Shown here one piece after another: positions 1 to 64,000 of a stretch of 64,000 bases of DNA. Under the pieces are notes generated by a model that had not been told where the DNA came from, did no database searches, and saw nothing but the letters and a program-made list of their open reading frames with translations. The position numbers and the translations under genes are program-made. Origin of the DNA: an uncultured Paenibacillaceae bacterium (GTDB lineage Bacteria; Bacillota; Bacilli; Paenibacillales; K13); the NCBI GenBank assembly GCA_913056365.1, contig CAJXLT010000016.1, positions 1 to 64,000 on the forward strand, in the 5' to 3' direction. Numbering within the stretch: the first letter of the stretch is position 1; each line of letters opens with the position of its first letter.

Positions 1-110
1 TCGATTCTCTCGAATCGATGTTGGATCATATTCATGATCCGGACGTTTACTCGCTGTTCAGTTTTCAAAGTGCGATTGCTCTTTTGCCTCGTCACCGTTT
101 CTGCGGCGAC
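1..110 (-). promoter_or_regulatory. rRNA operon 5' leader with boxA-like element
   Basis: Read on the minus strand, this is the transcribed leader of an rRNA operon whose 16S gene lies beyond the left edge. It contains a boxA/NusB-type element (CTTTGAAAACTGAACAG, about positions 57-74), typical of Bacillales 16S leaders and spacers. Two short perfect hairpins follow, one at 1-18 and one (GGATCA/TGATCC) near 24-41, in the place where the 5' half of the 16S processing stalk is expected. The rRNA itself is outside the window, so the identity rests on the boxA-like element plus the strong tandem promoters just upstream. Confidence 0.7.
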
Positions 111-116
111 TTGATT

Positions 117-146
117 ACTATACCACAGCTGCCTATTTGAATGCAA
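117..146 (-). promoter_or_regulatory. rrn promoter P2 (sigma-A)
   Basis: On the minus strand there is a -35 TTGCAT (141-146), an 18-bp spacer and a -10 TATAGT (117-122). Transcription would start near 110 with a purine. It is the proximal member of a tandem pair, as in Bacillus rRNA operons. Confidence 0.75.
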
Positions 147-203
147 GAGGAAATTTTCATCGTACACTTTCAGTTCCTCGTGTATTTCGGGGCAGCGAAG
201 AAT

Positions 204-232
204 AATTTATCACAGCCGACGGGCGTTGTCAA
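204..232 (-). promoter_or_regulatory. rrn promoter P1 (sigma-A)
   Basis: On the minus strand there is a perfect -35 TTGACA (227-232), a 17-bp spacer and a -10 TAAATT (204-209). It lies about 87 bp upstream of P2, the classical tandem arrangement of Bacillales rrn operons. The predicted first base is G at about 197. Confidence 0.75.
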
Positions 233-303
233 CAGTTTATCTTATTTTTTTACCGACCGTGCATAAACAGCTTAAGATCATGCTATTCCATGCACGTCCT
301 ATG

Positions 304-603
304 TTAAGCCTGTCCCCTGCTGGGGTAGCCCTTCTTCAGAGCATATCGAGACAGCTCCTTAGGCGAGGCCAGCCTCGCGTACATACGAAAAATTATTTTG
401 TAACGGCTCGCAATGGCTGCTCGCACCGTATCATCAATTCGCTGATCGCGCAGATCAAATAACATTTCATCCAGTTCTTTTCGCAGCATATATTCTAACT
501 CTTTGCATTCCTTATCAGTAAATAGTAGACCTAACACGCTTGGGTTGCTCCCTTCTAATGTCCATTTAGCATACTTCTCCATTCCCGTTTTACTGTTATG
601 CAC
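304..603 (-). CDS. Conserved small protein of unknown function
   Basis: This 99-residue soluble protein is rich in charged residues (EYMLRKELDEMLFDLRDQR) and looks mostly helical. It has no signal peptide, membrane segment or cysteine motif. The start is GTG at 603, preceded by AAGGA about 8 bases upstream; an internal Met at residue 8 is an alternative start. It is divergent from pdaB and reads toward the rrn promoters, with its stop only about 70 bp from P1 and no clear terminator between. I do not recognise a named family. Coding-like amino acid composition and a plausible ribosome binding site support it as real. The overlapping plus-strand frame (226-462) is low in coding character and was not called. 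Confidence 0.6.
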   Translation of the reverse strand: MHNSKTGMEKYAKWTLEGSNPSVLGLLFTDKECKELEYMLRKELDEMLFDLRDQRIDDTVRAAIASRYKIIFRMYARLASPKELSRYALKKGYPSRGQA

Positions 604-673
604 AACTTTTTCCTTTTTTATGACTACGCTTCAAATTTTCTTTTACTGGAAGAGGCGTGCGCTATAGCATCAC

Positions 674-701
674 GCATAAGTTGTCTGTTGTCGCATACAT
701 T
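674..701 (+). promoter_or_regulatory. Candidate sigma-E type promoter of pdaB
   Basis: GCATAAGT (674-681), a 12-bp spacer and CATACATT (694-701) resemble the mother-cell sigma-E consensus (-10 CATACANT). The predicted start is about 30 bp upstream of the pdaB GTG codon. In B. subtilis pdaB is described as sporulation-expressed, by sigma-E as I recall, so the match is expected. This is a by-eye call. Confidence 0.5.
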
Positions 702-737
702 GGTACAAACAAGTACAAGCGAGGAGGTATCGCAAAA

Positions 738-1529
738 GTGAACGTATTCTGGGTTGTAAATGGAAATAAGCTCAAAAGAATAGTCATACTAATGGTCGCC
801 GCCGTCTTCGCTGCTGCAATCGTATATGTCGAAAGCGATAATATTTCGGTCTTCTCATACGATGAACCATCAGCCGTATACAGTGTGAACACAGACAAAA
901 AAATTATTGCGCTCACCTTCGACATCAGTTGGGGAGAAGAACGTGCCGATACGATACTAGATGTATTAGAGCAGCATGATATGAATAAGGCTACTTTCTT
1001 CCTCTCCTCCCCGTGGGCCAAGGACCACCCGGAGACAGTCAAGCGTATAGCGGATCTTGGCTTTGAAATAGGCTCACACGGTCACAAGCATGATAACTAT
1101 AGTGAACTGACTGAGGATGAAATACGTAAGCAAATTACTACCTCCACACATATACTCGCAGAGGTGACGGGGAAGCGCCCTAATTTAATCCGATTGCCGA
1201 ACGGTGATTTCGACAAACGCGTGCTTCGTATCTCAGAAGAGCTGGACTACACAGTCATTCAGTGGCACACCGATTCGCGTGATTGGCGAAGTTCAGGAGC
1301 AGACGAAATTATTAATCGCGTAGTCGATCAAGCTCACAAAGGTGACATTATATTGATGCATGCCAGTGATTCAGCCAAGCAAACTCATCTGGCACTCCCT
1401 GAGATTATGAATAAGCTTCGTGGAAAAGGCTATACATTCGTCACCGTATCCGAGTTACTTCATCACACAGAAATGCAAGATAAGGAAGTTCGCGACAAAT
1501 CGCCTAAACCCCCTACAAGCTCCTCCTAA
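738..1529 (+). CDS. pdaB: Sporulation polysaccharide deacetylase family protein PdaB
   Basis: This NodB-fold polysaccharide deacetylase-like protein is needed in B. subtilis to maintain spores late in sporulation. The chosen GTG start at 738 has a strong GAGGAGGT (721-728) upstream and gives 263 aa, close to the B. subtilis length (about 254). The N-terminus holds one signal-anchor helix (IVILMVAAVFAAAIVYV). The NodB domain follows: TFDISWGEER, then SHGHKHDN with an intact-looking metal-type HxxxH, then LLPN-like and LMHASDS segments near the end. A start at 657 would add an unlikely stretch with no ribosome binding site. It is convergent with kbaA across a shared terminator and divergent from the small unknown gene. 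A sporulation-type promoter lies upstream. Confidence 0.92.
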   Translation: MNVFWVVNGNKLKRIVILMVAAVFAAAIVYVESDNISVFSYDEPSAVYSVNTDKKIIALTFDISWGEERADTILDVLEQHDMNKATFFLSSPWAKDHPETVKRIADLGFEIGSHGHKHDNYSELTEDEIRKQITTSTHILAEVTGKRPNLIRLPNGDFDKRVLRISEELDYTVIQWHTDSRDWRSSGADEIINRVVDQAHKGDIILMHASDSAKQTHLALPEIMNKLRGKGYTFVTVSELLHHTEMQDKEVRDKSPKPPTSSS

Positions 1530-1548
1530 CTATAACGCACACCATAAC

Positions 1549-1594
1549 AAAAGCTGCCTCAATCAGTCATGGTGACTGACTTGTAGGCAGCTTT
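1549..1594. terminator. Bidirectional terminator between pdaB and kbaA
   Basis: This is a long hairpin: arm AAAGCTGCCT pairs with AGGCAGCTTT around an inner CAGTCA/TGACTG stem. T-rich sequence lies on the pdaB side, and the element sits between the convergent pdaB and kbaA ends. Confidence 0.8.
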
Positions 1595-1637
1595 GAATTT
1601 CCCATCGCGAATGATTTTTGCATCTTCTTCTATATGC

Positions 1638-2246
1638 TTAACTCCCCTGCTCCTGCGTTCTGCCTCCTACTAGTGTATGCAGCTTCAGAATTTGCCAGGC
1701 ATTACAAGCAAACAGCGGGATCATCATCGTCACGATTCCGTTCCAATTGTTCTCCTGCAACGCGGGAACAGCTTCAAGCGCTGTTGCTGCGACCAGGAAG
1801 AACATCGTCGGAATCCATGCCGTACGATTCGTCATACGCACCTTCCAATTCGCCATCAGCGCGGACAAGCCGACAAGCAAAACTGTCAGCAGCACATAAG
1901 TCCACAAGGGCGATGCCTCTTCAGCAGAATAAGGCAAATAGATCAAATCAAATATAACTACGAGAATTACGATGACCTGCAGTGTCTTCCACAAGGCTGG
2001 CTGGCGGAAAATCGATAAAGCAATATAATTCAATGTCAAGTATGCGAAGAAGCCCATTTGACTCAACACGCTAAACATGAGTCCGGCTCCGAACAATTGA
2101 ACAAGATTGAACACATATTCTCCGAAAGTAAAATCAGCGACAAAGGCTCGATCCGCAAACAGCAATATACTGCCAGGGATGAAGGCCGCCACACCGCCTA
2201 CCAACAACGTTGTCCAGAACAAGTACCACCATTTTCTCAATGTCAC
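1638..2246 (-). CDS. kbaA: KinB-signalling pathway activation protein KbaA
   Basis: This integral membrane protein of 202 aa has about six hydrophobic segments, beginning with an N-terminal helix (LFWTTLLVGGVAAFIPGSILLF). Its sequence and position next to gerD and pdaB match KbaA, which in B. subtilis helps the sensor kinase KinB feed the sporulation phosphorelay. The GTG start at 2246 is preferred because GGGGG lies 8 bases upstream and the length then matches the family (about 198). A TTG at 2261 lacks a ribosome binding site. It is divergent from gerD and convergent with pdaB. Function is by homology only; the molecular activity of KbaA is poorly defined. Confidence 0.85.
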   Translation of the reverse strand: MTLRKWWYLFWTTLLVGGVAAFIPGSILLFADRAFVADFTFGEYVFNLVQLFGAGLMFSVLSQMGFFAYLTLNYIALSIFRQPALWKTLQVIVILVVIFDLIYLPYSAEEASPLWTYVLLTVLLVGLSALMANWKVRMTNRTAWIPTMFFLVAATALEAVPALQENNWNGIVTMMIPLFACNAWQILKLHTLVGGRTQEQGS

Positions 2247-2326
2247 AGTAGTTTCCCCCAATTATCTCAACAGCAATTCATAGAACATTGTACCAGCCGA
2301 AACAGGAAAAAGCCAACGCAATCGGA

Positions 2327-2356
2327 CATAATGCGAGGGGGTTATAAAGCATACTA
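2327..2356 (+). promoter_or_regulatory. Candidate sigma-G promoter of gerD
   Basis: CATAAT (2327-2332), a 17-bp spacer and CATACTA (2350-2356) fit the forespore sigma-G consensus (-10 CATACTA). The site lies about 40 bp upstream of the gerD start. gerD is sigma-G dependent in B. subtilis. Confidence 0.6.
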
Positions 2357-2395
2357 CCGATAATGACACAAACATGTCGAAAAGGGGGTTCCCTA

Positions 2396-3064
2396 ATGCA
2401 ACAATCTGCCGCGAAGAAATTCAAGCTCAGCTTATACAGCACCTGCTTCATCATTATCGTTATGCTTACGGGATGCGGCTCTGATCAACAAGGTGGAACA
2501 ATGGATTATAAAGAAGTGAAGTCGATGGTCGTCGATATCTTGAAAACAGAGGACGGCAAGAAAGCGATCGAAGAAGTACAGAAGGAAGCCGAACAAAAAA
2601 AAGGGCAAGGCGATATGAAAATTATGCAATTGCTGCAAAGCCAGGACGGTCAGCAGATCCAGATGGCGGTGAAGGAAGTACTAACTGATCCAAGTTATCC
2701 GAAAATATTGGAGAAAATGATGACCGACCCTAAATTTGCCGGGGAATTCGCCAAAGCTGTGCAGAAGGAGAACGAAAAGCTCCACAAGGACTTGATGAAA
2801 GATCCGGAGTATCAAACCATGCTACTCGAGGTTATGAACAACCCTGAATATAAGGAAATGCTGCTAGAGGTCATGAAAGGCAAGGATTACCGCAAGCAAA
2901 CGATGACGATTATCCAAGAATCGATGAAAAATCCGTTGTTTCGCATGGAGCTCATGGAATTGATGAAAAAAGTGATGGAAGAAGAAAGCAAGCCAAAAAA
3001 AGAACAGTCCGGCGGTGGGGAAAGCAGCGGAGGAGGAGAAAGCAGTGGGGAAGGCAGTAGCTAA
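2396..3064 (+). CDS. gerD: Spore germination lipoprotein GerD
   Basis: GerD scaffolds the clustering of nutrient germinant receptors in the spore inner membrane. The protein here is 222 aa. The ATG at 2396 follows AAAGGGGG at about 2381-2388. The N-terminus is a lipoprotein signal ending in the lipobox LTGC (residues about 24-27), so it is lipidated and exported. The body is strongly helical and repetitive (PEYQTMLLEVMNNPEYKEML), as in GerD. The tail is a Gly/Ser/Glu-rich low-complexity stretch with repeated SGGGE units, longer than the usual GerD C-terminus. It is convergent with salA across a shared hairpin terminator, with a sigma-G-like promoter upstream. Confidence 0.92.
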   Translation: MQQSAAKKFKLSLYSTCFIIIVMLTGCGSDQQGGTMDYKEVKSMVVDILKTEDGKKAIEEVQKEAEQKKGQGDMKIMQLLQSQDGQQIQMAVKEVLTDPSYPKILEKMMTDPKFAGEFAKAVQKENEKLHKDLMKDPEYQTMLLEVMNNPEYKEMLLEVMKGKDYRKQTMTIIQESMKNPLFRMELMELMKKVMEEESKPKKEQSGGGESSGGGESSGEGSS

Positions 3065-3078
3065 CTAGAGCAACAAGG

Positions 3079-3102
3079 GAGCCCTCCAACGATGGAGGGC
3101 TC
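3079..3102. terminator. Terminator between gerD and salA
   Basis: GAGCCCTCC (3079-3087), a 6-nt loop and GGAGGGCTC (3094-3102) form a perfect 9-bp stem. T-rich sequence follows on the + side. It serves gerD and probably the convergent salA. Confidence 0.85.
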
Positions 3103-3112
3103 TTCTCATTTA

Positions 3113-4231
3113 TTATGTTTTGCGAATGATCTGTTCCGCCATATCTTGATACAGCTTGCCGATCGATGTCTCTGCCTTATAGACAGAAGGTGAGAATTCC
3201 GGCTCCTGCGGATGATTGTCCGGGGCACCGAGCGGTATCTGCGCCAGCAGCTCCGTGTGCAGTTCTTCTGCAAGCTTCGCTCCGCCGCCCTTGCCGAATA
3301 CATAATCCTTCTGATTACAGGAAGAGCATTCGTAATAAGCCATATTCTCTACGACGCCTAATATTTCATGACTCGTATGAACGGCCATTGCACCGGCGCG
3401 TGCAGCTACGAAGGCTGCTGTAGCATGGGGAGTCGTCACAATAATTTCCTTGCTCTGCGGTATCATCTGATGCACATCAAGTGCTACGTCGCCTGTGCCG
3501 GGAGGGAGATCGAGCAGCAGATAATCCAACTCTCCCCAATCGACTTCTGAGAAGAAGTTGCGCAGCATCTTGCCCAGCATCGGTCCCCGCCATATGATCG
3601 GCGCATTATCTTCTACGAAGAACCCCATTGACATAACCTTCACTCCGAAGCGCTGCATCGGTTCAATGATATTCTCGCCCTTGAGCTGCGGACGTCCTTC
3701 TAAGCCCATCATATCCGGTACGCTAAAGCCATAAATATCTGCATCAATGATTCCTACTCGCTTACCGCTTCTTGCCAAGGCTGCAGCCAAATTAACGGTT
3801 ACCGTCGACTTGCCTACGCCGCCTTTGCCGCTGGCAACTGCAATGAACGTCACGCCTGAATCCGGAGCAAGAATGTCGCTCTTCAGATCTTGGCCATGCG
3901 TATGCTGCTTCCCGGCTGCGTCATTGTGCTGAGACGGAGCGGTTCCTGTACCGCTACTCAAGCCTGCGGTCTTATCTGCCTCTTGCTTCTCGACATCAGT
4001 CATCGATCGCATCCGAATATGGATGTCACTCTCACTCATAGGTCCCAATACACTTCGAATATCATTCTCGATCGCGGAAGCATGCTCCTGATCTGCCACC
4101 AGAACCGTCATCGCGATTCGGTCTCCCTTGATCAAGATATCACGAACAAGATTCAATTCAGTAAGGCTGCGGCTATAACTGGGCTCCTGTATGGCACTTA
4201 TCGCTTCCAACAGTTCTTCCTTCGATAGCAT
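3113..4231 (-). CDS. salA: Mrp/ApbC-family P-loop ATPase (SalA/YbaL)
   Basis: This is a member of the MinD-like Mrp/NBP35 group, proposed Fe-S cluster carriers; the B. subtilis orthologue SalA (YbaL) also acts as a regulator. The 372-aa protein has an N-terminal MIP18-type domain (about 1-85), then a Ser/Thr/His-rich linker. The ATPase domain carries Walker A SGKGGVGKST (from about residue 134), DADIYG and LDLPPGTGD, and later the conserved YYECSSC pair of cysteines. The ATG at 4231 has GGAG 8 bases upstream; a GTG three codons earlier overlaps that site and is less likely. It lies downstream of cwlD with a promoter overlapping the cwlD stop. Confidence 0.9.
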   Translation of the reverse strand: MLSKEELLEAISAIQEPSYSRSLTELNLVRDILIKGDRIAMTVLVADQEHASAIENDIRSVLGPMSESDIHIRMRSMTDVEKQEADKTAGLSSGTGTAPSQHNDAAGKQHTHGQDLKSDILAPDSGVTFIAVASGKGGVGKSTVTVNLAAALARSGKRVGIIDADIYGFSVPDMMGLEGRPQLKGENIIEPMQRFGVKVMSMGFFVEDNAPIIWRGPMLGKMLRNFFSEVDWGELDYLLLDLPPGTGDVALDVHQMIPQSKEIIVTTPHATAAFVAARAGAMAVHTSHEILGVVENMAYYECSSCNQKDYVFGKGGGAKLAEELHTELLAQIPLGAPDNHPQEPEFSPSVYKAETSIGKLYQDMAEQIIRKT

Positions 4232-4279
4232 ATCCTTCACTCCGTATGTACAAATTCGATTCTCTTCAAGCTCTCATTC

Positions 4280-4307
4280 ATTATACCATAACAGAACTAA
4301 GAACCAA
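4280..4307 (-). promoter_or_regulatory. Promoter of salA
   Basis: On the minus strand there is TTGGTT (4302-4307), a 16-bp spacer and an extended TGG-TATAAT (-10 at 4280-4285). The -35 reaches into the last codons of cwlD. Confidence 0.6.
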
Positions 4308-5046
4308 CCTGTTCCCCCGCAGAGAAGCGAAGGATCGCTTGATAGATGGCTGCAGCCATCTGTCTCTGATAATTCGGATCAGCCAATCGTTCAGCTTCCG
4401 CCACATTCGAGAGAAACCCCACTTCAACCAGTGCACTGGGAACAGCGATGGTCTTTAGCAAATATACATTGTTCACTGTCTTCGTCTCACGGTGCGTCTC
4501 TACTACAGACCTCTTGATCTCTGCCTGTATGAGCTCAGCTAAGCGCTTGTTCTCCGGATGCTGATTCGAATAATAAAAGGTTTGCGGACCATACCATCTC
4601 GATGAAGCGATCGCATTCATATGTATCGTGAGGAACAGATCAGCACCGCTGTCACGGATCAGTTCAGCTCTTCGCAATAAATCTTGGCGTTTACGCCCAC
4701 TTTTGCGATTGACATCCGCCAAATCCGTATCGGTATCCCGAGTCAAGATGACCATTGCCCCTGCTTCCTGTAAGAAATCCCGCAAATATAGTACAATCGC
4801 TAAGTTTACATCTTTCTCCAGTATGCCTGCAGCGCTTGCTGCACCGCCGTCTGGTCCGCCGTGACCTGCATCGAGAGCAATTGTGTGACCGGATAGCGGA
4901 AGGCTCCAGTGATCCAACGTTTGCATCGATGGCCATTCGTAAGACAGCACCCAAGCAGCAAGCACAATCACTAGTGCAGCAAGTCCAACCCTTCGCTTAC
5001 TGCGATAAGTCAACCAGAGTACAATTCGCTTATTGCGTCTCGGCAT
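4297..5046 (-). CDS. cwlD: Spore cortex N-acetylmuramoyl-L-alanine amidase CwlD
   Basis: CwlD removes peptide side chains from cortex peptidoglycan so that PdaA can form muramic-delta-lactam, needed for cortex lysis on germination. The 249-aa Amidase_3 protein has an N-terminal membrane anchor (VGLAALVIVLAAWVLSYEW, residues about 20-38). Zinc and catalytic motifs follow: LDAGHGGPDGG, the TIHMNAI histidine, and ALVEVGFLSN with the glutamate. The ATG at 5046 is chosen because GGGGTG lies 8 bases upstream; an in-frame ATG at 5085 has no ribosome binding site. That GGGGTG is also the 3' arm of the terminator hairpin of the upstream sat gene. Confidence 0.93.
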   Translation of the reverse strand: MPRRNKRIVLWLTYRSKRRVGLAALVIVLAAWVLSYEWPSMQTLDHWSLPLSGHTIALDAGHGGPDGGAASAAGILEKDVNLAIVLYLRDFLQEAGAMVILTRDTDTDLADVNRKSGRKRQDLLRRAELIRDSGADLFLTIHMNAIASSRWYGPQTFYYSNQHPENKRLAELIQAEIKRSVVETHRETKTVNNVYLLKTIAVPSALVEVGFLSNVAEAERLADPNYQRQMAAAIYQAILRFSAGEQVGS

Positions 5047-5054
5047 ACGAAAAA

Positions 5055-5102
5055 CACCCCATTCCCAAGATGGATTCTCTTCCATCTATATGGGACGGGG
5101 TG
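5055..5102 (-). terminator. Terminator of the cysH-sat operon, fused to the cwlD ribosome binding site
   Basis: On the minus strand a long inverted repeat (CACCCC, CCCA and AGATGGA paired with TCCATCT, TGGGA and GGGGTG) is followed by TTTTTCG. It ends the sat transcript. Its 3' arm GGGGTG sits 8 nt before the cwlD ATG and is the only plausible Shine-Dalgarno sequence for that gene. Confidence 0.8.
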
Positions 5103-5118
5103 CCTGATTATGACAAGC

Positions 5119-6294
5119 TTATTCCTTCACGGACTGCAGCTCACGCATACCTTCAATCAAAATTTCGGCTACTTCCGGTCTGGAAAATTGCGGCGGTGGG
5201 CACTTGCCTTCACGCAGCATGGCACGAACCTTCGTGCCGGACAGATGCATATGATCTTCCTTGCTGTGCGGACAAGTTTTGCTCGATGCCATATTGCCGC
5301 ACTTCTGGCAGAAGAAGCTATGCTCGAAGAACAATGTTTTGATCCCGATCTCTTCTTCTGTGAAGTTCGAGAAGATTTCCTGTGCCTCGTAAGTGCCGTA
5401 GTAATCGCCTACACCTGCGTGATCGCGGCCGACGATAAAGTGCGTGCAACCAAAGTTCTTGCGTACCATCGCATGGAAGATCGCTTCCCGCGGACCGGCG
5501 TAACGCATCGCTGCCGGGAACACACCAAGAAATACGCGATCCTGCGGATAGTAATTTTCCAGCAAAACAAGGTAACTCTTCATACGCACATCTGCGGAAA
5601 TATCGTCGGACTTCGTCTCGCCCACTAATGGATTGAGGAACAGACCATCGACAATTTCCATTGCGCATTTTTGAATGTACTCGTGAGCACGATGAACCGG
5701 ATTGCGCGTTTGGAATCCACATACGGTCTTCCAGCCCTTCTCTTCGAACAACGCGCGTGTCTGCGCCGGATCGTAATAAAACTCACGGAACTTGCTGCGC
5801 TTAGGTCGGTTCAACACTTGAATCGATCCGCCTACATAAGTATTCGGACGAGCATACAGTTTGGCTACACCAGGGTGTGCTTCTTCAGCGGTTTTGAACA
5901 CTTTGCTCGCTTCATTGGCTTGATCTACTTCATAGAGGCTTTCCACATTCATGATGGCATAGATTACTTGATCCTCTTCACCAACGAGCGCCGCTTGACC
6001 GCCAACCTGAAGCTTCGCTTTCGTCTCTTCATCGACTGCCAAGGTGACGGGAATACTCCAGACTAGACCGTTCGCCAAGCGCATCCGTTCGACAACGGAC
6101 GTATAGTCATCTTCATTCATAAAGCCGGTCAAAGGCGAGAAGCCTCCTACCGCTATCAAGTCAATATCGGATATCGTCCAATTGTTCACACGAATCGCAG
6201 GCAGAGCAGATGCTGTCTGCATCAATCGTTCCCGTTGTTCCCCTTCAACTAGTCGATTGACCAAAGTTCCGCCGTGAGGCTGTATTGTAGGCAT
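5119..6294 (-). CDS. sat: Sulfate adenylyltransferase (ATP sulfurylase)
   Basis: Makes adenylyl sulfate (APS) from ATP and sulfate, the first step of assimilatory sulfate reduction. At 391 aa it matches the single-polypeptide bacterial Sat/MET3-type enzyme. Motifs include [12 protein letters not shown] (the nucleotide-binding QxRNPxHxxH), [13 protein letters not shown] and a C-terminal zinc-type segment with Cys pairs (CQKCGNM, KTCPHS). The ATG at 6294 has GGAGG about 10 bases upstream; the open frame continues upstream through cysH but without a site. It starts 16 nt after the cysH stop and is clearly cotranscribed. No APS kinase (cysC) follows, consistent with direct reduction of APS. Confidence 0.95.
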
Positions 6295-6310
6295 TGTAGT
6301 GGGTCCTCCT

Positions 6311-7003
6311 TTATTTATGCAAGCCGCATTCGGTCTTGTCATTACCTGCCCAGCGTCCTGCACGAGGATCTTCACCTGGCATAACCTGACGCGTGCAGTA
6401 ATGACATCCGATGCTTGGGTAATGATTGTCATGCAGCGGGTTGTAGATCACATCATTGCTGCGAATATAATTCCACACATCATCCGATGTCCAGCTTGCT
6501 AATGGATTGAACTTCATCAGGCCGAATTTGTAATCATATTCAACCTTCTTCGCGTTCGCGCGCGTAGGTGCCTGATCCCGGCGAATACCAGTAATCCAAG
6601 CATCATATTGCCCCAGAATTTGCGTAAGCGGCTCTACCTTGCGAATGTTGCAGCAAGCATTCGGCTCTGTCTTCCACAGTTCATCTCCATGCTTGGCCGC
6701 TTGTTCCTCCGGTGTCAGCAGAGGCTTCGCTTGTACGAACTCGATTCCATACTTCTCTGCCAGACGATCTCGTGTTTCATATGTTTCTTGAAAGTGAAAA
6801 TCGGTATCCAAGTAGAAGATATCCGTTGTCGGACTGATCTTCTGCAGCATGTCTACCAGAACAACATCTTCCGCGCCAAAGCTGCAGGCCAATGTCAAGC
6901 TGGAGTATTGCTCAACAGCATAGGCAAGAACGGCTTCGGCAGATTCATTCTCAAATCGCTCAGCAGCTTGTTTGGCGAATTCTTCCTTCTCGAATAAATT
7001 CAT
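6311..7003 (-). CDS. cysH: Fe-S type adenylyl-sulfate (APS/PAPS) reductase
   Basis: Thioredoxin-dependent reduction of APS to sulfite. The 230-aa PAPS-reductase fold has [12 protein letters not shown] near residue 41 and an R-rich [10 protein letters not shown] loop. Four cysteines as CC (117-118) and CxxC (200, 203) are the ligands of the [4Fe-4S] cluster that marks the APS-using class. The catalytic cysteine is in the C-terminal ECGLH (Cys226). With sat next to it and no kinase gene, APS is the likely substrate. It has a sigma-A promoter, and a possible CymR-type site lies in the leader. No such genes lie here in B. subtilis. Confidence 0.93.
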
Positions 7004-7026
7004 TATACAGTCCCTCCATCAATCCG

Positions 7027-7053
7027 TTAATTCCTAGTATTTTGATATGAATT
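7027..7053 (-). promoter_or_regulatory. Possible CymR-type operator in the cysH leader
   Basis: Just downstream of the cysH start site the minus strand reads AATTCATATCAAAATACTAG followed by GAATTAA. The run TAGGAATT preceded by A/T-rich half-sites resembles the CymR box that controls sulfur genes in Bacillales as I remember it. The position would block transcription. This is a by-eye match to a degenerate motif. Confidence 0.3.
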
Positions 7054-7069
7054 CATGCATTTAACTTAC

Positions 7070-7097
7070 ATTATAAAGTGTTACACGCTATTGTCAA
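7070..7097 (-). promoter_or_regulatory. Promoter of the cysH-sat operon
   Basis: On the minus strand there is a perfect TTGACA (7092-7097), a 16-bp spacer and a perfect TATAAT (7070-7075). The leader is only about 60 nt, too short for an S-box/SAM riboswitch. Confidence 0.8.
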
Positions 7098-7154
7098 TCC
7101 CTAACTCGCATATGATATAGGTATTCGCCTTGGTGCGTTCGGTGACAAGAGAAA

Positions 7155-7182
7155 AGCCTTCTCTCTGTATAGAGAAAAGGCT
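7155..7182 (-). terminator. Terminator of rplM-rpsI
   Basis: On the minus strand AGCCTTTTCTCT, a 4-nt loop (ATAC) and AGAGAGAAGGCT form a near-perfect 12-bp stem, followed by TTTCTCTT. It lies just after the rpsI stop. Confidence 0.85.
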
Positions 7183-7197
7183 GTCGGTCTGTTGATT

Positions 7198-7590
7198 CTA
7201 GCGTTTGGAAAACTGAGGAGCACGACGTGCAGCTTTCAAGCCGTACTTCTTCCGTTCCTTCATACGCGGATCACGTGTCAGGAATCCGGCACGCTTCAGT
7301 GAAGAACGGTATTCCGGATCAATCTTCAGCAATGCACGGGAAATCCCGTGGCGAATTGCACCCGCTTGTCCTGTATAACCGCCACCATGCGCCAATACGA
7401 TTACATCGTACTTGCCAAGTGTTTCTGTCAGGTTCAGCGGCTGCTTCACGATCAGCTTCAAAGTTTCCAAGCCAAAGTATTCATTGATATCACGGTTATT
7501 AATTACGATTCGGCCTTCACCCGGTACCAAGCGAACTCGGGCTACGGAGTGCTTGCGGCGGCCGGTTCCATAATATTGTACTGTTGCCAC
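7198..7590 (-). CDS. rpsI: 30S ribosomal protein S9
   Basis: S9 is a small-subunit head protein whose C-terminal tail reaches the P-site tRNA. At 130 aa it has the family length. It shows the N-terminal [16 protein letters not shown], the central [10 protein letters not shown] and the invariant tail FSKR. Its start is 18 nt after rplM, the usual L13-S9 pair, and a terminator follows. Confidence 0.98.
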
Positions 7591-7608
7591 TACTTGTTCC
7601 TCCCTTTC

Positions 7609-8043
7609 TTAACCACGAAGTTCCCATGCTTGGGGATTCTGGGCTTGATGCGGATGTTCGCTTCCTGCATATACCTTGAGCTTCAACTTCATCTTCTCGC
7701 CAAGTCTATTCTTCGGAAGCATGCCGTGTACAGCAAGCTCAAGCATGCGTTCAGGCTTCTTCGCAAGCATTGTACGAGCAGTTGTTACCTTCAATCCGCC
7801 TGGATGACCGGAGTGACGGTAGTAATTCTTCTGATCGAGCTTCTTGCCTGTCAAGACAACTTGATCTGCATTGATTACAACAACGAAATCGCCAGTATCA
7901 ACATGTGGCGTGAATTGCGGTTTATGTTTGCCGCGAATGATGGCAGCTACTTCACTAGCCAGACGGCCCAGTGTTTGGCCGGCAGCGTCAACGATAAACC
8001 ATTGGCGCTCCAACTCATTCGCCTTAGCCATATACGTACGCAT
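7609..8043 (-). CDS. rplM: 50S ribosomal protein L13
   Basis: L13 is an early-assembly large-subunit protein. The ATG at 8043 follows AAGGAGGACC and gives 144 aa ([15 protein letters not shown]), matching B. subtilis L13 (145); a longer frame to 8067 runs through the ribosome binding site. Family motifs include [17 protein letters not shown] and the K-rich GMLPKNRLG. It has its own promoter and a structured 5' leader, possibly autoregulatory, and is cotranscribed with rpsI. Confidence 0.98.
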
Positions 8044-8095
8044 AGATGGGTGGTCCTCCTTGTTCAAGCTCTATGGTTAGTTCCATACAGTTAAG

Positions 8096-8154
8096 TTTCA
8101 TTACCATGGAAGGTGACTTATTAGCTCGGGGCCGTGGGAAGCCAGCTAATGAAA
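8096..8154 (-). promoter_or_regulatory. Structured rplM leader (candidate L13-type leader)
   Basis: In the roughly 115-nt untranslated leader of rplM, an outer stem TTTCAT/ATGAAA encloses an inner stem TAGCT/AGCTA and a C-rich loop, ending about 50 nt before the start codon. Firmicute rplM leaders often carry an L13-binding autoregulatory structure. I cannot confirm that this is the known family by eye. Confidence 0.4.
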
Positions 8155-8164
8155 GCCATTTAAT

Positions 8165-8193
8165 ATAATACAACAAACAATTGCCAATAGCAA
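8165..8193 (-). promoter_or_regulatory. Promoter of rplM-rpsI
   Basis: On the minus strand there is TTGCTA (8188-8193), a 17-bp spacer and TATTAT (8165-8170). It lies in the gap after truA, so rplM-rpsI can be expressed apart from truA. Confidence 0.6.
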
Positions 8194-8214
8194 GGGGAAA
8201 GTTACATGAAGGCA

Positions 8215-8997
8215 TTAGTCAAAAGGATCCTGTTCCCCATATTCGACTGACAGCAGCGAAAGCCCCGCCGCACGGGCGGTAGGACCGGCTACCTGACGAT
8301 CCTGTGCAGCCAAGATGTGCGCCATATGTTCTGGACACCGCTTGCCCTCCCCTACCTGAATGAGAGTTCCAGCAATAATCCGCACCATATTGTACAGAAA
8401 GCCGCTCCCCGAGATGTATAGATGCAGAAGATGTCCGGTCTCTGTTGGATACGGAACAGGCTCTTCCACAACCTCTGCATAGTGAAGCGTCCGCACTCTT
8501 GATTTCTCAGTAGGCGTTCTGGTCGAGCAGAAGGAGGTGAAATCATACCGACCGATCAGATGGGCGAGAGCAGCATTCATCGCAGCTGTATCTAGCTTTA
8601 CGGGATGATGATAGACATAAGCATTGTTGAATACATGCTTCACGCGGCTATTCCAAATACTATATCGATACGTCTTGCCGATAGCTGAGTATCTCGGGTG
8701 AAACCCTTCTGATGCTTGCACCGTTTTCAGTACAACGATATCCATTGGAAGTTGACTGTGGAGAACGGCTGCCCACCGCTCGGGCGGAATGGAAGCGTCA
8801 CTGAAGAATGAAAACACTTGCCCGAACGCATGGACGCCGGAATCTGTTCGGCCAGAGCCATTCACCACAGTAGACTGCCCTGTCACCTTCTCAATGGCTG
8901 CTTCCAATTCACCTTGCACCGTTCTTCCGCGAGGCTGCTTCTGAAAGCCTTCGAAGTGAGTGCCGACATAACTGACCAAGCCTGCAATCTGGCGCAA
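8215..8997 (-). CDS. truA: tRNA pseudouridine(38-40) synthase TruA
   Basis: Converts U38, U39 and U40 of the tRNA anticodon arm to pseudouridine. The 260-aa protein carries the catalytic motif GSGRTDSGVHAFGQV, with the nucleophile Asp at residue 52, and later YDFTSFCS and GSGFLYNMVRIIAGT, all typical of TruA. It begins with TTG at 8997, with GGGGA 7 bases upstream. In B. subtilis the ECF transporter genes lie directly upstream; here the upstream neighbour is rplQ across a 345-bp gap. No clear promoter was found; read-through past the rplQ terminator is possible. Confidence 0.96.
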   Translation of the reverse strand: MRQIAGLVSYVGTHFEGFQKQPRGRTVQGELEAAIEKVTGQSTVVNGSGRTDSGVHAFGQVFSFFSDASIPPERWAAVLHSQLPMDIVVLKTVQASEGFHPRYSAIGKTYRYSIWNSRVKHVFNNAYVYHHPVKLDTAAMNAALAHLIGRYDFTSFCSTRTPTEKSRVRTLHYAEVVEEPVPYPTETGHLLHLYISGSGFLYNMVRIIAGTLIQVGEGKRCPEHMAHILAAQDRQVAGPTARAAGLSLLSVEYGEQDPFD

Positions 8998-9174
8998 TCC
9001 GCTTCCCCTCTCTCTTACTTCTGTGCCCTTATCATTCTTTACATTCGCTGGCCTCTACTCCTGTGTTCACTGTTCTGAATGGAGGAGTAAGCGCCATCGT
9101 ATTATGGCATGCAACTGGCGCTAATGGAAGCTAGGAGCCGTTAAACAGTTCATTCCTTACTTTGTTTCGTCTAT

Positions 9175-9250
9175 CGGAAATCAGAAACACTTAGCGTTCG
9201 AAATGGTCAGAAATGATGTTAAAACCACCGAATAGTGTCTCTGATTTCCG
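9175..9250. repeat. Imperfect palindromic element, 76 bp
   Basis: The left arm CGGAAATCAGAAACACT (9175-9191) and right arm AGTGTCTCTGATTTCCG (9234-9250) pair over 17 bp with one mismatch, around a 42-bp centre. There is no coding content. It looks like a small interspersed palindromic repeat rather than a terminator, having no adjacent T-run and not lying at a gene end. Confidence 0.65.
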
Positions 9251-9288
9251 TTAACCGAGCTTTCAATGATCTGTGTGGCATTGGGCAT

Positions 9289-9330
9289 AAAAAAAAAGGG
9301 CCGCACAGAAACCGAAGTTCTGCCCGCCCT
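9289..9330 (-). terminator. Terminator of the S10-spc-alpha superoperon
   Basis: On the minus strand a GC-rich hairpin (about 9298-9330, AGGGCGGGCAGAAC paired with GTTTCTGTGCGGCCCT) is followed by a run of nine T (9297-9289). It lies directly after the rplQ stop. Confidence 0.9.
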
Positions 9331-9342
9331 TTTCCCTCTTCC

Positions 9343-9708
9343 TTAAGCCTGATCAACTAATTCTAGGTACACCATGGGAGCTGCGTCCCCGCGACGAGGT
9401 CCCAGCTTCAAGATACGGGTGTATCCGCCCGGACGCTCTGCGTAGCGTGTCGCTAGTTCGCTGAACAGCTTCTGGATCGCATCCTGCTCCTCGTTCGCCT
9501 TCTCTCTGCGAACGAATGCAGCCGCTTGACGGCGAGCATGCAGATCACCACGCTTAGCCAACGTAATTAGCTTCTCAGCGATCGAACGAACTTCTTTCGC
9601 CTTCGCTTCAGTTGTCTGAATGCGCTCATGAATGAACAGATCCGTTACCAAATCGCGGAACAAAGCTTTACGCGCGCTGGAGTCCCGTCCTAATTTCTGA
9701 TATGCCAT
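9343..9708 (-). CDS. rplQ: 50S ribosomal protein L17
   Basis: L17 is a large-subunit protein near the exit tunnel. At 121 aa it has the short bacterial length. Typical segments are the N-terminal [18 protein letters not shown], the basic [14 protein letters not shown] and the closing [19 protein letters not shown]. It is the last gene of the alpha group, 43 nt after rpoA, and a strong terminator follows. Confidence 0.98.
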
Positions 9709-9751
9709 GGGTTTCCCTCCTTTTCCTTCTGAAGTAAATCCGATACCAACA

Positions 9752-10696
9752 CTATTCCTCTGAACGCAAGCCCAGATTAAGCTCCTGCAGTTTCTCCTGC
9801 ACTTCTTCCAGCGATTTGCGTCCGAGATTCCGTACTTTCATCATATCTTCCTCGGTCTTGGTGATAAGCTCCTGTACGGTATTAATGCCGGCACGTTTCA
9901 AGCAGTTATAAGAACGGACGGACAGGTCAAGCTCCTCGATTGTCATCTCCAGAACTTTCTCCTTCTTGTCCTCTTCCTTCTCCACCATAATTTCTGCATC
10001 CTTCGCCTCATCGGTTAAGCCGACGAACAGCATCAGATGCTCATTCATGATTTTAGCGCCGAGGCTAACCGCCTCGTCAGGTCGAATGCTGCCGTCGGTC
10101 CATACTTCAAGGGTCAGTTTATCATAGTTGGTTACTTGGCCGACACGTGTATTCTCCACGCTATAATTCACTCGGGTAATCGGCGTGTAGATGGAGTCGA
10201 TCGGAATAACACCGATGGGCTGATCTTCGCGCTTGTTCTTATCCGCCTGTACATATCCTCGACCGCGTCCTGCAAAAATGCGCATGTGCAATCGCGCATC
10301 CGAAGACATGGTAGCAATATGCAAGCCGGGATTCAGAATTTCGACATCACTGTCCGCACGGATATCGCCAGCTGTGACAACGCCTTCTCCTTCTGCATCG
10401 ATCTCCAGCACTTTTTCTTCGTCCGAATGAATTTTCAAAGACAACCCTTTCAGGTTCAGTATGATTTCCGTTACGTCTTCAATAACGCCGGGAATCGTCG
10501 AAAATTCATGAAGCACGCCATCAATTTGTACAGACGTAACTGCTGCTCCAGGCAAGGAGGAGAGCAGGATACGACGCAAGGAGTTGCCCAGCGTAGTGCC
10601 GTATCCTCTTTCCAGCGGTTCAACTACGAATTTCCCATACGTACCGTCCTCATTGGTCGATACAGTTTCGATTTTCGGCTTTTCGATCTCAATCAT
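9752..10696 (-). CDS. rpoA: RNA polymerase subunit alpha
   Basis: Alpha dimerises to nucleate RNA polymerase; its C-terminal domain contacts UP elements and activators. At 314 aa it equals the B. subtilis length. The N-terminal domain shows [17 protein letters not shown], the acidic linker has EKEEDKKEK, and the C-terminal domain has [18 protein letters not shown] and [11 protein letters not shown]. It lies 126 nt downstream of rpsK; that gap has no convincing promoter or structure. Confidence 0.99.
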
Positions 10697-10822
10697 CCAA
10701 TTAACCCTCCTTCAAAACGTCCATCAAGAGAACCTGCAATCTATGCAAACAATGTAGTATTCCTATCTCTATCCAACATTATTCACGTATTGGAATGAAA
10801 TATACCACATAGTTGATACGGT

Positions 10823-11221
10823 TTATACACGACGACGTTTTGGCGGACGGCAACCGTTGTGCGGGATCGGCGTGACGTCTTTGATCATATTCACTTCAAG
10901 TCCGGCTGCCTGCAACGAGCGGATCGCCGCTTCACGACCAGCACCAGGACCTTTTACCATGACTTCTACAACCTTCATACCGTGCTCCATCGCTGCTTTT
11001 GCAGCTGATTCGGCTGCCATTTGCGCTGCGAACGGCGTGCTCTTACGAGAGCCTCTAAAACCAAGGCCGCCGGAGCTTGCCCAGGAGACCGCATTGCCAT
11101 GGGGATCGGTAATGGTAACGATCGTATTGTTGAACGTCGAACGGATGTGCGCCACACCGGTCTCAATATTTTTACGGTCACGGCGTTTCGTACGGGCTAC
11201 TTTTGTTTTCGGTCTAGCCAT
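10823..11221 (-). CDS. rpsK: 30S ribosomal protein S11
   Basis: S11 is a small-subunit platform protein that lines the mRNA exit near the E site. It is 132 aa with the conserved [29 protein letters not shown] and the C-terminal [15 protein letters not shown]. It starts 18 nt after rpsM in the usual order. Confidence 0.98.
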
Positions 11222-11239
11222 TTCACTTATCCCCCCTTA

Positions 11240-11605
11240 TTACTTCTTCTTGTTCGCTACTGTACGGCGAGGACCTTTACGCGTACGTGCGTTGGTTTTC
11301 GTCCGTTGTCCACGAACCGGAAGTCCGCGACGGTGACGGATACCGCGGTAGCATCCAATTTCCATCAGACGCTTAATGTTCAGGTTCACTTCACGACGAA
11401 GGTCACCCTCTACTTTGATTACAGAAATCGCGTCACGAACTTTGCTGACCTCATCTTCTGTCAGATCGCGCACACGAGTGCTTGGATCAATTCCTGTTTG
11501 CTCGACAATCTTCTGGGCCGTCGACGGACCAATACCGAAGATGTAAGTCAAGCCGACAATAATTCGCTTATCACGAGGTAAGTCAACACCAGCTATACGT
11601 GCCAT
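11240..11605 (-). CDS. rpsM: 30S ribosomal protein S13
   Basis: S13 is a head protein that contacts the P-site tRNA and bridges to the large subunit. At 121 aa it shows [38 protein letters not shown] and the basic tail [15 protein letters not shown]. It starts 11 nt after rpmJ. Confidence 0.98.
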
Positions 11606-11616
11606 TCAGACACCTC

Positions 11617-11757
<141 letters not shown>

Positions 11758-11973
11758 CTATTTTCGATACGTAATACGCCCACGCGTTAAATCATAAGGC
11801 GATAATTGAATCACCACTCTGTCACCAGTCAATATACGAATGAAATGCATCCGCAGCTTGCCTGAGACATGAGCCAATATTTGATGCCCGTTCTCCAGCT
11901 CTACCTTGAACATCGCGTTCGGAAGGGGTTCAAGCACCGTACCTTCTACTTCAATGACATCTTCTTTCGACAC
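11758..11973 (-). CDS. infA: Translation initiation factor IF-1
   Basis: IF-1 is a one-domain OB-fold (S1-like) factor that binds the ribosomal A site during initiation. The GTG at 11973 has GGAG 7 bases upstream and gives 71 aa ([15 protein letters not shown]), matching the family; a TTG two codons earlier is too close to the site. Motifs: [28 protein letters not shown] and the tail [13 protein letters not shown]. It begins 2 nt after the preceding KOW gene, so the two are probably translationally coupled. Confidence 0.97.
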
Positions 11974-11975
11974 AG

Positions 11976-12284
11976 TCAATCTCCTTTCTCATGCGCACCG
12001 TTTTGCTCATTCTGTACGCTTTGCACCGCGTAACGAAGCTTTCCGTTGGTCACCCGTCCGGTTTCCGACAAGCTGCTTGCGACCTCACTCGAAATGCGAT
12101 CGTACAGCTTGAGGTGTAAGAGATTCTTTTTCTTCGGCTGATCAAACTTGCGCTTGTCGCCATCAGCTATCATCACAAATCTCTCGTCGAGCACTGTAAG
12201 AATCACTGCAAGCTTACCTGCATCGCGTCCTTTCAGAATCTCAACAATTTGACCGATTTTCGGCTGTCTACTGTCTTCGTCCAA
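11976..12284 (-). CDS. KOW-domain protein, L14e/L6e-like (YbzG)
   Basis: The 102-aa protein begins with a KOW motif ([21 protein letters not shown]), the RNA-binding loop of ribosomal L14e/L24-type proteins, and has a basic centre ([15 protein letters not shown]). The TTG start at 12284 has GGTGG about 7 bases upstream. Its position between map and infA matches B. subtilis ybzG, a small protein of unknown role; RNA or ribosome binding is inferred from the domain. Confidence 0.85.
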
Positions 12285-12295
12285 CGTTTATCCAC

Positions 12296-13048
12296 CTACG
12301 ATTCTGACTTAGTGAGAATTTCATAGCCTTCAGGAGTTATCGCTATCGTGTGCTCGAAGTGAGCACATAACGATCCATCCTCCGTCACGACTGTCCATCC
12401 GTCATCCAACGTCTTCACATATCGTTCGCCCACATTGACCATTGGTTCGATCGCCAGCACCATGCCGGGTTTTAGCCGCGGGCCGCGGTCTGGAAGTCCG
12501 TAGTTCGGGATTTGCGGCTCCTCATGCAGTTCAGAGCCAATCCCGTGTCCCACATATTCCCGTACAATGGACATGTTCTCAGCTTCCACCGTTTGTTGAA
12601 TGGCATGAGAGATGGTGTACAGCCGAGTATTCGGCTTCGCTTCCGCTAATCCGGCATAAAGAGATCGTTCCGTTACCTCTAACAGCTTCTGTGCTGTGTC
12701 AGAGACGGAGCCCACAGGATAGGTCCAAGCCGAATCGCCGTGGTAGCCCTTATACTGTGCGCCGATATCTATACTAATTATATCGCCTTCTCGTAATTTA
12801 CGCGAACCGGGAATGCCGTGCACCAGCTCTTCGTTAACGGATACGCAAATACTGCCAGGAAATCCATTGTAGCCTTTGAAAGACGGGATCGCTCCCTGAC
12901 TCCGTATGAAGGTTTCGGCGATCTGATCAAGCTCTGCGGTTGTTATCCCTGGCTTGATTGCCTTGGCTAAGCTTTTGTGGGTATCGGCGACAATTCTGCC
13001 TGCTTCCCGCATCAACCGCAGTTCCGATTCAGATTTGCAAATGATCAT
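12296..13048 (-). CDS. map: Type I methionine aminopeptidase
   Basis: Removes the initiator methionine from nascent proteins. The 250-aa pita-bread fold has the five metal ligands in their usual settings: [19 protein letters not shown] (two Asp), [13 protein letters not shown] (His), LAIEPMV (Glu) and HFEHTIAIT (Glu). The ATG at 13048 directly abuts the adk stop codon (TAAATG), so the two are coupled. Standard secY-adk-map order. Confidence 0.97.
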
Positions 13049-13699
13049 TTATGCTTGCCCCCGTAACCGAGTGGAGATCTCTTGTTGAACAGCGTCAATC
13101 TCCTGCTCGCCGTCAACCTGCATCAGCAATCCCTGCTTCTCATAATAAGCGAGCAAAGGCGCTGTCTTGTTCATATATTCATCCAACCGTGTTCCGACTT
13201 TCTCTTCTGTATCGTCTGAACGCTGGTACAGTTCACCGCTGCACTTGTCACAGACGCCTTCTTGCTTCGTCGGGTTGAACAACACATGGAATGTCGCTCC
13301 GCACGACTTGCATATCCGGCGTCCTGTCAGGCGGTCCAACAGCAGCCTGCGATCGACGGACAGATTGATCACATGGTGGATCCGTTTCCCCATTTCCTTC
13401 ACGATATCATCCAGCGCTTCCGCCTGAGATAATGTACGCGGGAAGCCATCAAGCAGAAAGCCTTGCTGGGCGTCATCCTGCTGGAGACGCTCCTTCACAA
13501 TGCCAATCGTAATTTCATCTGGCACCAACAATCCTTGATCCACATATTCCTTCGCCTTGACACCTAGAGCAGTACCTTGACTCATAGCCAAGCGAAATGC
13601 ATCACCTGTTGATATGTGCGGAATGCCAAACTCTGTAACGATATACTCAGCTTGCGTGCCTTTACCTGCGCCAGGGGGACCCATGAATAGTAAATTCAA
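13049..13699 (-). CDS. adk: Adenylate kinase, zinc-binding lid
   Basis: Interconverts AMP plus ATP and two ADP. The 216-aa protein has P-loop GPPGAGKGT (7-15), the AMP site DGFPRTLSQAEALD and a LID with four cysteines at 130, 133, 150 and 153, exactly as in the zinc-stabilised Bacillus enzyme. It begins with TTG at 13699, GGGAGGT 8 bases upstream, 18 nt after secY. Confidence 0.98.
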   Translation of the reverse strand: MNLLFMGPPGAGKGTQAEYIVTEFGIPHISTGDAFRLAMSQGTALGVKAKEYVDQGLLVPDEITIGIVKERLQQDDAQQGFLLDGFPRTLSQAEALDDIVKEMGKRIHHVINLSVDRRLLLDRLTGRRICKSCGATFHVLFNPTKQEGVCDKCSGELYQRSDDTEEKVGTRLDEYMNKTAPLLAYYEKQGLLMQVDGEQEIDAVQQEISTRLRGQA

Positions 13700-13717
13700 T
13701 ATGCTGTACCTCCCAGG

Positions 13718-15022
13718 CTATTTGATGAAGCCCTTGTAATGGCGCTTAATCAATTGGCTCTCTACCTGTTTCATCGTTTCGAGGGCTACACCGACAACGA
13801 TCAATAACGATGTTCCGCCGATGGCTACTTGCTGTGGCAAGCCAGCCAAGCTGCCGAAGAATACCGGCAAGATCGAAATCAATGCAAGGAATATCGCCCC
13901 TGCCAATGTGATTCTAGTCAAAATTCTTGTCAAATATACACTAGTTGTCTTCCCTGGTCGTATACCTGGAATATATCCGCCATTCTTCTTCATCTGATCC
14001 GCCATCTGTACAGGATTAATCTGTACGAACGTATAGAAGAAGGTGAAGCCGATAATCAAGATGACATACAGCACCATGCCAAGCGGTTGTGAGTAGTTCA
14101 ACTCACGAATGATCCAGTCTGCCCATGCGCTACCTGTCCAGAATTGTGCAATCGTTGCTGGGAAGAACAAGAGCGACAGTGCGAAGATGACCGGAATAAC
14201 ACCTGATGCATTTACCTTCAACGGTATGTGCGTAGATTGGCCGCCGTACATCTTACGGCCCACAACACGCTTAGCATACTGAACCGGAATCTTCCGGATA
14301 CCCTGTTGAATGTAAATAACGCCAACCACGATGGCCACGACTACGAGTACAATGACGATGAGCTTCACGATGTTCAGGAACAACATATCTGCTGCATCGC
14401 CTGTAAACAATGTTTGATAAATTAGATTAACAGTTGATGGTATACCTGCGATGATACCGGCGAAGATTAGAATCGAGATACCGTTACCGATGCCGCGTTC
14501 TGTAATCTGCTCGCCAAGCCACATCAGGAATGCCGTACCAGCTGTCAATACGATCGCAATAACCGTATACGTAGCAAAGCTCGGATCGATAACCATTTGC
14601 TGTGTATACAACCGGTTAAAGCCGATCGACATCGAATAGGCTTGAATAAACCCAAGTCCGATTGTGCCGTACCTGGTGATCTGTGCAAGCTTACGCTTGC
14701 CAATCTCGCCTTCCTTCGCCCATTGCGCAAACTTCGGGATGACATCCATAGATAGCAGCTGCACAATAATCGAAGCCGTAATGTAAGGCATAATCCCCAT
14801 CGCGAAGATGGAGAAGTTGTTCAGCGCGCCGCCTGAGAATGTGTTCAGCAACCCGAATATATCACCTTGCTGAGAGCGGTCGTAGTTCTTCAGGAACTCG
14901 ATATCAATGTTGGGTACCGGGATGAACGAACCGAGCCGATAAATCAGCAAGATTCCCAGTGTAAATAGGATTTTGTTCCGCAGATCCTGTACCCGCATGA
15001 TATTGGATATGGTCTTGAACAT
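13718..15022 (-). CDS. secY: Protein translocase channel subunit SecY
   Basis: The ten-helix channel of the Sec translocon, paired with SecE (encoded at 62.2 kb) and SecG. It is 434 aa. Motifs include YRLGSFIPVPNID in the first helix, the plug-side GGALNNFSIFAMGIMPYI, and the cytosolic loops QQGIRKIPVQYAKR and GYIPGIRPGK that contact SecA and ribosome. The ATG at 15022 overlaps the rplO stop (TGATG), with GAGGTG 5 bases upstream, so translation is coupled to L15. Confidence 0.98.
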   Translation of the reverse strand: MFKTISNIMRVQDLRNKILFTLGILLIYRLGSFIPVPNIDIEFLKNYDRSQQGDIFGLLNTFSGGALNNFSIFAMGIMPYITASIIVQLLSMDVIPKFAQWAKEGEIGKRKLAQITRYGTIGLGFIQAYSMSIGFNRLYTQQMVIDPSFATYTVIAIVLTAGTAFLMWLGEQITERGIGNGISILIFAGIIAGIPSTVNLIYQTLFTGDAADMLFLNIVKLIVIVLVVVAIVVGVIYIQQGIRKIPVQYAKRVVGRKMYGGQSTHIPLKVNASGVIPVIFALSLLFFPATIAQFWTGSAWADWIIRELNYSQPLGMVLYVILIIGFTFFYTFVQINPVQMADQMKKNGGYIPGIRPGKTTSVYLTRILTRITLAGAIFLALISILPVFFGSLAGLPQQVAIGGTSLLIVVGVALETMKQVESQLIKRHYKGFIK

Positions 15023-15462
15023 CAAATCACCTCGGATTTACCGCCGGCAGCTTGAATTTTTTCCACCGCAGATTGGGAGAACTTATGAGCCTTGACGGTC
15101 AATTTTACTTGCAATTCGCCGTTGCCGAGCACTTTGATGCCGTCTCTCGCGTTTTTTACAACTCCGGATTCCAATAGTGTCTCCGGGGTAACTTCTGTTC
15201 CCTCTGCAAAGCGATTCAGATCATCTAGATTAATGATCGCAAACTCTTTGCGGTGAATATTGGTGAATCCGCGCTTCGGCAGTCGACGGAACAAAGGGTT
15301 TTGGCCGCCTTCAAATCCTGGACGGACACCGCCGCCTGAACGAGCGTTTTGACCTTTGTGGCCTTTGCCGGCAGTCTTACCGTTGCCAGATCCAATTCCC
15401 CGTCCCTTGCGCTTGCGCACATGCGTGGAACCAGGTGCAGGTTGCAATTCATGTAATTTCAT
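15022..15462 (-). CDS. rplO: 50S ribosomal protein L15
   Basis: L15 is a late-assembly large-subunit protein. It is 146 aa with a glycine-rich N-terminus ([18 protein letters not shown]) and [20 protein letters not shown], the standard family features. It follows rpmD by 24 nt and overlaps secY by one base. Confidence 0.98.
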
Positions 15463-15486
15463 GGGTGCACCTCCTTGTTAATGATA

Positions 15487-15669
15487 TTACACTTCTTTCA
15501 CTTCAACCAAGTGACTGACTTTGTTAATCATACCCCGAATGGCTTCATTATCCGCATGGACTACAGATTGGTGAAGCTTGCGCAGTCCTAGCGTCTTGAC
15601 AGTCACCCGTTGATCTTCCGGGCGTCCGATCAAACTGCGTTTGAGGGTAACTTGTAGGTTTTTCGCCAT
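15487..15669 (-). CDS. rpmD: 50S ribosomal protein L30
   Basis: A 60-aa large-subunit protein with the family pattern [20 protein letters not shown] and [15 protein letters not shown]. It lies between rpsE and rplO in the usual order, 13 nt after rpsE. Confidence 0.97.
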
Positions 15670-15682
15670 CGGTATCCCCTCC

Positions 15683-16180
15683 TTATCCTAACAGTTCTTC
15701 CACGGTTTTGCCGCGTAATTTTGCTACATCTTCTGCACGCTTCAGTCGGCCTAAGCCTTCGAGCGTCGCATTCACCATGTTCATGGAGTTCGAGGACCCC
15801 AGAGATTTCGTCAGAATATCGCCTACACCTGCAAGCTCCAGAACCGCACGTACCGGTCCGCCTGCGATAACTCCTGTACCTTCCGATGCCGGCTTCAGCA
15901 TAACCTTGCCAGCGCCGAAATGTCCAAGCACTTGATGCGGAATCGTCGTGCCAACCATTGGCACTTGAATAAGATTCTTCTTCGCATCATCAATGCCTTT
16001 GCGGATGGCATCCGGCACTTCAGAAGCTTTGCCGATCCCGGCGCCAACCCATCCTTTGCCGTCACCAACTACAACCAGTGCGCTGAAGCTGAAGCGGCGA
16101 CCGCCTTTGACAACTTTCGCAACACGATTGATATGCACAACTTTCTCTGTCAATTCCAAAGTGTTAGGATCTATGCGCAA
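15683..16180 (-). CDS. rpsE: 30S ribosomal protein S5
   Basis: S5 lines the mRNA entry channel and affects decoding fidelity. It is 165 aa with an N-terminal double-stranded-RNA-like domain ([34 protein letters not shown]) and a C-terminal domain ([18 protein letters not shown]). No change is evident in the loop where spectinomycin resistance mutations arise. It starts 27 nt after rplR. Confidence 0.98.
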
Positions 16181-16207
16181 GTGACTGACCTCCTTTTCCA
16201 GTGTTAT

Positions 16208-16573
16208 TTAGAATTTCAATCCGGCTTCGCGAGCGGCATCTGCCAGCGCTTGAATCCGTCCGTGATACAAGTATCCACCGCGGTCGAAGACTACTTGATC
16301 TACACCAGCCGCTTTCGCGCGCTTCGCGATCAGTTCGCCTACTTTGCCAGCTGCCTCTACGCTGCCGCCATTGCCAACTTCGCCGATCTCTTTATCCAAT
16401 GTAGACGCAGCAACCAATGTTGCGCCCTTGGTATCGTCAATTAGCTGTGCGTAAATGTGCTTGGAGGAACGGAACACGTTCAACCGAGGACGTGCTGTTG
16501 TACCATGCAGTGACTTGCGCACACGCAGGTGACGCTTCTTGCGTGCCTTGTTCTTATCACCCTTCGTGATCAT
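16208..16573 (-). CDS. rplR: 50S ribosomal protein L18
   Basis: L18 binds 5S rRNA in the central protuberance. The ATG at 16573 gives 121 aa ([15 protein letters not shown]), like B. subtilis L18 (120). A GTG four codons upstream falls inside the AGGAG site and is rejected. Motifs: [17 protein letters not shown] and [12 protein letters not shown], ending in [10 protein letters not shown]. Confidence 0.97.
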
Positions 16574-16613
16574 GGGAGACTTCACTCCTTTCCACTCGCT
16601 TAACTAGCTAGCC

Positions 16614-17156
16614 TTATTTCTTCTTACCCGCTTTACCTTCCTTGCGGATAATGCGTTCGTTTTCATACTTGATTCCTTTGCCCTTGTAAGGTTCAGGCTC
16701 GCGCACTGAACGGATTTTGGCTGCGATTGCGCCAACACGTTCTTTGTCGATGCCTTTCACGATTACTTTATTGTTGGCAGGAACTTCAAACTCAATGCCT
16801 TGCTCCGGCTCGATCTCTACTGGATGGGAATAACCAACGTTCAGTACAACCTTCTTGCCGGTCAATTGAGCACGGTAACCGACGCCAACGAGATCGAGCG
16901 ATTTGCTGAAGCCGTCTGTAACGCCGCATACCATATTATTGATCACGCTGCGGGTAGTACCGTGCAGCGATCTGTGTGTTTTGTTATCAGAAGGACGGAC
17001 AACGTTCAATTCAGATCCGTTCACTTCTACTTCCATATCGCGATGAATTTCGCGGGACAATGTTCCTTTCGGTCCTTTTACCGTAATGACACGATTGTCC
17101 AGTTGAATGTCGACACCATTCGGAATGGTGATCGCTTTACGTCCGATACGAGACAT
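16614..17156 (-). CDS. rplF: 50S ribosomal protein L6
   Basis: L6 sits near the factor-binding site and sarcin-ricin loop. The 180-aa two-domain protein has [16 protein letters not shown] at the N-terminus, [16 protein letters not shown] in the centre and the conserved C-terminal [16 protein letters not shown]. It starts 29 nt after rpsH. Confidence 0.98.
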
Positions 17157-17185
17157 GGGTACACCTCCATTCGATTAAGCTTATC

Positions 17186-17584
17186 TTACCATACGTAACA
17201 AAGAACTTCGCCGCCAGCTTTTTTCTGACGAGCTTCTTTGTCAGACATTACACCCGTCGAGGTGGAAAGGATTGCGATGCCCAATCCGCCAAGTACGCGT
17301 GGAATTTCATGCGTTTTTGCATATACACGCAAACCGGGTTTACTGATCCGTTTCAAACCGGTGATGACACGTTCACTGTTCTGACCGTATTTCAAGAAGA
17401 TACGAATGATCCCTTGTTTGTTATCTTCCACATACTCCGCATCGCGAATGAAGCCTTCTTGCTTCAGAATCTCTGCGATTTGCTTCTTGATCTTCGAAGC
17501 CGGCACTTCAACCGTTTCGTGACGAACCGTATTGGCATTGCGAATGCGAGTCAGCATATCTGCAATTGGATCTGACATTACCAT
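17186..17584 (-). CDS. rpsH: 30S ribosomal protein S8
   Basis: S8 is a primary 16S rRNA binder in the central domain; in some bacteria it represses its own operon. It is 132 aa, starting [18 protein letters not shown], with [21 protein letters not shown] near the end. GGAGG lies 10 bases before the ATG at 17584. Confidence 0.98.
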
Positions 17585-17615
17585 AGTATAGGAACCTCCT
17601 TCCTGAAGCGGGTGA

Positions 17616-17801
17616 TTACCAGCTTGCTTTTTTCACGCCAGGAATCTGGCCTTTATATGCGAGTTCGCGGAAACAAATCCGGCAAATCTTGAATTTGCGA
17701 AGAACCGAATGCGGGCGTCCGCAGCGTTCACAACGAGTATAAGCGCGGACTTGGAACTTCGGCTTCCGCTGCTGCTTGACTTTCATCGACGTTTTTGCCA
17801 C
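17616..17801 (-). CDS. rpsN: 30S ribosomal protein S14, zinc type
   Basis: The short (61 aa) zinc-binding S14, with cysteines CERC and CRIC about 13 residues apart and the ending [11 protein letters not shown]. This is the C+ paralogue, replaced by a zinc-free form under zinc starvation in Bacillales. It lies between rplE and rpsH as usual. Confidence 0.98.
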
Positions 17802-17827
17802 TTGCTATGCACCTCCCGTCATTCGGT

Positions 17828-18370
17828 TTATTTCGCAAACGGCATGCCCAGTTGGGTCAACAATTCGCGAGATTCTTCATCCGTGTTCGCAGTCGTAACT
17901 ACGACGATATCCATACCGCGTACTTTATCTACTTGATCGTAATCAATCTCCGGAAAGATCAGCTGTTCCTTCAAGCCAAGTGTATAGTTACCGCGTCCGT
18001 CGAATGCTTTCGTCGACACACCGCGGAAGTCGCGCACACGTGGCAAGGAAATATTGAACAGCTTATCGAGGAAGTGATACATGCGCTCACCGCGCAGCGT
18101 CACCTTCACACCGATTGGCATACCCTCACGAAGCTTAAAACCGGCAATCGATTTTTTCGCTTTCGTGATAACGGGTTTCTGGCCAGAGATTGCTTGCAGG
18201 TCACTTACTGCTGAATCGAGTACCTTCGAGTTTTGCACGGCGTCACCAACACCCATGTTAATAACGACCTTCTCGATTTTCGGTACCTGCATGACAGTTG
18301 TATAGTTGAACTTTTGCATTAAGCTCGGCGTTACTTCATTCAGAAAACGTTCCTTCATTCTTGCTGCCAT
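17828..18370 (-). CDS. rplE: 50S ribosomal protein L5
   Basis: L5 binds 5S rRNA and touches the P-site tRNA. It is 180 aa with [36 protein letters not shown] and [17 protein letters not shown], and the familiar ending [12 protein letters not shown]. It follows rplX by 32 nt. Confidence 0.98.
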
Positions 18371-18402
18371 GTTTCAATTTACCCTCCTTTCCGAACAACG
18401 GT

Positions 18403-18756
18403 TTAATCAATCACTTCGCCGGACCGTTTGGCCACGCGCACTTTTTTGCCGTTATCTAATACTTTGTATCCGATTCGAGTCGGCTGACCGCTCTTCGGAT
18501 CAAGCAGCATCACATTCGATACGTGAATCGGCGCTTCCTGTGTCAGGATGCCTCCTTGCGGATTTTGCTGCGAAGGCTTAGCGTGCTTCTTCACCATGTT
18601 AACCCCTTCAACCAATACGCGGTTTTCACGTGGGAACGCAGCGATGACGCGGCCTTTTTTGCCTTTATCTTTACCGGTGATAACCAGTACCGTATCTTCC
18701 TTCTTCACGTGCAGCTTGTTGTTGTGAGACTCAAGCTTTTTACCTTTGTTAGGCAT
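18403..18756 (-). CDS. rplX: 50S ribosomal protein L24
   Basis: L24 is an assembly-initiating protein at the tunnel exit. It carries the KOW motif [20 protein letters not shown] and [17 protein letters not shown]. At 117 aa it is about 14 residues longer at the N-terminus than B. subtilis L24. The longer start ([14 protein letters not shown]) is kept because AGGAGGTG precedes it at a normal distance. Confidence 0.96.
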
Positions 18757-18816
18757 ATTTCGTTACACCTCCTGTACGCTCTCGCATAAGAAAGCCGTTT
18801 CCACACAGTTATCTGA

Positions 18817-19185
18817 TTAGATAACTTCCGGTGCCAAAGAAACGATCTTCATATAGTCTCTTTCACGCAGCTCGCGAGCAACTGGTCCGAAGATCCGGGT
18901 CCCGCGCGGGCTCTTGTCTTCTCGAATAATAACTGCAGCATTCTCGTCGAAACGGATGTATGTTCCGTCATTACGGCGGGATTCACGACGTGTTCTGACG
19001 ATGACAGCAGTCACAACGTCGCCTTTTTTGACAACGCCGCCGGGTGTTGCTTGTTTCACGGAACAAATGATGGTGTCGCCTATCTTACCGAACCGGCGAC
19101 CTGTACCGCCAAGCACACGAATGCACATCAGTTCTTTCGCGCCGGAATTGTCGGCTGCCTTCAAACGTGTAAATGGTTGAATCAT
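18817..19185 (-). CDS. rplN: 50S ribosomal protein L14
   Basis: L14 forms an inter-subunit bridge and is the docking site of RsfS. It is 122 aa with [37 protein letters not shown] and [17 protein letters not shown]. It starts 30 nt after rpsQ. Confidence 0.98.
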
Positions 19186-19215
19186 GTTAGTCCCTCCTTC
19201 CGCTCTCGCCTTGGA

Positions 19216-19479
19216 TTAGATAACGATCGCTTTCTCCGTGATCTCCACTAATCTCCAACGCTTGTCTTTAGACAATGGGCGGGTTTCCATAATTTTAACG
19301 GTATCGCCGATTTTAGCTTCGTTCAGCTCATCATGGGCCTTGAATTTCTTCGTGTACCTGATGCGCTTATGATACAGCGAGTGTTTCTTATACGTCTCAA
19401 CGGCTACGACAATCGTTTTGTCCATCTTGTCGCTAACAACTTTGCCGATTTGCACTCTACGGTCATTACGTTCGCTCAT
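19216..19479 (-). CDS. rpsQ: 30S ribosomal protein S17
   Basis: S17 is an early 16S binder with an OB fold. It is 87 aa with [21 protein letters not shown] and [14 protein letters not shown]. It follows rpmC by 57 nt. Confidence 0.98.
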
Positions 19480-19536
19480 GTGCTTCTGAGACCTCCTCTC
19501 TGAATTTGTCCGTCTGCACCAATTGTGCCAGTTCGA

Positions 19537-19737
19537 TTAGCTGCTGATTCCAAGTTCGCGTTCGCGAAGCACTGTCTTTGCACGGGCAATGGACTTGCGA
19601 ATATCACGAATTTGCGTCGGATTGTCCAGCTGGCCGGTAGCCAATTGGAAGCGAAGGTTAAATAGCTCTTCCTTGAATCCGGCAATCTTTTGTTCGATTT
19701 CAGCAGTGGTTAAGTTGCGGAATTCACTAGCCTTCAT
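19537..19737 (-). CDS. rpmC: 50S ribosomal protein L29
   Basis: L29 is a small helical hairpin protein near the tunnel exit, part of the docking site for SRP and trigger factor. The ATG at 19737 gives 66 aa ([17 protein letters not shown]), the B. subtilis length; a GTG four codons upstream is possible. It overlaps the rplP end by 11 nt. Motifs: [19 protein letters not shown]. Confidence 0.96.
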
Positions 19738-20158
19738 TTCCTTCACCACCCACTTCTCTTTTCACAAATTTCGTTTTGACCGGGAGCTTGTGAGAAGCAA
19801 GACGCATCGCTTCGCGCGCTACTTCTTCACTTACGCCGGCAAGTTCGAACATGATCTTGCCAGGCTTCACAACAGCTACCCACTTCTCTACGTTACCTTT
19901 ACCAGAACCCATCCGCACCTCAAGAGGCTTTTGCGTAATTGGCTTGGAAGGGAAAATTTTGATCCAGACTTTACCGCCCCGCTTGATATAGCGAGTCATG
20001 GCAATACGAGCCGCTTCGATCTGACGATTCGTAACCCAAGATGCATCCAGGGCTTGCAGACCGTATTCACCGAATGCAATTTCCGTACCGCCTTTGGCGC
20101 GGCCTTTCATCGATCCGCGATGTTCCTTGCGGTGTTTTACGCGTTTCGGCATCAACAT
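19727..20158 (-). CDS. rplP: 50S ribosomal protein L16
   Basis: L16 lies near the A site and peptidyl transferase centre. It is 143 aa with [39 protein letters not shown] and [10 protein letters not shown], and [19 protein letters not shown]. It starts 3 nt after the rpsC stop. Confidence 0.98.
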
Positions 20159-20161
20159 GGG

Positions 20162-20824
20162 TTAGTTGCCTCCTTCCGATTCTGCCTTTTTCTTCGAAGG
20201 GGGAAGGACCTCTCCACGGTAAATCCATACTTTGACACCGAGGCGTCCGTATGTCGTGTGCGCTTCTGCTGTGCCGTAATCAATATCTGCACGTAGCGTA
20301 TGAAGCGGTACTGTACCTTCGCTATAGCCTTCGCTGCGGGCGATTTCCGCGCCGCCGAGACGTCCGCTTACCATCGTCTTGATTCCTTTAGCGCCTTGGC
20401 GCATCGATCTTTGGATTGCTTGCTTCATCGCACGACGGAAGGAAATTCGACGCTCCAGCTGTTGAGCAATGCTCTCAGCTACAAGCACAGCGTCCAATTC
20501 AGCGTTCTTCACTTCTGCGATGTTGATGTGTACTTTCTTATTCGTCAGATTCGACAGCTGCACGCGGAGGTTCTCAACCTCAGATCCGCCTTTGCCGATT
20601 ACCATACCCGGCTTTGCTGTATGAATCGTTACGTTCACGCGGTTGGCCGCACGCTCGATATCGATGTGCGAAACTGCGGAGTCTTTCAGTTTATTCTTCA
20701 GTTGTTCACGGATTTTCACGTCCTCCATAAGCAGGTCGCCGAAGTCCTTCTCTGCGTACCACTTGGATTCCCAGTCGCGAATAATCCCGACTCTCATTCC
20801 TACTGGATTAACCTTTTGACCCAT
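20162..20824 (-). CDS. rpsC: 30S ribosomal protein S3
   Basis: S3 forms part of the mRNA entry and helicase site. It is 220 aa with [20 protein letters not shown], the KH-domain motif [18 protein letters not shown], and the C-terminal [20 protein letters not shown]. It follows rplV by 13 nt. Confidence 0.98.
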
Positions 20825-20837
20825 TCGTCTTCCCTCC

Positions 20838-21170
20838 TTATTTTTCGGATACCACTAAAGTGATGTGGCTCGTACGTTTATTAATACGGCTTGCGCGGCC
20901 CATGGCTCGAGGACGGAAACGCTTCATGGTTGGTCCTTCGTCTACATAGGCTTGTGCGATCACCAAGCTGTTCGGATCCATCTCATAGTTGTGTTCTGCG
21001 TTGGCAATTGCTGAGTTCAGCAGCTTCTCCAATACAGGGGATGCAGCTTTCGATGTATGGCGCAGAATCGAAATCGCTTCGCCTACTTGCTTGCCGCGGA
21101 TCAGATCGATCACCAAGCGCACTTTCCGAGGAGCAATACGAATGTGTCTTGCCTGTGCTTTCGCTTGCAT
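20838..21170 (-). CDS. rplV: 50S ribosomal protein L22
   Basis: L22 extends a hairpin into the exit tunnel; changes there can give macrolide resistance. The ATG at 21170, with GGGGAGG 7 bases upstream, gives 110 aa ([20 protein letters not shown]). The tunnel hairpin reads [19 protein letters not shown] with no evident deletion or duplication. Confidence 0.97.
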
Positions 21171-21208
21171 GGGTAAACCTCCCCTCAACGATTAATCTCG
21201 ATCAAGTC

Positions 21209-21490
21209 TTATCTTCTGCCAGTCTTGCGATCTTCGTCCGTATGCCCCTTGTACGTGCGGCTAGGCGCGAATTCACCGAGCTTATGTCCGACCATGTCTT
21301 CCGTCACATATACCGGCACATGCTTGCGTCCATCATATACCGCGAATGTGTGGCCGATGAATTGCGGGAAAATCGTAGAACGGCGCGACCATGTCTTGAT
21401 GACTGTCTTCTTGCTCGTCTCATTCAACGCTTCGACTTTCTTCAACAGATAGTCGTCAATAAACGGTCCTTTTTTCAAACTGCGTCCCAT
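21209..21490 (-). CDS. rpsS: 30S ribosomal protein S19
   Basis: S19 is a head protein paired with S13. The ATG at 21490 gives 93 aa ([18 protein letters not shown]), after AGGGAGGAC. Motifs: [20 protein letters not shown] and [14 protein letters not shown]. Confidence 0.97.
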
Positions 21491-21539
21491 ATTAGGTCCT
21501 CCCTTCTTGAGAAACAATCATGCGTGCATAGTGGCCAGC

Positions 21540-22376
21540 TTACTTGTTACGGCCGCGAACAATATATTTGTTGGAAGCTTTGTTCTTCTTCCGAGTCTTG
21601 TAACCAAGTGTCGGCTTGCCCCATGGAGACATCGGTGATTTACGTCCGATCGGAGCGCGTCCTTCACCACCACCGTGCGGATGGTCATTCGGGTTCATGA
21701 CACTGCCTCGAACAGTAGGGCGCTTGCCTTGCCAACGGCTACGGCCTGCTTTACCTACAGTAACCAGCTCATGATCTTCATTGCCTACAGTCCCGATCGT
21801 AGCACGGCAAGTTTTTAGAATGCGGCGCACTTCACCGGAAGAGAGTCGAACGGTAACATACTTGCTCTCTGCTTCTTTACCGAGCAATTGTGCTTCTGTT
21901 CCTGCTGCACGAACAAGCTGTCCGCCCTTGCCAGGCTTCAGTTCAATATTGTGGATCACGGTACCTACCGGAATGTTCTCCAGCGGAAGCGTGTTGCCCA
22001 CCTTGATGTCGGCACCTGTGCCAGACTCAATCACAGCGTCCACCTTCAGACCCTTCGGCGCGATAATGTAACGCTTCTCACCGTCTGCATAGTGGATCAA
22101 TGCGATATTAGCGGAACGGTTCGGATCATATTCGATCGTAGCAACGCGACCTGGAATGCCGTCTTTGTTCCGTTTGAAGTCGATAATGCGGTATTTACGT
22201 TTGTGTCCGCCGCCTTGATGACGAACTGTAATTTTGCCTTGGTTGTTGCGGCCTGCTTTCTTGGAAAGCGGCGCAAGCAGTGATTTCTCCGGCTGATCGG
22301 TCGTGATATCCGAGAAGGACAGCACGGACATTTGGCGTCTAGCCGGTGATGTCGGTTTATACTTTTTGATAGGCAC
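21540..22376 (-). CDS. rplB: 50S ribosomal protein L2
   Basis: L2 is needed for subunit joining and peptidyl transfer. It is 278 aa with [36 protein letters not shown]-type residues, and the C-terminal [20 protein letters not shown] containing the conserved histidine of the peptidyl transferase neighbourhood. It follows rplW by 31 nt. Confidence 0.98.
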
Positions 22377-22407
22377 TTTGTTTCCCTCCTAACTTGCGCG
22401 AATTTCG

Positions 22408-22698
22408 TTATACCGTTTCAAAGAATTCTAGCGGCTTGCTGTCTTCGCTCAATTGAACGAAAGCTTTCTTCCACTCGGATGTATACCCTTCATGACGACC
22501 GTAGCGCTTTGGCTTCGCCGGCACGATAAGTGTATTCACCTTCGTTACTTTTACTTTGAAGATCTGTTCGATAGCTTGTTTGATTTCCGTCTTATTCGCA
22601 CGCTTATCTACTTCGAACACATAACGGTTTTGTGCCATCATGTCGCTCGTCTGTTCCGTAATAATCGGGCGTTTGATAATATCACGAGGGTTTTTCAT
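22408..22698 (-). CDS. rplW: 50S ribosomal protein L23
   Basis: L23 is the tunnel-exit protein that binds trigger factor and SRP. It is 96 aa with [39 protein letters not shown] and [17 protein letters not shown]. Its start overlaps the rplD stop by one base, so the two are translationally coupled. Confidence 0.98.
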
Positions 22699-23321
22699 TA
22701 CGCGAAGACCTCCTCTACTTTTTTGGCGGCATCCTTCGTAATGATCAGTTTGTCGTGAACCATCACGTCCAGCACGTTAATTCCTTCAGCCGGAACGAAT
22801 TTCACACCTGGGATGTTTCTCGCAGACAGCGCTACGGAATCATTGTAATCCGCTGTAACAACCAGCGCCTTGCGTTCCACCTTCAGGCTGTTCAGAATCG
22901 CCGCAAATTCCTTTGTCTTGGGCTGATTCATCGTCAGTTCATCAAGCACGACGATCTCATTGCCTACAACTTTAGAGGACAGCGCGGACTTGATCGCCAA
23001 GCGGCGCACTTTCTTAGGAAGCTTGTAGGAATAACTTCTAGGTGTTGGACCGAATACAATACCGCCGCCTTTCCATTGCGGGGATCGAATGCTGCCCTGA
23101 CGAGCGCGCCCAGTTCCTTTTTGCTTCCATGGTTTACGGCCGCCGCCGCGAACTTCCGAACGTCCTTTGGTTTTGTGCGTACCTGCGCGAAGCGATGCCT
23201 GCTGCATCACTACCGCTTGATGAAGGACGTGCTGATGTGGTTCAAGACCGAACACACTGTCAGCCAATTCCACTTCACCCACTTGTGCTCCACTTACATT
23301 ATATAAAGCTACTTTCGGCAT
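22698..23321 (-). CDS. rplD: 50S ribosomal protein L4
   Basis: L4 has a loop reaching the tunnel wall and in enterobacteria represses the S10 operon. It is 207 aa. The loop region reads [20 protein letters not shown], typical of bacteria. [19 protein letters not shown] begins the protein, 26 nt after rplC. Confidence 0.98.
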
Positions 23322-23347
23322 GAATGCTCCTCCTTTCTACGGTGACC

Positions 23348-23974
23348 TTACTTCTTCACCGACGATTTGACTTTAACAAAGCTGTTCTTCGGTCCCGGAA
23401 TCGAACCTTTGACCAGAAGCAAGTTGCGCTCTGCATCAACTTTAACCACTTCCAGGTTTTGCAGGGTAATTGTCTCTCCGCCCATATGGCCCGGCAGCTT
23501 CTTCCCCTTGAATACGCGGTTCGCTGCGATAGAACCCATAGAACCCGGTCCTCTATGATATCTGGAACCGTGCGTCATCGGTCCGCGGGATTGTCCATGG
23601 CGCTTAATAACACCTTGGAAGCCCTTGCCCTTAGACGTTCCAGTTACGTCAACGAATTCACCTTCTGCAAACAAATCAGCCTTAATTTCCTGGCCAACTT
23701 CATATTCCGACACTGTTACACCGCGCAGCTCGCGGACGTAGCGCTTAGGAGCCGTATTGGCTTTCTTCGCATGACCTTGCGAAGGTTTGTTCGCACGCTT
23801 CTCACTCTTGTCGGCGAAGCCTACTTGAATCGCCTCATAGCCGTCATTCTCCACATCCTTCTTCTGCAGAACAACGTTCGGACCAGCTTCGATTACCGTT
23901 ACAGCGAGTGCCAGCCCTTCCGGTGTGAACACTTGCGTCATGCCAAGCTTGCGGCCTAAGATACCTTTTGTCAT
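23348..23974 (-). CDS. rplC: 50S ribosomal protein L3
   Basis: L3 reaches the peptidyl transferase centre with a central extension. It is 208 aa with [39 protein letters not shown] and [20 protein letters not shown]. It follows rpsJ by 51 nt. Confidence 0.98.
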
Positions 23975-24025
23975 GTTGACACCTCTTTTCCTTCCATACT
24001 TCGTAATGTGTTTGTATTGGAGCTA

Positions 24026-24487
<462 letters not shown>

Positions 24488-24493
24488 TTCACT

Positions 24494-24522
24494 ATTATAC
24501 AAAAAAGTTGTAGTGAATACAA
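24494..24522 (-). promoter_or_regulatory. Promoter of the S10 operon (rpsJ)
   Basis: On the minus strand there is TTGTAT (24517-24522), a 17-bp spacer that includes a TTTTTTG run, and a perfect TATAAT (24494-24499). An A/T-rich tract directly upstream could act as an UP element. It explains how the S10-spc-alpha genes are expressed despite being cut off from tuf. Confidence 0.8.
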
Positions 24523-24580
24523 GAAAAAAAAACAAAATGATTTATTGCAACAATGAATGTATGCAAAAACCTCATATAAT

Positions 24581-24642
24581 AAGGAACTAGGAGGAGTCCA
24601 AAACGATGTGGTGATGTGCGTTTTGGATCTCTCCTAGCTCCT
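24581..24642 (-). terminator. Long hairpin terminator after the surface-protein operon
   Basis: Arms of about 24 nt (AAGGAGCTAGGAG-AGA-TCCAAAAC with GTTTTGGA-CTC-CTCCTAGTTCCTT) pair at about 20 positions around a 15-nt loop. They are followed on the minus strand by TATTATATG. It lies about 20 bp after the stop of the giant SLH gene. The T-run is weak but the stem is very strong. Confidence 0.65.
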
Positions 24643-24660
24643 TCTTCATGCTTACTAGAT

Positions 24661-27600
24661 TTACTCGATACTCTTCCCTTCCTTTTGCAGCAAATCCAGC
24701 ACGCGCTGAACCATAACAGCTGCTTCTTCACGAGTTATGGAGGCATTGGGTCGGAAGCTTCCATCTGGATACCCGCTTATAATTCCGTAGGTCCGCAGCT
24801 TTGAAATCGATGGCGAAGCCCACTCAGCAATTTCATCCTTATCCTTAAATGCTGCTTGCACAGCTGCCTCATCAGAAATCTCATCTTCCAGCATCCGAGC
24901 AATGATCGTTGCCGCTTCCGCGCGGGAAATCTCTCGCCATGGCTCCAGTCTCATCGTCTCTCCATCCGGCGATCCGACTAGCCAATGTCTTTCCAATGCA
25001 GCGGCTAAATAAGGTTTGGCCCATGTCCCAGCTTGTTCGCGATCTGTGAACACCTGCGGCAATTCATCTTGATTAAGGGGCACCCTGCTAGCCGCAACAA
25101 CGATCTTGGCAAATTCCTGCCTGTTGATCGGGCGTTGAGGCAGGAACAGCGTGTTACTTTCCTGCTGTTCACCATGCAGGACTCCAATGGAAGCCAACCG
25201 GTACACAGTATCCTCAGACCAACGACCTTCCATATCGGAAAATTTCGGCATATTCGGATTATACAGCAGCGCATATTTGTTGCTGAGGTGAGGCAGTCGA
25301 GCGACAACCGTCCCTTCCAAAACTTGAATGTCACCGCCAATATATGCCCATTGCTGGGTCCGCTCATTGTACCCGTATACGCCCAGATGGTCGACATTCT
25401 CTACATCTTCCAAAGCAAACTTGACGATTAATTCGGGAGGTTCAGCTAATGATACTGGTTTGCTCAGCTTAAATTCATAAATGTCTCCCATCACCTTCAC
25501 TATGTCGGTTTCATATCGGCTTCGGTTTGTCACTCTACCTATGCCGATTCCGACTGTTTCCGCCCATTCTTGGCTGAATACCCTTAATTCCGCTTGATTA
25601 TCAATGCTGATTACGGTGTCGGTGTCAGTAGATAACGCTGCATAAGTCACGAATTGAACATTCTGCTCCTCTTCTATGATCGATTGGAGTAACTGGCGAA
25701 GCAACGTATCTATCGATGGATCGGAACTGTGAACAATCGGCTGGCCCTCTTCCTCATTCTCATCGTCATCATTTCTCCCGTCACCTGAGTTTCCTCCTGT
25801 ATCCGGCATATACCATTCATCATCTGAACCTGGTTCAACCGGTTGCGACGAGTCATCTGCACGGACCTCTACTATAAAGGTATCTTCCAATGCAAAATCC
25901 CGGGATATATCATAAGAAGCTTTGACAACAATTTCCCCTTCATGACCAGCTTGCAACAAGCCGTCAGGAGACATTGTTCCATATTGTTCACCCAGTAATA
26001 TGGACCATTCCACATTGGTTGGATCCAAAGAATACACGTTCCCTTCCGCATCGATACCTGCTAATTGAAAAACCTGGGATTGATCAACATCCAGCATATA
26101 GGAGTCCCCCACTTCCACAGATTCTTCAGATCCTGCCAAGTGGATTTCAACTCGCTCCAAGTTCCCTACTTGCTGATTAACAGCCTCAGCTTGATACATT
26201 GTCTGATTTCCTGCATCATCTTCTGCCATAACTGAGATAAGACGGCTTAAGTACCCCTCCATCGGAAGCACTGTCTGAAACTGTCCTTCCTCATTCAGGG
26301 AAAGTGGATTGCCATTCACAGAGACAGTACTTCCCAGTTCAGCCGCACCTTTAATCAGGAGCGAGTCTCCTGTTACCATATAGTCGGCTCCGGCAGCTTC
26401 CACCTTCAGATCAGGCGGGGTCGTATCGGAGATGATCCTCACACCCGCTATCGTTCTGTCTCCCTGTTCATTGACACCTGTAACTTGAATCATATTGGCG
26501 CCTTCCTGCAATTCAATCGTCTGCTGCCATTCCTGTCCGGTATGTGCGCTTCTATACGCTTCATTAACTTGAATCTCTGTATCTAGTAGTTGATCCGACT
26601 GCATCGATACCAAGACCGCGCCATGATTCACGATATAGGACTTTCTGCCACTGCTGTCCACAAATTGTCGAATTTCACCGTTATCCGCCAACACTTCTAA
26701 GCCAATAACAGCTGGATTCGGTTCCGGCAAAAACATAACGTCTGAGTATGTTGGCGCACTGAACACTTTCACACCGTCCACCATTCGATACGCTGTGACC
26801 GAAATCATATAATTGTGACCAGGAAGCATGCCGAACTGTTGTCCCTGCGCATCTTCAAATGCGCCTCCGATGTTCGCTTCACGCACATTCCCTTCAACCT
26901 CAATACCTCCGGCTTGCGCTAACGGCTCTCCGTTCTCATCCATGACATAAAGATGGAATCCGTCGACTTCTTCGGGAAGCTCCCAGTTGACATGATAGTA
27001 GCCGTTGCCGATCGGCGATACTTCTACACCATTCGGTTGCACAGGCTCATAACGATTCTCGATTTGAATCGTGCTTGCGCTGTACAAGCTGTGATAATTC
27101 GTTTCGTCTTTGTACAGAACCGCTTTTATATAGTAGTCCCCTGAAGCAAGCGTATCCGGAACCGTCCATTCTGCGCTTCCCGAATCGGCATTCAAGCCGT
27201 TCTTCAGCAGTACACCGCTGTCTGCTTCATCCTCTGCCAGATACAAGGCGACTTCACCGCCGGCAAGATGCTCGGCCTGCCAGCTTGCCCGGAATGAATG
27301 ATCGCCCGTTTGTTCTACAGAGAATTCGCTGAGAGCAGGCAGCTCCAATACATCAAGCAGCGTCCATTCAAGCGATTGATCGGACTCCACGGTCCATTGT
27401 CCCGGCTTCGGATCAATCATACTTACATACACGCGCTGCTCCAGCGTTCCCGATTGACTGATCTCTTCAGAGATTTCCTGAACACGGTAATTGATATTTT
27501 CCTTCAACTCAACGATCTGGCCGTCAGGATCACGCACTACAATATTCGGAGTCTCGCCGGAATACTCCAGCTCCAACAATGCATAATCCTGCTCTCCTAT

Positions 27601-30600
27601 GTCTATCTGATAAGTTTGACTGCTGTCTTCCAAACCGTCAAAAGCCAAAATTTGTACAGCATGATAATCCTTCGAACCCTGTTCCTTCGAACTTGATGCG
27701 ACTCGGAAATTGTCGCCATAAGTCATAACGCCGAGATATTCGCCTGTCTCTCCGTCGTAGAACTTTTGATCGGCAAACCCTGCCTCATCCGATACACCTG
27801 CATCGCCGGATGCACTTTGGATACGAATAACAGGAGAACTATCCCCCCAATAATAGCGCACACTAACCGGTATACCTAATGCTTTGGCGCGGGCATACAC
27901 ACTTTCTGTACTTACTTCCGCTTCTACACGAGCTATTTCAACATCTCCAGTAAAAGGAATATACGAAGGAATAACAAGCGCAACCCAAGCATTCCCGCTC
28001 ATGTAGATCGGACCCATTATCCCTGTGCGGGAAGAATCATAGGATAGTGTCGCACCCAACCCACCTTGAATGACTTCAAAGACGCTTAGTTCTGCATTTA
28101 CTTTCATAGCTACCGCAAAGTGATTCGGCGAGTCATCAAGAATAATACTACCAGAAAATTCCTTGAGTATATCCATACCTGCGATATCGAATCCCCCGGT
28201 AAACGACATTCCCCGCAGAGAGGCTTCGAAGGTCATGTCATCCGCCTCCAGAATCTTGGCAAGATCCATACTGCCGATCAGCACCAGCTTAAGCGGCGGA
28301 AGACTGTAATAATTGCCTGTCACCGTATCGTATAAATTTTTGAATCCGCCTCCGCCCTTCGTAATATAGCCTACTACAGCCGGAGGGACGAGCGGAATGC
28401 CAGGCTGACCTCCTACAGCGAACGTGAAGTTATCCAGAATCGGAACGGAGCTTTCCGTAAAGCGCAATGTAAACAGGCCATCCATCTCAATCACTTCAAA
28501 GGCAACATGAGCTTCCATTTCATAAATATTGTCGAATGTATCTACTGCGACACGGGCCTCTGCCGACACGTCCATACCCGGCACGAAACCTTCAGGCAAT
28601 CCAACTTCCCCTTCCGCCCGCAATCCGATAAATCCGAATGTGTTGTCTTCCTGCAGACCAAAGCTAATTTTATCCGTATCGACGCTTAGCTTGAGTGGAT
28701 CCGTGCCCTTCTGCTTTTGTTTGTCTTGTTCTTGCTCCAATGCGCCGAAGTTCAAAGCCAGAGAACCACCAAAAGATACGCTGTTGTCGCCAATGACCGC
28801 TTTCTTAATTGTAATCGGGAAGAATGAAATTTGCTGTACGGCCGAAATCCACCCGAGCGATTCCCAATTCACTTCTATCGGCAATTGTCCTTTCTCCTCG
28901 TCTGCATCCAATGCGTAATCCATGCCATCCTCCAGCTCTATACGGAACGGACCGGACATAAAGGAAAAGCTCGGTATCTCAAGTGTACCCAGACCTGAAA
29001 TTTCAATAAAGTCATCCGCATGGTACAGATCTCTTTCCTTCTTCTCGACCACCATGCTTTGCTTCGATTGAAACCGGTCTTGGACCGTTCGGCTGTCATC
29101 GAAATGCACTACTGAATTAATAGTAGCCCCTGGCGCAATCTCGTAAATCGTCCTTCCTCCACTGCTGATTTCCTGGATTTTGCCGCGGATGGCGAGCAGT
29201 ACTTCTTCTTTGTTCCGCAGCAGTTCCAGCTCGTCCTCGCTACTTGCAGCAACAATGCGATACTCCTCATCCTCAGCCGTAACAGCTAACAAGCCATAGC
29301 TTCGGGAACGGTAACTCTCATCTGTAGTGAGCTCAATCGTTTGTTCGAACACACCGTATTCGCCACTGTCGATTTCAAGTGTATAAAGTCCCGGCTCCGG
29401 CGAGGTATCCCGCCACAGCGTATCCAGCCGAACCGTCATTCGTTTATCATCAACCACAGAGATATCTTGAATCTCATATCGCGTTCCGTCGCTTTGCCGA
29501 ATGAGCCCCGTATCCAGCTCCCAGTTCCCTTGTAACGCTTCAAAACCATTGCCTCGCAAATAGATCTCATGGGTGTCATCTTCAAGAAATAGCTTGTTGG
29601 GCAGCACGTCGAGCACCTGCACCTCCGGTAGTTGACCCGTAAGCGCCGGCAGCACAACAAAGCTGGATCTGGTTAGTTCCTCTCCACCTTCCGCTTGCGC
29701 GCTGACCCAATATTGAGCTGCAGTGTAGCTCGTCTGCGGCTTTGCTCTCACCTTCCATGTAACATGCTTCGTGTCATGGATACCGATATTCCCGATCGAT
29801 TGTTCGGCTTGTTCCCCATCCAGCAGTTCAAGCTCCAGTGGCAAGCCGATTCGGGCCTTCACGTTCTGAAGCGGCTCCGCTTGAGACGTCGTATTATCGA
29901 TCACCATTTGAACCTCAAAGATATCCTGAACATACCCGTCCCTGGCGGCGTTTACCTGCAGCTCTTTCGGCGCAATTAATTGCGTATCATACTTCGCTTG
30001 CTTCTCAGAGCTAAAGAAACTGCCTAGACCATAGTACGTTTCGTAAACTCGCTGTTCACCCGGCGCAATCGCAGTCGGCTCCCAGTAGAGGGCAACCGCG
30101 CTGTCCGCTGATCCGTATTGATTTCTCAACGTCGTGAAGTCCAGTTTCTCATCAATCTGATATTCCCACTTGGTACCAGATATGCCTTCCCAATGGGCAA
30201 CAATCATCCGATCTGGCTCTTCGCCGCCCCATCCTCTCAGAAATCCATAAGACATCACACCGGGAGCCAGCGCATGATCGACCGCTCGCCAAAAATACGG
30301 AATCGCTTCATCCACTTCCGTTTCCTTCCGAACAAATTCATTCCTCCCCGACAAGGCTATCGGGGAGCCGTCATCCGATCCGAGCATCGTATCCAGCAAC
30401 ACCCTGCTGCCAACCTGCATAGCGCTGTCCGAAGTATTGGTGACCTCATACGATATTTTTACATTACCGATATTCGGATTTTCCTTGTTGTTCACGAGTG
30501 TCAGCTTTTGAATGATTTCCAATCCGTCGACAGCCCACACGGATTGATTGGTTAACCCTTGCGAGATCGGGCGATGCAAAAAGGAACTATCCGCCCCCAT

Positions 30601-30903
30601 CCATCCATAATCGTTCCCGTAAATATAATCCTTGCCATTGACACGAAATGTGGTGAAGGACGTCTCGGGAAAGTCATCCCGAAATAATAACGACTGGTTT
30701 TGATCCCTATCCTTCAAGGGATGACCTTCCTTCGTCTGGATACTGTAACGTCCCGTATCTGGATGTACATGCACCTCAATATAATCGTTCACAATCTCTT
30801 CCAACGTTTCCGGCGTTACTGCAGCCTGGATGACAGGCGAAACCGCCGGGAACACCAACAGGCAACACAAACTTAACAGCAGCAGTCTTTTAGAAATCCC
30901 CAT
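24661..30903 (-). CDS. Giant secreted SLH-domain surface protein
   Basis: About 2080 aa. A signal peptide (residues 1-27, RLLLLSLCCLLVFPAVSPVIQA) is followed by a large N-terminal region I do not recognise (about 28-1180), with a glycine-rich stretch near residue 850 (YITKGGGG). Two fibronectin-III-like modules follow (about 1188-1385), then Ig-like modules with TTPPD and DDAGN signatures (about 1500-1570), a Big-2-like module (1580-1680) and an acidic Gly/Asn/Glu linker (1680-1720). Three SLH domains close the protein (1886-2070; last one ISGYPDGSFRPNASITREEA), anchoring it to pyruvylated wall polymer. The ATG at 30903 has GAGGT 8 bases upstream and overlaps the preceding gene by 14 nt, implying coupling. 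It is the last gene of a three-gene surface operon. Ligand unknown. Confidence 0.9.
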   Translation of the reverse strand: MGISKRLLLLSLCCLLVFPAVSPVIQAAVTPETLEEIVNDYIEVHVHPDTGRYSIQTKEGHPLKDRDQNQSLLFRDDFPETSFTTFRVNGKDYIYGNDYGWMGADSSFLHRPISQGLTNQSVWAVDGLEIIQKLTLVNNKENPNIGNVKISYEVTNTSDSAMQVGSRVLLDTMLGSDDGSPIALSGRNEFVRKETEVDEAIPYFWRAVDHALAPGVMSYGFLRGWGGEEPDRMIVAHWEGISGTKWEYQIDEKLDFTTLRNQYGSADSAVALYWEPTAIAPGEQRVYETYYGLGSFFSSEKQAKYDTQLIAPKELQVNAARDGYVQDIFEVQMVIDNTTSQAEPLQNVKARIGLPLELELLDGEQAEQSIGNIGIHDTKHVTWKVRAKPQTSYTAAQYWVSAQAEGGEELTRSSFVVLPALTGQLPEVQVLDVLPNKLFLEDDTHEIYLRGNGFEALQGNWELDTGLIRQSDGTRYEIQDISVVDDKRMTVRLDTLWRDTSPEPGLYTLEIDSGEYGVFEQTIELTTDESYRSRSYGLLAVTAEDEEYRIVAASSEDELELLRNKEEVLLAIRGKIQEISSGGRTIYEIAPGATINSVVHFDDSRTVQDRFQSKQSMVVEKKERDLYHADDFIEISGLGTLEIPSFSFMSGPFRIELEDGMDYALDADEEKGQLPIEVNWESLGWISAVQQISFFPITIKKAVIGDNSVSFGGSLALNFGALEQEQDKQKQKGTDPLKLSVDTDKISFGLQEDNTFGFIGLRAEGEVGLPEGFVPGMDVSAEARVAVDTFDNIYEMEAHVAFEVIEMDGLFTLRFTESSVPILDNFTFAVGGQPGIPLVPPAVVGYITKGGGGFKNLYDTVTGNYYSLPPLKLVLIGSMDLAKILEADDMTFEASLRGMSFTGGFDIAGMDILKEFSGSIILDDSPNHFAVAMKVNAELSVFEVIQGGLGATLSYDSSRTGIMGPIYMSGNAWVALVIPSYIPFTGDVEIARVEAEVSTESVYARAKALGIPVSVRYYWGDSSPVIRIQSASGDAGVSDEAGFADQKFYDGETGEYLGVMTYGDNFRVASSSKEQGSKDYHAVQILAFDGLEDSSQTYQIDIGEQDYALLELEYSGETPNIVVRDPDGQIVELKENINYRVQEISEEISQSGTLEQRVYVSMIDPKPGQWTVESDQSLEWTLLDVLELPALSEFSVEQTGDHSFRASWQAEHLAGGEVALYLAEDEADSGVLLKNGLNADSGSAEWTVPDTLASGDYYIKAVLYKDETNYHSLYSASTIQIENRYEPVQPNGVEVSPIGNGYYHVNWELPEEVDGFHLYVMDENGEPLAQAGGIEVEGNVREANIGGAFEDAQGQQFGMLPGHNYMISVTAYRMVDGVKVFSAPTYSDVMFLPEPNPAVIGLEVLADNGEIRQFVDSSGRKSYIVNHGAVLVSMQSDQLLDTEIQVNEAYRSAHTGQEWQQTIELQEGANMIQVTGVNEQGDRTIAGVRIISDTTPPDLKVEAAGADYMVTGDSLLIKGAAELGSTVSVNGNPLSLNEEGQFQTVLPMEGYLSRLISVMAEDDAGNQTMYQAEAVNQQVGNLERVEIHLAGSEESVEVGDSYMLDVDQSQVFQLAGIDAEGNVYSLDPTNVEWSILLGEQYGTMSPDGLLQAGHEGEIVVKASYDISRDFALEDTFIVEVRADDSSQPVEPGSDDEWYMPDTGGNSGDGRNDDDENEEEGQPIVHSSDPSIDTLLRQLLQSIIEEEQNVQFVTYAALSTDTDTVISIDNQAELRVFSQEWAETVGIGIGRVTNRSRYETDIVKVMGDIYEFKLSKPVSLAEPPELIVKFALEDVENVDHLGVYGYNERTQQWAYIGGDIQVLEGTVVARLPHLSNKYALLYNPNMPKFSDMEGRWSEDTVYRLASIGVLHGEQQESNTLFLPQRPINRQEFAKIVVAASRVPLNQDELPQVFTDREQAGTWAKPYLAAALERHWLVGSPDGETMRLEPWREISRAEAATIIARMLEDEISDEAAVQAAFKDKDEIAEWASPSISKLRTYGIISGYPDGSFRPNASITREEAAVMVQRVLDLLQKEGKSIE

Positions 30904-33900
30904 TAACATGTACCTCGATTCCGCTCTCGCTTGTAAACTGATCTGGGATCACATACACATGCGCGAGATGATATTGGCGTTCTGCGTCCTGAACAAGGAA
31001 CGTGTAGTAGCCTTGATTTGTAGCAGATAACGTACTCCCCTCCAGCGTCTGAAAGCCAGTTTTGAAATGCCCTTGATCCCACCGGCCGTACGTCCATTTC
31101 ACCGTTACATCTCCCTGAACCCCTAATAACTGCAGCGAAACGGCAGAACCCTTTACCCTTGCATTCCCGTCATCTGTTGGATGCGTATTGACATATACCG
31201 ACAGTTGATCCGTCAACACGACGAACGCCTTGCGCTCAACCACAGTTTCATTGCCTGCCTGATCCTTCACCCTATAAATTATCTCGTACGCTCCTGCTTG
31301 CTCGGAATCGACTTCGTGGTTCACAACGATCGAACTCGTCAAATCACCATCTATGTTATCTATCGCCTGTACATCCGCTATTGGACTCCATTCAGTGCTG
31401 ACCGGGATCAGCAGATGCTCGCCATTGGCGAATTGAATCGTTGGCGCGGTCCTGTCAATATTGGACACTTCAATCGGAATCACATATTCGTTCTGAAGTT
31501 CATCCTCCGCGAGCAACCAGTATATCGTGTTGTGTGTGAACGTCACCGTTGCCTTGCCATCATTATTTAATATGGTAAGCGGACGATCCGACTGTACGGT
31601 TACCGTAACATCATTGCGAGTGGGCTCCGTTTCACTGTAACTCAGTTCAATTTGAGCCTTCGTCTTATCGATATTCGCAACGGTCGCTTCAATCTCAGTC
31701 ATGTTACCGGCCAAATCCTGAATCATAAACGTAAAGCTGCCGTTGTCCCTAAACACACGCTCTTTGCTTCGATTATTGTTCCATACATAAATCGGTTCGT
31801 CCGCACTTACGGTCGCAATGACATCTTCTTTCGTCAAAGCTTCTGTACTGTAAGAAACGTTGGCAATCGGGGCCCGTCGGTCGATATTGTCTACGCTGGC
31901 CGTCACTTCCCTGGTATTCCCCGCTCTGTCCTGGAGCAAGAATACAAACGTGCCGTTGTCCGTAAAGTCCACAGCCGTCCCGCCCCCGTTGTTCAGCACG
32001 ACAACCGGTTCATTCGGACTAATGCTAACTCGTACCGTTGCATTCGTCATACCTGTCACGGAATAATGGACATCCGCTTCGGGTGGTGTTCGATCAATCC
32101 GATCCACAACGGCAGTTGTTTGACTCACGTTGCCAGCTGCATCCCGCCATTCGAATGTAAACAGTCCATTCTCCGTGAACGTGATCTGCTCCCCTCCCTC
32201 GCTGGTGATGATCGGGGCAAGACCTGAATTATCCTCGGTAAGCAGGGTCACTGTGACATCATCGTTAGTCCAGCCGACAGAGCTGTAAGACAGCGTTCCT
32301 GTCGGCGCTTCCCTGTCAATCCAGCTAACTTGGGCGTTCACTTGCCCTTCATTGCCTGCCGCATCTTCATAGAAGAAGGTGAACGTACCGTTATCTTCAA
32401 ACATATAGCTCAAACTTCCGTCATTATTCAACACAGATACAGGTGCACCTTCATTCGAAAAATATACAGATGCGGTTACCGATTGCTGCGTCCAATCCTC
32501 TGTGCTATACGTGATGGCTGGCTGCGGAGCTTCCCGTACAATCCAGTCTACTGTTGCCGTTAGGGTTGACTCATTGCCCGCCTCATCAACAAAGACAAAA
32601 GTATGCGAACCATTCTCCGTAAATACAACCGTCTTCTCTCCGCCAATCACCATTACCTCACTGCGGTCATCCTGCGGCAGCAAGGTCACCGTCACGTTAT
32701 CCCGCGTCCATGACGGATGGCTGTACAGCAACTCTCCGGTCGGCGGCGTTCGATCAATATGCTGAACCGTCACCTCTTCCTCATTCGTCTGTCCGGTTTC
32801 CAAATCCTCAATCGTGAAGGTAAGCGTTCCATTCTCGTGAAACTTGTAGACGGCTTCCGTCACGGTCGCTCCTTCGTTGATTGCTGTCACATGAAGAAGT
32901 TCTGCATTAGATGGAGCCTGAATATGAGACAGCGAACGCTGCGGCTCTCCTTCTACATTAATGGTGACTTCAACCGGCTGATTCGTCCATTGATCAGGAG
33001 ACATGCTCACTTGTGCAATAGGGAGACTGTCATCGATCCAGCTCACCTCAGCTGTCGCTGTACCGATATTGCCCGCTTCATCCTCGAATACAAACGTATA
33101 ACTGCCATTTTCCTCAAAGGTATAAGTTCGTACGTCTCCAGCCGGTGTCGTAACCGTACCCGGTTCATTCAGGACAAGCTGGGCTATAACCGGCATCGCC
33201 GTGCGGGAGTACGTACTGTAACTGACCGTACCTATGGGCGCCGTGTTATCCAGCAGATAAGGATTGCTTACCGCGAAGCTGACGTTCCCCACTTCATCCT
33301 CTGCTTTGATCCACAAATACCAGGTGCCGTCCGTATCGGCTAATTCCGCTTCGCGGTCTGCACCCATCGCATTCCATTCAGCCGACGCCGGTTGTGCGTT
33401 CGCATTTTGCGACCATGCGTAAAATAATGGAATGTTGTCAGCAGCAGTTACGTTATCGCTGGCTTCGATTGCAGTGGACACATGTTGTTGTTTCACGACT
33501 GTGCCATTCGAGACAAAATTGATGATTGGCTTTTGCTTGTCAATGTGTGCAACCGTCACTTCCGCTTCATTCGTATTCCCGGCCAAATCGGAGAAGGAAA
33601 CCGAATACGTTCCATTCTGCTCCACAACTTTCGTTGTCTGTCCCGCTGGTGAAAAGTTGTCTTCATAGGAAACCGTGGCGGTAACAGCACCCTTCGTCCA
33701 GCTGTCCGGGCTGTACGTAATGTCCACAGCCTGAGGAGGTGTGATATCATAAATGATCTCATCTGAGTAGACCTCGCTTATATTCCCAGCACTGTCCCTG
33801 TACTTCACAGACAAAGTTTGAGCCCCTTCCGCGGCATTCAGCGTAATGGACCTTGACTCGATCAATGTCAGCCAGTCACTCCACTCTCCTCCGTTCAGGG

Positions 33901-36079
33901 CAACCGACAGTTCCAACGATGTATCCATAGCATCGGAAGCCGCAAAGTTAGCAGACGCTTCAGCTTCATTCGTATGCGTATCCACAAATTGAACGGTTCC
34001 TGAAGGAGCGAGATGATCCAAGTAAAACGGCTGGCTACGAATCTTCTTCACATTGCCGGCTTGATCGGCTGCTTTGACATGGATGTAATAGATCCCCGAC
34101 TTCTCGTTAAACGTGAAGGCGCCGTCTAGGGAAGCGTCCCAATCCTCTTCATCAACTCCGGGAATTTCGTCTTCAGATACCAGATAAGAAACCGTGTATG
34201 CAGAGAAATCAGGTATTTGCCCGTCTATCTGCAACTGAGTTGTGGCTGAAGATACATACTGTCCGTTCGTTCCATCAACCGTAAAGGCAAGCTCAACAGC
34301 CTCGTTATCTAGCAGAAAGCCCTCGGACGTGCGATATATATTAACATTTCCAAGCTGATCCAACGTCTTCACATAGAAATACCACATTCCATTTTGTCCG
34401 GCTGGCGAAACAGCCAATTCATCCAAGGGAAATGCACCGTCATGTAGAAGCTCCCAATCTTCGTCATCCTCAACAGGAGGCGATAGCGACGGACTCCATA
34501 ACGTATACACTCGCCCACTTTCACCTGGTTCCCCCTCTACCCGGTAAGATATGCTGTGGGATTGGGCCGGTACTGCACTGCCCTCAGAATCGAAGTCAAC
34601 AGTTGGCGCAGTTTGATCCATTCTATATGCCCCGCTGGTGTAAGTCGCCTTATTTCCGGCCACATCCCATGCAGTGACTTCCAATGTATGGTCGCCTTCA
34701 GATAAAGGGCTGCTTACCGTTATACCTGTGTCCTGAACTTCAACGGGTGTTCCACTGTTCCAGCGGTAGGATAGCTTCTCCACGCCCGATTTGCCATAAT
34801 CAGAAGCAGTAACGGTAACTTCCATCTGCTCATTGCTCTCATCGCTTGACGGATCAAAAACAACCATCGGCTTTTCATTGTCGAAGCGAACGGGACCCAA
34901 GGTTTGGATCGTCTCATTGCCGACGTCGTCTACAGCCCGAAGATGTACATAATACGTTCCTGTCACCGTTCCTGGATTCGGAAGGGGCTGTTCCAAGCCA
35001 GCGCCAACGCCATCAATGGTCTCTGAAGCAGGCGCTGCGCTTTGCGTATTCCACTTGTAATACAGCAAGATATCCTCCGGCGCTAAACCGGCGCGATCCG
35101 CTGCATTGACCGTAACAGTATGCACTTGTTGATAACTGTCACCCGGGGGCACTACAATATCCTTGAACACAGGTCCGGATGTATCGATCACAATTTCCTC
35201 ATCCTTGCCCGGATCCTCATCCGTTAGCAAGCCATTCACCGGCAGTGTCCGATCCAGCGGATTACCGGCCAGATCCGTTATCGTCCCTCCTGTTATCCCT
35301 GTCACTTCCAGACCGGCGATATCATCGCCAGGCTGTATGGTGTACGAGAAGTGGGCCGACACCTCGCTTGCCCATGCTAATTGTGCGGTCCTGCCATTAT
35401 TGAGCGTAGCTTGCACCGACTCACTGACCTTCACCTCTTCGTTAAACGACACATTGATAAAAATTTCTTCTCCGGCAGTGAAAATGAGCAAATCCGAATG
35501 CTCAGCTCTACTTCCTGTAATCATCTGCTCAATCTCAGGCGCAGTCAGATCAATAATGATGTCGTCTGTAAACAAATGCGGAATAATTTGATTATCATTA
35601 TCATCAAACTTATCAAATTCATCATTATTTGGATGACAACCGTTGGTTGCCGGCGCTTCCATTCCGTGATCAAATCTTATTTGTTGAACAGTTCCTTCAG
35701 GAGCATCCGATTGGACGGTATAATGAAATGTTATCATGGTAGAACGAATTCCGTCGTAATTATATACTTCCTTCCCATCCCATTTGATATGAAAGTATTC
35801 ATCATCATTTAATTCCGCTTGTACGGCAACATATTGTTCATCCTCCTCGTTTACTCCACAAGCAGCCAAACCGCTCCTAAATTCAGTTTCAACGAAAAGC
35901 ATCTTTAATTCAATCTGATCGCCTTCCTTATAATAATCATCATCCCCAACCGTGTAGATTTCTTTAGGATGAAACCCCTCATATTCCGGGTGTTCTCCAT
36001 TGTGCGCATGAACCCATTGATTGGGAACAACGCTGAGCACGACCAAGAATAAAACCAGATATAATAGGCGTATTTTCAT
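30890..36079 (-). CDS. Secreted protein of tandem Ig-like repeats, no wall anchor
   Basis: About 1729 aa. A signal peptide (IRLLYLVLFLVVLSVVPNQWVHA) precedes an N-terminal region with acidic DDNDN-type stretches that could bind calcium, then Ig/cadherin-like modules with AGN signatures. About nine tandem units of roughly 70-90 residues follow (about 780-1545). Each has the pattern YSxxxWT, then VTVT, NNGG/ENGSFTF, DxAGN and a closing WIDR or NIDK. Near the C-terminus is a DUF5011/HYR-like module (AIDNIDGDLTSSIVV) and a last domain without known signature. There is no SLH, LPXTG or transmembrane anchor. Two adjacent ATGs (36082, 36079) follow GAGGAG; the second has better spacing. It is the middle gene between the two SLH genes, so it may bind to them; that is inference. 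Confidence 0.88.
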   Translation of the reverse strand: MKIRLLYLVLFLVVLSVVPNQWVHAHNGEHPEYEGFHPKEIYTVGDDDYYKEGDQIELKMLFVETEFRSGLAACGVNEEDEQYVAVQAELNDDEYFHIKWDGKEVYNYDGIRSTMITFHYTVQSDAPEGTVQQIRFDHGMEAPATNGCHPNNDEFDKFDDNDNQIIPHLFTDDIIIDLTAPEIEQMITGSRAEHSDLLIFTAGEEIFINVSFNEEVKVSESVQATLNNGRTAQLAWASEVSAHFSYTIQPGDDIAGLEVTGITGGTITDLAGNPLDRTLPVNGLLTDEDPGKDEEIVIDTSGPVFKDIVVPPGDSYQQVHTVTVNAADRAGLAPEDILLYYKWNTQSAAPASETIDGVGAGLEQPLPNPGTVTGTYYVHLRAVDDVGNETIQTLGPVRFDNEKPMVVFDPSSDESNEQMEVTVTASDYGKSGVEKLSYRWNSGTPVEVQDTGITVSSPLSEGDHTLEVTAWDVAGNKATYTSGAYRMDQTAPTVDFDSEGSAVPAQSHSISYRVEGEPGESGRVYTLWSPSLSPPVEDDEDWELLHDGAFPLDELAVSPAGQNGMWYFYVKTLDQLGNVNIYRTSEGFLLDNEAVELAFTVDGTNGQYVSSATTQLQIDGQIPDFSAYTVSYLVSEDEIPGVDEEDWDASLDGAFTFNEKSGIYYIHVKAADQAGNVKKIRSQPFYLDHLAPSGTVQFVDTHTNEAEASANFAASDAMDTSLELSVALNGGEWSDWLTLIESRSITLNAAEGAQTLSVKYRDSAGNISEVYSDEIIYDITPPQAVDITYSPDSWTKGAVTATVSYEDNFSPAGQTTKVVEQNGTYSVSFSDLAGNTNEAEVTVAHIDKQKPIINFVSNGTVVKQQHVSTAIEASDNVTAADNIPLFYAWSQNANAQPASAEWNAMGADREAELADTDGTWYLWIKAEDEVGNVSFAVSNPYLLDNTAPIGTVSYSTYSRTAMPVIAQLVLNEPGTVTTPAGDVRTYTFEENGSYTFVFEDEAGNIGTATAEVSWIDDSLPIAQVSMSPDQWTNQPVEVTINVEGEPQRSLSHIQAPSNAELLHVTAINEGATVTEAVYKFHENGTLTFTIEDLETGQTNEEEVTVQHIDRTPPTGELLYSHPSWTRDNVTVTLLPQDDRSEVMVIGGEKTVVFTENGSHTFVFVDEAGNESTLTATVDWIVREAPQPAITYSTEDWTQQSVTASVYFSNEGAPVSVLNNDGSLSYMFEDNGTFTFFYEDAAGNEGQVNAQVSWIDREAPTGTLSYSSVGWTNDDVTVTLLTEDNSGLAPIITSEGGEQITFTENGLFTFEWRDAAGNVSQTTAVVDRIDRTPPEADVHYSVTGMTNATVRVSISPNEPVVVLNNGGGTAVDFTDNGTFVFLLQDRAGNTREVTASVDNIDRRAPIANVSYSTEALTKEDVIATVSADEPIYVWNNNRSKERVFRDNGSFTFMIQDLAGNMTEIEATVANIDKTKAQIELSYSETEPTRNDVTVTVQSDRPLTILNNDGKATVTFTHNTIYWLLAEDELQNEYVIPIEVSNIDRTAPTIQFANGEHLLIPVSTEWSPIADVQAIDNIDGDLTSSIVVNHEVDSEQAGAYEIIYRVKDQAGNETVVERKAFVVLTDQLSVYVNTHPTDDGNARVKGSAVSLQLLGVQGDVTVKWTYGRWDQGHFKTGFQTLEGSTLSATNQGYYTFLVQDAERQYHLAHVYVIPDQFTSESGIEVHVNGDF

Positions 36080-36101
36080 CATCTTCTCCTCACTTCGCAA
36101 C

Positions 36102-36131
36102 GAGTCACTGCCCCCATAGAGGCAGTGACTC
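36102..36131 (-). other. Perfect intercistronic hairpin
   Basis: GAGTCACTGCC and its exact complement GGCAGTGACTC form an 11-bp stem with an 8-nt loop between the first and second surface genes, about 23 nt before the second start codon. No T-run follows in the direction of transcription, so it is not a typical terminator. RNA processing or stability control of the operon is more likely. Confidence 0.75.
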
Positions 36132-36152
36132 ATCGAGCAATTTATAATTTAT

Positions 36153-39100
36153 TCATTCTACAATCGCTTCCCCGGCTTCCGGTCGCCGGCTGTAGTGATG
36201 ATCCCGTGCTGCCTCTTCGATGATCTCGAAAGCCCAGTGGCTCATCGGTACATCGCTAAATGTCGCCTGTTCTACACCATGCAAGGGACCTCTGTCCAGC
36301 ACCCGGTTTATGACAGCGACTGCCTCAGCACGCGTTAAAGGTTTGTTCGGCTGGAAGCTCCCGTCCGGATAACCTTCCATGTAACCCGCTGTACTAACAA
36401 CGACTATCACTCGCTCCGCCCAGTGCCCTTGAAGATCGTTGAAATTGTGCTCAGACGTTCTATCAATATTCAGCCATTGGGCGACAATGACAGCCATTTC
36501 GGCTCTGGTTATCGCTTTATTCGGATGGAAGGTGCCGTCTGGATAGCCTTGCATCAGTCCTATCCGGCTAATCCCGTTAATCTCATCCAGTGCCCAGTAG
36601 CTAGCTGTTACATCCGAGTAAGCTACCTCTTCATTGGCTCTGCCTGACTGACTTTGCACACGAGAGAGCATGGCTGCCATCTCCGCCCGAGTAAGTGGAC
36701 GATCTGGCTCGAAGGTGCCATTGGAATAACCTGTAATGTAAGCTTGGTGAGCAGCTTCCAACAAGTCTTCTTCTTGCGCTTCCACATGTTCAGACCAGTT
36801 ACTCATGTTGAGCACGGTGAAGGTGCTGAACTTCTCAATGGTAAAGCTTAGGCCTACCTTGCCTTCCGCATATTCGCCAATCTCCGGGCGAAGCAACATT
36901 CTGTCTCCATCGCTGTGCTCAATAAAGACAGCCAAGTCGGCGAGGAAATCCGCTCTTTCATCTGCGTCTTGCGGCAACAGTTCTTCATCCAGCGGCAAGG
37001 TAAGCTGAACTTGTCTGCCTGTCATGTTCGTCTCAATGGTCATCGGTCGTCCAACTACGTCAAGGCTCCCATCGGCCAACGCAATCCGTACCGTCTCATC
37101 TTCCTTCGCTCTTGCTGCAGCCTGCCGCCACTCCTCATCCTTCTTAAGCGGCACAATATCGAAGTACAAGTCTTCGTCCATTTCGGTCAAAGAGCGGTTT
37201 GGAATTGTAATCTGTCCATTCTCAGTGTATATTTCCAGATCAAGACCAAGCTCTTCTACGGATTCTAGCGCTCCGACAGGCAGATCCACCTCCACCTTAT
37301 CGACTTCATCCTTGGCATCCGGGATGACGATCTTGACAGCTGATGCACCGGCATTTGACGCTTTCTCCGCCGCTTCTGCCGCTTTCTCGATAGCGAAATC
37401 AACTTTATCGACTTTGCCTCCGTCTGCGTTTGTCGATCTAGTAATCTCCAATTGTACTGCTGCGCCTTGTCCGCTGGCTTCGACATCAATCATCACCGAT
37501 TCTACCGGACTGGCGAGCGGTGAACCGCCTCCCCCGCTATTGCTACCGGATGATGGATTGCTCGGCTGGTTAGGATCATCTGCTGCCTCGCTCCACTTGG
37601 CGTGCAGGGTCATATTTTCTGTAATTGCAGTATGAAAGCTGAACACATTGCTCAACGCTTCATCCGTATACCAACCGTCAAATGTATAACCTGTTCTCGT
37701 CGGTGCTTCAGGCTCCGTTGCTTGATTGCCATGCTCCACCGATTGACTGCTGACCGTTGCTCCTCCATGGCTGTTGAAGTTGACCGTATAGCTGTTAATC
37801 GACCACTGTGCATACAACGTTACATGATCTGTTCCTATAGTGAATGTATCTCCTGCTGTATACAGCAATCCAGCTCCATTCACATCCTTGGACCATCCCA
37901 CGAACGTATAACCTTCTCTGATCAGATCTCCGGAATTGCCGTATACTGAGACCGTAACGTTAGGTCCATAAGGATGACTGTCAACCGGTACACTACCTCC
38001 TGTGCTGCCGTTGCCGTCATAGGTGACAGTGTAAGACTTTCTTTTCATCACTGTAATTTTGTAGCCAACTTCATCATCGCTATAAGCTACATAAGGAACA
38101 CCTTCATCCACATACAACGCAGGCTCACTCACCGCTCCTGCAGTAAAGCCTTCGATGCCCACAGGTTCCCAACCACTCTCTCCCACTCCGGTATACTTCA
38201 TCACCGTTGCCCTCATAGATTTATCTAAATCCTGATAGACCACATAGGGGGTGCCGTTATACATATACAATGTAGTGAAATCTGCCCTGTCTGCAGAAAA
38301 GCCCGGCTCGCCCACAGGTTCCCATCCGCTTGCTCCTGCAGCCGTATATTTCATTACCGTAGCTCCATCAAATTCCAGCCCGTCCGAGTAAGCTAAATAA
38401 GGAGTGCCGTTATCTACATGTAACGATGTATACCCTGCCAATGGCGCAACACTTCCTGGGTCACCCACAGATTCCCAGCCGGTTGATCCTACCCCCGTAA
38501 ACTTCATCACCTGGGCTTGGGCTAATAGTTGATCTCCCACGATCGCCATTTCTGAATAAGCCACATGAGGGATACCCCCGTATACTTGCAGTGATGTGAA
38601 GGCAATCGCATCATTCGAAAAACCTTCGTTCCCCACAGGTTCCCAGCCTGTTGCTCCTTCTCCCGTATATTTCATCACCGTAGCTTTAGCTTCATTATCC
38701 ATATCTTGATAAGCTACATAAGGGGTGCCGTTGTAAACATATAGCGATGTGTAGGCTACGAAACCACCCGAAAAGCCTTCACTGCCTACAGGTTCCCAGC
38801 CAGACACCCCATCACCTGTATGTTTCATCACCGTGACTTTAGCATCATTTCCTACATCCTGATAGGCCACATATGGGATGCCTTCATCTATATAGAAAGA
38901 CATATGATCCGCTCTATCAGCCGAAAATCCAGGAGTACCGACAGAATCCCAATCGTCTGAATCCGCATTATATTTCTTAACCACGGCTTTACCGGAAATG
39001 CCATCTGAATAAGCCACATAAGGGATGCCGCCATACACATCCAAAGACACAGAGCTTGCCGCCCCTTCCGAAAAACCAGCCGCTCCCTCCAGTTCCCAGT

Positions 39101-39305
39101 AACTTTCCGCTTCATCTACACTGATCGCAATGGAGCTGTCTAATCCCTGGTCCGCCAACTGATCCCCAGCCGCCAGTATGTCCTCTGATCCCTTCGCTGC
39201 TACGTTGTCAAAGTTCGCCGCTGATGAAAGAAAACTTGGCGATGAACTTATTATCAGGAGTGCAACGAACATCATAGCCACTTGTCTTAAGATTTTTGTA
39301 TGCAT
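36153..39305 (-). CDS. SLH surface protein with predicted seven-bladed propeller
   Basis: 1050 aa. Signal peptide (about 1-29, AMMFVALLIISSSPSFLSSAA). From Trp70 to about 421 run exactly seven repeats of about 50 residues with the pattern W-E-P-V-G-x-x-GFS, SLYVYNGTPYVAYQD and ATVMKYTG, suggesting a closed seven-bladed beta-propeller. Two InlB/Flg_new-type B-repeats follow (GYTFVGWSKDVN, GYTFDGWYTDEA), then a Pro/Ser/Gly linker, then a domain common in Paenibacillus SLH proteins (about 600-840). Three SLH domains end the protein (about 845-1030, YPDGTFHPNKAITRAEM). The ATG at 39305 has AAGGACGG 8 bases upstream. First gene of the surface operon, with a weak promoter behind a direct-repeat operator. 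Confidence 0.92.
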   Translation of the reverse strand: MHTKILRQVAMMFVALLIISSSPSFLSSAANFDNVAAKGSEDILAAGDQLADQGLDSSIAISVDEAESYWELEGAAGFSEGAASSVSLDVYGGIPYVAYSDGISGKAVVKKYNADSDDWDSVGTPGFSADRADHMSFYIDEGIPYVAYQDVGNDAKVTVMKHTGDGVSGWEPVGSEGFSGGFVAYTSLYVYNGTPYVAYQDMDNEAKATVMKYTGEGATGWEPVGNEGFSNDAIAFTSLQVYGGIPHVAYSEMAIVGDQLLAQAQVMKFTGVGSTGWESVGDPGSVAPLAGYTSLHVDNGTPYLAYSDGLEFDGATVMKYTAAGASGWEPVGEPGFSADRADFTTLYMYNGTPYVVYQDLDKSMRATVMKYTGVGESGWEPVGIEGFTAGAVSEPALYVDEGVPYVAYSDDEVGYKITVMKRKSYTVTYDGNGSTGGSVPVDSHPYGPNVTVSVYGNSGDLIREGYTFVGWSKDVNGAGLLYTAGDTFTIGTDHVTLYAQWSINSYTVNFNSHGGATVSSQSVEHGNQATEPEAPTRTGYTFDGWYTDEALSNVFSFHTAITENMTLHAKWSEAADDPNQPSNPSSGSNSGGGGSPLASPVESVMIDVEASGQGAAVQLEITRSTNADGGKVDKVDFAIEKAAEAAEKASNAGASAVKIVIPDAKDEVDKVEVDLPVGALESVEELGLDLEIYTENGQITIPNRSLTEMDEDLYFDIVPLKKDEEWRQAAARAKEDETVRIALADGSLDVVGRPMTIETNMTGRQVQLTLPLDEELLPQDADERADFLADLAVFIEHSDGDRMLLRPEIGEYAEGKVGLSFTIEKFSTFTVLNMSNWSEHVEAQEEDLLEAAHQAYITGYSNGTFEPDRPLTRAEMAAMLSRVQSQSGRANEEVAYSDVTASYWALDEINGISRIGLMQGYPDGTFHPNKAITRAEMAVIVAQWLNIDRTSEHNFNDLQGHWAERVIVVVSTAGYMEGYPDGSFQPNKPLTRAEAVAVINRVLDRGPLHGVEQATFSDVPMSHWAFEIIEEAARDHHYSRRPEAGEAIVE

Positions 39306-39374
39306 GTAGTTCCCGTCCTTTCAGATTATGTAGACTTATGCATCAGAATCGACATGAATCGATAACGGTAATGT

Positions 39375-39427
39375 AGCATACCTTTCTAAACCAATTTCCT
39401 TACAAAACTAAACCAAATCCAAACAAA
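39375..39427 (-). promoter_or_regulatory. Direct-repeat operator and weak promoter of the surface operon
   Basis: On the minus strand two identical copies of TTGGTTTAG (39386-39394 and 39408-39416) start exactly 22 bp apart, two helical turns. A related copy TTTGTTTGG (39419-39427) is 11 bp further upstream. Seven bases after the heptamer core TTGGTTT of the proximal copy lies the best -10 (TATGCT, 39375-39380), and no -35 consensus is present. SARP-type activators bind heptamer direct repeats in 11-bp phase about 8 bp from the -10, and the adjacent regulator gene has a SARP-like output domain. Confidence 0.5.
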
Positions 39428-39443
39428 AACATGAATGAGAAAA

Positions 39444-39466
39444 AGGAGTGCCTTAATGGCACTCCT
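39444..39466 (-). terminator. Terminator of the hybrid-kinase/regulator operon
   Basis: On the minus strand AGGAGTGCC, a 5-nt loop and GGCACTCCT form a perfect 9-bp stem followed by TTTTCTC. It separates the two-component genes from the surface operon, which therefore needs its own promoter. Confidence 0.85.
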
Positions 39467-39487
39467 CGTACAATGAAAAGCTCGTTC

Positions 39488-40600
39488 TTATATCAATTTT
39501 TCTACTAGCTTCCGGATATGACCCGATGGACTCATGTCCAATTCATCTTGTAATATTTTTTCATATCTCTTATAGTACATGACGGCCGACGTTGTATCCT
39601 CCCGTATAAGGCTTAATTCAATAAGCGACTTATACGCTTCGTCTGCTAACGGATTATGATAGATAAGTTTATTGAGCGTATCAGCTGCCTTTCCGGTTTC
39701 TTCGTCCTTTATGTAATATTCCGCTAGTTTCAAATGAAGTTTTTCGTATTCATTCTCAAACCAAATACGCTTGCTCATTGCCCATTCATATGGCTTGTCG
39801 TCAAAATAATTACCTTTATACAGCAGCGAAGCCTTTTCCAACGTTTGTATCTGAGATTCATCTGCGGGACTCGATTCGAGAATTTCAATAAATTCCAGCA
39901 TATCACATTGAAGCCGATCTGTCTTAACCTGATAAGAACCTCTTGATCTTACGAACATGTCGTTATATCCCTTTGTGTTTAAGGTATCGCGGATATAGTA
40001 ACAAGTAGCATGCAAATTTTTGGAAGCTTTATCTATATCCATCTCAGGCCATAACGTATCAATAATCTTTTCCTTTGAAACTGGTTTTCCTTGATAATGA
40101 ATCAGAAAAGCAAATAATTCCTCGGCTTTGGCGGTTCTCCAGTGTATGCTCCCATTTTCCGATCCTTGAGGAAAACATAAGAAATGGCCAAAACATTCGA
40201 TACTCATTTTCTCCGACTTTTTAGCCTGCGCTCTCGCTTGCTTCTTCTTCATCATACTGGCAACCTGATTTTGAATATCTTCAAGCTCGATCGGTTTCAG
40301 TAGATAACCGACCGCATGTGCTTGAAATGCCTGAAGCGCGTATTTGTCATAGGCGGTTACAAACACGATATCAATTTCGGGTTTCGTCTCGAATATGCGT
40401 TCCGATAGTTCCAATCCATTAATCTGAGGCATTTCAATATCCAGAAAAACGATATCCACTTCCCGGCTTTCTATAAAATCCAATGCTTCCTCAGCTTTAG
40501 TAAAGCCCCCGATCAATGTCATATTTTCTTCTTGCCTGATCACCCTCTCAAATCGTTCCAAAGCTTTCTTCTCATCATCTACAGCCACTGCGCGAAGCAT
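39488..40600 (-). CDS. Response regulator with SARP/BTAD-type output
   Basis: 370 aa. A CheY-like receiver (1-115) with acidic pair DD (8-9), phosphoacceptor Asp54 (FLDIEMP), Thr82 and Lys102. It is joined to a winged-helix domain (about 132-225; SIECFGHFLCF, LFAFLIHYQGKPVSKEKIID) and a helical bacterial transcriptional activator (BTAD) domain (about 235-365; LLYKGNYFDDKPYEWA, Y-rich TPR-like helices). This is the AfsR/SARP architecture, here fused to a receiver. The ATG at 40600 overlaps the kinase stop (TGATG) with GGAGG 8 bases upstream, so kinase and regulator are coupled. Likely target: the surface operon just downstream, from the phased direct repeats in its promoter. Confidence 0.9.
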   Translation of the reverse strand: MLRAVAVDDEKKALERFERVIRQEENMTLIGGFTKAEEALDFIESREVDIVFLDIEMPQINGLELSERIFETKPEIDIVFVTAYDKYALQAFQAHAVGYLLKPIELEDIQNQVASMMKKKQARAQAKKSEKMSIECFGHFLCFPQGSENGSIHWRTAKAEELFAFLIHYQGKPVSKEKIIDTLWPEMDIDKASKNLHATCYYIRDTLNTKGYNDMFVRSRGSYQVKTDRLQCDMLEFIEILESSPADESQIQTLEKASLLYKGNYFDDKPYEWAMSKRIWFENEYEKLHLKLAEYYIKDEETGKAADTLNKLIYHNPLADEAYKSLIELSLIREDTTSAVMYYKRYEKILQDELDMSPSGHIRKLVEKLI

Positions 40601-43600
40601 CAACCATTCCTCCCATCCGGCACTATAAAGCTGACCTTTGTTCCTACACCCGACTTACTGGTAAAGATCAGTCCCTTACCGTAGCGCTGTTCTAGACGTG
40701 TATTGATATTGTACAGTCCAACGCTTCCTTCGTTCCTCGGAGCTTTGAGAATCTCTTCGATCTGCTGTTCGGACATACCACTCCCGTCATCCTCAACGGC
40801 GAATCGTATGCCTTCTTGAAGATGCTTGATACTGATCAGAACCGTACCTCCGCTATCTTTGGTATTTACTCCGTGCTTCACAGCATTTTCAACGAGTGTT
40901 TGCAAGGTCATAGGCGGCAGCTGGACATCGATTTCATCTTCGATATCAAACTGCACTTTTAAATCTTCAAATCTTGCTTTTTCTATATTCAAGTAAGCCT
41001 TGACCAACGCCAGTTCCTTATCTGCCGAAACGAGATTACCCAGATTGGCGAAATCCAAAGTGCCTCTCAAATATTTGGAAAGCGATATAATGAGCTCACC
41101 GGCCTCACGCGAATCCGTTTCGCAGCATGCCGCAATCGTATTCAGCGCATTGTACAGAAAGTGAGGTTTAATCTGCGCGTGCAGGAAAGCCATCTCCACA
41201 TTAACCAGTTCGCCGGCAGACGTTTTCATCTTCAGCAACGTTCGTATTCGCGCTTTCAACTCGCCAGACTCAACGGGTTTGCTCAGAAAGTCATTTACCC
41301 CTGCTTGAAACGCAGCCAGAATGTCTTCCGGTTGATTTCTGGCTGTCAACAGCAAGACAGGCAGTTCGGACAAGGAGTGCCTTTGACGTATTTCACGGCA
41401 CACATCGTAACCCGACATGCCCGGCATCATTAAATCAATTACTGCCATATCTATGCTGTTGTTATTCTTGAGTTCAGCCAACGCTTCCATACCATCTGGC
41501 ACAGCAATGACAGAGTAATGCTCAGCAGACAACAAACTAATTAACACTTGACGGTTGATTGGGTCGTCATCCGCCACGAGGATCGTGGAATCCCCGCTGC
41601 CATCCGTTCGATTCGTATCGAAAAATTGCTCTTGTGCTCCAGTAGCGATTTCAGCCAGCATATGTTTTCGTTCATTCACTCCCGAAGTCTCTTCCATTCG
41701 CTCGTCAGCTCCGGTTGCCTTTGGCATTGTAAACGTAAACACGGATCCATTGTCCGGTTCTGATTCCACGCGAATCGTCCCGTCATGAAGCTCAACAAGA
41801 CGTTTGGTGATGCTAAGCCCCAATCCGGTACCTCCATACTCCTTGGTAATTGCTCTGCCCGCCTGCTCGAACGACTCGAAGATCGCATTCTGCTTGTCCT
41901 TCTCGATACCAATTCCCGTGTCATGAACCGATATTTCCAGCCATCTGTCCTTGGCTTTCGCTGTCACGCGAATTTCTCCCTCTGCAGTAAACTTCAGCGC
42001 ATTGCCTATCAAATTATATAAAATTTGTGCTAGTCTGTCTTCATCAGCATGCACATAAGGAAGATCTTCCGGCAATTCATCAGCAAGCACAATCTGCTTG
42101 CCGTCGGCCATATGTCGAAACATCTCCAAGGCCACACTAACTAGTGACCTTAGATCAACTGCTTTTTTTCTCAGCACAAGCTCTCCATTTTTCAACTTAG
42201 AAAAATCGAGCAAATCGTTAATCAGATTTGACAGTCTGCTCGCAACCGACACGACAGCTGATAAATTTGCCCGTTCAGTCTTATTCAGTCGTCCGGCTGC
42301 ACTTTCAAGCACCGATTGCGATAGGTTAAGCACCCCATGAAGCGGGGTTCTCAGTTCATGCGTCGTATTGGCTAGAAATTCGTCTTTCAGCCGATCAAGC
42401 GATATCAGCTTTTCCGACATCGTTTCAATAGTGTGATACGCTTTGGAAAAGCGCCGTGCCAGTTCCGCTGCTTGCACAAAAAGCAGTACAAAGAATCCAT
42501 AGTACACAATGGGCTCGCCAAACCAATTAAATATGTAAGGATCTTCTAGGTATAGCATATCGTAAACGAGCGCAGCCGTAGAAATGAAGACGCCTGTTAC
42601 TTGGAGCCAGGCGCCTCCACGTTTCCGCCATACCGCCAGTATAAGACCAGTTACGTAATAAATACTGCACAATGCGGCAAATACATGGAAGATACTGAGC
42701 CAGCGTGTATAAAATTCAGCAGGAAATATAATTACGCTCACTGTAAATGCCGCAGCGACACTAACCAATGGTACGATGATTTTCTTGGAAAACTCATCTG
42801 GATACAGCTGACGCATGAATAGCGTAGCAATCGTGATCGCACCGTAATAAGTAAAATACTCAATGAAAGTAATTAACCTTAAATGCGCTTCCGGAGAGAG
42901 GTCTGGGAGGAACACATCGTTTACCCCCATCAACCTTAATACGACAATGAAGCAAAGGAACCCGAACACGAGGGCCGATTTGCTTGAACGGCGTAATTGA
43001 AAAATAACGAGATGATAAAGACCGAGCACCAGCGCGCTTCCCAAAATGATCATATGCACGGCAAATTCTTCCCTATCTCTAGCTGTCAACTGATTCTCAT
43101 CTGCCAGCTCAAGCGCATACCACATTCCGCCACGGGCGTATAAGTAATTGGATACGTGCACGATGATGTCGAACTTCCCAGAAGATGGTTGGATGACGAC
43201 GGTTTGCGGCACATAAGCTGGCTCTGCCGATTCTTTGGATTTTGCTGCCTTGCCGCTTTCAGCCACGATTTGACCGTCAATCATCACGGTGTAAGCTGTA
43301 GACATTGTTGGAATTTTCAACGCCAATGTATCCGGGAATTGTTTCATTATCACTTGCAAACGATATGTCGCATACCCCTGTCCAGGCAATGGTCGCCCGT
43401 CCAGCTCATAATTATTCCAAACATTTGGAACACCTACATATCCGGTCCCATGCGGTAGGCTTCCACTGCTGATTTCATCATGCTCAAGCAACTGCCCCCA
43501 ATAAAATTCCCATTCCCCGTCTAGCTTGACGATGCCATCCGTAGCCAAGTTCCAATCTGTTAAGTCCAGAACACCTTGTTCGATCTCAGGTCTCGGTGTG

Positions 43601-43704
43601 GAAGGTTTCATTTGTACGGAAGATAAGATAATGCCTATCGCCAGCACCAACACGATACAAATCATTACTATTCGAATAGAGGGATGATTGCGAAATTTGT
43701 TCAT
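40600..43704 (-). CDS. Hybrid sensor kinase with two different kinase modules
   Basis: 1034 aa. An N-terminal signal-anchor helix and an extracellular 7TMR-DISM-type domain (about 45-205, with GYATYRLQV) precede about seven membrane helices (215-415). A HisKA plus HATPase core follows (His449 in TTHELRTPLHG; NALKF; DTGIGI; GGTGLGLSI), then a receiver (Asp757 in VIDLMMP, Lys809). A second, LytS-type kinase closes the protein (His848 in QIKPHFLYNAL; NAVKHG; DDGSGM; GLYNINTRL). The ATG at 43704 has GAGGAAGG 5 bases upstream. Phosphate may pass internally to Asp757 or directly to the coupled regulator. The 7TMR-DISM sensor suggests a carbohydrate-like or wall-derived signal; that is inference. 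Confidence 0.93.
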   Translation of the reverse strand: MNKFRNHPSIRIVMICIVLVLAIGIILSSVQMKPSTPRPEIEQGVLDLTDWNLATDGIVKLDGEWEFYWGQLLEHDEISSGSLPHGTGYVGVPNVWNNYELDGRPLPGQGYATYRLQVIMKQFPDTLALKIPTMSTAYTVMIDGQIVAESGKAAKSKESAEPAYVPQTVVIQPSSGKFDIIVHVSNYLYARGGMWYALELADENQLTARDREEFAVHMIILGSALVLGLYHLVIFQLRRSSKSALVFGFLCFIVVLRLMGVNDVFLPDLSPEAHLRLITFIEYFTYYGAITIATLFMRQLYPDEFSKKIIVPLVSVAAAFTVSVIIFPAEFYTRWLSIFHVFAALCSIYYVTGLILAVWRKRGGAWLQVTGVFISTAALVYDMLYLEDPYIFNWFGEPIVYYGFFVLLFVQAAELARRFSKAYHTIETMSEKLISLDRLKDEFLANTTHELRTPLHGVLNLSQSVLESAAGRLNKTERANLSAVVSVASRLSNLINDLLDFSKLKNGELVLRKKAVDLRSLVSVALEMFRHMADGKQIVLADELPEDLPYVHADEDRLAQILYNLIGNALKFTAEGEIRVTAKAKDRWLEISVHDTGIGIEKDKQNAIFESFEQAGRAITKEYGGTGLGLSITKRLVELHDGTIRVESEPDNGSVFTFTMPKATGADERMEETSGVNERKHMLAEIATGAQEQFFDTNRTDGSGDSTILVADDDPINRQVLISLLSAEHYSVIAVPDGMEALAELKNNNSIDMAVIDLMMPGMSGYDVCREIRQRHSLSELPVLLLTARNQPEDILAAFQAGVNDFLSKPVESGELKARIRTLLKMKTSAGELVNVEMAFLHAQIKPHFLYNALNTIAACCETDSREAGELIISLSKYLRGTLDFANLGNLVSADKELALVKAYLNIEKARFEDLKVQFDIEDEIDVQLPPMTLQTLVENAVKHGVNTKDSGGTVLISIKHLQEGIRFAVEDDGSGMSEQQIEEILKAPRNEGSVGLYNINTRLEQRYGKGLIFTSKSGVGTKVSFIVPDGRNG

Positions 43705-43738
43705 GTTATCCTTCCTCACTGAAGAGATTTCTTCCCCT

Positions 43739-43744
43739 ATAATA
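43739..43744 (-). promoter_or_regulatory. Extended -10 promoter of the hybrid kinase operon
   Basis: On the minus strand TGG-TATTAT (-10 at 43739-43744) lies about 35 bp upstream of the kinase start. The -35 region is poor. Weak call. Confidence 0.4.
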
Positions 43745-43857
43745 CCATAATGAACGTAACACTAGATTACGAAACCTCATACTTCATCACATTATCTACT
43801 TATTGATCCTATATAAAACATTTTCTATTCCGCTTCCCACTCATAAAACTTGGCCTA

Positions 43858-43866
43858 TGCTATAAT
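43858..43866 (+). promoter_or_regulatory. Extended -10 promoter of the multi-TM kinase gene
   Basis: TGC-TATAAT (TG at 43858-43859, TATAAT at 43861-43866), 37 bp before the ATG. There is no good -35. It is divergent from the hybrid kinase promoter within a 199-bp gap that otherwise shows nothing clear. Confidence 0.5.
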
Positions 43867-43903
43867 AGAGTCACCTTCATGAATAGGAGCGACTAGTAAG
43901 ACT

Positions 43904-45319
43904 ATGTTGTTTGTTGCGATCGTATTATGGGTAACCTCTATTCTGCTTCTGCTGACCGATTACCGCAAGGTTCAGATCCGCTGGCTTGCATTGGCGACGT
44001 TCTTCGGCGGCTGTGGAGGCATTGCTGTCTATTTGCACGAAACGGTACGTCCCTCGTGGAACACTACTATCCACTCTCCTGCTGCTATTCAGTTCATGGA
44101 AGTGTTTCAGGCATTTTTCTCCTTATTGAATTATTACGGTCTCCCGTATGCCTTCATCATGTGTGCACTTTACTTCATTCCGTACAGGGCTTCCTCTCTC
44201 AAGCGGGTCCATGTTGCTCTGTTCTTGCTAATACCTCCTCTGATCACATACATACTGTCACCTTCTTATACGCCGCATCAGCCGGTCAATCATCTGTGGA
44301 TGTCAGTTTGGGCGATTCCTTACATACTTGCAGGGAGCTGGTTCATTGCGAGCATGCCGTCTCCGAACTTGGCTATGCGAACGGCGAACACGTTAACGAA
44401 GCTTGCTATATTGCCTCCTGTTCTATTCGCCGCTGTCGTTGGGTATGTGTTGCCTTCCTTCGATATTTATGGGATGTGGCGCTACAATCCATGGTTTATC
44501 AGCTTTGCATTTTTCCTATTTCTTATTGCTATGTTCAAGACTGGTTTTCTCGGTGTTCGGTTATATATCGAGCGCAAGAGAATGGACAGCACATTGCGTG
44601 CAATCACATCTGGCTCCTCTATTCTGCACCATGCGATCAAGAACGAGATTGGTAAGATTAGATTGTTCAGCGAAAAAATGCGAAACGAGGCGCTTCAACA
44701 GGGGAACGATGATTGGTGTGAGGATGTGCGTGTCATTGAGGAAGCTTCTGATCGTGTACTAGCTATGATTCAGAAGGTGCAAGGACAGACGAAAGACCAC
44801 AAATTGGTCGAGGAAGTGCTCCCTCTGCAAAACTGGGTGAACGAAGTGGTGCGTAGCCTGGGATTACCTTCTCGCTCAGTCCAGATTGCTGTCCATTGTG
44901 ATCCAGCAATCGCCATTCAAGGGGATCAAGCTCAGCTAACTGAAACCTTGACTAATTTATGCCGGAATGCAATCGAAGCGATGCCGCAAGGCGGTATGCT
45001 GACAATCCGCTCACATATCGGCAAGCGGAAGCATGTGCTAGAGATCAGCGACAGCGGTATCGGAATGTCATCTGCCCAGTTGAAGAAAGCAGTCGACCCC
45101 TTCTACACGACCAAGAGCGGCGGTCTTAACTTTGGTCTTGGACTCGCTTATTGTTATCAGGTCATCAAGAAGCACAACGGAAACTTGTCTCTGCATAGCC
45201 GTGAAGGTCAAGGTACTCGGGTTACGCTAATCTTTCCTGCTCGGCGTTGGCACGTTATGAACGACTCCGTTGCAGGAACTACCAAGGAGGAACAAAAATG
45301 GACACGATCCGCGTTATGA
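43904..45319 (+). CDS. Multi-TM sensor histidine kinase
   Basis: 471 aa. The N-terminal half (1-220) is a membrane domain of about seven helices with short loops and no extracellular domain (for example VALFLLIPPLITYIL, FISFAFFLFLIAMF). The kinase core follows: H-box ILHHAIKNEIGKI (His242 or 243), N-box NLCRNAIEAM (Asn355), G1 ISDSGIGM and G2 GLNFGLGLAYCYQV. The ribosome binding site TAGGAGC is rather far (14 nt) from the ATG, and no nearer start exists. It overlaps the next gene, its likely partner regulator, by 22 nt. Signal unknown. Confidence 0.9.
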   Translation: MLFVAIVLWVTSILLLLTDYRKVQIRWLALATFFGGCGGIAVYLHETVRPSWNTTIHSPAAIQFMEVFQAFFSLLNYYGLPYAFIMCALYFIPYRASSLKRVHVALFLLIPPLITYILSPSYTPHQPVNHLWMSVWAIPYILAGSWFIASMPSPNLAMRTANTLTKLAILPPVLFAAVVGYVLPSFDIYGMWRYNPWFISFAFFLFLIAMFKTGFLGVRLYIERKRMDSTLRAITSGSSILHHAIKNEIGKIRLFSEKMRNEALQQGNDDWCEDVRVIEEASDRVLAMIQKVQGQTKDHKLVEEVLPLQNWVNEVVRSLGLPSRSVQIAVHCDPAIAIQGDQAQLTETLTNLCRNAIEAMPQGGMLTIRSHIGKRKHVLEISDSGIGMSSAQLKKAVDPFYTTKSGGLNFGLGLAYCYQVIKKHNGNLSLHSREGQGTRVTLIFPARRWHVMNDSVAGTTKEEQKWTRSAL

Positions 45320-45975
45320 TTGTTGAGGACGATCCCGATTGGCTCAGAGGCTTGCGCGCCTATTTGAATCGCCATGATGATATGGAGGTCGTAGCAGGTG
45401 CAGCTACAAGTGAAGAAGCTATATTTGCGATTACCCAATATCCGATAGATGTTGTCATGATGGATATTATGCTTGCCGATACTGCAGCCGGCATTCTATT
45501 AACGTCTGAGATCGTGGACAGCACACAAGCTCGTGTCATCATGCTAACTTCTATGGAAGACAAGGAACTCATCTTCGAGTCCTTCCAAGCCGGTGCGATC
45601 GACTATCTTGTTAAGCATTCATTCGAGCAAATTCCAGATGCCATTCGCAGTGCTTATCACAATCAATCCCCGATCAGCGCTTCTGCAGCTGAGAAGATGC
45701 GCAGAGAATTCCGTCGACTCAAGCAGCTCGAGCGTGAGATTGAATCCGAACGAGTTCGGAGCATCGTTACTCGTACTGAGCTGGAAGTATTGCGCATGAT
45801 CGATCAAGGCTATTCACAGCCGCAGATCGCAGAACAGCTAGTCGTATCCTTGCGTACTATCAAAGTTCATGTAGGCAATATTCTAAGGAAGCTTGGCAGC
45901 GGCAGCAGCAAGGAAGCCGCTCAGCGTATGCGTGATCTTGGAGTATTTGCTTCGGACACTAATATTGAGCAATAG
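45298..45975 (+). CDS. NarL/LuxR-family response regulator
   Basis: 225 aa. Receiver (1-115) with acidic EDD, phosphoacceptor Asp56 (VVMMDIML), Thr84 and Lys106. A helical linker follows, then a LuxR-type helix-turn-helix at about 160-220 (TRTELEVLRMIDQGYSQPQI and LVVSLRTIKVHVGNILRKLG). The ATG at 45298 follows AAGGAGG; it lies inside the end of the kinase gene, showing coupling. Targets unknown. Its operon ends in a hairpin close to the convergent tuf terminator. Confidence 0.93.
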   Translation: MDTIRVMIVEDDPDWLRGLRAYLNRHDDMEVVAGAATSEEAIFAITQYPIDVVMMDIMLADTAAGILLTSEIVDSTQARVIMLTSMEDKELIFESFQAGAIDYLVKHSFEQIPDAIRSAYHNQSPISASAAEKMRREFRRLKQLEREIESERVRSIVTRTELEVLRMIDQGYSQPQIAEQLVVSLRTIKVHVGNILRKLGSGSSKEAAQRMRDLGVFASDTNIEQ

Positions 45976-45990
45976 TAGTAGAGTATCTGT

Positions 45991-46021
45991 TCGGAAGGAA
46001 GGCTTACTTCCAGCTTTCCGA
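45991..46021 (+). terminator. Hairpin after the NarL-type regulator
   Basis: TCGGAAG (45991-45997) pairs with CTTTCCGA (46014-46021). The T-run is poor, and the adjacent strong hairpin at 46034-46068 may serve both strands. Confidence 0.4.
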
Positions 46022-46033
46022 GCTTTATAAAAA

Positions 46034-46068
46034 AACGCCCCACTCGTCATCAAGACGAATGGGGCGTT
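46034..46068 (-). terminator. Strong terminator of the str operon (after tuf)
   Basis: On the minus strand AACGCCCCATTCGT and ACGAGTGGGGCGTT form a 14-bp stem with one wobble, followed by TTTTTATAAA. It ends transcription from tuf, so the downstream genes, and eventually rpsJ, are not served by the str promoter. Confidence 0.92.
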
Positions 46069-46091
46069 CGTTATGCTAGTGGTTCACTCAA

Positions 46092-47285
46092 TTACTTCTG
46101 GATAGATGCAACAGCACCGGCGCCTACAGTACGGCCGCCTTCGCGGATAGCGAAGCGAGTACCTTCTTCCATCGCGATTGGCGAGATCAACTCAACCGTA
46201 ACCGTGATGTTATCACCAGGCATAACCATCTCAGAACCTTCTGGCAAACTGATGATACCAGTAACGTCTGTTGTCCGGAAGTAGAACTGCGGACGGTAAC
46301 CAGTGAAGAACGGCTTATGACGTCCGCCTTCTTCTTTGGTCAGTACGTAGATTTGCGCAGTGAATTGTGTATGAGGCTTAACCGTACCCGGCTTTGCCAA
46401 TACTTGACCACGCTCAATGTCAGTACGGTCTACACCGCGAAGCAGTGCGCCGATGTTGTCACCAGCTTGTGCGGAGTCCAGCAATTTGCGGAACATCTCA
46501 ACACCAGTGATAACGGATTTTCTAGCTTCTTCTTGCAGACCGATGATTTCGATCTCGTCGCCAACTTTAACTTCTCCACGCTCTACACGGCCAGTAGCAA
46601 CTGTACCGCGACCAGTGATGGAGAATACGTCCTCGACAGGCATCAAGAAAGGCTTATCTGTATCGCGCTCTGGCTCTGGGATGTACGTATCAACTTGCTC
46701 GAACAGCTCGATGATCTTCTGCGCCCACTCACCGTTCGGGTCCATTAACGCTTCACGTGCAGAACCACGAACAACTGGAGTGTCATCGCCAGGGAATTCA
46801 TATTCGCTCAGCAGATCGCGCACTTCCATCTCGACGAGCTCAAGCAGCTCTTCGTCTTCAACCATGTCACACTTGTTCAAGAACACAACGATGTAAGGAA
46901 CGCCAACCTGACGGGACAACAGGATGTGCTCACGCGTTTGCGGCATTGGACCGTCAGCAGCGGATACAACCAAGATAGCTCCGTCCATTTGCGCAGCACC
47001 AGTGATCATGTTTTTAACATAGTCAGCGTGACCTGGGCAGTCAACGTGCGCGTAGTGGCGCTTGTCAGTTTCATACTCAACGTGTGCAGTGGAAATCGTG
47101 ATACCGCGCTCACGCTCTTCCGGTGCTTTGTCAATCATGTCGAATGCAACAGCGCTGCCGCCGCCGTATTTTGTAGTCAGAACAGTCGTAATAGCAGCAG
47201 TAAGAGTCGTTTTGCCATGGTCGACGTGACCAATTGTACCAATGTTTACGTGTGGTTTATTACGTTCGAATTTAGCTTTAGCCAT
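46092..47285 (-). CDS. tuf: Elongation factor Tu
   Basis: GTPase that brings aminoacyl-tRNA to the ribosome. 397 aa with GHVDHGKTT (P-loop), the RGITI switch [10 protein letters not shown] (switch II, catalytic His), NKCD and domain III ending GAVASIQK. It is 104 nt after fusA; that gap holds a small perfect hairpin (TTCGCCGC/GCGGCGAA, 47331-47350) and a strong AAGGAGGAC before the ATG. In related genomes rpsJ or a short spacer follows; here a 21.5-kb insert follows. Confidence 0.99.
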
Positions 47286-47330
47286 TGTAAATCATGTCCT
47301 CCTTAAGTAATAGAATATATATTACTGGCC

Positions 47331-47350
47331 TTCGCCGCATTAGCGGCGAA
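47331..47350 (-). other. Hairpin between fusA and tuf
   Basis: TTCGCCGC, a 4-nt loop and GCGGCGAA form a perfect 8-bp stem in the fusA-tuf gap. No T-run follows on the minus strand. It could be a processing or stabilising element upstream of the tuf message. Confidence 0.5.
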
Positions 47351-47389
47351 AGACCTATAACCCATAATGATCAAGCGATCAGCGATAGC

Positions 47390-49465
47390 TTATTCGCCCT
47401 TATGCTTCGCAATAATCTCGTCAGAGATAGTCTTAGGCACTTCTTCGTAATGAGAAAGCTCCATTGCGAACACACCGCGGCCTTGTGTACCGGAACGCAG
47501 AGTTGTCGAGAAGCCGAACATCTCAGACAGAGGCACCATCGCACGGATGATTTGCGCACCTGCACGAGAGTCCATACCTTCAATGCGACCACGACGGGAA
47601 TTCAGCATACCCATGCCGTCACCCATATACTCCTCCGGAACCGTTACTTCCACCTTCATGATTGGTTCCAGCAATACCGGCTTACACTTGTCTTTGGCAG
47701 CCTTGAGAGCCATAGAACCAGCAATCTTGAACGCCATCTCACTGGAATCGACATCATGGTACGATCCGTCATAGATCGTTGCCTTGAGATCTACCAGCGG
47801 GAATCCGGCAAGAACACCGTTCTGCATAGACTCTTCGATACCGGCTTGAACAGCAGGAATGTATTCCCGAGGAACAACACCGCCGACAATTTTGTTCTCA
47901 AACTGGAAGCCAGTTCCTGCTTCCAGTGGCTCGAAGTCAATCCATACGTGACCATACTGACCACGACCGCCGGATTGACGTACGAACTTGCCTTCTACCT
48001 TGGCTGCTTGCTTGAATGTCTCACGATAAGCAACCTGAGGCTTACCTACATTAGTTTCTACCTTAAACTCGCGGCGCATACGGTCGACAATAATGTCGAG
48101 ATGAAGCTCGCCCATACCCGATAGAATGGTTTGGCCTGTCTCTTCATCTGTCGCAGCACGCAAGGTTGGATCTTCTTCCGTAAGCTTGCCAAGCGCTGTA
48201 GCCATCTTATCTTGGTCAGCCTTAGTCTTAGGCTCTACGGCGATATGAATAACGGGATCAGGGAAGTTCATCGATTCAAGAATAACTGGACTCTTCTCAT
48301 CGCACAACGTATCCCCTGTACCTGTATCCTTAAGACCGACAGCAGCTGCGATATCCCCTGCATATACTTCTGAGATTTCCTCGCGGCTGTTAGCATGCAT
48401 CTGCAGAATACGGCCGATCCGTTCACGCTTGCCCTTCGTTGCATTCATTACGTAGGAACCGGATTTCAGTACACCGGAATAGACACGGAAGAATGTCAAC
48501 TTACCGACGAACGGGTCTGTTGCAATCTTGAATGCAAGTGCAGAGAACGGCTCGCTGTCCGAGGACTTGCGGGTTGTTTCTGTTCCGTCATCCAGAAGCC
48601 CCTTGATGTCAGGGACATCCAATGGGGAAGGCAAGTAATCTACAACGGCGTCAATCATAGATTGAACACCTTTGTTCTTATAGGAAGAACCACATACTAC
48701 CGGGAAGATCTTCACGTCACAGACGCCCTTGCGCAATGCTGCTTTCAGCTCGGGAACTGTAATTTCTTCACCTTCGAGGTACTTCATTGTAAGCTCTTCG
48801 TCTAGCTCAGCTACTTTCTCAACTAGCTCTGAGCGCAGTTCTTCTACCTTCGCCTTGTAGTCTTCCGGCACTTCGACCTTGTCGACTTCTTGGCCGAGGT
48901 CATCCTTGAACATGTATGCTACTTCTTCAACAAGATCTATAATCCCGATGAAGTCATTCTCAGCACCAATTGGCAACTGAATCGCAACAGCATTCGCTTG
49001 CAAACGATCTTTCATCGAATCGATAACGTTCAAGTAATCAGCACCGATAATGTCCATCTTGTTGACATAGGCGATTCGAGGAACACCGTACTTATCAGCT
49101 TGTCTCCAAACTGTTTCCGATTGTGGCTCAACGCCTTCTTTGGCACTAAATACACCAACTGCTCCGTCCAATACGCGGAGGGAACGCTCCACCTCTACGG
49201 TGAAGTCAACGTGTCCCGGGGTATCGATGATATTGATGCGGTGACCTTTCCATTGCGCTGTAGTCGCAGCAGAAGTAATCGTAATACCGCGCTCTTGTTC
49301 TTGCTCCATCCAGTCCATCGTAGCTGCGCCTTCATGCACCTCTCCGATTTTGTGAACACGTCCGGTATAGAACAGAATGCGTTCCGTTGTCGTGGTTTTA
49401 CCCGCATCAATATGAGCCATGATCCCGATGTTACGCGTATTTTCCAAGGAGAACTCTCTTGCCAT
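47390..49465 (-). CDS. fusA: Elongation factor G
   Basis: GTPase that drives translocation and, with RRF, ribosome recycling. 691 aa with [15 protein letters not shown] (P-loop), [18 protein letters not shown] and the five-domain order to [16 protein letters not shown]. It follows rpsG by 42 nt in the classical str order. Confidence 0.99.
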
Positions 49466-49507
49466 AATGGGGTCTCCTTTCTCGATCTAACTCGTATTGA
49501 TTGATTC

Positions 49508-49978
49508 CTACCAGCGATAATGTGCGAACGCTTTGTTCGCTTCAGCCATCTTGTGCGTGTCTTCTCTCTTCTTCACCGCTGCGCCTGTATTGTTGCTAGC
49601 ATCAATAATCTCAGCTGCCAGACGTTCTTCCATAGTCTTCTCCCCGCGCAAGCGCGAATAGTTCACTAACCAGCGAAGTCCCAGCGAAGTACGACGTTCA
49701 GGCTTCACTTCGATCGGCACTTGATAGTTCGCACCGCCGACACGACGGGCCTTAACCTCTAGCACCGGCATGATATTCTTCAATGCTTGTTCGAATACTT
49801 CCATTGGGTCGTTGCCGGTACGGTCTTTGATCTGGTCAAAGGCACTGTACAAAAGTGTTTGCGCAACGCCTCTCTTGCCGTCGATCATAATACGGTTAAT
49901 TAAACGGGTGACCAATTTGCTATTATAGATCGGATCAGGCAATACATCTCGGCGTGGCACCGGACCTTTCCGTGGCAT
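49508..49978 (-). CDS. rpsG: 30S ribosomal protein S7
   Basis: S7 nucleates assembly of the small-subunit head. The ATG at 49978 gives 156 aa ([18 protein letters not shown]), the family length; an in-frame start six codons earlier lies over the ribosome binding site. Motifs: [17 protein letters not shown] and [14 protein letters not shown] at the end. Confidence 0.98.
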
Positions 49979-50014
49979 AGTCATCCCCCTTTCCAAATGA
50001 AATTATTCCTGATG

Positions 50015-50437
50015 TTACTGCTTTTTTTCCTTAGGACGCTTCGTTCCGTACTTGGAACGAGCCTGCATGCGGTTGTTCACCCCAGCAGTATCAAGCGCAC
50101 CGCGTACGATGTGATAACGAACACCCGGCAAGTCTTTCACCCGACCTCCACGAATCAGCACGACACTGTGCTCTTGCAGATTATGGCCGATACCCGGAAT
50201 ATATGCGGTTACCTCTACACGATTCGTTAGACGAACACGGGCATATTTCCGTAGGGCAGAGTTCGGTTTCTTAGGAGTCATTGTACCTACACGCGTACAT
50301 ACACCGCGCTTCTGCGGGGAGCTCAGATCTGTCTCTTCCCGTTTCATGGCATTGAATCCCTTTTGCAGAGCCGGCGATTTCGACTTAACGAGCTTCGCTT
50401 TACGACCCTTGCGCACCAATTGATTAATTGTTGGCAT
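50015..50437 (-). CDS. rpsL: 30S ribosomal protein S12
   Basis: S12 sits at the decoding centre. The ATG at 50437, after GGAGGTGG, gives 140 aa ([16 protein letters not shown]). The streptomycin-relevant loops read [11 protein letters not shown] and [14 protein letters not shown], both with wild-type lysine/proline residues as far as visible. First gene of the str group, 160 nt after ybxF; that gap has only a small hairpin (CATGA/TCATG). Confidence 0.98.
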
Positions 50438-50597
50438 GTCGCCACCTCCTTCCAAAGCGATTTATGAACATAATGTTAAGCCCACAGGTCCAGGCGGTTC
50501 ATACTCGGACAAAGGAAACGTCTTTACCGAAGAGGCCCGTTGCTACGTGCATGAATTGTACTCATGCCGTGATGAACCCCTTCGATAAAAACGGAGT

Positions 50598-50849
50598 TTA
50601 ATCCTTTATACGTACTGCCATGGCAGCACCAACGTCAATGCCGCATGCTCTTCCGAGCTGCTTCATCGTCTCTACGTTAGTGAGCTTGACATTGTGCTTG
50701 TTGCACAAGTTGATGATCTTGCCCGCTATACGAGGATCTGCATCCTTCGCCACAAACACCTCAGCGGCTGCACCGATTTCCACCTGCTTAATCGTTTGTT
50801 TGGTGCCTATTTTCATGGTACCAGCCTGTATGGCTTTGTCCACAGACAT
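50598..50849 (-). CDS. ybxF: L7Ae-family kink-turn RNA-binding protein (YbxF)
   Basis: 83 aa, of the L7Ae/L30e/YbxF family that binds kink-turn RNA; in B. subtilis YbxF is not a structural ribosomal protein. Recognisable features are AAEVFVAKDADPRIAGKI and the RNA-contact loop GRACGIDVGAAMA. The ATG at 50849 has GGGAGGT 8 bases upstream. Its place between rpoC and rpsL matches B. subtilis. Confidence 0.93.
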   Translation of the reverse strand: MSVDKAIQAGTMKIGTKQTIKQVEIGAAAEVFVAKDADPRIAGKIINLCNKHNVKLTNVETMKQLGRACGIDVGAAMAVRIKD

Positions 50850-50936
50850 GCGTGTTTACCTCCCAAACAAACGTCTATCATTTTTGGCACACTACGACAG
50901 TTTAGCATGCTGCTGTTCCCATTGTCAAGAATACTT

Positions 50937-53900
50937 TTACTCGACTGGAACTGCTTCTGCGAGGTCTTCTTGTTCCTCGCCTACTGGCTCGTTCGGATCG
51001 ACTATGCCGATACCGCGGTAGCGGTTCATCCCCGTTCCTGCCGGAATCAGCTTGCCGATAATGACATTCTCCTTCAGACCGAGCAACTGGTCGACCTTGC
51101 CTTTGATAGCGGCATCCGTCAATACACGAGTTGTCTCTTGGAAGGATGCGGCTGATAGGAAGGAATCCGTCTCCAGCGATGCCTTCGTAATACCGAGCAG
51201 GACAGGCTTGGCAACAGCTGGCTCCTTACCTGCATACAAGGCGACCTTGTTCGCTTCTTCGTATTCATGAATGTCTACGAATGCGCCAGGCAACAATGTC
51301 GTATCGCCATTATCTACGATGCGGATCTTGCGCAGCATCTGACGAATCATAACCTCGACGTGTTTGTCATTAATTTCAACGCCTTGATTCCGGTATACGC
51401 GCTGCACTTCCTGAAGAATATAGTTTTGCACACCTCGAATCCCTTTGATGCGCAACATATCCTTAGGATCGATAGAACCGTCAGTAATTTCATCTCCTGC
51501 TTCGATTTCTTGCCCTACAGTGACGCGGATACGCGATCCGAACGTTACACTATATACCTTCGTCTCAGCTTCGCCTTCGACTTCGATTTCACGGCGGTCT
51601 TTCGCATCGCGGATGTCTTTGATTACCCCGTCGATCTCTGAGATAATCGCTTGCCCTTTCGGATTACGAGCCTCGAACAACTCCTGAATACGAGGCAAAC
51701 CTTGTGTAATATCGTCTCCTGCGACACCGCCGGTGTGGAAGGTCCGCATTGTAAGCTGTGTTCCAGGCTCACCGATCGACTGTGCGGCAATGATACCTAC
51801 CGATTCGCCAATCTCAACATGCTTGCCTGTTGCCAGATTGCGGCCATAGCAGCGCTTGCACACACCGTGCTGTGTCCGACAGCTCAATACCGAGCGGATT
51901 TGAAGACGCTCAATACCGGCAGCTATAATCTCTTCCGCCTTATTCGATTCAATCAAGTCATTGCGGCCAATGATCACTTCACCGGTTTCCGGATGACGAA
52001 CCGTTTCGAATGCATAGCGGCCTTCGAGACGGTCATACAAATCCTCGATTACTTCGCGCCCGTCATGTATCTTGCCTACAACGAAGCCCTTGTCTGTTCC
52101 GCAATCCTCTTCGCGAACGATCACATCCTGTGCCACATCAACGAGTCGTCGAGTCAAGTAACCGGAGTCTGCCGTTCTCAATGCTGTATCAGCCAAGCCT
52201 TTCCGCGCACCGTGCGTGGAGATGAAGTATTCCAATACAGTCAAGCCTTCACGGAAGTTCGACTTGATCGGCAACTCGATAATCCGACCAGACGGATTCG
52301 CCATCAAGCCGCGCATGCCGCCTAGCTGCGTAATCTGCGACTTGTTACCGCGCGCTTTCGATTCGACCATCATAGAGATGGAATTAAAGCGATCCAGTGA
52401 CTTCATCAAGATCTCGGTCAGATCATCCTTAGCCTTGCTCCATACGGCGATGATGCGGTCATAGCGTTCATCGTTCGTAATCAAGCCGCGACGGTATTGG
52501 TTCGTTACAACCTTGACCTTATCCTCAGATTCACTCATAATATCACGCTTCTCATCCGGCACGATAACGTCCGATACCGCAATGGATATACCCGCTTTGG
52601 TGGAATACGTAAATCCGGTTTCCTTAATCCGGTCAAGAATGACCGAGGTTTGCGTCGTATGATAACGGCGGAAGCATTCCCCGATAATGGAACCTAGATT
52701 TTCCTTCCCGATCGCTTGGCGAACAGGCATAGCGGCAATCCGTTCCTTGAGGTCCACGCCTTTTTCATATACGAAGTATTCTTCCGGTGTTCCGTATAAC
52801 AAGTTATTCTTGCTTGGATCATTCAGATACGGGAACGAGCTCGGGAATATATCGTTAAATATAATCTTGCCGACATTCGTAATCAGCATTGCCTTGTTCT
52901 GTTCTTCTGTGAAGCTTTCCTTGTTCAAAGCTTTGACTGGAATGGCACAGCGAGCATGCAAGGACACTTGGCCATTCTGGTAAGCCGCGAACGCTTCTTC
53001 GGAGGAGCTGAAGATGGAACCTGAGCCCATTGCTTCTGGATTATCAACAGTCAAATAGAAGCTGCCGAGAACCATATCCTGAGAAGGAGTAACGACCGGC
53101 TTGCCGTCCTTCGGATTCAAGATGTTGCCAGATGCCAGCATCAGCAAGCGCGCTTCCGCTTGTGCTTCGGCAGACAACGGTACGTGAACAGCCATCTGAT
53201 CACCGTCGAAGTCAGCATTATAAGCTGTACATACGAGCGGATGCAGACGAATCGCCTTGCCTTCCACGAGAATTGGCTCGAATGCTTGAATGCCGAGTCT
53301 ATGCAATGTTGGTGCACGGTTCAACAATACCGGATGTTCTTTGATCACTTGCTCCAATACGTCCCACACTTCCGGACTTACCTTCTCGACCTTACGCTTG
53401 GCACTCTTGATGTTGTGTGCTAGCCCTTTGCTGACCAGTTCCTTCATCACGAACGGCTTGAACAGCTCCAGAGCCATTTCCTTAGGCAATCCGCACTGAT
53501 ACATCTTCAGGTTCGGTCCGACAACAATAACGGAACGACCAGAGTAATCGACACGCTTACCTAACAGGTTTTGGCGGAATCGACCCTGCTTACCCTTCAA
53601 CATATGGCTAAGCGACTTAAGTGGACGATTGCCCGGACCTGTAACGGGACGGCCGCGGCGGCCGTTGTCGATCAACGCATCTACAGCTTCCTGCAGCATA
53701 CGCTTCTCGTTCTGTACGATAATATCTGGAGCGCCCAGATCCAACAGACGCTTCAAACGGTTGTTCCGGTTAATGACACGGCGGTACAAATCATTCAAGT
53801 CCGACGTAGCGAACCGCCCCCCGTCCAATTGAACCATCGGACGCAGCTCAGGCGGAATAACGGGCAGCACATCCATGACCATCCATTCCGGGAAGTTCCC

Positions 53901-54554
53901 TGAATGGCGGAACGCCTCAAGTACTTCTAGACGTTTGATCGCCCGATTGCGGCGTTGCCCTTGCGCGGTCTTCAATTCTTCCTTGAGCATATCGACCTCA
54001 CGGTCGATATCAATATCCTGAAGCAGCTTCTTGACTGCTTCGGCTCCCATGCCCGCGGTGAAAGCATAGCCATACTTCTCACGATAGCTGCGGTATTCCT
54101 TCTCGGACAGCAGCTGCTTCTTCTCCAACGGCGTATCGCCTGGATCGGTCACGACGTAAGAAGCAAAGTAAATAATCTCTTCCAGTGAACGTGGCGACAT
54201 ATCTAATGCCAGTCCCATTCGGCTTGGGATGCCTTTGAAGTACCAAATGTGAGAGACAGGAGCAGCCAGCTCAATATGTCCCATTCTTTCGCGGCGTACC
54301 TTCTGCCGTGTCACTTCAACGCCGCAGCGATCACAGACGACACCTTTATAACGAACTCGCTTGTACTTGCCGCAATGACATTCCCAGTCCTTCGTCGGCC
54401 CGAAGATTTTCTCGCAGAACAAGCCTTCCTTCTCCGGCTTTAACGTACGATAGTTGATCGTCTCTGGCTTCTTGACTTCTCCTCTGGACCAAGAACGTAT
54501 CTTGTCAGGCGATGCGAGACCAATCTTCATAAATTCGAAGTTGTTGACATCCAT
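50937..54554 (-). CDS. rpoC: RNA polymerase subunit beta-prime
   Basis: Catalytic clamp subunit. 1205 aa. The N-terminal zinc finger [19 protein letters not shown], catalytic [12 protein letters not shown], bridge-helix and trigger-loop regions ([31 protein letters not shown]) and C-terminal zinc ribbon cysteines ([13 protein letters not shown]) are present. The ATG at 54554 after AGGGAGG gives [16 protein letters not shown], matching B. subtilis. It follows rpoB by 45 nt. Confidence 0.99.
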
Positions 54555-54599
54555 CAGGAGCAACCCTCCCTGTGTTTGTTCTTTCACTCATTAACTTGT

Positions 54600-57500
54600 T
54601 TATTCCGCTCCAGCTTCAGCGCCTTCTAAGTTGAGGTTGAGCTTGTCGCCGCTGCCCTCATCATCGTCATCGACTTCCTTCATAATGATCTCTTCTTCGT
54701 TCTCAGTCAGGATCTTCACATCCATGCCTAAGCTTTGCAATTCCTTGATCAGAACCTTGAAGGATTCCGGAACACCCGGCTCCGGCACATTCTCGCCTTT
54801 GACGATCGATTCATATGTCTTCACACGACCAACTACATCATCCGACTTCACTGTCAAGATTTCCTGCAGCGTATAAGCCGCGCCATAGGCTTCAAGCGCC
54901 CATACCTCCATCTCGCCGAAGCGCTGACCGCCGAACTGCGCCTTACCGCCAAGCGGCTGTTGCGTAACAAGCGAGTATGGTCCAGTCGAACGAGCGTGAA
55001 TCTTATCGTCAACCATATGAGCAAGCTTGATCATGTACATCACACCAACCGTAACTTCACGCTCAAACTGCTCTCCCGTCCGACCGTCGAACAGAAGGGT
55101 TTTGCCGTTGCGTTGCATACCAGCTTCTTCCATTGTGTCAAACACATCAACTTCACTCGCACCATCGAATACCGGTGTTGACATATGCAACCCAAGACGT
55201 TTGGCTGCCATGCCCAAGTGAACCTCAAGCACCTGTCCGATATTCATCCGTGAAGGAACGCCTAGTGGGTTGAGCACTACTTCGACTGGCGTGCCATCAG
55301 GCAGGAACGGCATATCTTCTTCCGGCAATATGCGGGCAATGACACCTTTGTTCCCGTGACGTCCAGCCATCTTATCGCCTTCAGAGATTTTGCGCTTCTG
55401 CGCAATGTATACCCGTACGAGTTGATTAACGCCCGGCGGCAGTTCATCGCCATTCTCCCGAGTGAATACTTTGACGTCTACGACAATACCGTCCGTGCCG
55501 TGAGGAACGCGTAGAGAAGTATCTCTAACCTCACGCGCCTTCTCCCCGAAGATTGCATGCAGCAACCGTTCTTCAGCTGTTAGCTCTGTCACACCTTTCG
55601 GTGTTACCTTGCCGACCAGAATATCACCTGCTCCAATCTCAGCACCGACGCGAATGATGCCCCGCTCATCGAGGTTCTTCAGCGCATCCTCACCGACATT
55701 CGGAATATCCCGAGTAATCTCTTCTGGTCCCAGCTTCGTATCACGCGCTTCTGACTCATACTCTTCTATATGAATCGAAGTATATACATCCTCTTTCACA
55801 AGCTTCTCACTAAGCAATATAGCATCTTCGTAGTTATAGCCCTCCCACGTCATGAAGGCAACGACTACATTGCGTCCTAGCGCGAGCTCGCCCATCTCTG
55901 TTGACGGACCATCTGCCAAAATATCACCCGGCTTGATAATCTCGCCTTGTTTAATAAGCGGACGCTGATTAATGCAAGTACCTTGGTTCGAACGAATGAA
56001 CTTGTGCAGCTTGTGCTTAATCAAGTCGCCCTTCACCATCTTGCCGTCTATTTCCTGTGTCTCACGCACCCATAACTCGTCCGCACTCACACGCTCTGCT
56101 ACGCCATGCACCTTGGACACAATACAGACACCAGAGTCTTTGGCTGCTTTGTGCTCCATTCCAGTACCTACAACAGGCGCCTTCGGAATGAGCAGCGGTA
56201 CTGCTTGCCGTTGCATGTTCGAACCCATCAGCGCACGGTTCGAGTCATCGTTCTCGAGGAACGGAATCATCGCCGTAGCAACAGATACGACCTGCTTAGG
56301 CGAGACGTCCATATAATCTACGCGCTCCCTCGGCAACGTCAAGATGTTATCAGAGGTCTTGTTATAGCGAACGATTACCGTTTCATTCGTAAAACTGCCA
56401 TCTTCATTCAGTTCCGCGTTCGCCTGCGCGATGACATAGTTATCCTCTTCGTCCGCAGTCAAGTAATCGATCTGATCGGTGACACGGTTCGTCTCCGGAT
56501 CAACCTTGCGATAAGCTGTCTCAATAAAGCCGTATTCGTTAATTCGCGCATACGTAGACAGCGAGTTAATCAAGCCGATATTCGGTCCTTCCGGCGTCTC
56601 AATTGGACACATCCGCCCATAATGCGAATGATGCACGTCACGAACTTCGAAGCCGGCGCGCTCACGCGTCAAACCACCCGGACCTAGCGCAGACAATCTG
56701 CGCTTGTGCGTCAGCTCTGCCAACGGATTCGTCTGGTCCATAAACTGCGAAAGCTGAGAGCTGCCGAAGAATTCCTTGATCGATGCAATGACCGGGCGTA
56801 TATTGATCAACGCCTGCGGTGTAATCACATTCGCATCTTGGATCGACATCCGCTCTCGAACGACGCGTTCCATTCGCGACAAGCCGATGCGGAATTGATT
56901 CTGAAGTAACTCACCTACCGAGCGCAAACGGCGATTACCCAAATGGTCAATATCATCCGTGCTGCCTACATCATGAAGAAGATTCATGAAATAGCTAATA
57001 GATGCAATAATATCGGATGGTGTAATATGCTTCACGGTCTTGTCGATGATCGTGTTGGAAATGACCGTAATAACCTTGCCGTCCTCTACTGGTGAGAATA
57101 CATTGATGCGCTGCAACGGAATCGTCTCATTCTCATGAACGCCGCCTGTCACTTTATAATCTCTGAAGCCGACACTCTTCTCTAAGTAAGACAAGATCTG
57201 GTCAAGCAGCCTCCGGTCAACGACTTGACCAGCTTCTGCCACAATCTCGCCGGTCTCTTCATCAATCAACGATTCAGCCAAGCGCTGGTTGAACAGTCGA
57301 TTCTTGATATGAAGCTTCTTGTTAATCTTATAACGCCCTACATTCGCCAAATCGTATCGCTTCGGGTCAAAGAACCGAGCAATCAATAGATTCCTCGCAT
57401 TATCAAGAGTAGGGGGTTCTCCCGGACGAAGCCGCTCATATATTTCAATGAGTGCTTTCTCCGTAGAATCTGTATTGTCTTTCTCCAGGGTATTGCGAAC

Positions 57501-58145
57501 AAACTCGTCCTCACCTAGAAGATCAATAATCTCTTGATCGGTGCCGAATCCAAGCGCACGCAAAAGAACCGTCACTGGGATTTTTCGCGTACGGTCAATA
57601 CGTACATATATAATATCCTTGGCATCGGTTTCGAGCTCGAGCCAAGCACCGCGGTTTGGTATTACGGTTGCGGTATAAGCCTTTTTGCCGTTCTTATCCA
57701 TTTTTGTACTGAAGTAAACGCTCGGGCTACGGACAAGCTGACTGACAATGACCCTTTCCGCACCATTAATGATGAACGTGCCCGTCTCCGTCATCAAAGG
57801 AAAATCACCCATGAAGACTTCCTGTTCCTTCACTTCACCGGTTTCCTTGTTGATTAGACGCACTTTCACCCTTAGCGGCGCCGCATAGGTTACGTCCCGT
57901 TCTTTAGAGTCATCGACAGAATATTTCGGTTCACCCAAGCTGTAATCGATGAATTCCAAGACGAGATTGCCGGTGAAATCCTGAATCGGCGAAATATCGT
58001 GGAACATTTCGCGCAGACCTTCCTGCAAAAACCATTCGTAAGATTTTTGCTGGATTTCGATCAAGTTCGGGATATCCAACACTTCCTTGATCCGTGCGTA
58101 ACTCCTGCGTTCGCGTCGACCATATTGAACAAGATGTCCTGCCAA
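54600..58145 (-). CDS. rpoB: RNA polymerase subunit beta
   Basis: Core catalytic subunit, 1181 aa, with the TTG start at 58145 preceded by AAGGGGTGAAGGAAAG. Motifs: [20 protein letters not shown] and [11 protein letters not shown] (rifampicin cluster, wild-type-looking residues), [18 protein letters not shown] and [20 protein letters not shown]. The C-terminus is a short acidic tail ([13 protein letters not shown]), shorter than that of B. subtilis. It forms a unit with rpoC. Confidence 0.99.
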
Positions 58146-58226
58146 CTTTCCTTCACCCCTTAAGTCTACTAGACCGTGCTATGGATTGTGTCTTTACACC
58201 GTACAGGCAAACTTTTCCCTACTATG

Positions 58227-58254
58227 TAGATTTACCTAAAATCTAAACATTATA
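58227..58254 (-). promoter_or_regulatory. Possible rpoB promoter with palindrome at the start site
   Basis: On the minus strand there is a perfect TATAAT (58249-58254) with a weak -35 (GCATAA, 17-bp spacer). A palindrome TAGATTT/AAATCTA (58227-58245) begins about four bases after the -10. The rest of the 251-bp gap between ybxB and rpoB is A/T-rich with no other clear signal. Confidence 0.4.
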
Positions 58255-58396
58255 CGTAAAGTCCGGCAACTTTATGCATAGCAGCAGGAAAAATCGCTTG
58301 ACATTTTAATCAACTAAAGACACTCATCCCATTTTTAATGCTGACATTTTACAATCATAACACAACGATATTTTTCAGTCAAACAAAAAAAACAGA

Positions 58397-58993
58397 TTAC
58401 TTGATCGCCTGATAGATGCGGTAGCCTTTGTTTTTGGCGCGTTCATCGACTTGAGCGAACATGCTCTCCAGCTTTCGCTTAGCTGAAGGAGCCCCCTGCT
58501 TCGTTCGAATGACCACCCATAATGACCCTCCTGTATCCAAGCATGTATGTGCTTCTTCGAATATTCGATGCACGGTTGCCTTCCCTGCGCGAATGGGTGG
58601 ATTCGTAACTATGGCATCGAAGCCCTCCGCCTTAACAGCTTGCAACCCATCAGATTCCAACACCCGTACATTAGCGGCTTTGTTCCGCTCAGCATTCTCT
58701 GCAGCAAGTGCTAACGCTCTTCCATTCATATCTAGCATCGTGACTTTACTATCCGGAATCCGCAACGCCAAGTATATCCCGATCGGTCCATATCCGCACC
58801 CTACGTCTGCAATTCGAGATCCGGACGCAGCTTGAAACTGCTCAATCAACAGTGCCGATCCTTCATCTAGACCGCTTCTCGAGAAGACTCCCGCATCCGT
58901 AACGAAGGACAGCTTCAAACCAAGCAGCTCAGCATGAATCATTCGGCGATCATGATCCGAACCAGGTTTTGCTGTATAGTAGTGATCACCCAT
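58397..58993 (-). CDS. ybxB: RsmC-like class I methyltransferase (YbxB)
   Basis: 198 aa Rossmann-fold SAM-dependent methyltransferase, with motif I ADVGCGYGPIGIYLAL, an acidic MLDMNGRAL strand and the substrate-site motif NPPIRAG that marks base-amino (RsmC-like guanine N2) methyltransferases. The likely target is rRNA, from family membership. The ATG at 58993 has GGAGG 10 bases upstream. Its position between rplL and rpoB matches B. subtilis ybxB. Confidence 0.9.
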   Translation of the reverse strand: MGDHYYTAKPGSDHDRRMIHAELLGLKLSFVTDAGVFSRSGLDEGSALLIEQFQAASGSRIADVGCGYGPIGIYLALRIPDSKVTMLDMNGRALALAAENAERNKAANVRVLESDGLQAVKAEGFDAIVTNPPIRAGKATVHRIFEEAHTCLDTGGSLWVVIRTKQGAPSAKRKLESMFAQVDERAKNKGYRIYQAIK

Positions 58994-59077
58994 CTTGGCA
59001 TTGCCTCCTTGATACACGTATTCCTATATAACTTTACCTCTACAATGATTCATGCGCAAATTACCTTAGAAATATCA

Positions 59078-59117
59078 AAGCTGCCCCTGCAGCAGGCTTC
59101 TGCTGATGGGGCAGCTT
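59078..59117 (-). terminator. Terminator after rplJ-rplL
   Basis: On the minus strand AAGCTGCCCC and GGGGCAGCTT, with an inner CAGCAG/CTGCTG stem, form a long hairpin followed by TGATATTTC. It lies 27 nt after rplL and is expected to reduce read-through into ybxB-rpoBC. Confidence 0.8.
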
Positions 59118-59143
59118 CATGTCGAACAGGATTATGAAGGTTT

Positions 59144-59509
59144 TTACTTCACTTCTACAGTTGCACCAGCTTCTTCAAGCTTCGCTTGTGCAGCTTCTGC
59201 GTCCTCTTTGGACACTTTTTCTTTGATCGCCTTAGGTGCGTTGTCAACAAGCTCTTTCGCTTCCTTCAGGCCAAGACCTGTAATTTCGCGAACAGCTTTG
59301 ATTACATTAATCTTGGATCCGCCTGGGCTTGTCAGAACTACGTCAAATTCGCTTTGTTCTGCAGCAGCTTCACCGCCAGCAGCACCGCCTACAACCGCTA
59401 CTGGAGCAGCTGCCGTTACGCCAAACTCTTCTTCAATTGCTTTAACCAGATCGTTCAGTTCCAGAACGGTCATGCCTTTGATGGCTTCTAGGATTTGCTC
59501 GTTACTCAT
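59144..59509 (-). CDS. rplL: 50S ribosomal protein L7/L12
   Basis: Stalk protein, present in multiple copies, that recruits translational GTPases. 121 aa with the N-terminal dimer domain ([20 protein letters not shown]), an Ala/Gly hinge ([18 protein letters not shown]) and the C-terminal factor-binding domain ([19 protein letters not shown]). It is 34 nt after rplJ. Confidence 0.98.
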
Positions 59510-59543
59510 GCTAATATCCTCCTAATATGATAGATTGTTAAAT

Positions 59544-60050
59544 TTATGCTTGTTGGGGTTCTTCCTTATCAGCAACTGCCTTAACTGCAAGAGCGAAGTT
59601 GCGAACAGGTGCTTGAAGAACGCTAAGCAACATAGAAAGCAAACCTTCGCGGGACGGCAGATCAGCCAACGCTTTAATTTGGGTAGCGTCTACAACTTGA
59701 CCTTCCAACACGCCTGCTTTGACCTTCAATGCTTCATTCTTCTTCGCGAACTCAACCAAGATTTTGGCTGGCGCTACTGCATCTTCATTGCTGAACGCGA
59801 TGGCCGTCGGACCAGTCAAATGCTCATCCAACTCAGTCAGCTCAGTTGCAGCAGTCGCTCGGCGAGTTAAGGTGTTCTTCAGAACAGAAAATTCCACACC
59901 TGCTTCGCGAAGCTGTTTGCGGAGTTCCGTTACTTGCGATACGTTCAGCCCGCGATAATCCGCCACAACGGTGCACGCCGACGCTCGCAATTTCTCACTC
60001 ACTTCCGCTACTTGCTGTTGTTTTACTTCAAGAACTTTAGCGTTTGGCAA
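59544..60050 (-). CDS. rplJ: 50S ribosomal protein L10
   Basis: Stalk base that carries L7/L12 dimers. 168 aa with [27 protein letters not shown] and the C-terminal L12-binding helix [11 protein letters not shown] to [13 protein letters not shown]. The TTG start at 60050 has GGAGGTG 7 bases upstream. The gene sits behind its own promoter and an L10 leader, so with rplL it is regulated by free L10-L12 complex. Confidence 0.97.
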
Positions 60051-60135
60051 CTTGTTACACCTCCATATGACTAATGGTTCGACGAAATTCGCCGACGGAA
60101 CCGGTAGCCCTAAACCATTCCGTCATGCTAGAAAT

Positions 60136-60163
60136 AAGCGAAGCCTCCGTAGACATACGGAGG
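60136..60163 (-). terminator. Attenuator-like hairpin in the rplJ leader
   Basis: On the minus strand GAGCCTCCGT, a 6-nt loop and ACGGAGGCTTC form a strong stem followed by GCTTATTTCT. It lies between the L10-binding region and the rplJ start, where B. subtilis has a transcription attenuator. The U-run is short. Confidence 0.5.
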
Positions 60164-60181
60164 CTCGAATGTATTCTGATC

Positions 60182-60272
60182 GCACATCGCTGTGCAAGCA
60201 CGAATCTATCGCAACACCTCGGCGGGATATTAAGCCGGCTCATGTCCGGCACCTGCTGTCTACGGTAAGCTT
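60182..60272 (-). ncRNA. L10 leader (rplJL autoregulatory RNA)
   Basis: In the untranslated region of rplJ the minus strand reads GTAGACAGCAGGTGC, a GCCGG/CCGGC hairpin, then CCCGCCGAGGTGTTGCG. This conserved core is what I recognise from Firmicute L10 leaders, in which free L10(L12)4 binds a kink-turn to shut off rplJL. The position, between the promoter and rplJ, fits. Confidence 0.85.
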
Positions 60273-60311
60273 ATTCACTTTTTCGCAATATTCATACGCA
60301 GAACATCGTTA

Positions 60312-60340
60312 ACTGTACCACGATATCCCGTTCAAGTCAA
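60312..60340 (-). promoter_or_regulatory. Promoter of rplJ-rplL
   Basis: On the minus strand there is TTGACT (60335-60340), a 17-bp spacer and TACAGT (60312-60317), starting inside the short gap after rplA. Confidence 0.75.
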
Positions 60341-60347
60341 GATATGA

Positions 60348-61040
60348 TTAACGGTAGCTTTGCAGATTTACACGCACGCTTGGACCCATAGTCGAAGAGA
60401 TTGCCAAGCCTTTCAGGTATACACCTTTGGCAGCAGCCGGCTTCGAACGGTTCAAAGCATCAATCAGAGCTTTCAAGTTGTCATTCAACTTGTCTGCATC
60501 GAACGAAGCTTTGCCGATTGGCGCATGAATCTGACCGGCTTTGTCGAGACGATACTCGATCTTACCAGCTTTGATTTCTTGCACGGCTTTCGTAACGTCC
60601 GGTGTCACGGTTCCGGCTTTCGGATTCGGCATTAAGCCTTTACCGCCGAGAATCCGGCCGAGCTTACCTACTTCGCTCATCATATCAGGAGTAGCGACAC
60701 AGACGTCAAACTCGAACCAGCCTTGCTGGATCTTGTTGATCATGTCTTGATCGCCTACATAATCAGCTCCTGCTGCTTCTGCTTCCTTCGCCTTGTCACC
60801 CTTAGCGAATACTAGCACACGTCTGGTCTTACCGGTTCCATGCGGCATTACAACAACACCGCGAACGGCTTGATCCTGTTTCTTCGGATCGACGCCGAGA
60901 CGAACGGCCACTTCAACTGTTTCATCAAATTTCGCTGTAGCTGACTTCTTCACAAGCTCTACAGCTTCTTGCGACTCATACAGCTTCTCATTATCGATCT
61001 GCTTCGCCGCTTCTTGATATTTCTTGCCATGCTTCGGCAT
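60348..61040 (-). CDS. rplA: 50S ribosomal protein L1
   Basis: L1 is the mobile stalk at the E site and in many bacteria a translational repressor of the L11 operon. 230 aa with [34 protein letters not shown] and the RNA-binding [18 protein letters not shown]. It follows rplK by 57 nt. Confidence 0.98.
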
Positions 61041-61097
61041 ATTCGTATCCTCCTTATAGTGGTGTTAGCGGATAATCCTCCCACTGCGGAAGCGTAA

Positions 61098-61523
61098 TTA
61101 GTCTTCGATTACGATTCCCATGCTTCTGGCAGTACCTTCTACCATCCGCATTGCCGCTTCTACAGAAGCCGCATTCAGGTCAGGCATTTTTTGCTCCGCG
61201 ATTTCTTGCACCTTCGCGCGTTTCAAGGTTGCAACTTTCGTCTTATTCGGGACGCCGGATCCTTTTTGGATGCCAGCTGCTACGCGCAGCAACACGGCTG
61301 CAGGCGGCGTTTTCGTTTCGAATGTGAACGAACGGTCCTCGAACACTGTCAGAACTACCGGAATAACGAGACCAGCTTGATCTTGCGTGCGCGCATTGAA
61401 TTCTTTACAGAATGCCATGATATTCACGCCAGCTTGACCTAGAGCAGGACCTACCGGTGGTGCAGGGTTCGCTTTACCTGCCGGAATTTGCAATTTTACA
61501 ACTTTGATGACCTTTTTAGCCAT
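61098..61523 (-). CDS. rplK: 50S ribosomal protein L11
   Basis: L11 sits at the GTPase-associated centre and is needed for the stringent response via RelA. The ATG at 61523, after GGAGGTG, gives 141 aa ([18 protein letters not shown]). Motifs: [20 protein letters not shown] (thiostrepton-binding N-domain), [18 protein letters not shown] and [12 protein letters not shown] at the end. Confidence 0.98.
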
Positions 61524-61580
61524 GCAAAACACCTCCTTGCCCAGATTGTGGTAAGACGGGAATGTTCCCTCCCACTAATG

Positions 61581-61608
61581 AAGGTCTATCCCGATAAGGG
61601 TAGACCTT
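61581..61608 (-). other. Hairpin between nusG and rplK
   Basis: AAGGTCTA pairs with TAGACCTT around a partly paired 12-nt interior in the 94-nt nusG-rplK gap. A smaller GGGAA/TTCCC hairpin follows. There is no T-run. It may be a processing site or an L1-type regulatory structure; I cannot tell which. Confidence 0.4.
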
Positions 61609-61617
61609 GTTGGAAAG

Positions 61618-62151
61618 CTATATTTTCTCCACCTGAGAAAAATCAAGCTCAAGCGGGGTTTCCCTTCCAAACATGTTCACATGAACTTTCAACTTACTCT
61701 TATCTGCGAGAATCTCTTCAACCGTTCCGACGAAGTTCGCAAACGGTCCAACCTTCACGCGAACATTCTCTTTCATGCTGAAGTCAATCTTCGGCTTCGG
61801 CTCTTCCATGCCCATATGCTTGAGAATCGACTCAACTTCCTCCGGCAATAGCGGAGTCGGCTTAGAACCTGAACCCGTGGACCCGACAAATCCGGTTACA
61901 CCCGGCGTATTACGAACGACATACCACGAGTCATCCGTCTGGACCATCTCTACCAGCACATAACCCGGATAAACCTTGCGCATCACGGTTTTCTTCTTCC
62001 CGTCCTTGTTCACGAGCTCTTCCTCCATCGGAACAAGCACACGGAAGATCTTATCCGTCATGTCCATCGATTCGACGCGTTTCTCCAGATTTGCCTTGAC
62101 CTTGTTCTCATACCCAGAATAGGTATGAACGACGTACCAGCTTTTATCCAT
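61618..62151 (-). CDS. nusG: Transcription factor NusG
   Basis: Binds RNA polymerase and affects pausing and termination. 177 aa with the N-terminal NGN domain (KSWYVVHTYSGYENKVKANL, VYPGYVLVEMV) and the C-terminal KOW domain (VRVKVGPFANFVGTVEEI). It lies 23 nt after secE. Confidence 0.98.
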   Translation of the reverse strand: MDKSWYVVHTYSGYENKVKANLEKRVESMDMTDKIFRVLVPMEEELVNKDGKKKTVMRKVYPGYVLVEMVQTDDSWYVVRNTPGVTGFVGSTGSGSKPTPLLPEEVESILKHMGMEEPKPKIDFSMKENVRVKVGPFANFVGTVEEILADKSKLKVHVNMFGRETPLELDFSQVEKI

Positions 62152-62174
62152 AAATCAATGCCACCTTTGGAGCG

Positions 62175-62387
62175 CTACTCGAACACGAGTCGGATCAATT
62201 CGGTGATGCCCATGTCCAGAACATAGAAATAGAGCGTTACGATCAACACCGTGACGATAACGACAATTGTATAACTGGTCATCTCTTTACGGTTGGGCCA
62301 ACGCACCTTTTTCAGTTCCGACCAGCTATCTGTAAAAAACGAGAAAGTCGAACCGAACCCCTGCTTTAATTTAGCCAAAAAAGTCAC
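62175..62387 (-). CDS. secE: Protein translocase subunit SecE
   Basis: Clamp subunit of the SecYEG channel. 70 aa with an amphipathic stretch (SWSELKKVRWPNRKEMTSYT) and one membrane helix (VVIVTVLIVTLYFYVLDMGI), the minimal Gram-positive form. The GTG start at 62387 follows GGAGGTG. Confidence 0.97.
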   Translation of the reverse strand: MTFLAKLKQGFGSTFSFFTDSWSELKKVRWPNRKEMTSYTIVVIVTVLIVTLYFYVLDMGITELIRLVFE

Positions 62388-62405
62388 AACAGCACCTCCA
62401 ACAAA

Positions 62406-62555
62406 CTACCTTGTTTCACGATGAACGGTCTGTCCATTGCAAAACTTGCAAAATTTCTTCAATTCCATGCGGTCAGGATGGGTTCTCTTATTCTTCGTGC
62501 TTGAATAATTGCGCTGTTTGCAATCCGTACAAGCCAATGTGATAATTACCCGCAT
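62406..62555 (-). CDS. rpmG: 50S ribosomal protein L33, zinc-binding form
   Basis: 49 aa with two CxxC pairs (CTDC, CKFC), the zinc-binding C+ form. The ATG at 62555 follows GGGAGGTG and gives [20 protein letters not shown]. It heads the rpmG-secE-nusG unit, as in Bacillales. Confidence 0.96.
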
Positions 62556-62626
62556 GCCGTACACCTCCCGAAACAACCTTCTATATCCAACCAAATGTAC
62601 TGCGCTAATTTAGGGCTACCTAACAA

Positions 62627-62655
62627 ACTTTATCACATGGCCTAACCCATGTCAA
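62627..62655 (-). promoter_or_regulatory. Promoter of rpmG-secE-nusG
   Basis: On the minus strand there is a perfect TTGACA (62650-62655), a 17-bp spacer and TAAAGT (62627-62632). The spacer contains an imperfect ACATGG/CCATGT palindrome. Confidence 0.8.
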
Positions 62656-62854
62656 GAAAGAAAGCTTGATACGTAAAGTGCACTCGATAGGCGCTCTTAG
62701 CGCATACTTGACTGTTATATGAAGCTTGTGCGCGCGCATCTGGGAGAGGCGGATATTTCCAGTATGGACGGTTGCAGAACGCTTTAAACGTGCTGTTCGC
62801 AAGTGGGCGAGAGACAGTCCGGCTGCGTGATAGTTAGCCTGTTCGCACGGAAAA

Positions 62855-63084
62855 CCTGCGAATATGCAGGCTTGGCGTTCACGGATATGCGAGCACTTGT
62901 ATTTCCTGCGAATGTGCAGGCTTGAGGGGCTCAGCAAGGGTGATGTCCCGAATTACCTGCGAATGTGCATCTTTGCATACGGAAATTTGCCTATTCAGGC
63001 GCTTTATACTTCAAAAGGATGCATGTTCGCAGGCATTCGCCACTCAAGGGCAAGTTTGGGCGGAAATACCTGCACGATCGCAGG
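62855..63084. repeat. Cluster of five 16-bp palindromic units at about 50-bp steps
   Basis: CCTGCGAATATGCAGG (62855), CCTGCGAATGTGCAGG (62905), CCTGCGAATGTGCAT (62956), ATGCATGTTCGCAGG (63019) and CCTGCACGATCGCAGG (63069) lie 50, 51, 63 and 50 bp apart. Each is a near-perfect palindrome and four are followed by a CTTG, CTTTG or CATTC tail. The sequence between them is not conserved. Confidence 0.75.
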
Positions 63085-63171
63085 CATTCACTCCCCATTC
63101 CACAAACTAACGGGTTCTAGTGAATCAGCTTCATTGACAACATGCCGCAAACCAACCATAACAATAAAAAA

Positions 63172-63196
63172 CAGCACCCAAATATCGCGGATGCCG
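63172..63196 (-). terminator. Terminator of sigH
   Basis: On the minus strand CGGCATCC and GGGTGCTG pair over 8 bp, including G-U pairs, with a 9-nt loop, followed directly by TTTTTTATTG. It lies 6 nt after the sigH stop. Confidence 0.75.
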
Positions 63197-63202
63197 TTCC
63201 GG

Positions 63203-63853
63203 TCATATGTGTATGTTACGTCCTTCCAAGTAACGTTCAAGCTTACGCTTCACACGCTGCAGAGCATTGTCAATTGACTTGACATGTCTGTCCAGATCAA
63301 CTGCAATCTCCTGATAGGAACGACCGTCCAAGTAATGCATGAGCACTTTGCGCTCCAATTCGCTGAGGATCTCCCCCATCTTGTCCTCCAAACCGTTGAA
63401 CTCTTCCTTATTGATCATCAGCTCTTCCGGATCGGAAACACGCGATCCACAGATCACGTCCAAGAGTGTGCGGTCAGAATCTTCATCATAGATCGGCTTG
63501 TCCAACGAAACATAAGAGTTCAGCGGAATGTGCTTCTGCCGAGTGGCAGTTTTGATCGCTGTAATGATTTGTCTCGTAATGCACAGTTCAGCGAATGCCT
63601 TGAATGAGGCCAGCTTGTCCCCGCGAAAATCACGGATCGCCTTATATAAACCAATCATACCTTCCTGTACAATATCTTCACGGTCTGCTCCGATCAGGAA
63701 GTAAGATCTGGCTTTGGCACGCACAAAGTTCTTATACTTGTTAATCAAAAATTCCAACGCATTGCTGTCGCCTTCACGCACGGCTTCGACAATATCTTCA
63801 TCTGCTACAAGGTCTAAATCGCTCGTCATCCAATCATTGAGGTCGAGACTCAC
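63203..63853 (-). CDS. sigH: RNA polymerase sigma-H factor (Spo0H)
   Basis: Sigma factor for early sporulation and transition-state genes. The GTG at 63853, with CCGGAGGG 7 bases upstream, gives 216 aa, close to B. subtilis SigH (218). The longer open frame to 63982 would begin upstream of the promoter and is rejected. Sigma region 2 shows FLINKYKNFVRAKARSYFLI, GADREDIVQEGMIGLYKAIR and RQIITAIKTATRQKHIPLNS. Region 4 shows LSELERKVLMHYLDGRSYQE and HVKSIDNALQRVKRKLERYL. It has its own sigma-A promoter and terminator. Confidence 0.97.
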   Translation of the reverse strand: MSLDLNDWMTSDLDLVADEDIVEAVREGDSNALEFLINKYKNFVRAKARSYFLIGADREDIVQEGMIGLYKAIRDFRGDKLASFKAFAELCITRQIITAIKTATRQKHIPLNSYVSLDKPIYDEDSDRTLLDVICGSRVSDPEELMINKEEFNGLEDKMGEILSELERKVLMHYLDGRSYQEIAVDLDRHVKSIDNALQRVKRKLERYLEGRNIHI

Positions 63854-63937
63854 TGAATATCCCTCCGGCCTGCTGGGCAAGTGCTTTGATTTTCCGGGCG
63901 ACCCGGCCTCTTCCGTTCGTTTGCAACACATAATTTC

Positions 63938-63967
63938 AGTATACCCGAAGCCTTCGACAACCGTCAA
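63938..63967 (-). promoter_or_regulatory. Promoter of sigH
   Basis: On the minus strand there is TTGACG (63962-63967), an 18-bp spacer and TATACT (63938-63943), about 80 nt before the GTG start. It supports the shorter SigH protein. Confidence 0.7.
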
Positions 63968-64000
63968 CCAATTGCTAATCATTTCCTACCGGAAAAGCCC

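Follow-up and report, generated by a model that had tools for sequence, protein, structure and literature searches.

A surface protein in which no anchor can be recognised is usually classed as secreted, and the locus analysed here raises the question of whether that classification would suit a giant exported protein of Ig-like repeats whose gene lies between two genes for SLH proteins. The window—by which we mean the whole stretch of 64,000 nucleotides analysed, from an uncultured Paenibacillaceae bacterium—contains these three as consecutive genes, all on the minus strand: the gene of the upstream SLH protein P0001, then that of the Ig-repeat protein (gene A), and then that of a giant SLH-anchored protein (gene B). 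We conclude that A and B are probably two subunits of one surface assembly, with B seated on the wall and A held as a fibre via its C-terminal domain (CTD).

Protein A and its C-terminal domain

Gene A (30890..36079, minus strand) encodes an unanchored secreted protein of 1729 amino acids (aa), as deduced from reading the frame and from Pfam, with the stop codon at 30892–30890 and a start that we place at the ATG at 36079, which choice is favoured by the Shine–Dalgarno spacing, the alternatives being a second in-frame ATG, at 36082, and an extended frame reaching 36133. The initial annotation had described A as possessing a signal peptide and lacking any SLH, sortase, or membrane anchor, which description Pfam and hydropathy confirmed. 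The signal peptide at the N-terminus was judged by eye and by hydropathy; and in the A protein of the window we found no SLH domain by Pfam, no hydrophobic stretch or membrane helix at the C-terminus, and no sortase (LPXTG) motif in the last 60 aa. The source genome carries one sortase gene. Among the 101 A proteins tested none has a hydrophobic C-terminus, while a loose LPXTG pattern occurs in two, inside the CTD and with no accompanying helix. The Pfam families scoring above their cut-offs in A were Ig-type domains alone, namely Big_13, Bact_surface_Ig-like, and Big_3_2. The Ig-like units had been put at about nine, which figure proved too low: domain boundaries together with DxxGN motifs indicate about 17–18, the terminal CTD included, and a number near 9 fits only the regular units of 70–93 aa that are confined to the second half of the protein. 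A plasmid search with A returned 18 records, none covering 80% of the protein and all below 60% identity, and in a direct PDB search the DUF5011/Big_3 domain was the sole match.

The CTD, which we propose as a docking domain, occupies 30944..31249 on the minus strand (profile A3, E 2.6e-32) and is directly preceded by a DUF5011/Big_3-type Ig domain (31226..31426, minus strand, the limits being those of the Pfam match). The latter was assigned to Bact_surface_Ig-like PF16403 by Pfam and to PDB 2kpn by sequence, and aligned with 9fbo_A at a VIA-align Z of 12.3 over 78 residues. The last 295 residues of A were modelled with a mean pLDDT of 90 as Ig-like units, the DUF5011/Big_3-type domain, and a terminal Ig-like CTD, whose fold matches were only middling (Z 6.8, 76 residues aligned, 3.2 Å, for the archaeal surface-layer protein 1l0q). 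For the window proteins, neither the CTD nor the N-terminal region of B matched any Pfam or NCBIfam family at E 0.1. The CTD is common to all the A proteins compared: across 50 sequences K56 is invariant and G48, Y75, T76, E83, and R84 are conserved at 90% or above; the domain ends 1–5 residues from the C-terminus of A in every row but one, where 17 residues follow; and it is retained over a range of A lengths from 1117 to 2917 aa.

Weak partial matches to the CTD were also recorded in other frames, at 15 places (E 7.7e-8 to 9.2e-6) that cover model positions 36–102 only; these we discounted as being, in all likelihood, related Ig repeats. Partial CTD-like units recur as repeats in other large frames (G212:C88, G287:C1:6313972-6314379, and G223:C30), and these units perhaps represent the family of Ig repeats that gave rise to the CTD.

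Protein B and its anchor

Gene B (24661..30903, minus strand) encodes 2080 aa when translated from the ATG at 30903, with a GAGG sequence 9 nt upstream; from that start our reading confirmed the 14-nt overlap of A with the downstream SLH gene that had been noted initially, and with the ATG at 30909 the overlap would be 20 nt. By its C-terminus B is an SLH surface protein, bearing three SLH domains at 24718..25242 on the minus strand (PF00395, E 1.5e-24, in two stretches; three by the in-house profile). From what is known of the biology of SLH domains, together with the presence of a CsaB gene in the source genome (TIGR03609, 277.7 bits against a cut-off of 213.1 that is likewise exceeded in 4 of 14 control genomes), we infer that B is fixed by these domains to a pyruvylated wall polymer.

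No Pfam family was found at E 0.1 over the first ~1100 residues of B, whose N-terminal region (29659..30804, minus strand; profile A2, E 3.9e-211) served as a profile in the surveys described below. Residues 31–1196 were predicted with a mean pLDDT of 79.5. In that model the first ~270 aa form a beta-supersandwich resembling the N-terminal domain of the GH94 phosphorylases and mutarotases (8rf0_A: VIA-align Z 17.8, 225 residues aligned, 3.1 Å), and a long run of beta-strands follows, the fold comparison hardly reaching beyond residue 434. We take the predicted likeness to the phosphorylases as a shared carbohydrate-enzyme fold and claim neither a function nor an activity from it.

Conservation of the A–B pair

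Two more A–B pairs are present in the source genome, on contigs C3 and C2, with A directly before B (at 30 and 12 nt, respectively); and a genome of another family, G029, has one pair in the same arrangement. The B proteins are collinear over their full length, with 38–50% identity within the source genome and 30% to that of G029.

To survey the order, we searched 296 genomes with profiles of the CTD (50 sequences) and the N-terminal domain of B, with a threshold of E<1e-11 for the CTD and with B defined as a frame of over 1500 aa. Among the matches listed there were 106 CTDs and 106 long B frames, of which 105 are adjacent on the same strand with A first; the 106th pair, that of G221, is divided between two of the 540 contigs in its assembly. 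The end of the CTD precedes the B domain by 130–244 nt (or by 681 nt in one frameshifted copy, as counted for its second piece). Each of the two sets covers 85 of the 296 genomes, many of which are closely related, so that these counts are not independent events. Orthologues standing alone without an SLH partner, which according to the initial annotation would speak against A being held, were sought over the matches listed in the 296 genomes and none was seen as regards B: no strong CTD and no long B occurs alone there, the candidates scored in many genomes being the best 6 for B or the best 16–17 for the CTD, such that an orphan could be missed. Six of the 112 order B rows have no CTD nearby, these being that of G221 and five short frames (656–1468 aa) that represent other proteins sharing the N-terminal domain of B; and a further row of 233 aa, in G141, covers the front of a B interrupted by a frameshift.

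In a phylum survey of 398 genomes, the matches listed contained nine CTDs in seven genomes: three are the source genome's own, three (in G025, G028, and G031) had already been counted within the order, and three are new, from outside the order, all three with the B domain directly after. Among named genomes—a set that overlaps with that of the order, some Paenibacillus loci being common to both—46 of 73 B-domain loci have a CTD-bearing A directly before B, and these pairs extend over Paenibacillus, Sedimentibacter, Vallitalea, Lutispora, Thermincola, Lachnospiraceae, and Erysipelotrichaceae, including Clostridia. The other 27 loci, some of which have little upstream DNA, comprise 25 shorter proteins, one spurious match (L177), and the sole long B in the named loci that is not preceded by an A (L160:9713-17149, from a Lachnospiraceae metagenome assembly). 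Since the shorter proteins carry the N-terminal domain of B with no CTD beside it, the presence of that domain does not by itself call for A. In L155, L167, L148, L154, and similar loci, such a shorter B relative (~660–710 aa) has no CTD gene before it and is followed by a gene whose product combines SLH with what looks by eye like a membrane helix at the C-terminus; the shorter B relative of L155 is preceded by a protein having a TonB_C-like domain. Such shorter relatives may represent an earlier form of the B domain.

In the genomes searched, pairing and gene order are constant; this, like the distribution of anchors considered below, can be read directly from sequence. Because the CTD neighbours B in 105 of the 106 order cases, with the 106th consistent, it is very unlikely that A is secreted to stand alone, and the original contention that the middle protein is not freely secreted is thereby supported.

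The main rival explanation is that the two genes are co-regulated without their products touching: A would be secreted freely or belong to the matrix and merely be co-expressed with B, the two genes forming a regulon and their products no complex. Extracellular matrix proteins built of Ig-like units do exist, A lacks a domain for binding the wall, shared regulation could by itself account for the adjacency, and neither in the order nor in the named set did we find a frame joining the CTD to the B domain; furthermore, two-component genes often lie near the A–B pair, which proximity makes a common regulation plausible. Against such a regulon stand the constant order, the short spacing, and the one-to-one numbers over the 106 order loci and in distant families, along with a terminal domain that is kept through the more than twofold variation in the length of A, a degree of constancy that goes beyond what co-regulation usually entails. 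We therefore regard co-expression without contact as unlikely, though deserving of more weight than any other rival.

In the window itself, two-component genes occupy 39488–43719. Over 100 loci, the four query loci being left out, a match to the kinase part was found near the A–B pair at 41 and a match to any query at 48, while some 13 HATPase matches would be expected in 760 kb of flanks given 80 in the 4.65 Mb of the source genome. The two-component genes are accordingly enriched, though not universal; and, with the expectation drawn from the density in one genome and the loci related to each other, this enrichment was not counted as evidence.

Distribution of anchors among relatives

We read 105 order pairs for anchors, consisting of 103 loci plus L278 and L279. 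None of the 105 A proteins contains an SLH domain, whereas at the end of B there are three SLH domains in 92 pairs (one of them frameshifted) and a dockerin in the other 13. In this dockerin class, where B has 1896 aa, PF00404 exceeded the Pfam cut-off in both of the two B proteins tested, and the calcium-loop pattern, which we take to mark the dockerin of B, was present in all 12 proteins scanned (in one as a single copy) and was visible in the 13th. The gene that follows B overlaps it by 4 nt and encodes three SLH domains in all 13 instances; the N-terminus of its product was weakly cohesin-like in one of two proteins examined (PF00963, 18.8 bits against a cut-off of 24.1), the other giving no match. 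As the dockerin stands in the place of the SLH domains, the C-terminus of B is the attachment end of that protein, and A would depend on another for its place.

Also in the dockerin class, the gene before A encodes a relative of the clostripain-family (C11) peptidases in 12 of 12 loci by BLAST, and among the 104 loci searched a C11 peptidase occurs directly before A in that class only. The reference peptidase (L274:16552-18207) has one SLH stretch, established by Pfam for L274 only, and those of the 11 other loci of the class are its relatives. This peptidase could process A or B.

With respect to the 46 named pairs, three SLH domains were found within one B frame in 31, six B frames run off their contig, and four are split, with the SLH domains beyond the break (in L125 as read in L186, which is the same contig). 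The remaining five, in Erysipelotrichaceae and Lachnospiraceae (L126, L127, L150, L157, and L166), are paired full-length B proteins without SLH; among the five, a clear hydrophobic helix at the end of B, with a charged tail, is seen in L166 alone.

The upstream gene P0001

The product of P0001 (36153..39305, minus strand) contains propeller-like repeats, recognised by eye, together with two Flg_new and three SLH domains by Pfam. The gap of 73 nt that separates the gene from A contains a strong, near-perfect 17-bp hairpin (36083..36140, minus strand; MFE -31 kcal/mol, z -5.85 versus 200 shuffles) with no T run after it, which element is perhaps concerned with RNA processing or with the tuning of expression. 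A single operon of P0001, A, and B is possible.

The short distance, the common strand, and the anchor of three SLH domains would suit a three-part assembly, as initially proposed, in which P0001 also binds A; and yet its gene is missing beside the two other A–B pairs of the source genome and beside that of G029. A same-strand frame with three SLH domains within 3 kb upstream of A was found for just 3 of 103 order A genes: that of the window and those of L234 and L229, where the frames, identified by their SLH content, lie at 1169 and 1834 nt. In eight more of the 103, the upstream frame carries a single SLH-like stretch and corresponds to the dockerin-class peptidase. Among the named genomes no upstream SLH frame accompanies any of the 46 A genes, at least 500 nt of upstream DNA being available for 39. 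Relatives of P0001 are widespread (40 of 60 genomes), with matches mostly over the C-terminal half, and the one on contig C3 is located ~143 kb away from the A–B pair of that contig. Since an SLH neighbour is so seldom found upstream of other A genes, we consider P0001 a local addition outside the conserved module and, on grounds of conservation, reject it as a third subunit, the participation of its product in binding A being quite improbable. What stands of the original proposal is a conserved two-gene module of A and B; and of the two neighbours suggested as holding the middle protein, B is retained as the proposed holder, while conservation lends no support to P0001.

The least probable of the readings weighed—that the CTD serves as a signal for export or folding during secretion, with B as a chaperone and not the final anchor—has in its favour the conservation of the CTD and its position at the extreme C-terminus, as in the sorting domains of other secretion systems, which are likewise C-terminal and conserved, but A has an ordinary-looking signal peptide, and the wall-binding SLH domains of B, or its dockerin beside an SLH gene, suit a final location on the wall, so that we give that reading very little credence.

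Comparison with known systems

The WxL–WxLIP (DUF916/DUF3324) clusters of Enterococcus and Lactobacillus resemble the A–B pair in that the surface proteins are co-encoded. The WxL protein has a C-terminal binding domain, and its co-encoded partner has been proposed to bind it and keep it stable on the wall (PMC10599100, PMC5817068). The model of B matched WxLIP (9i1y, 9i25) in Foldseek with a probability of 1.00, a TM-score to the target of 0.36–0.41, and an rmsd of 7.7–8.4, and Pfam at E 0.1 gave no WxL, DUF916, or DUF3324 in either A or B. The two systems differ in that WxLIP has a membrane helix whereas B has SLH domains or a dockerin, and in that A, a long Ig fibre, carries a different domain at its C-terminus.

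In the cellulosome, a secreted protein devoid of an anchor is displayed through a partner that bears SLH domains (PMC5817068). The likeness of this arrangement—a dockerin scaffold on a cohesin-SLH anchor—to the present one includes, in 13 relatives, a dockerin on B and three SLH domains in the next gene; in contrast, the contact proposed between A and B uses another domain, and Pfam detected neither a cohesin nor a dockerin, nor any catalytic domain, in the A and B of the window. Surface proteins of Paenibacillus are anchored by SLH domains, as described for P. curdlanolyticus S1 (PMC6823336). B shares that C-terminal anchoring with ordinary SLH proteins of the genus, but differs from them in that its first ~1100 residues have no Pfam family and in being paired with A.

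Proposed assembly and its implications

We suggest that both A and B are exported by their signal peptides, after which B would bind to the pyruvylated wall polymer through its C-terminal SLH domains. A, having no anchor of its own, would be held non-covalently by B through the extreme C-terminal Ig-like CTD, and its ~17 Ig units would project outward as a fibre that probably binds a polymer, another cell, or a surface. The contact between the two proteins, the CTD as the site of that contact, and the target of the fibre are all deductions from the arrangement of genes and domains. We lean slightly, furthermore, toward considering the CTD and some part of B an undescribed docking pair, with B as an exchangeable adapter that ends, depending on the lineage, in SLH domains, a dockerin, or a membrane helix. 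Indirect display through an anchored partner is already known in principle, the domains of the A–B pair being different ones; and we found no description of that pair in the open-access literature, a search in which work published in subscription journals would be missed.

If the proposed assembly is correct, the giant Ig-repeat proteins in 85 of the 296 genomes of the order, and in several families of the Bacillota, would be surface-bound. The docking domain would then be recognisable from sequence and would constitute a testable marker for indirect display, and the pair might possibly provide another docking module for engineering beside that of cohesin and dockerin.
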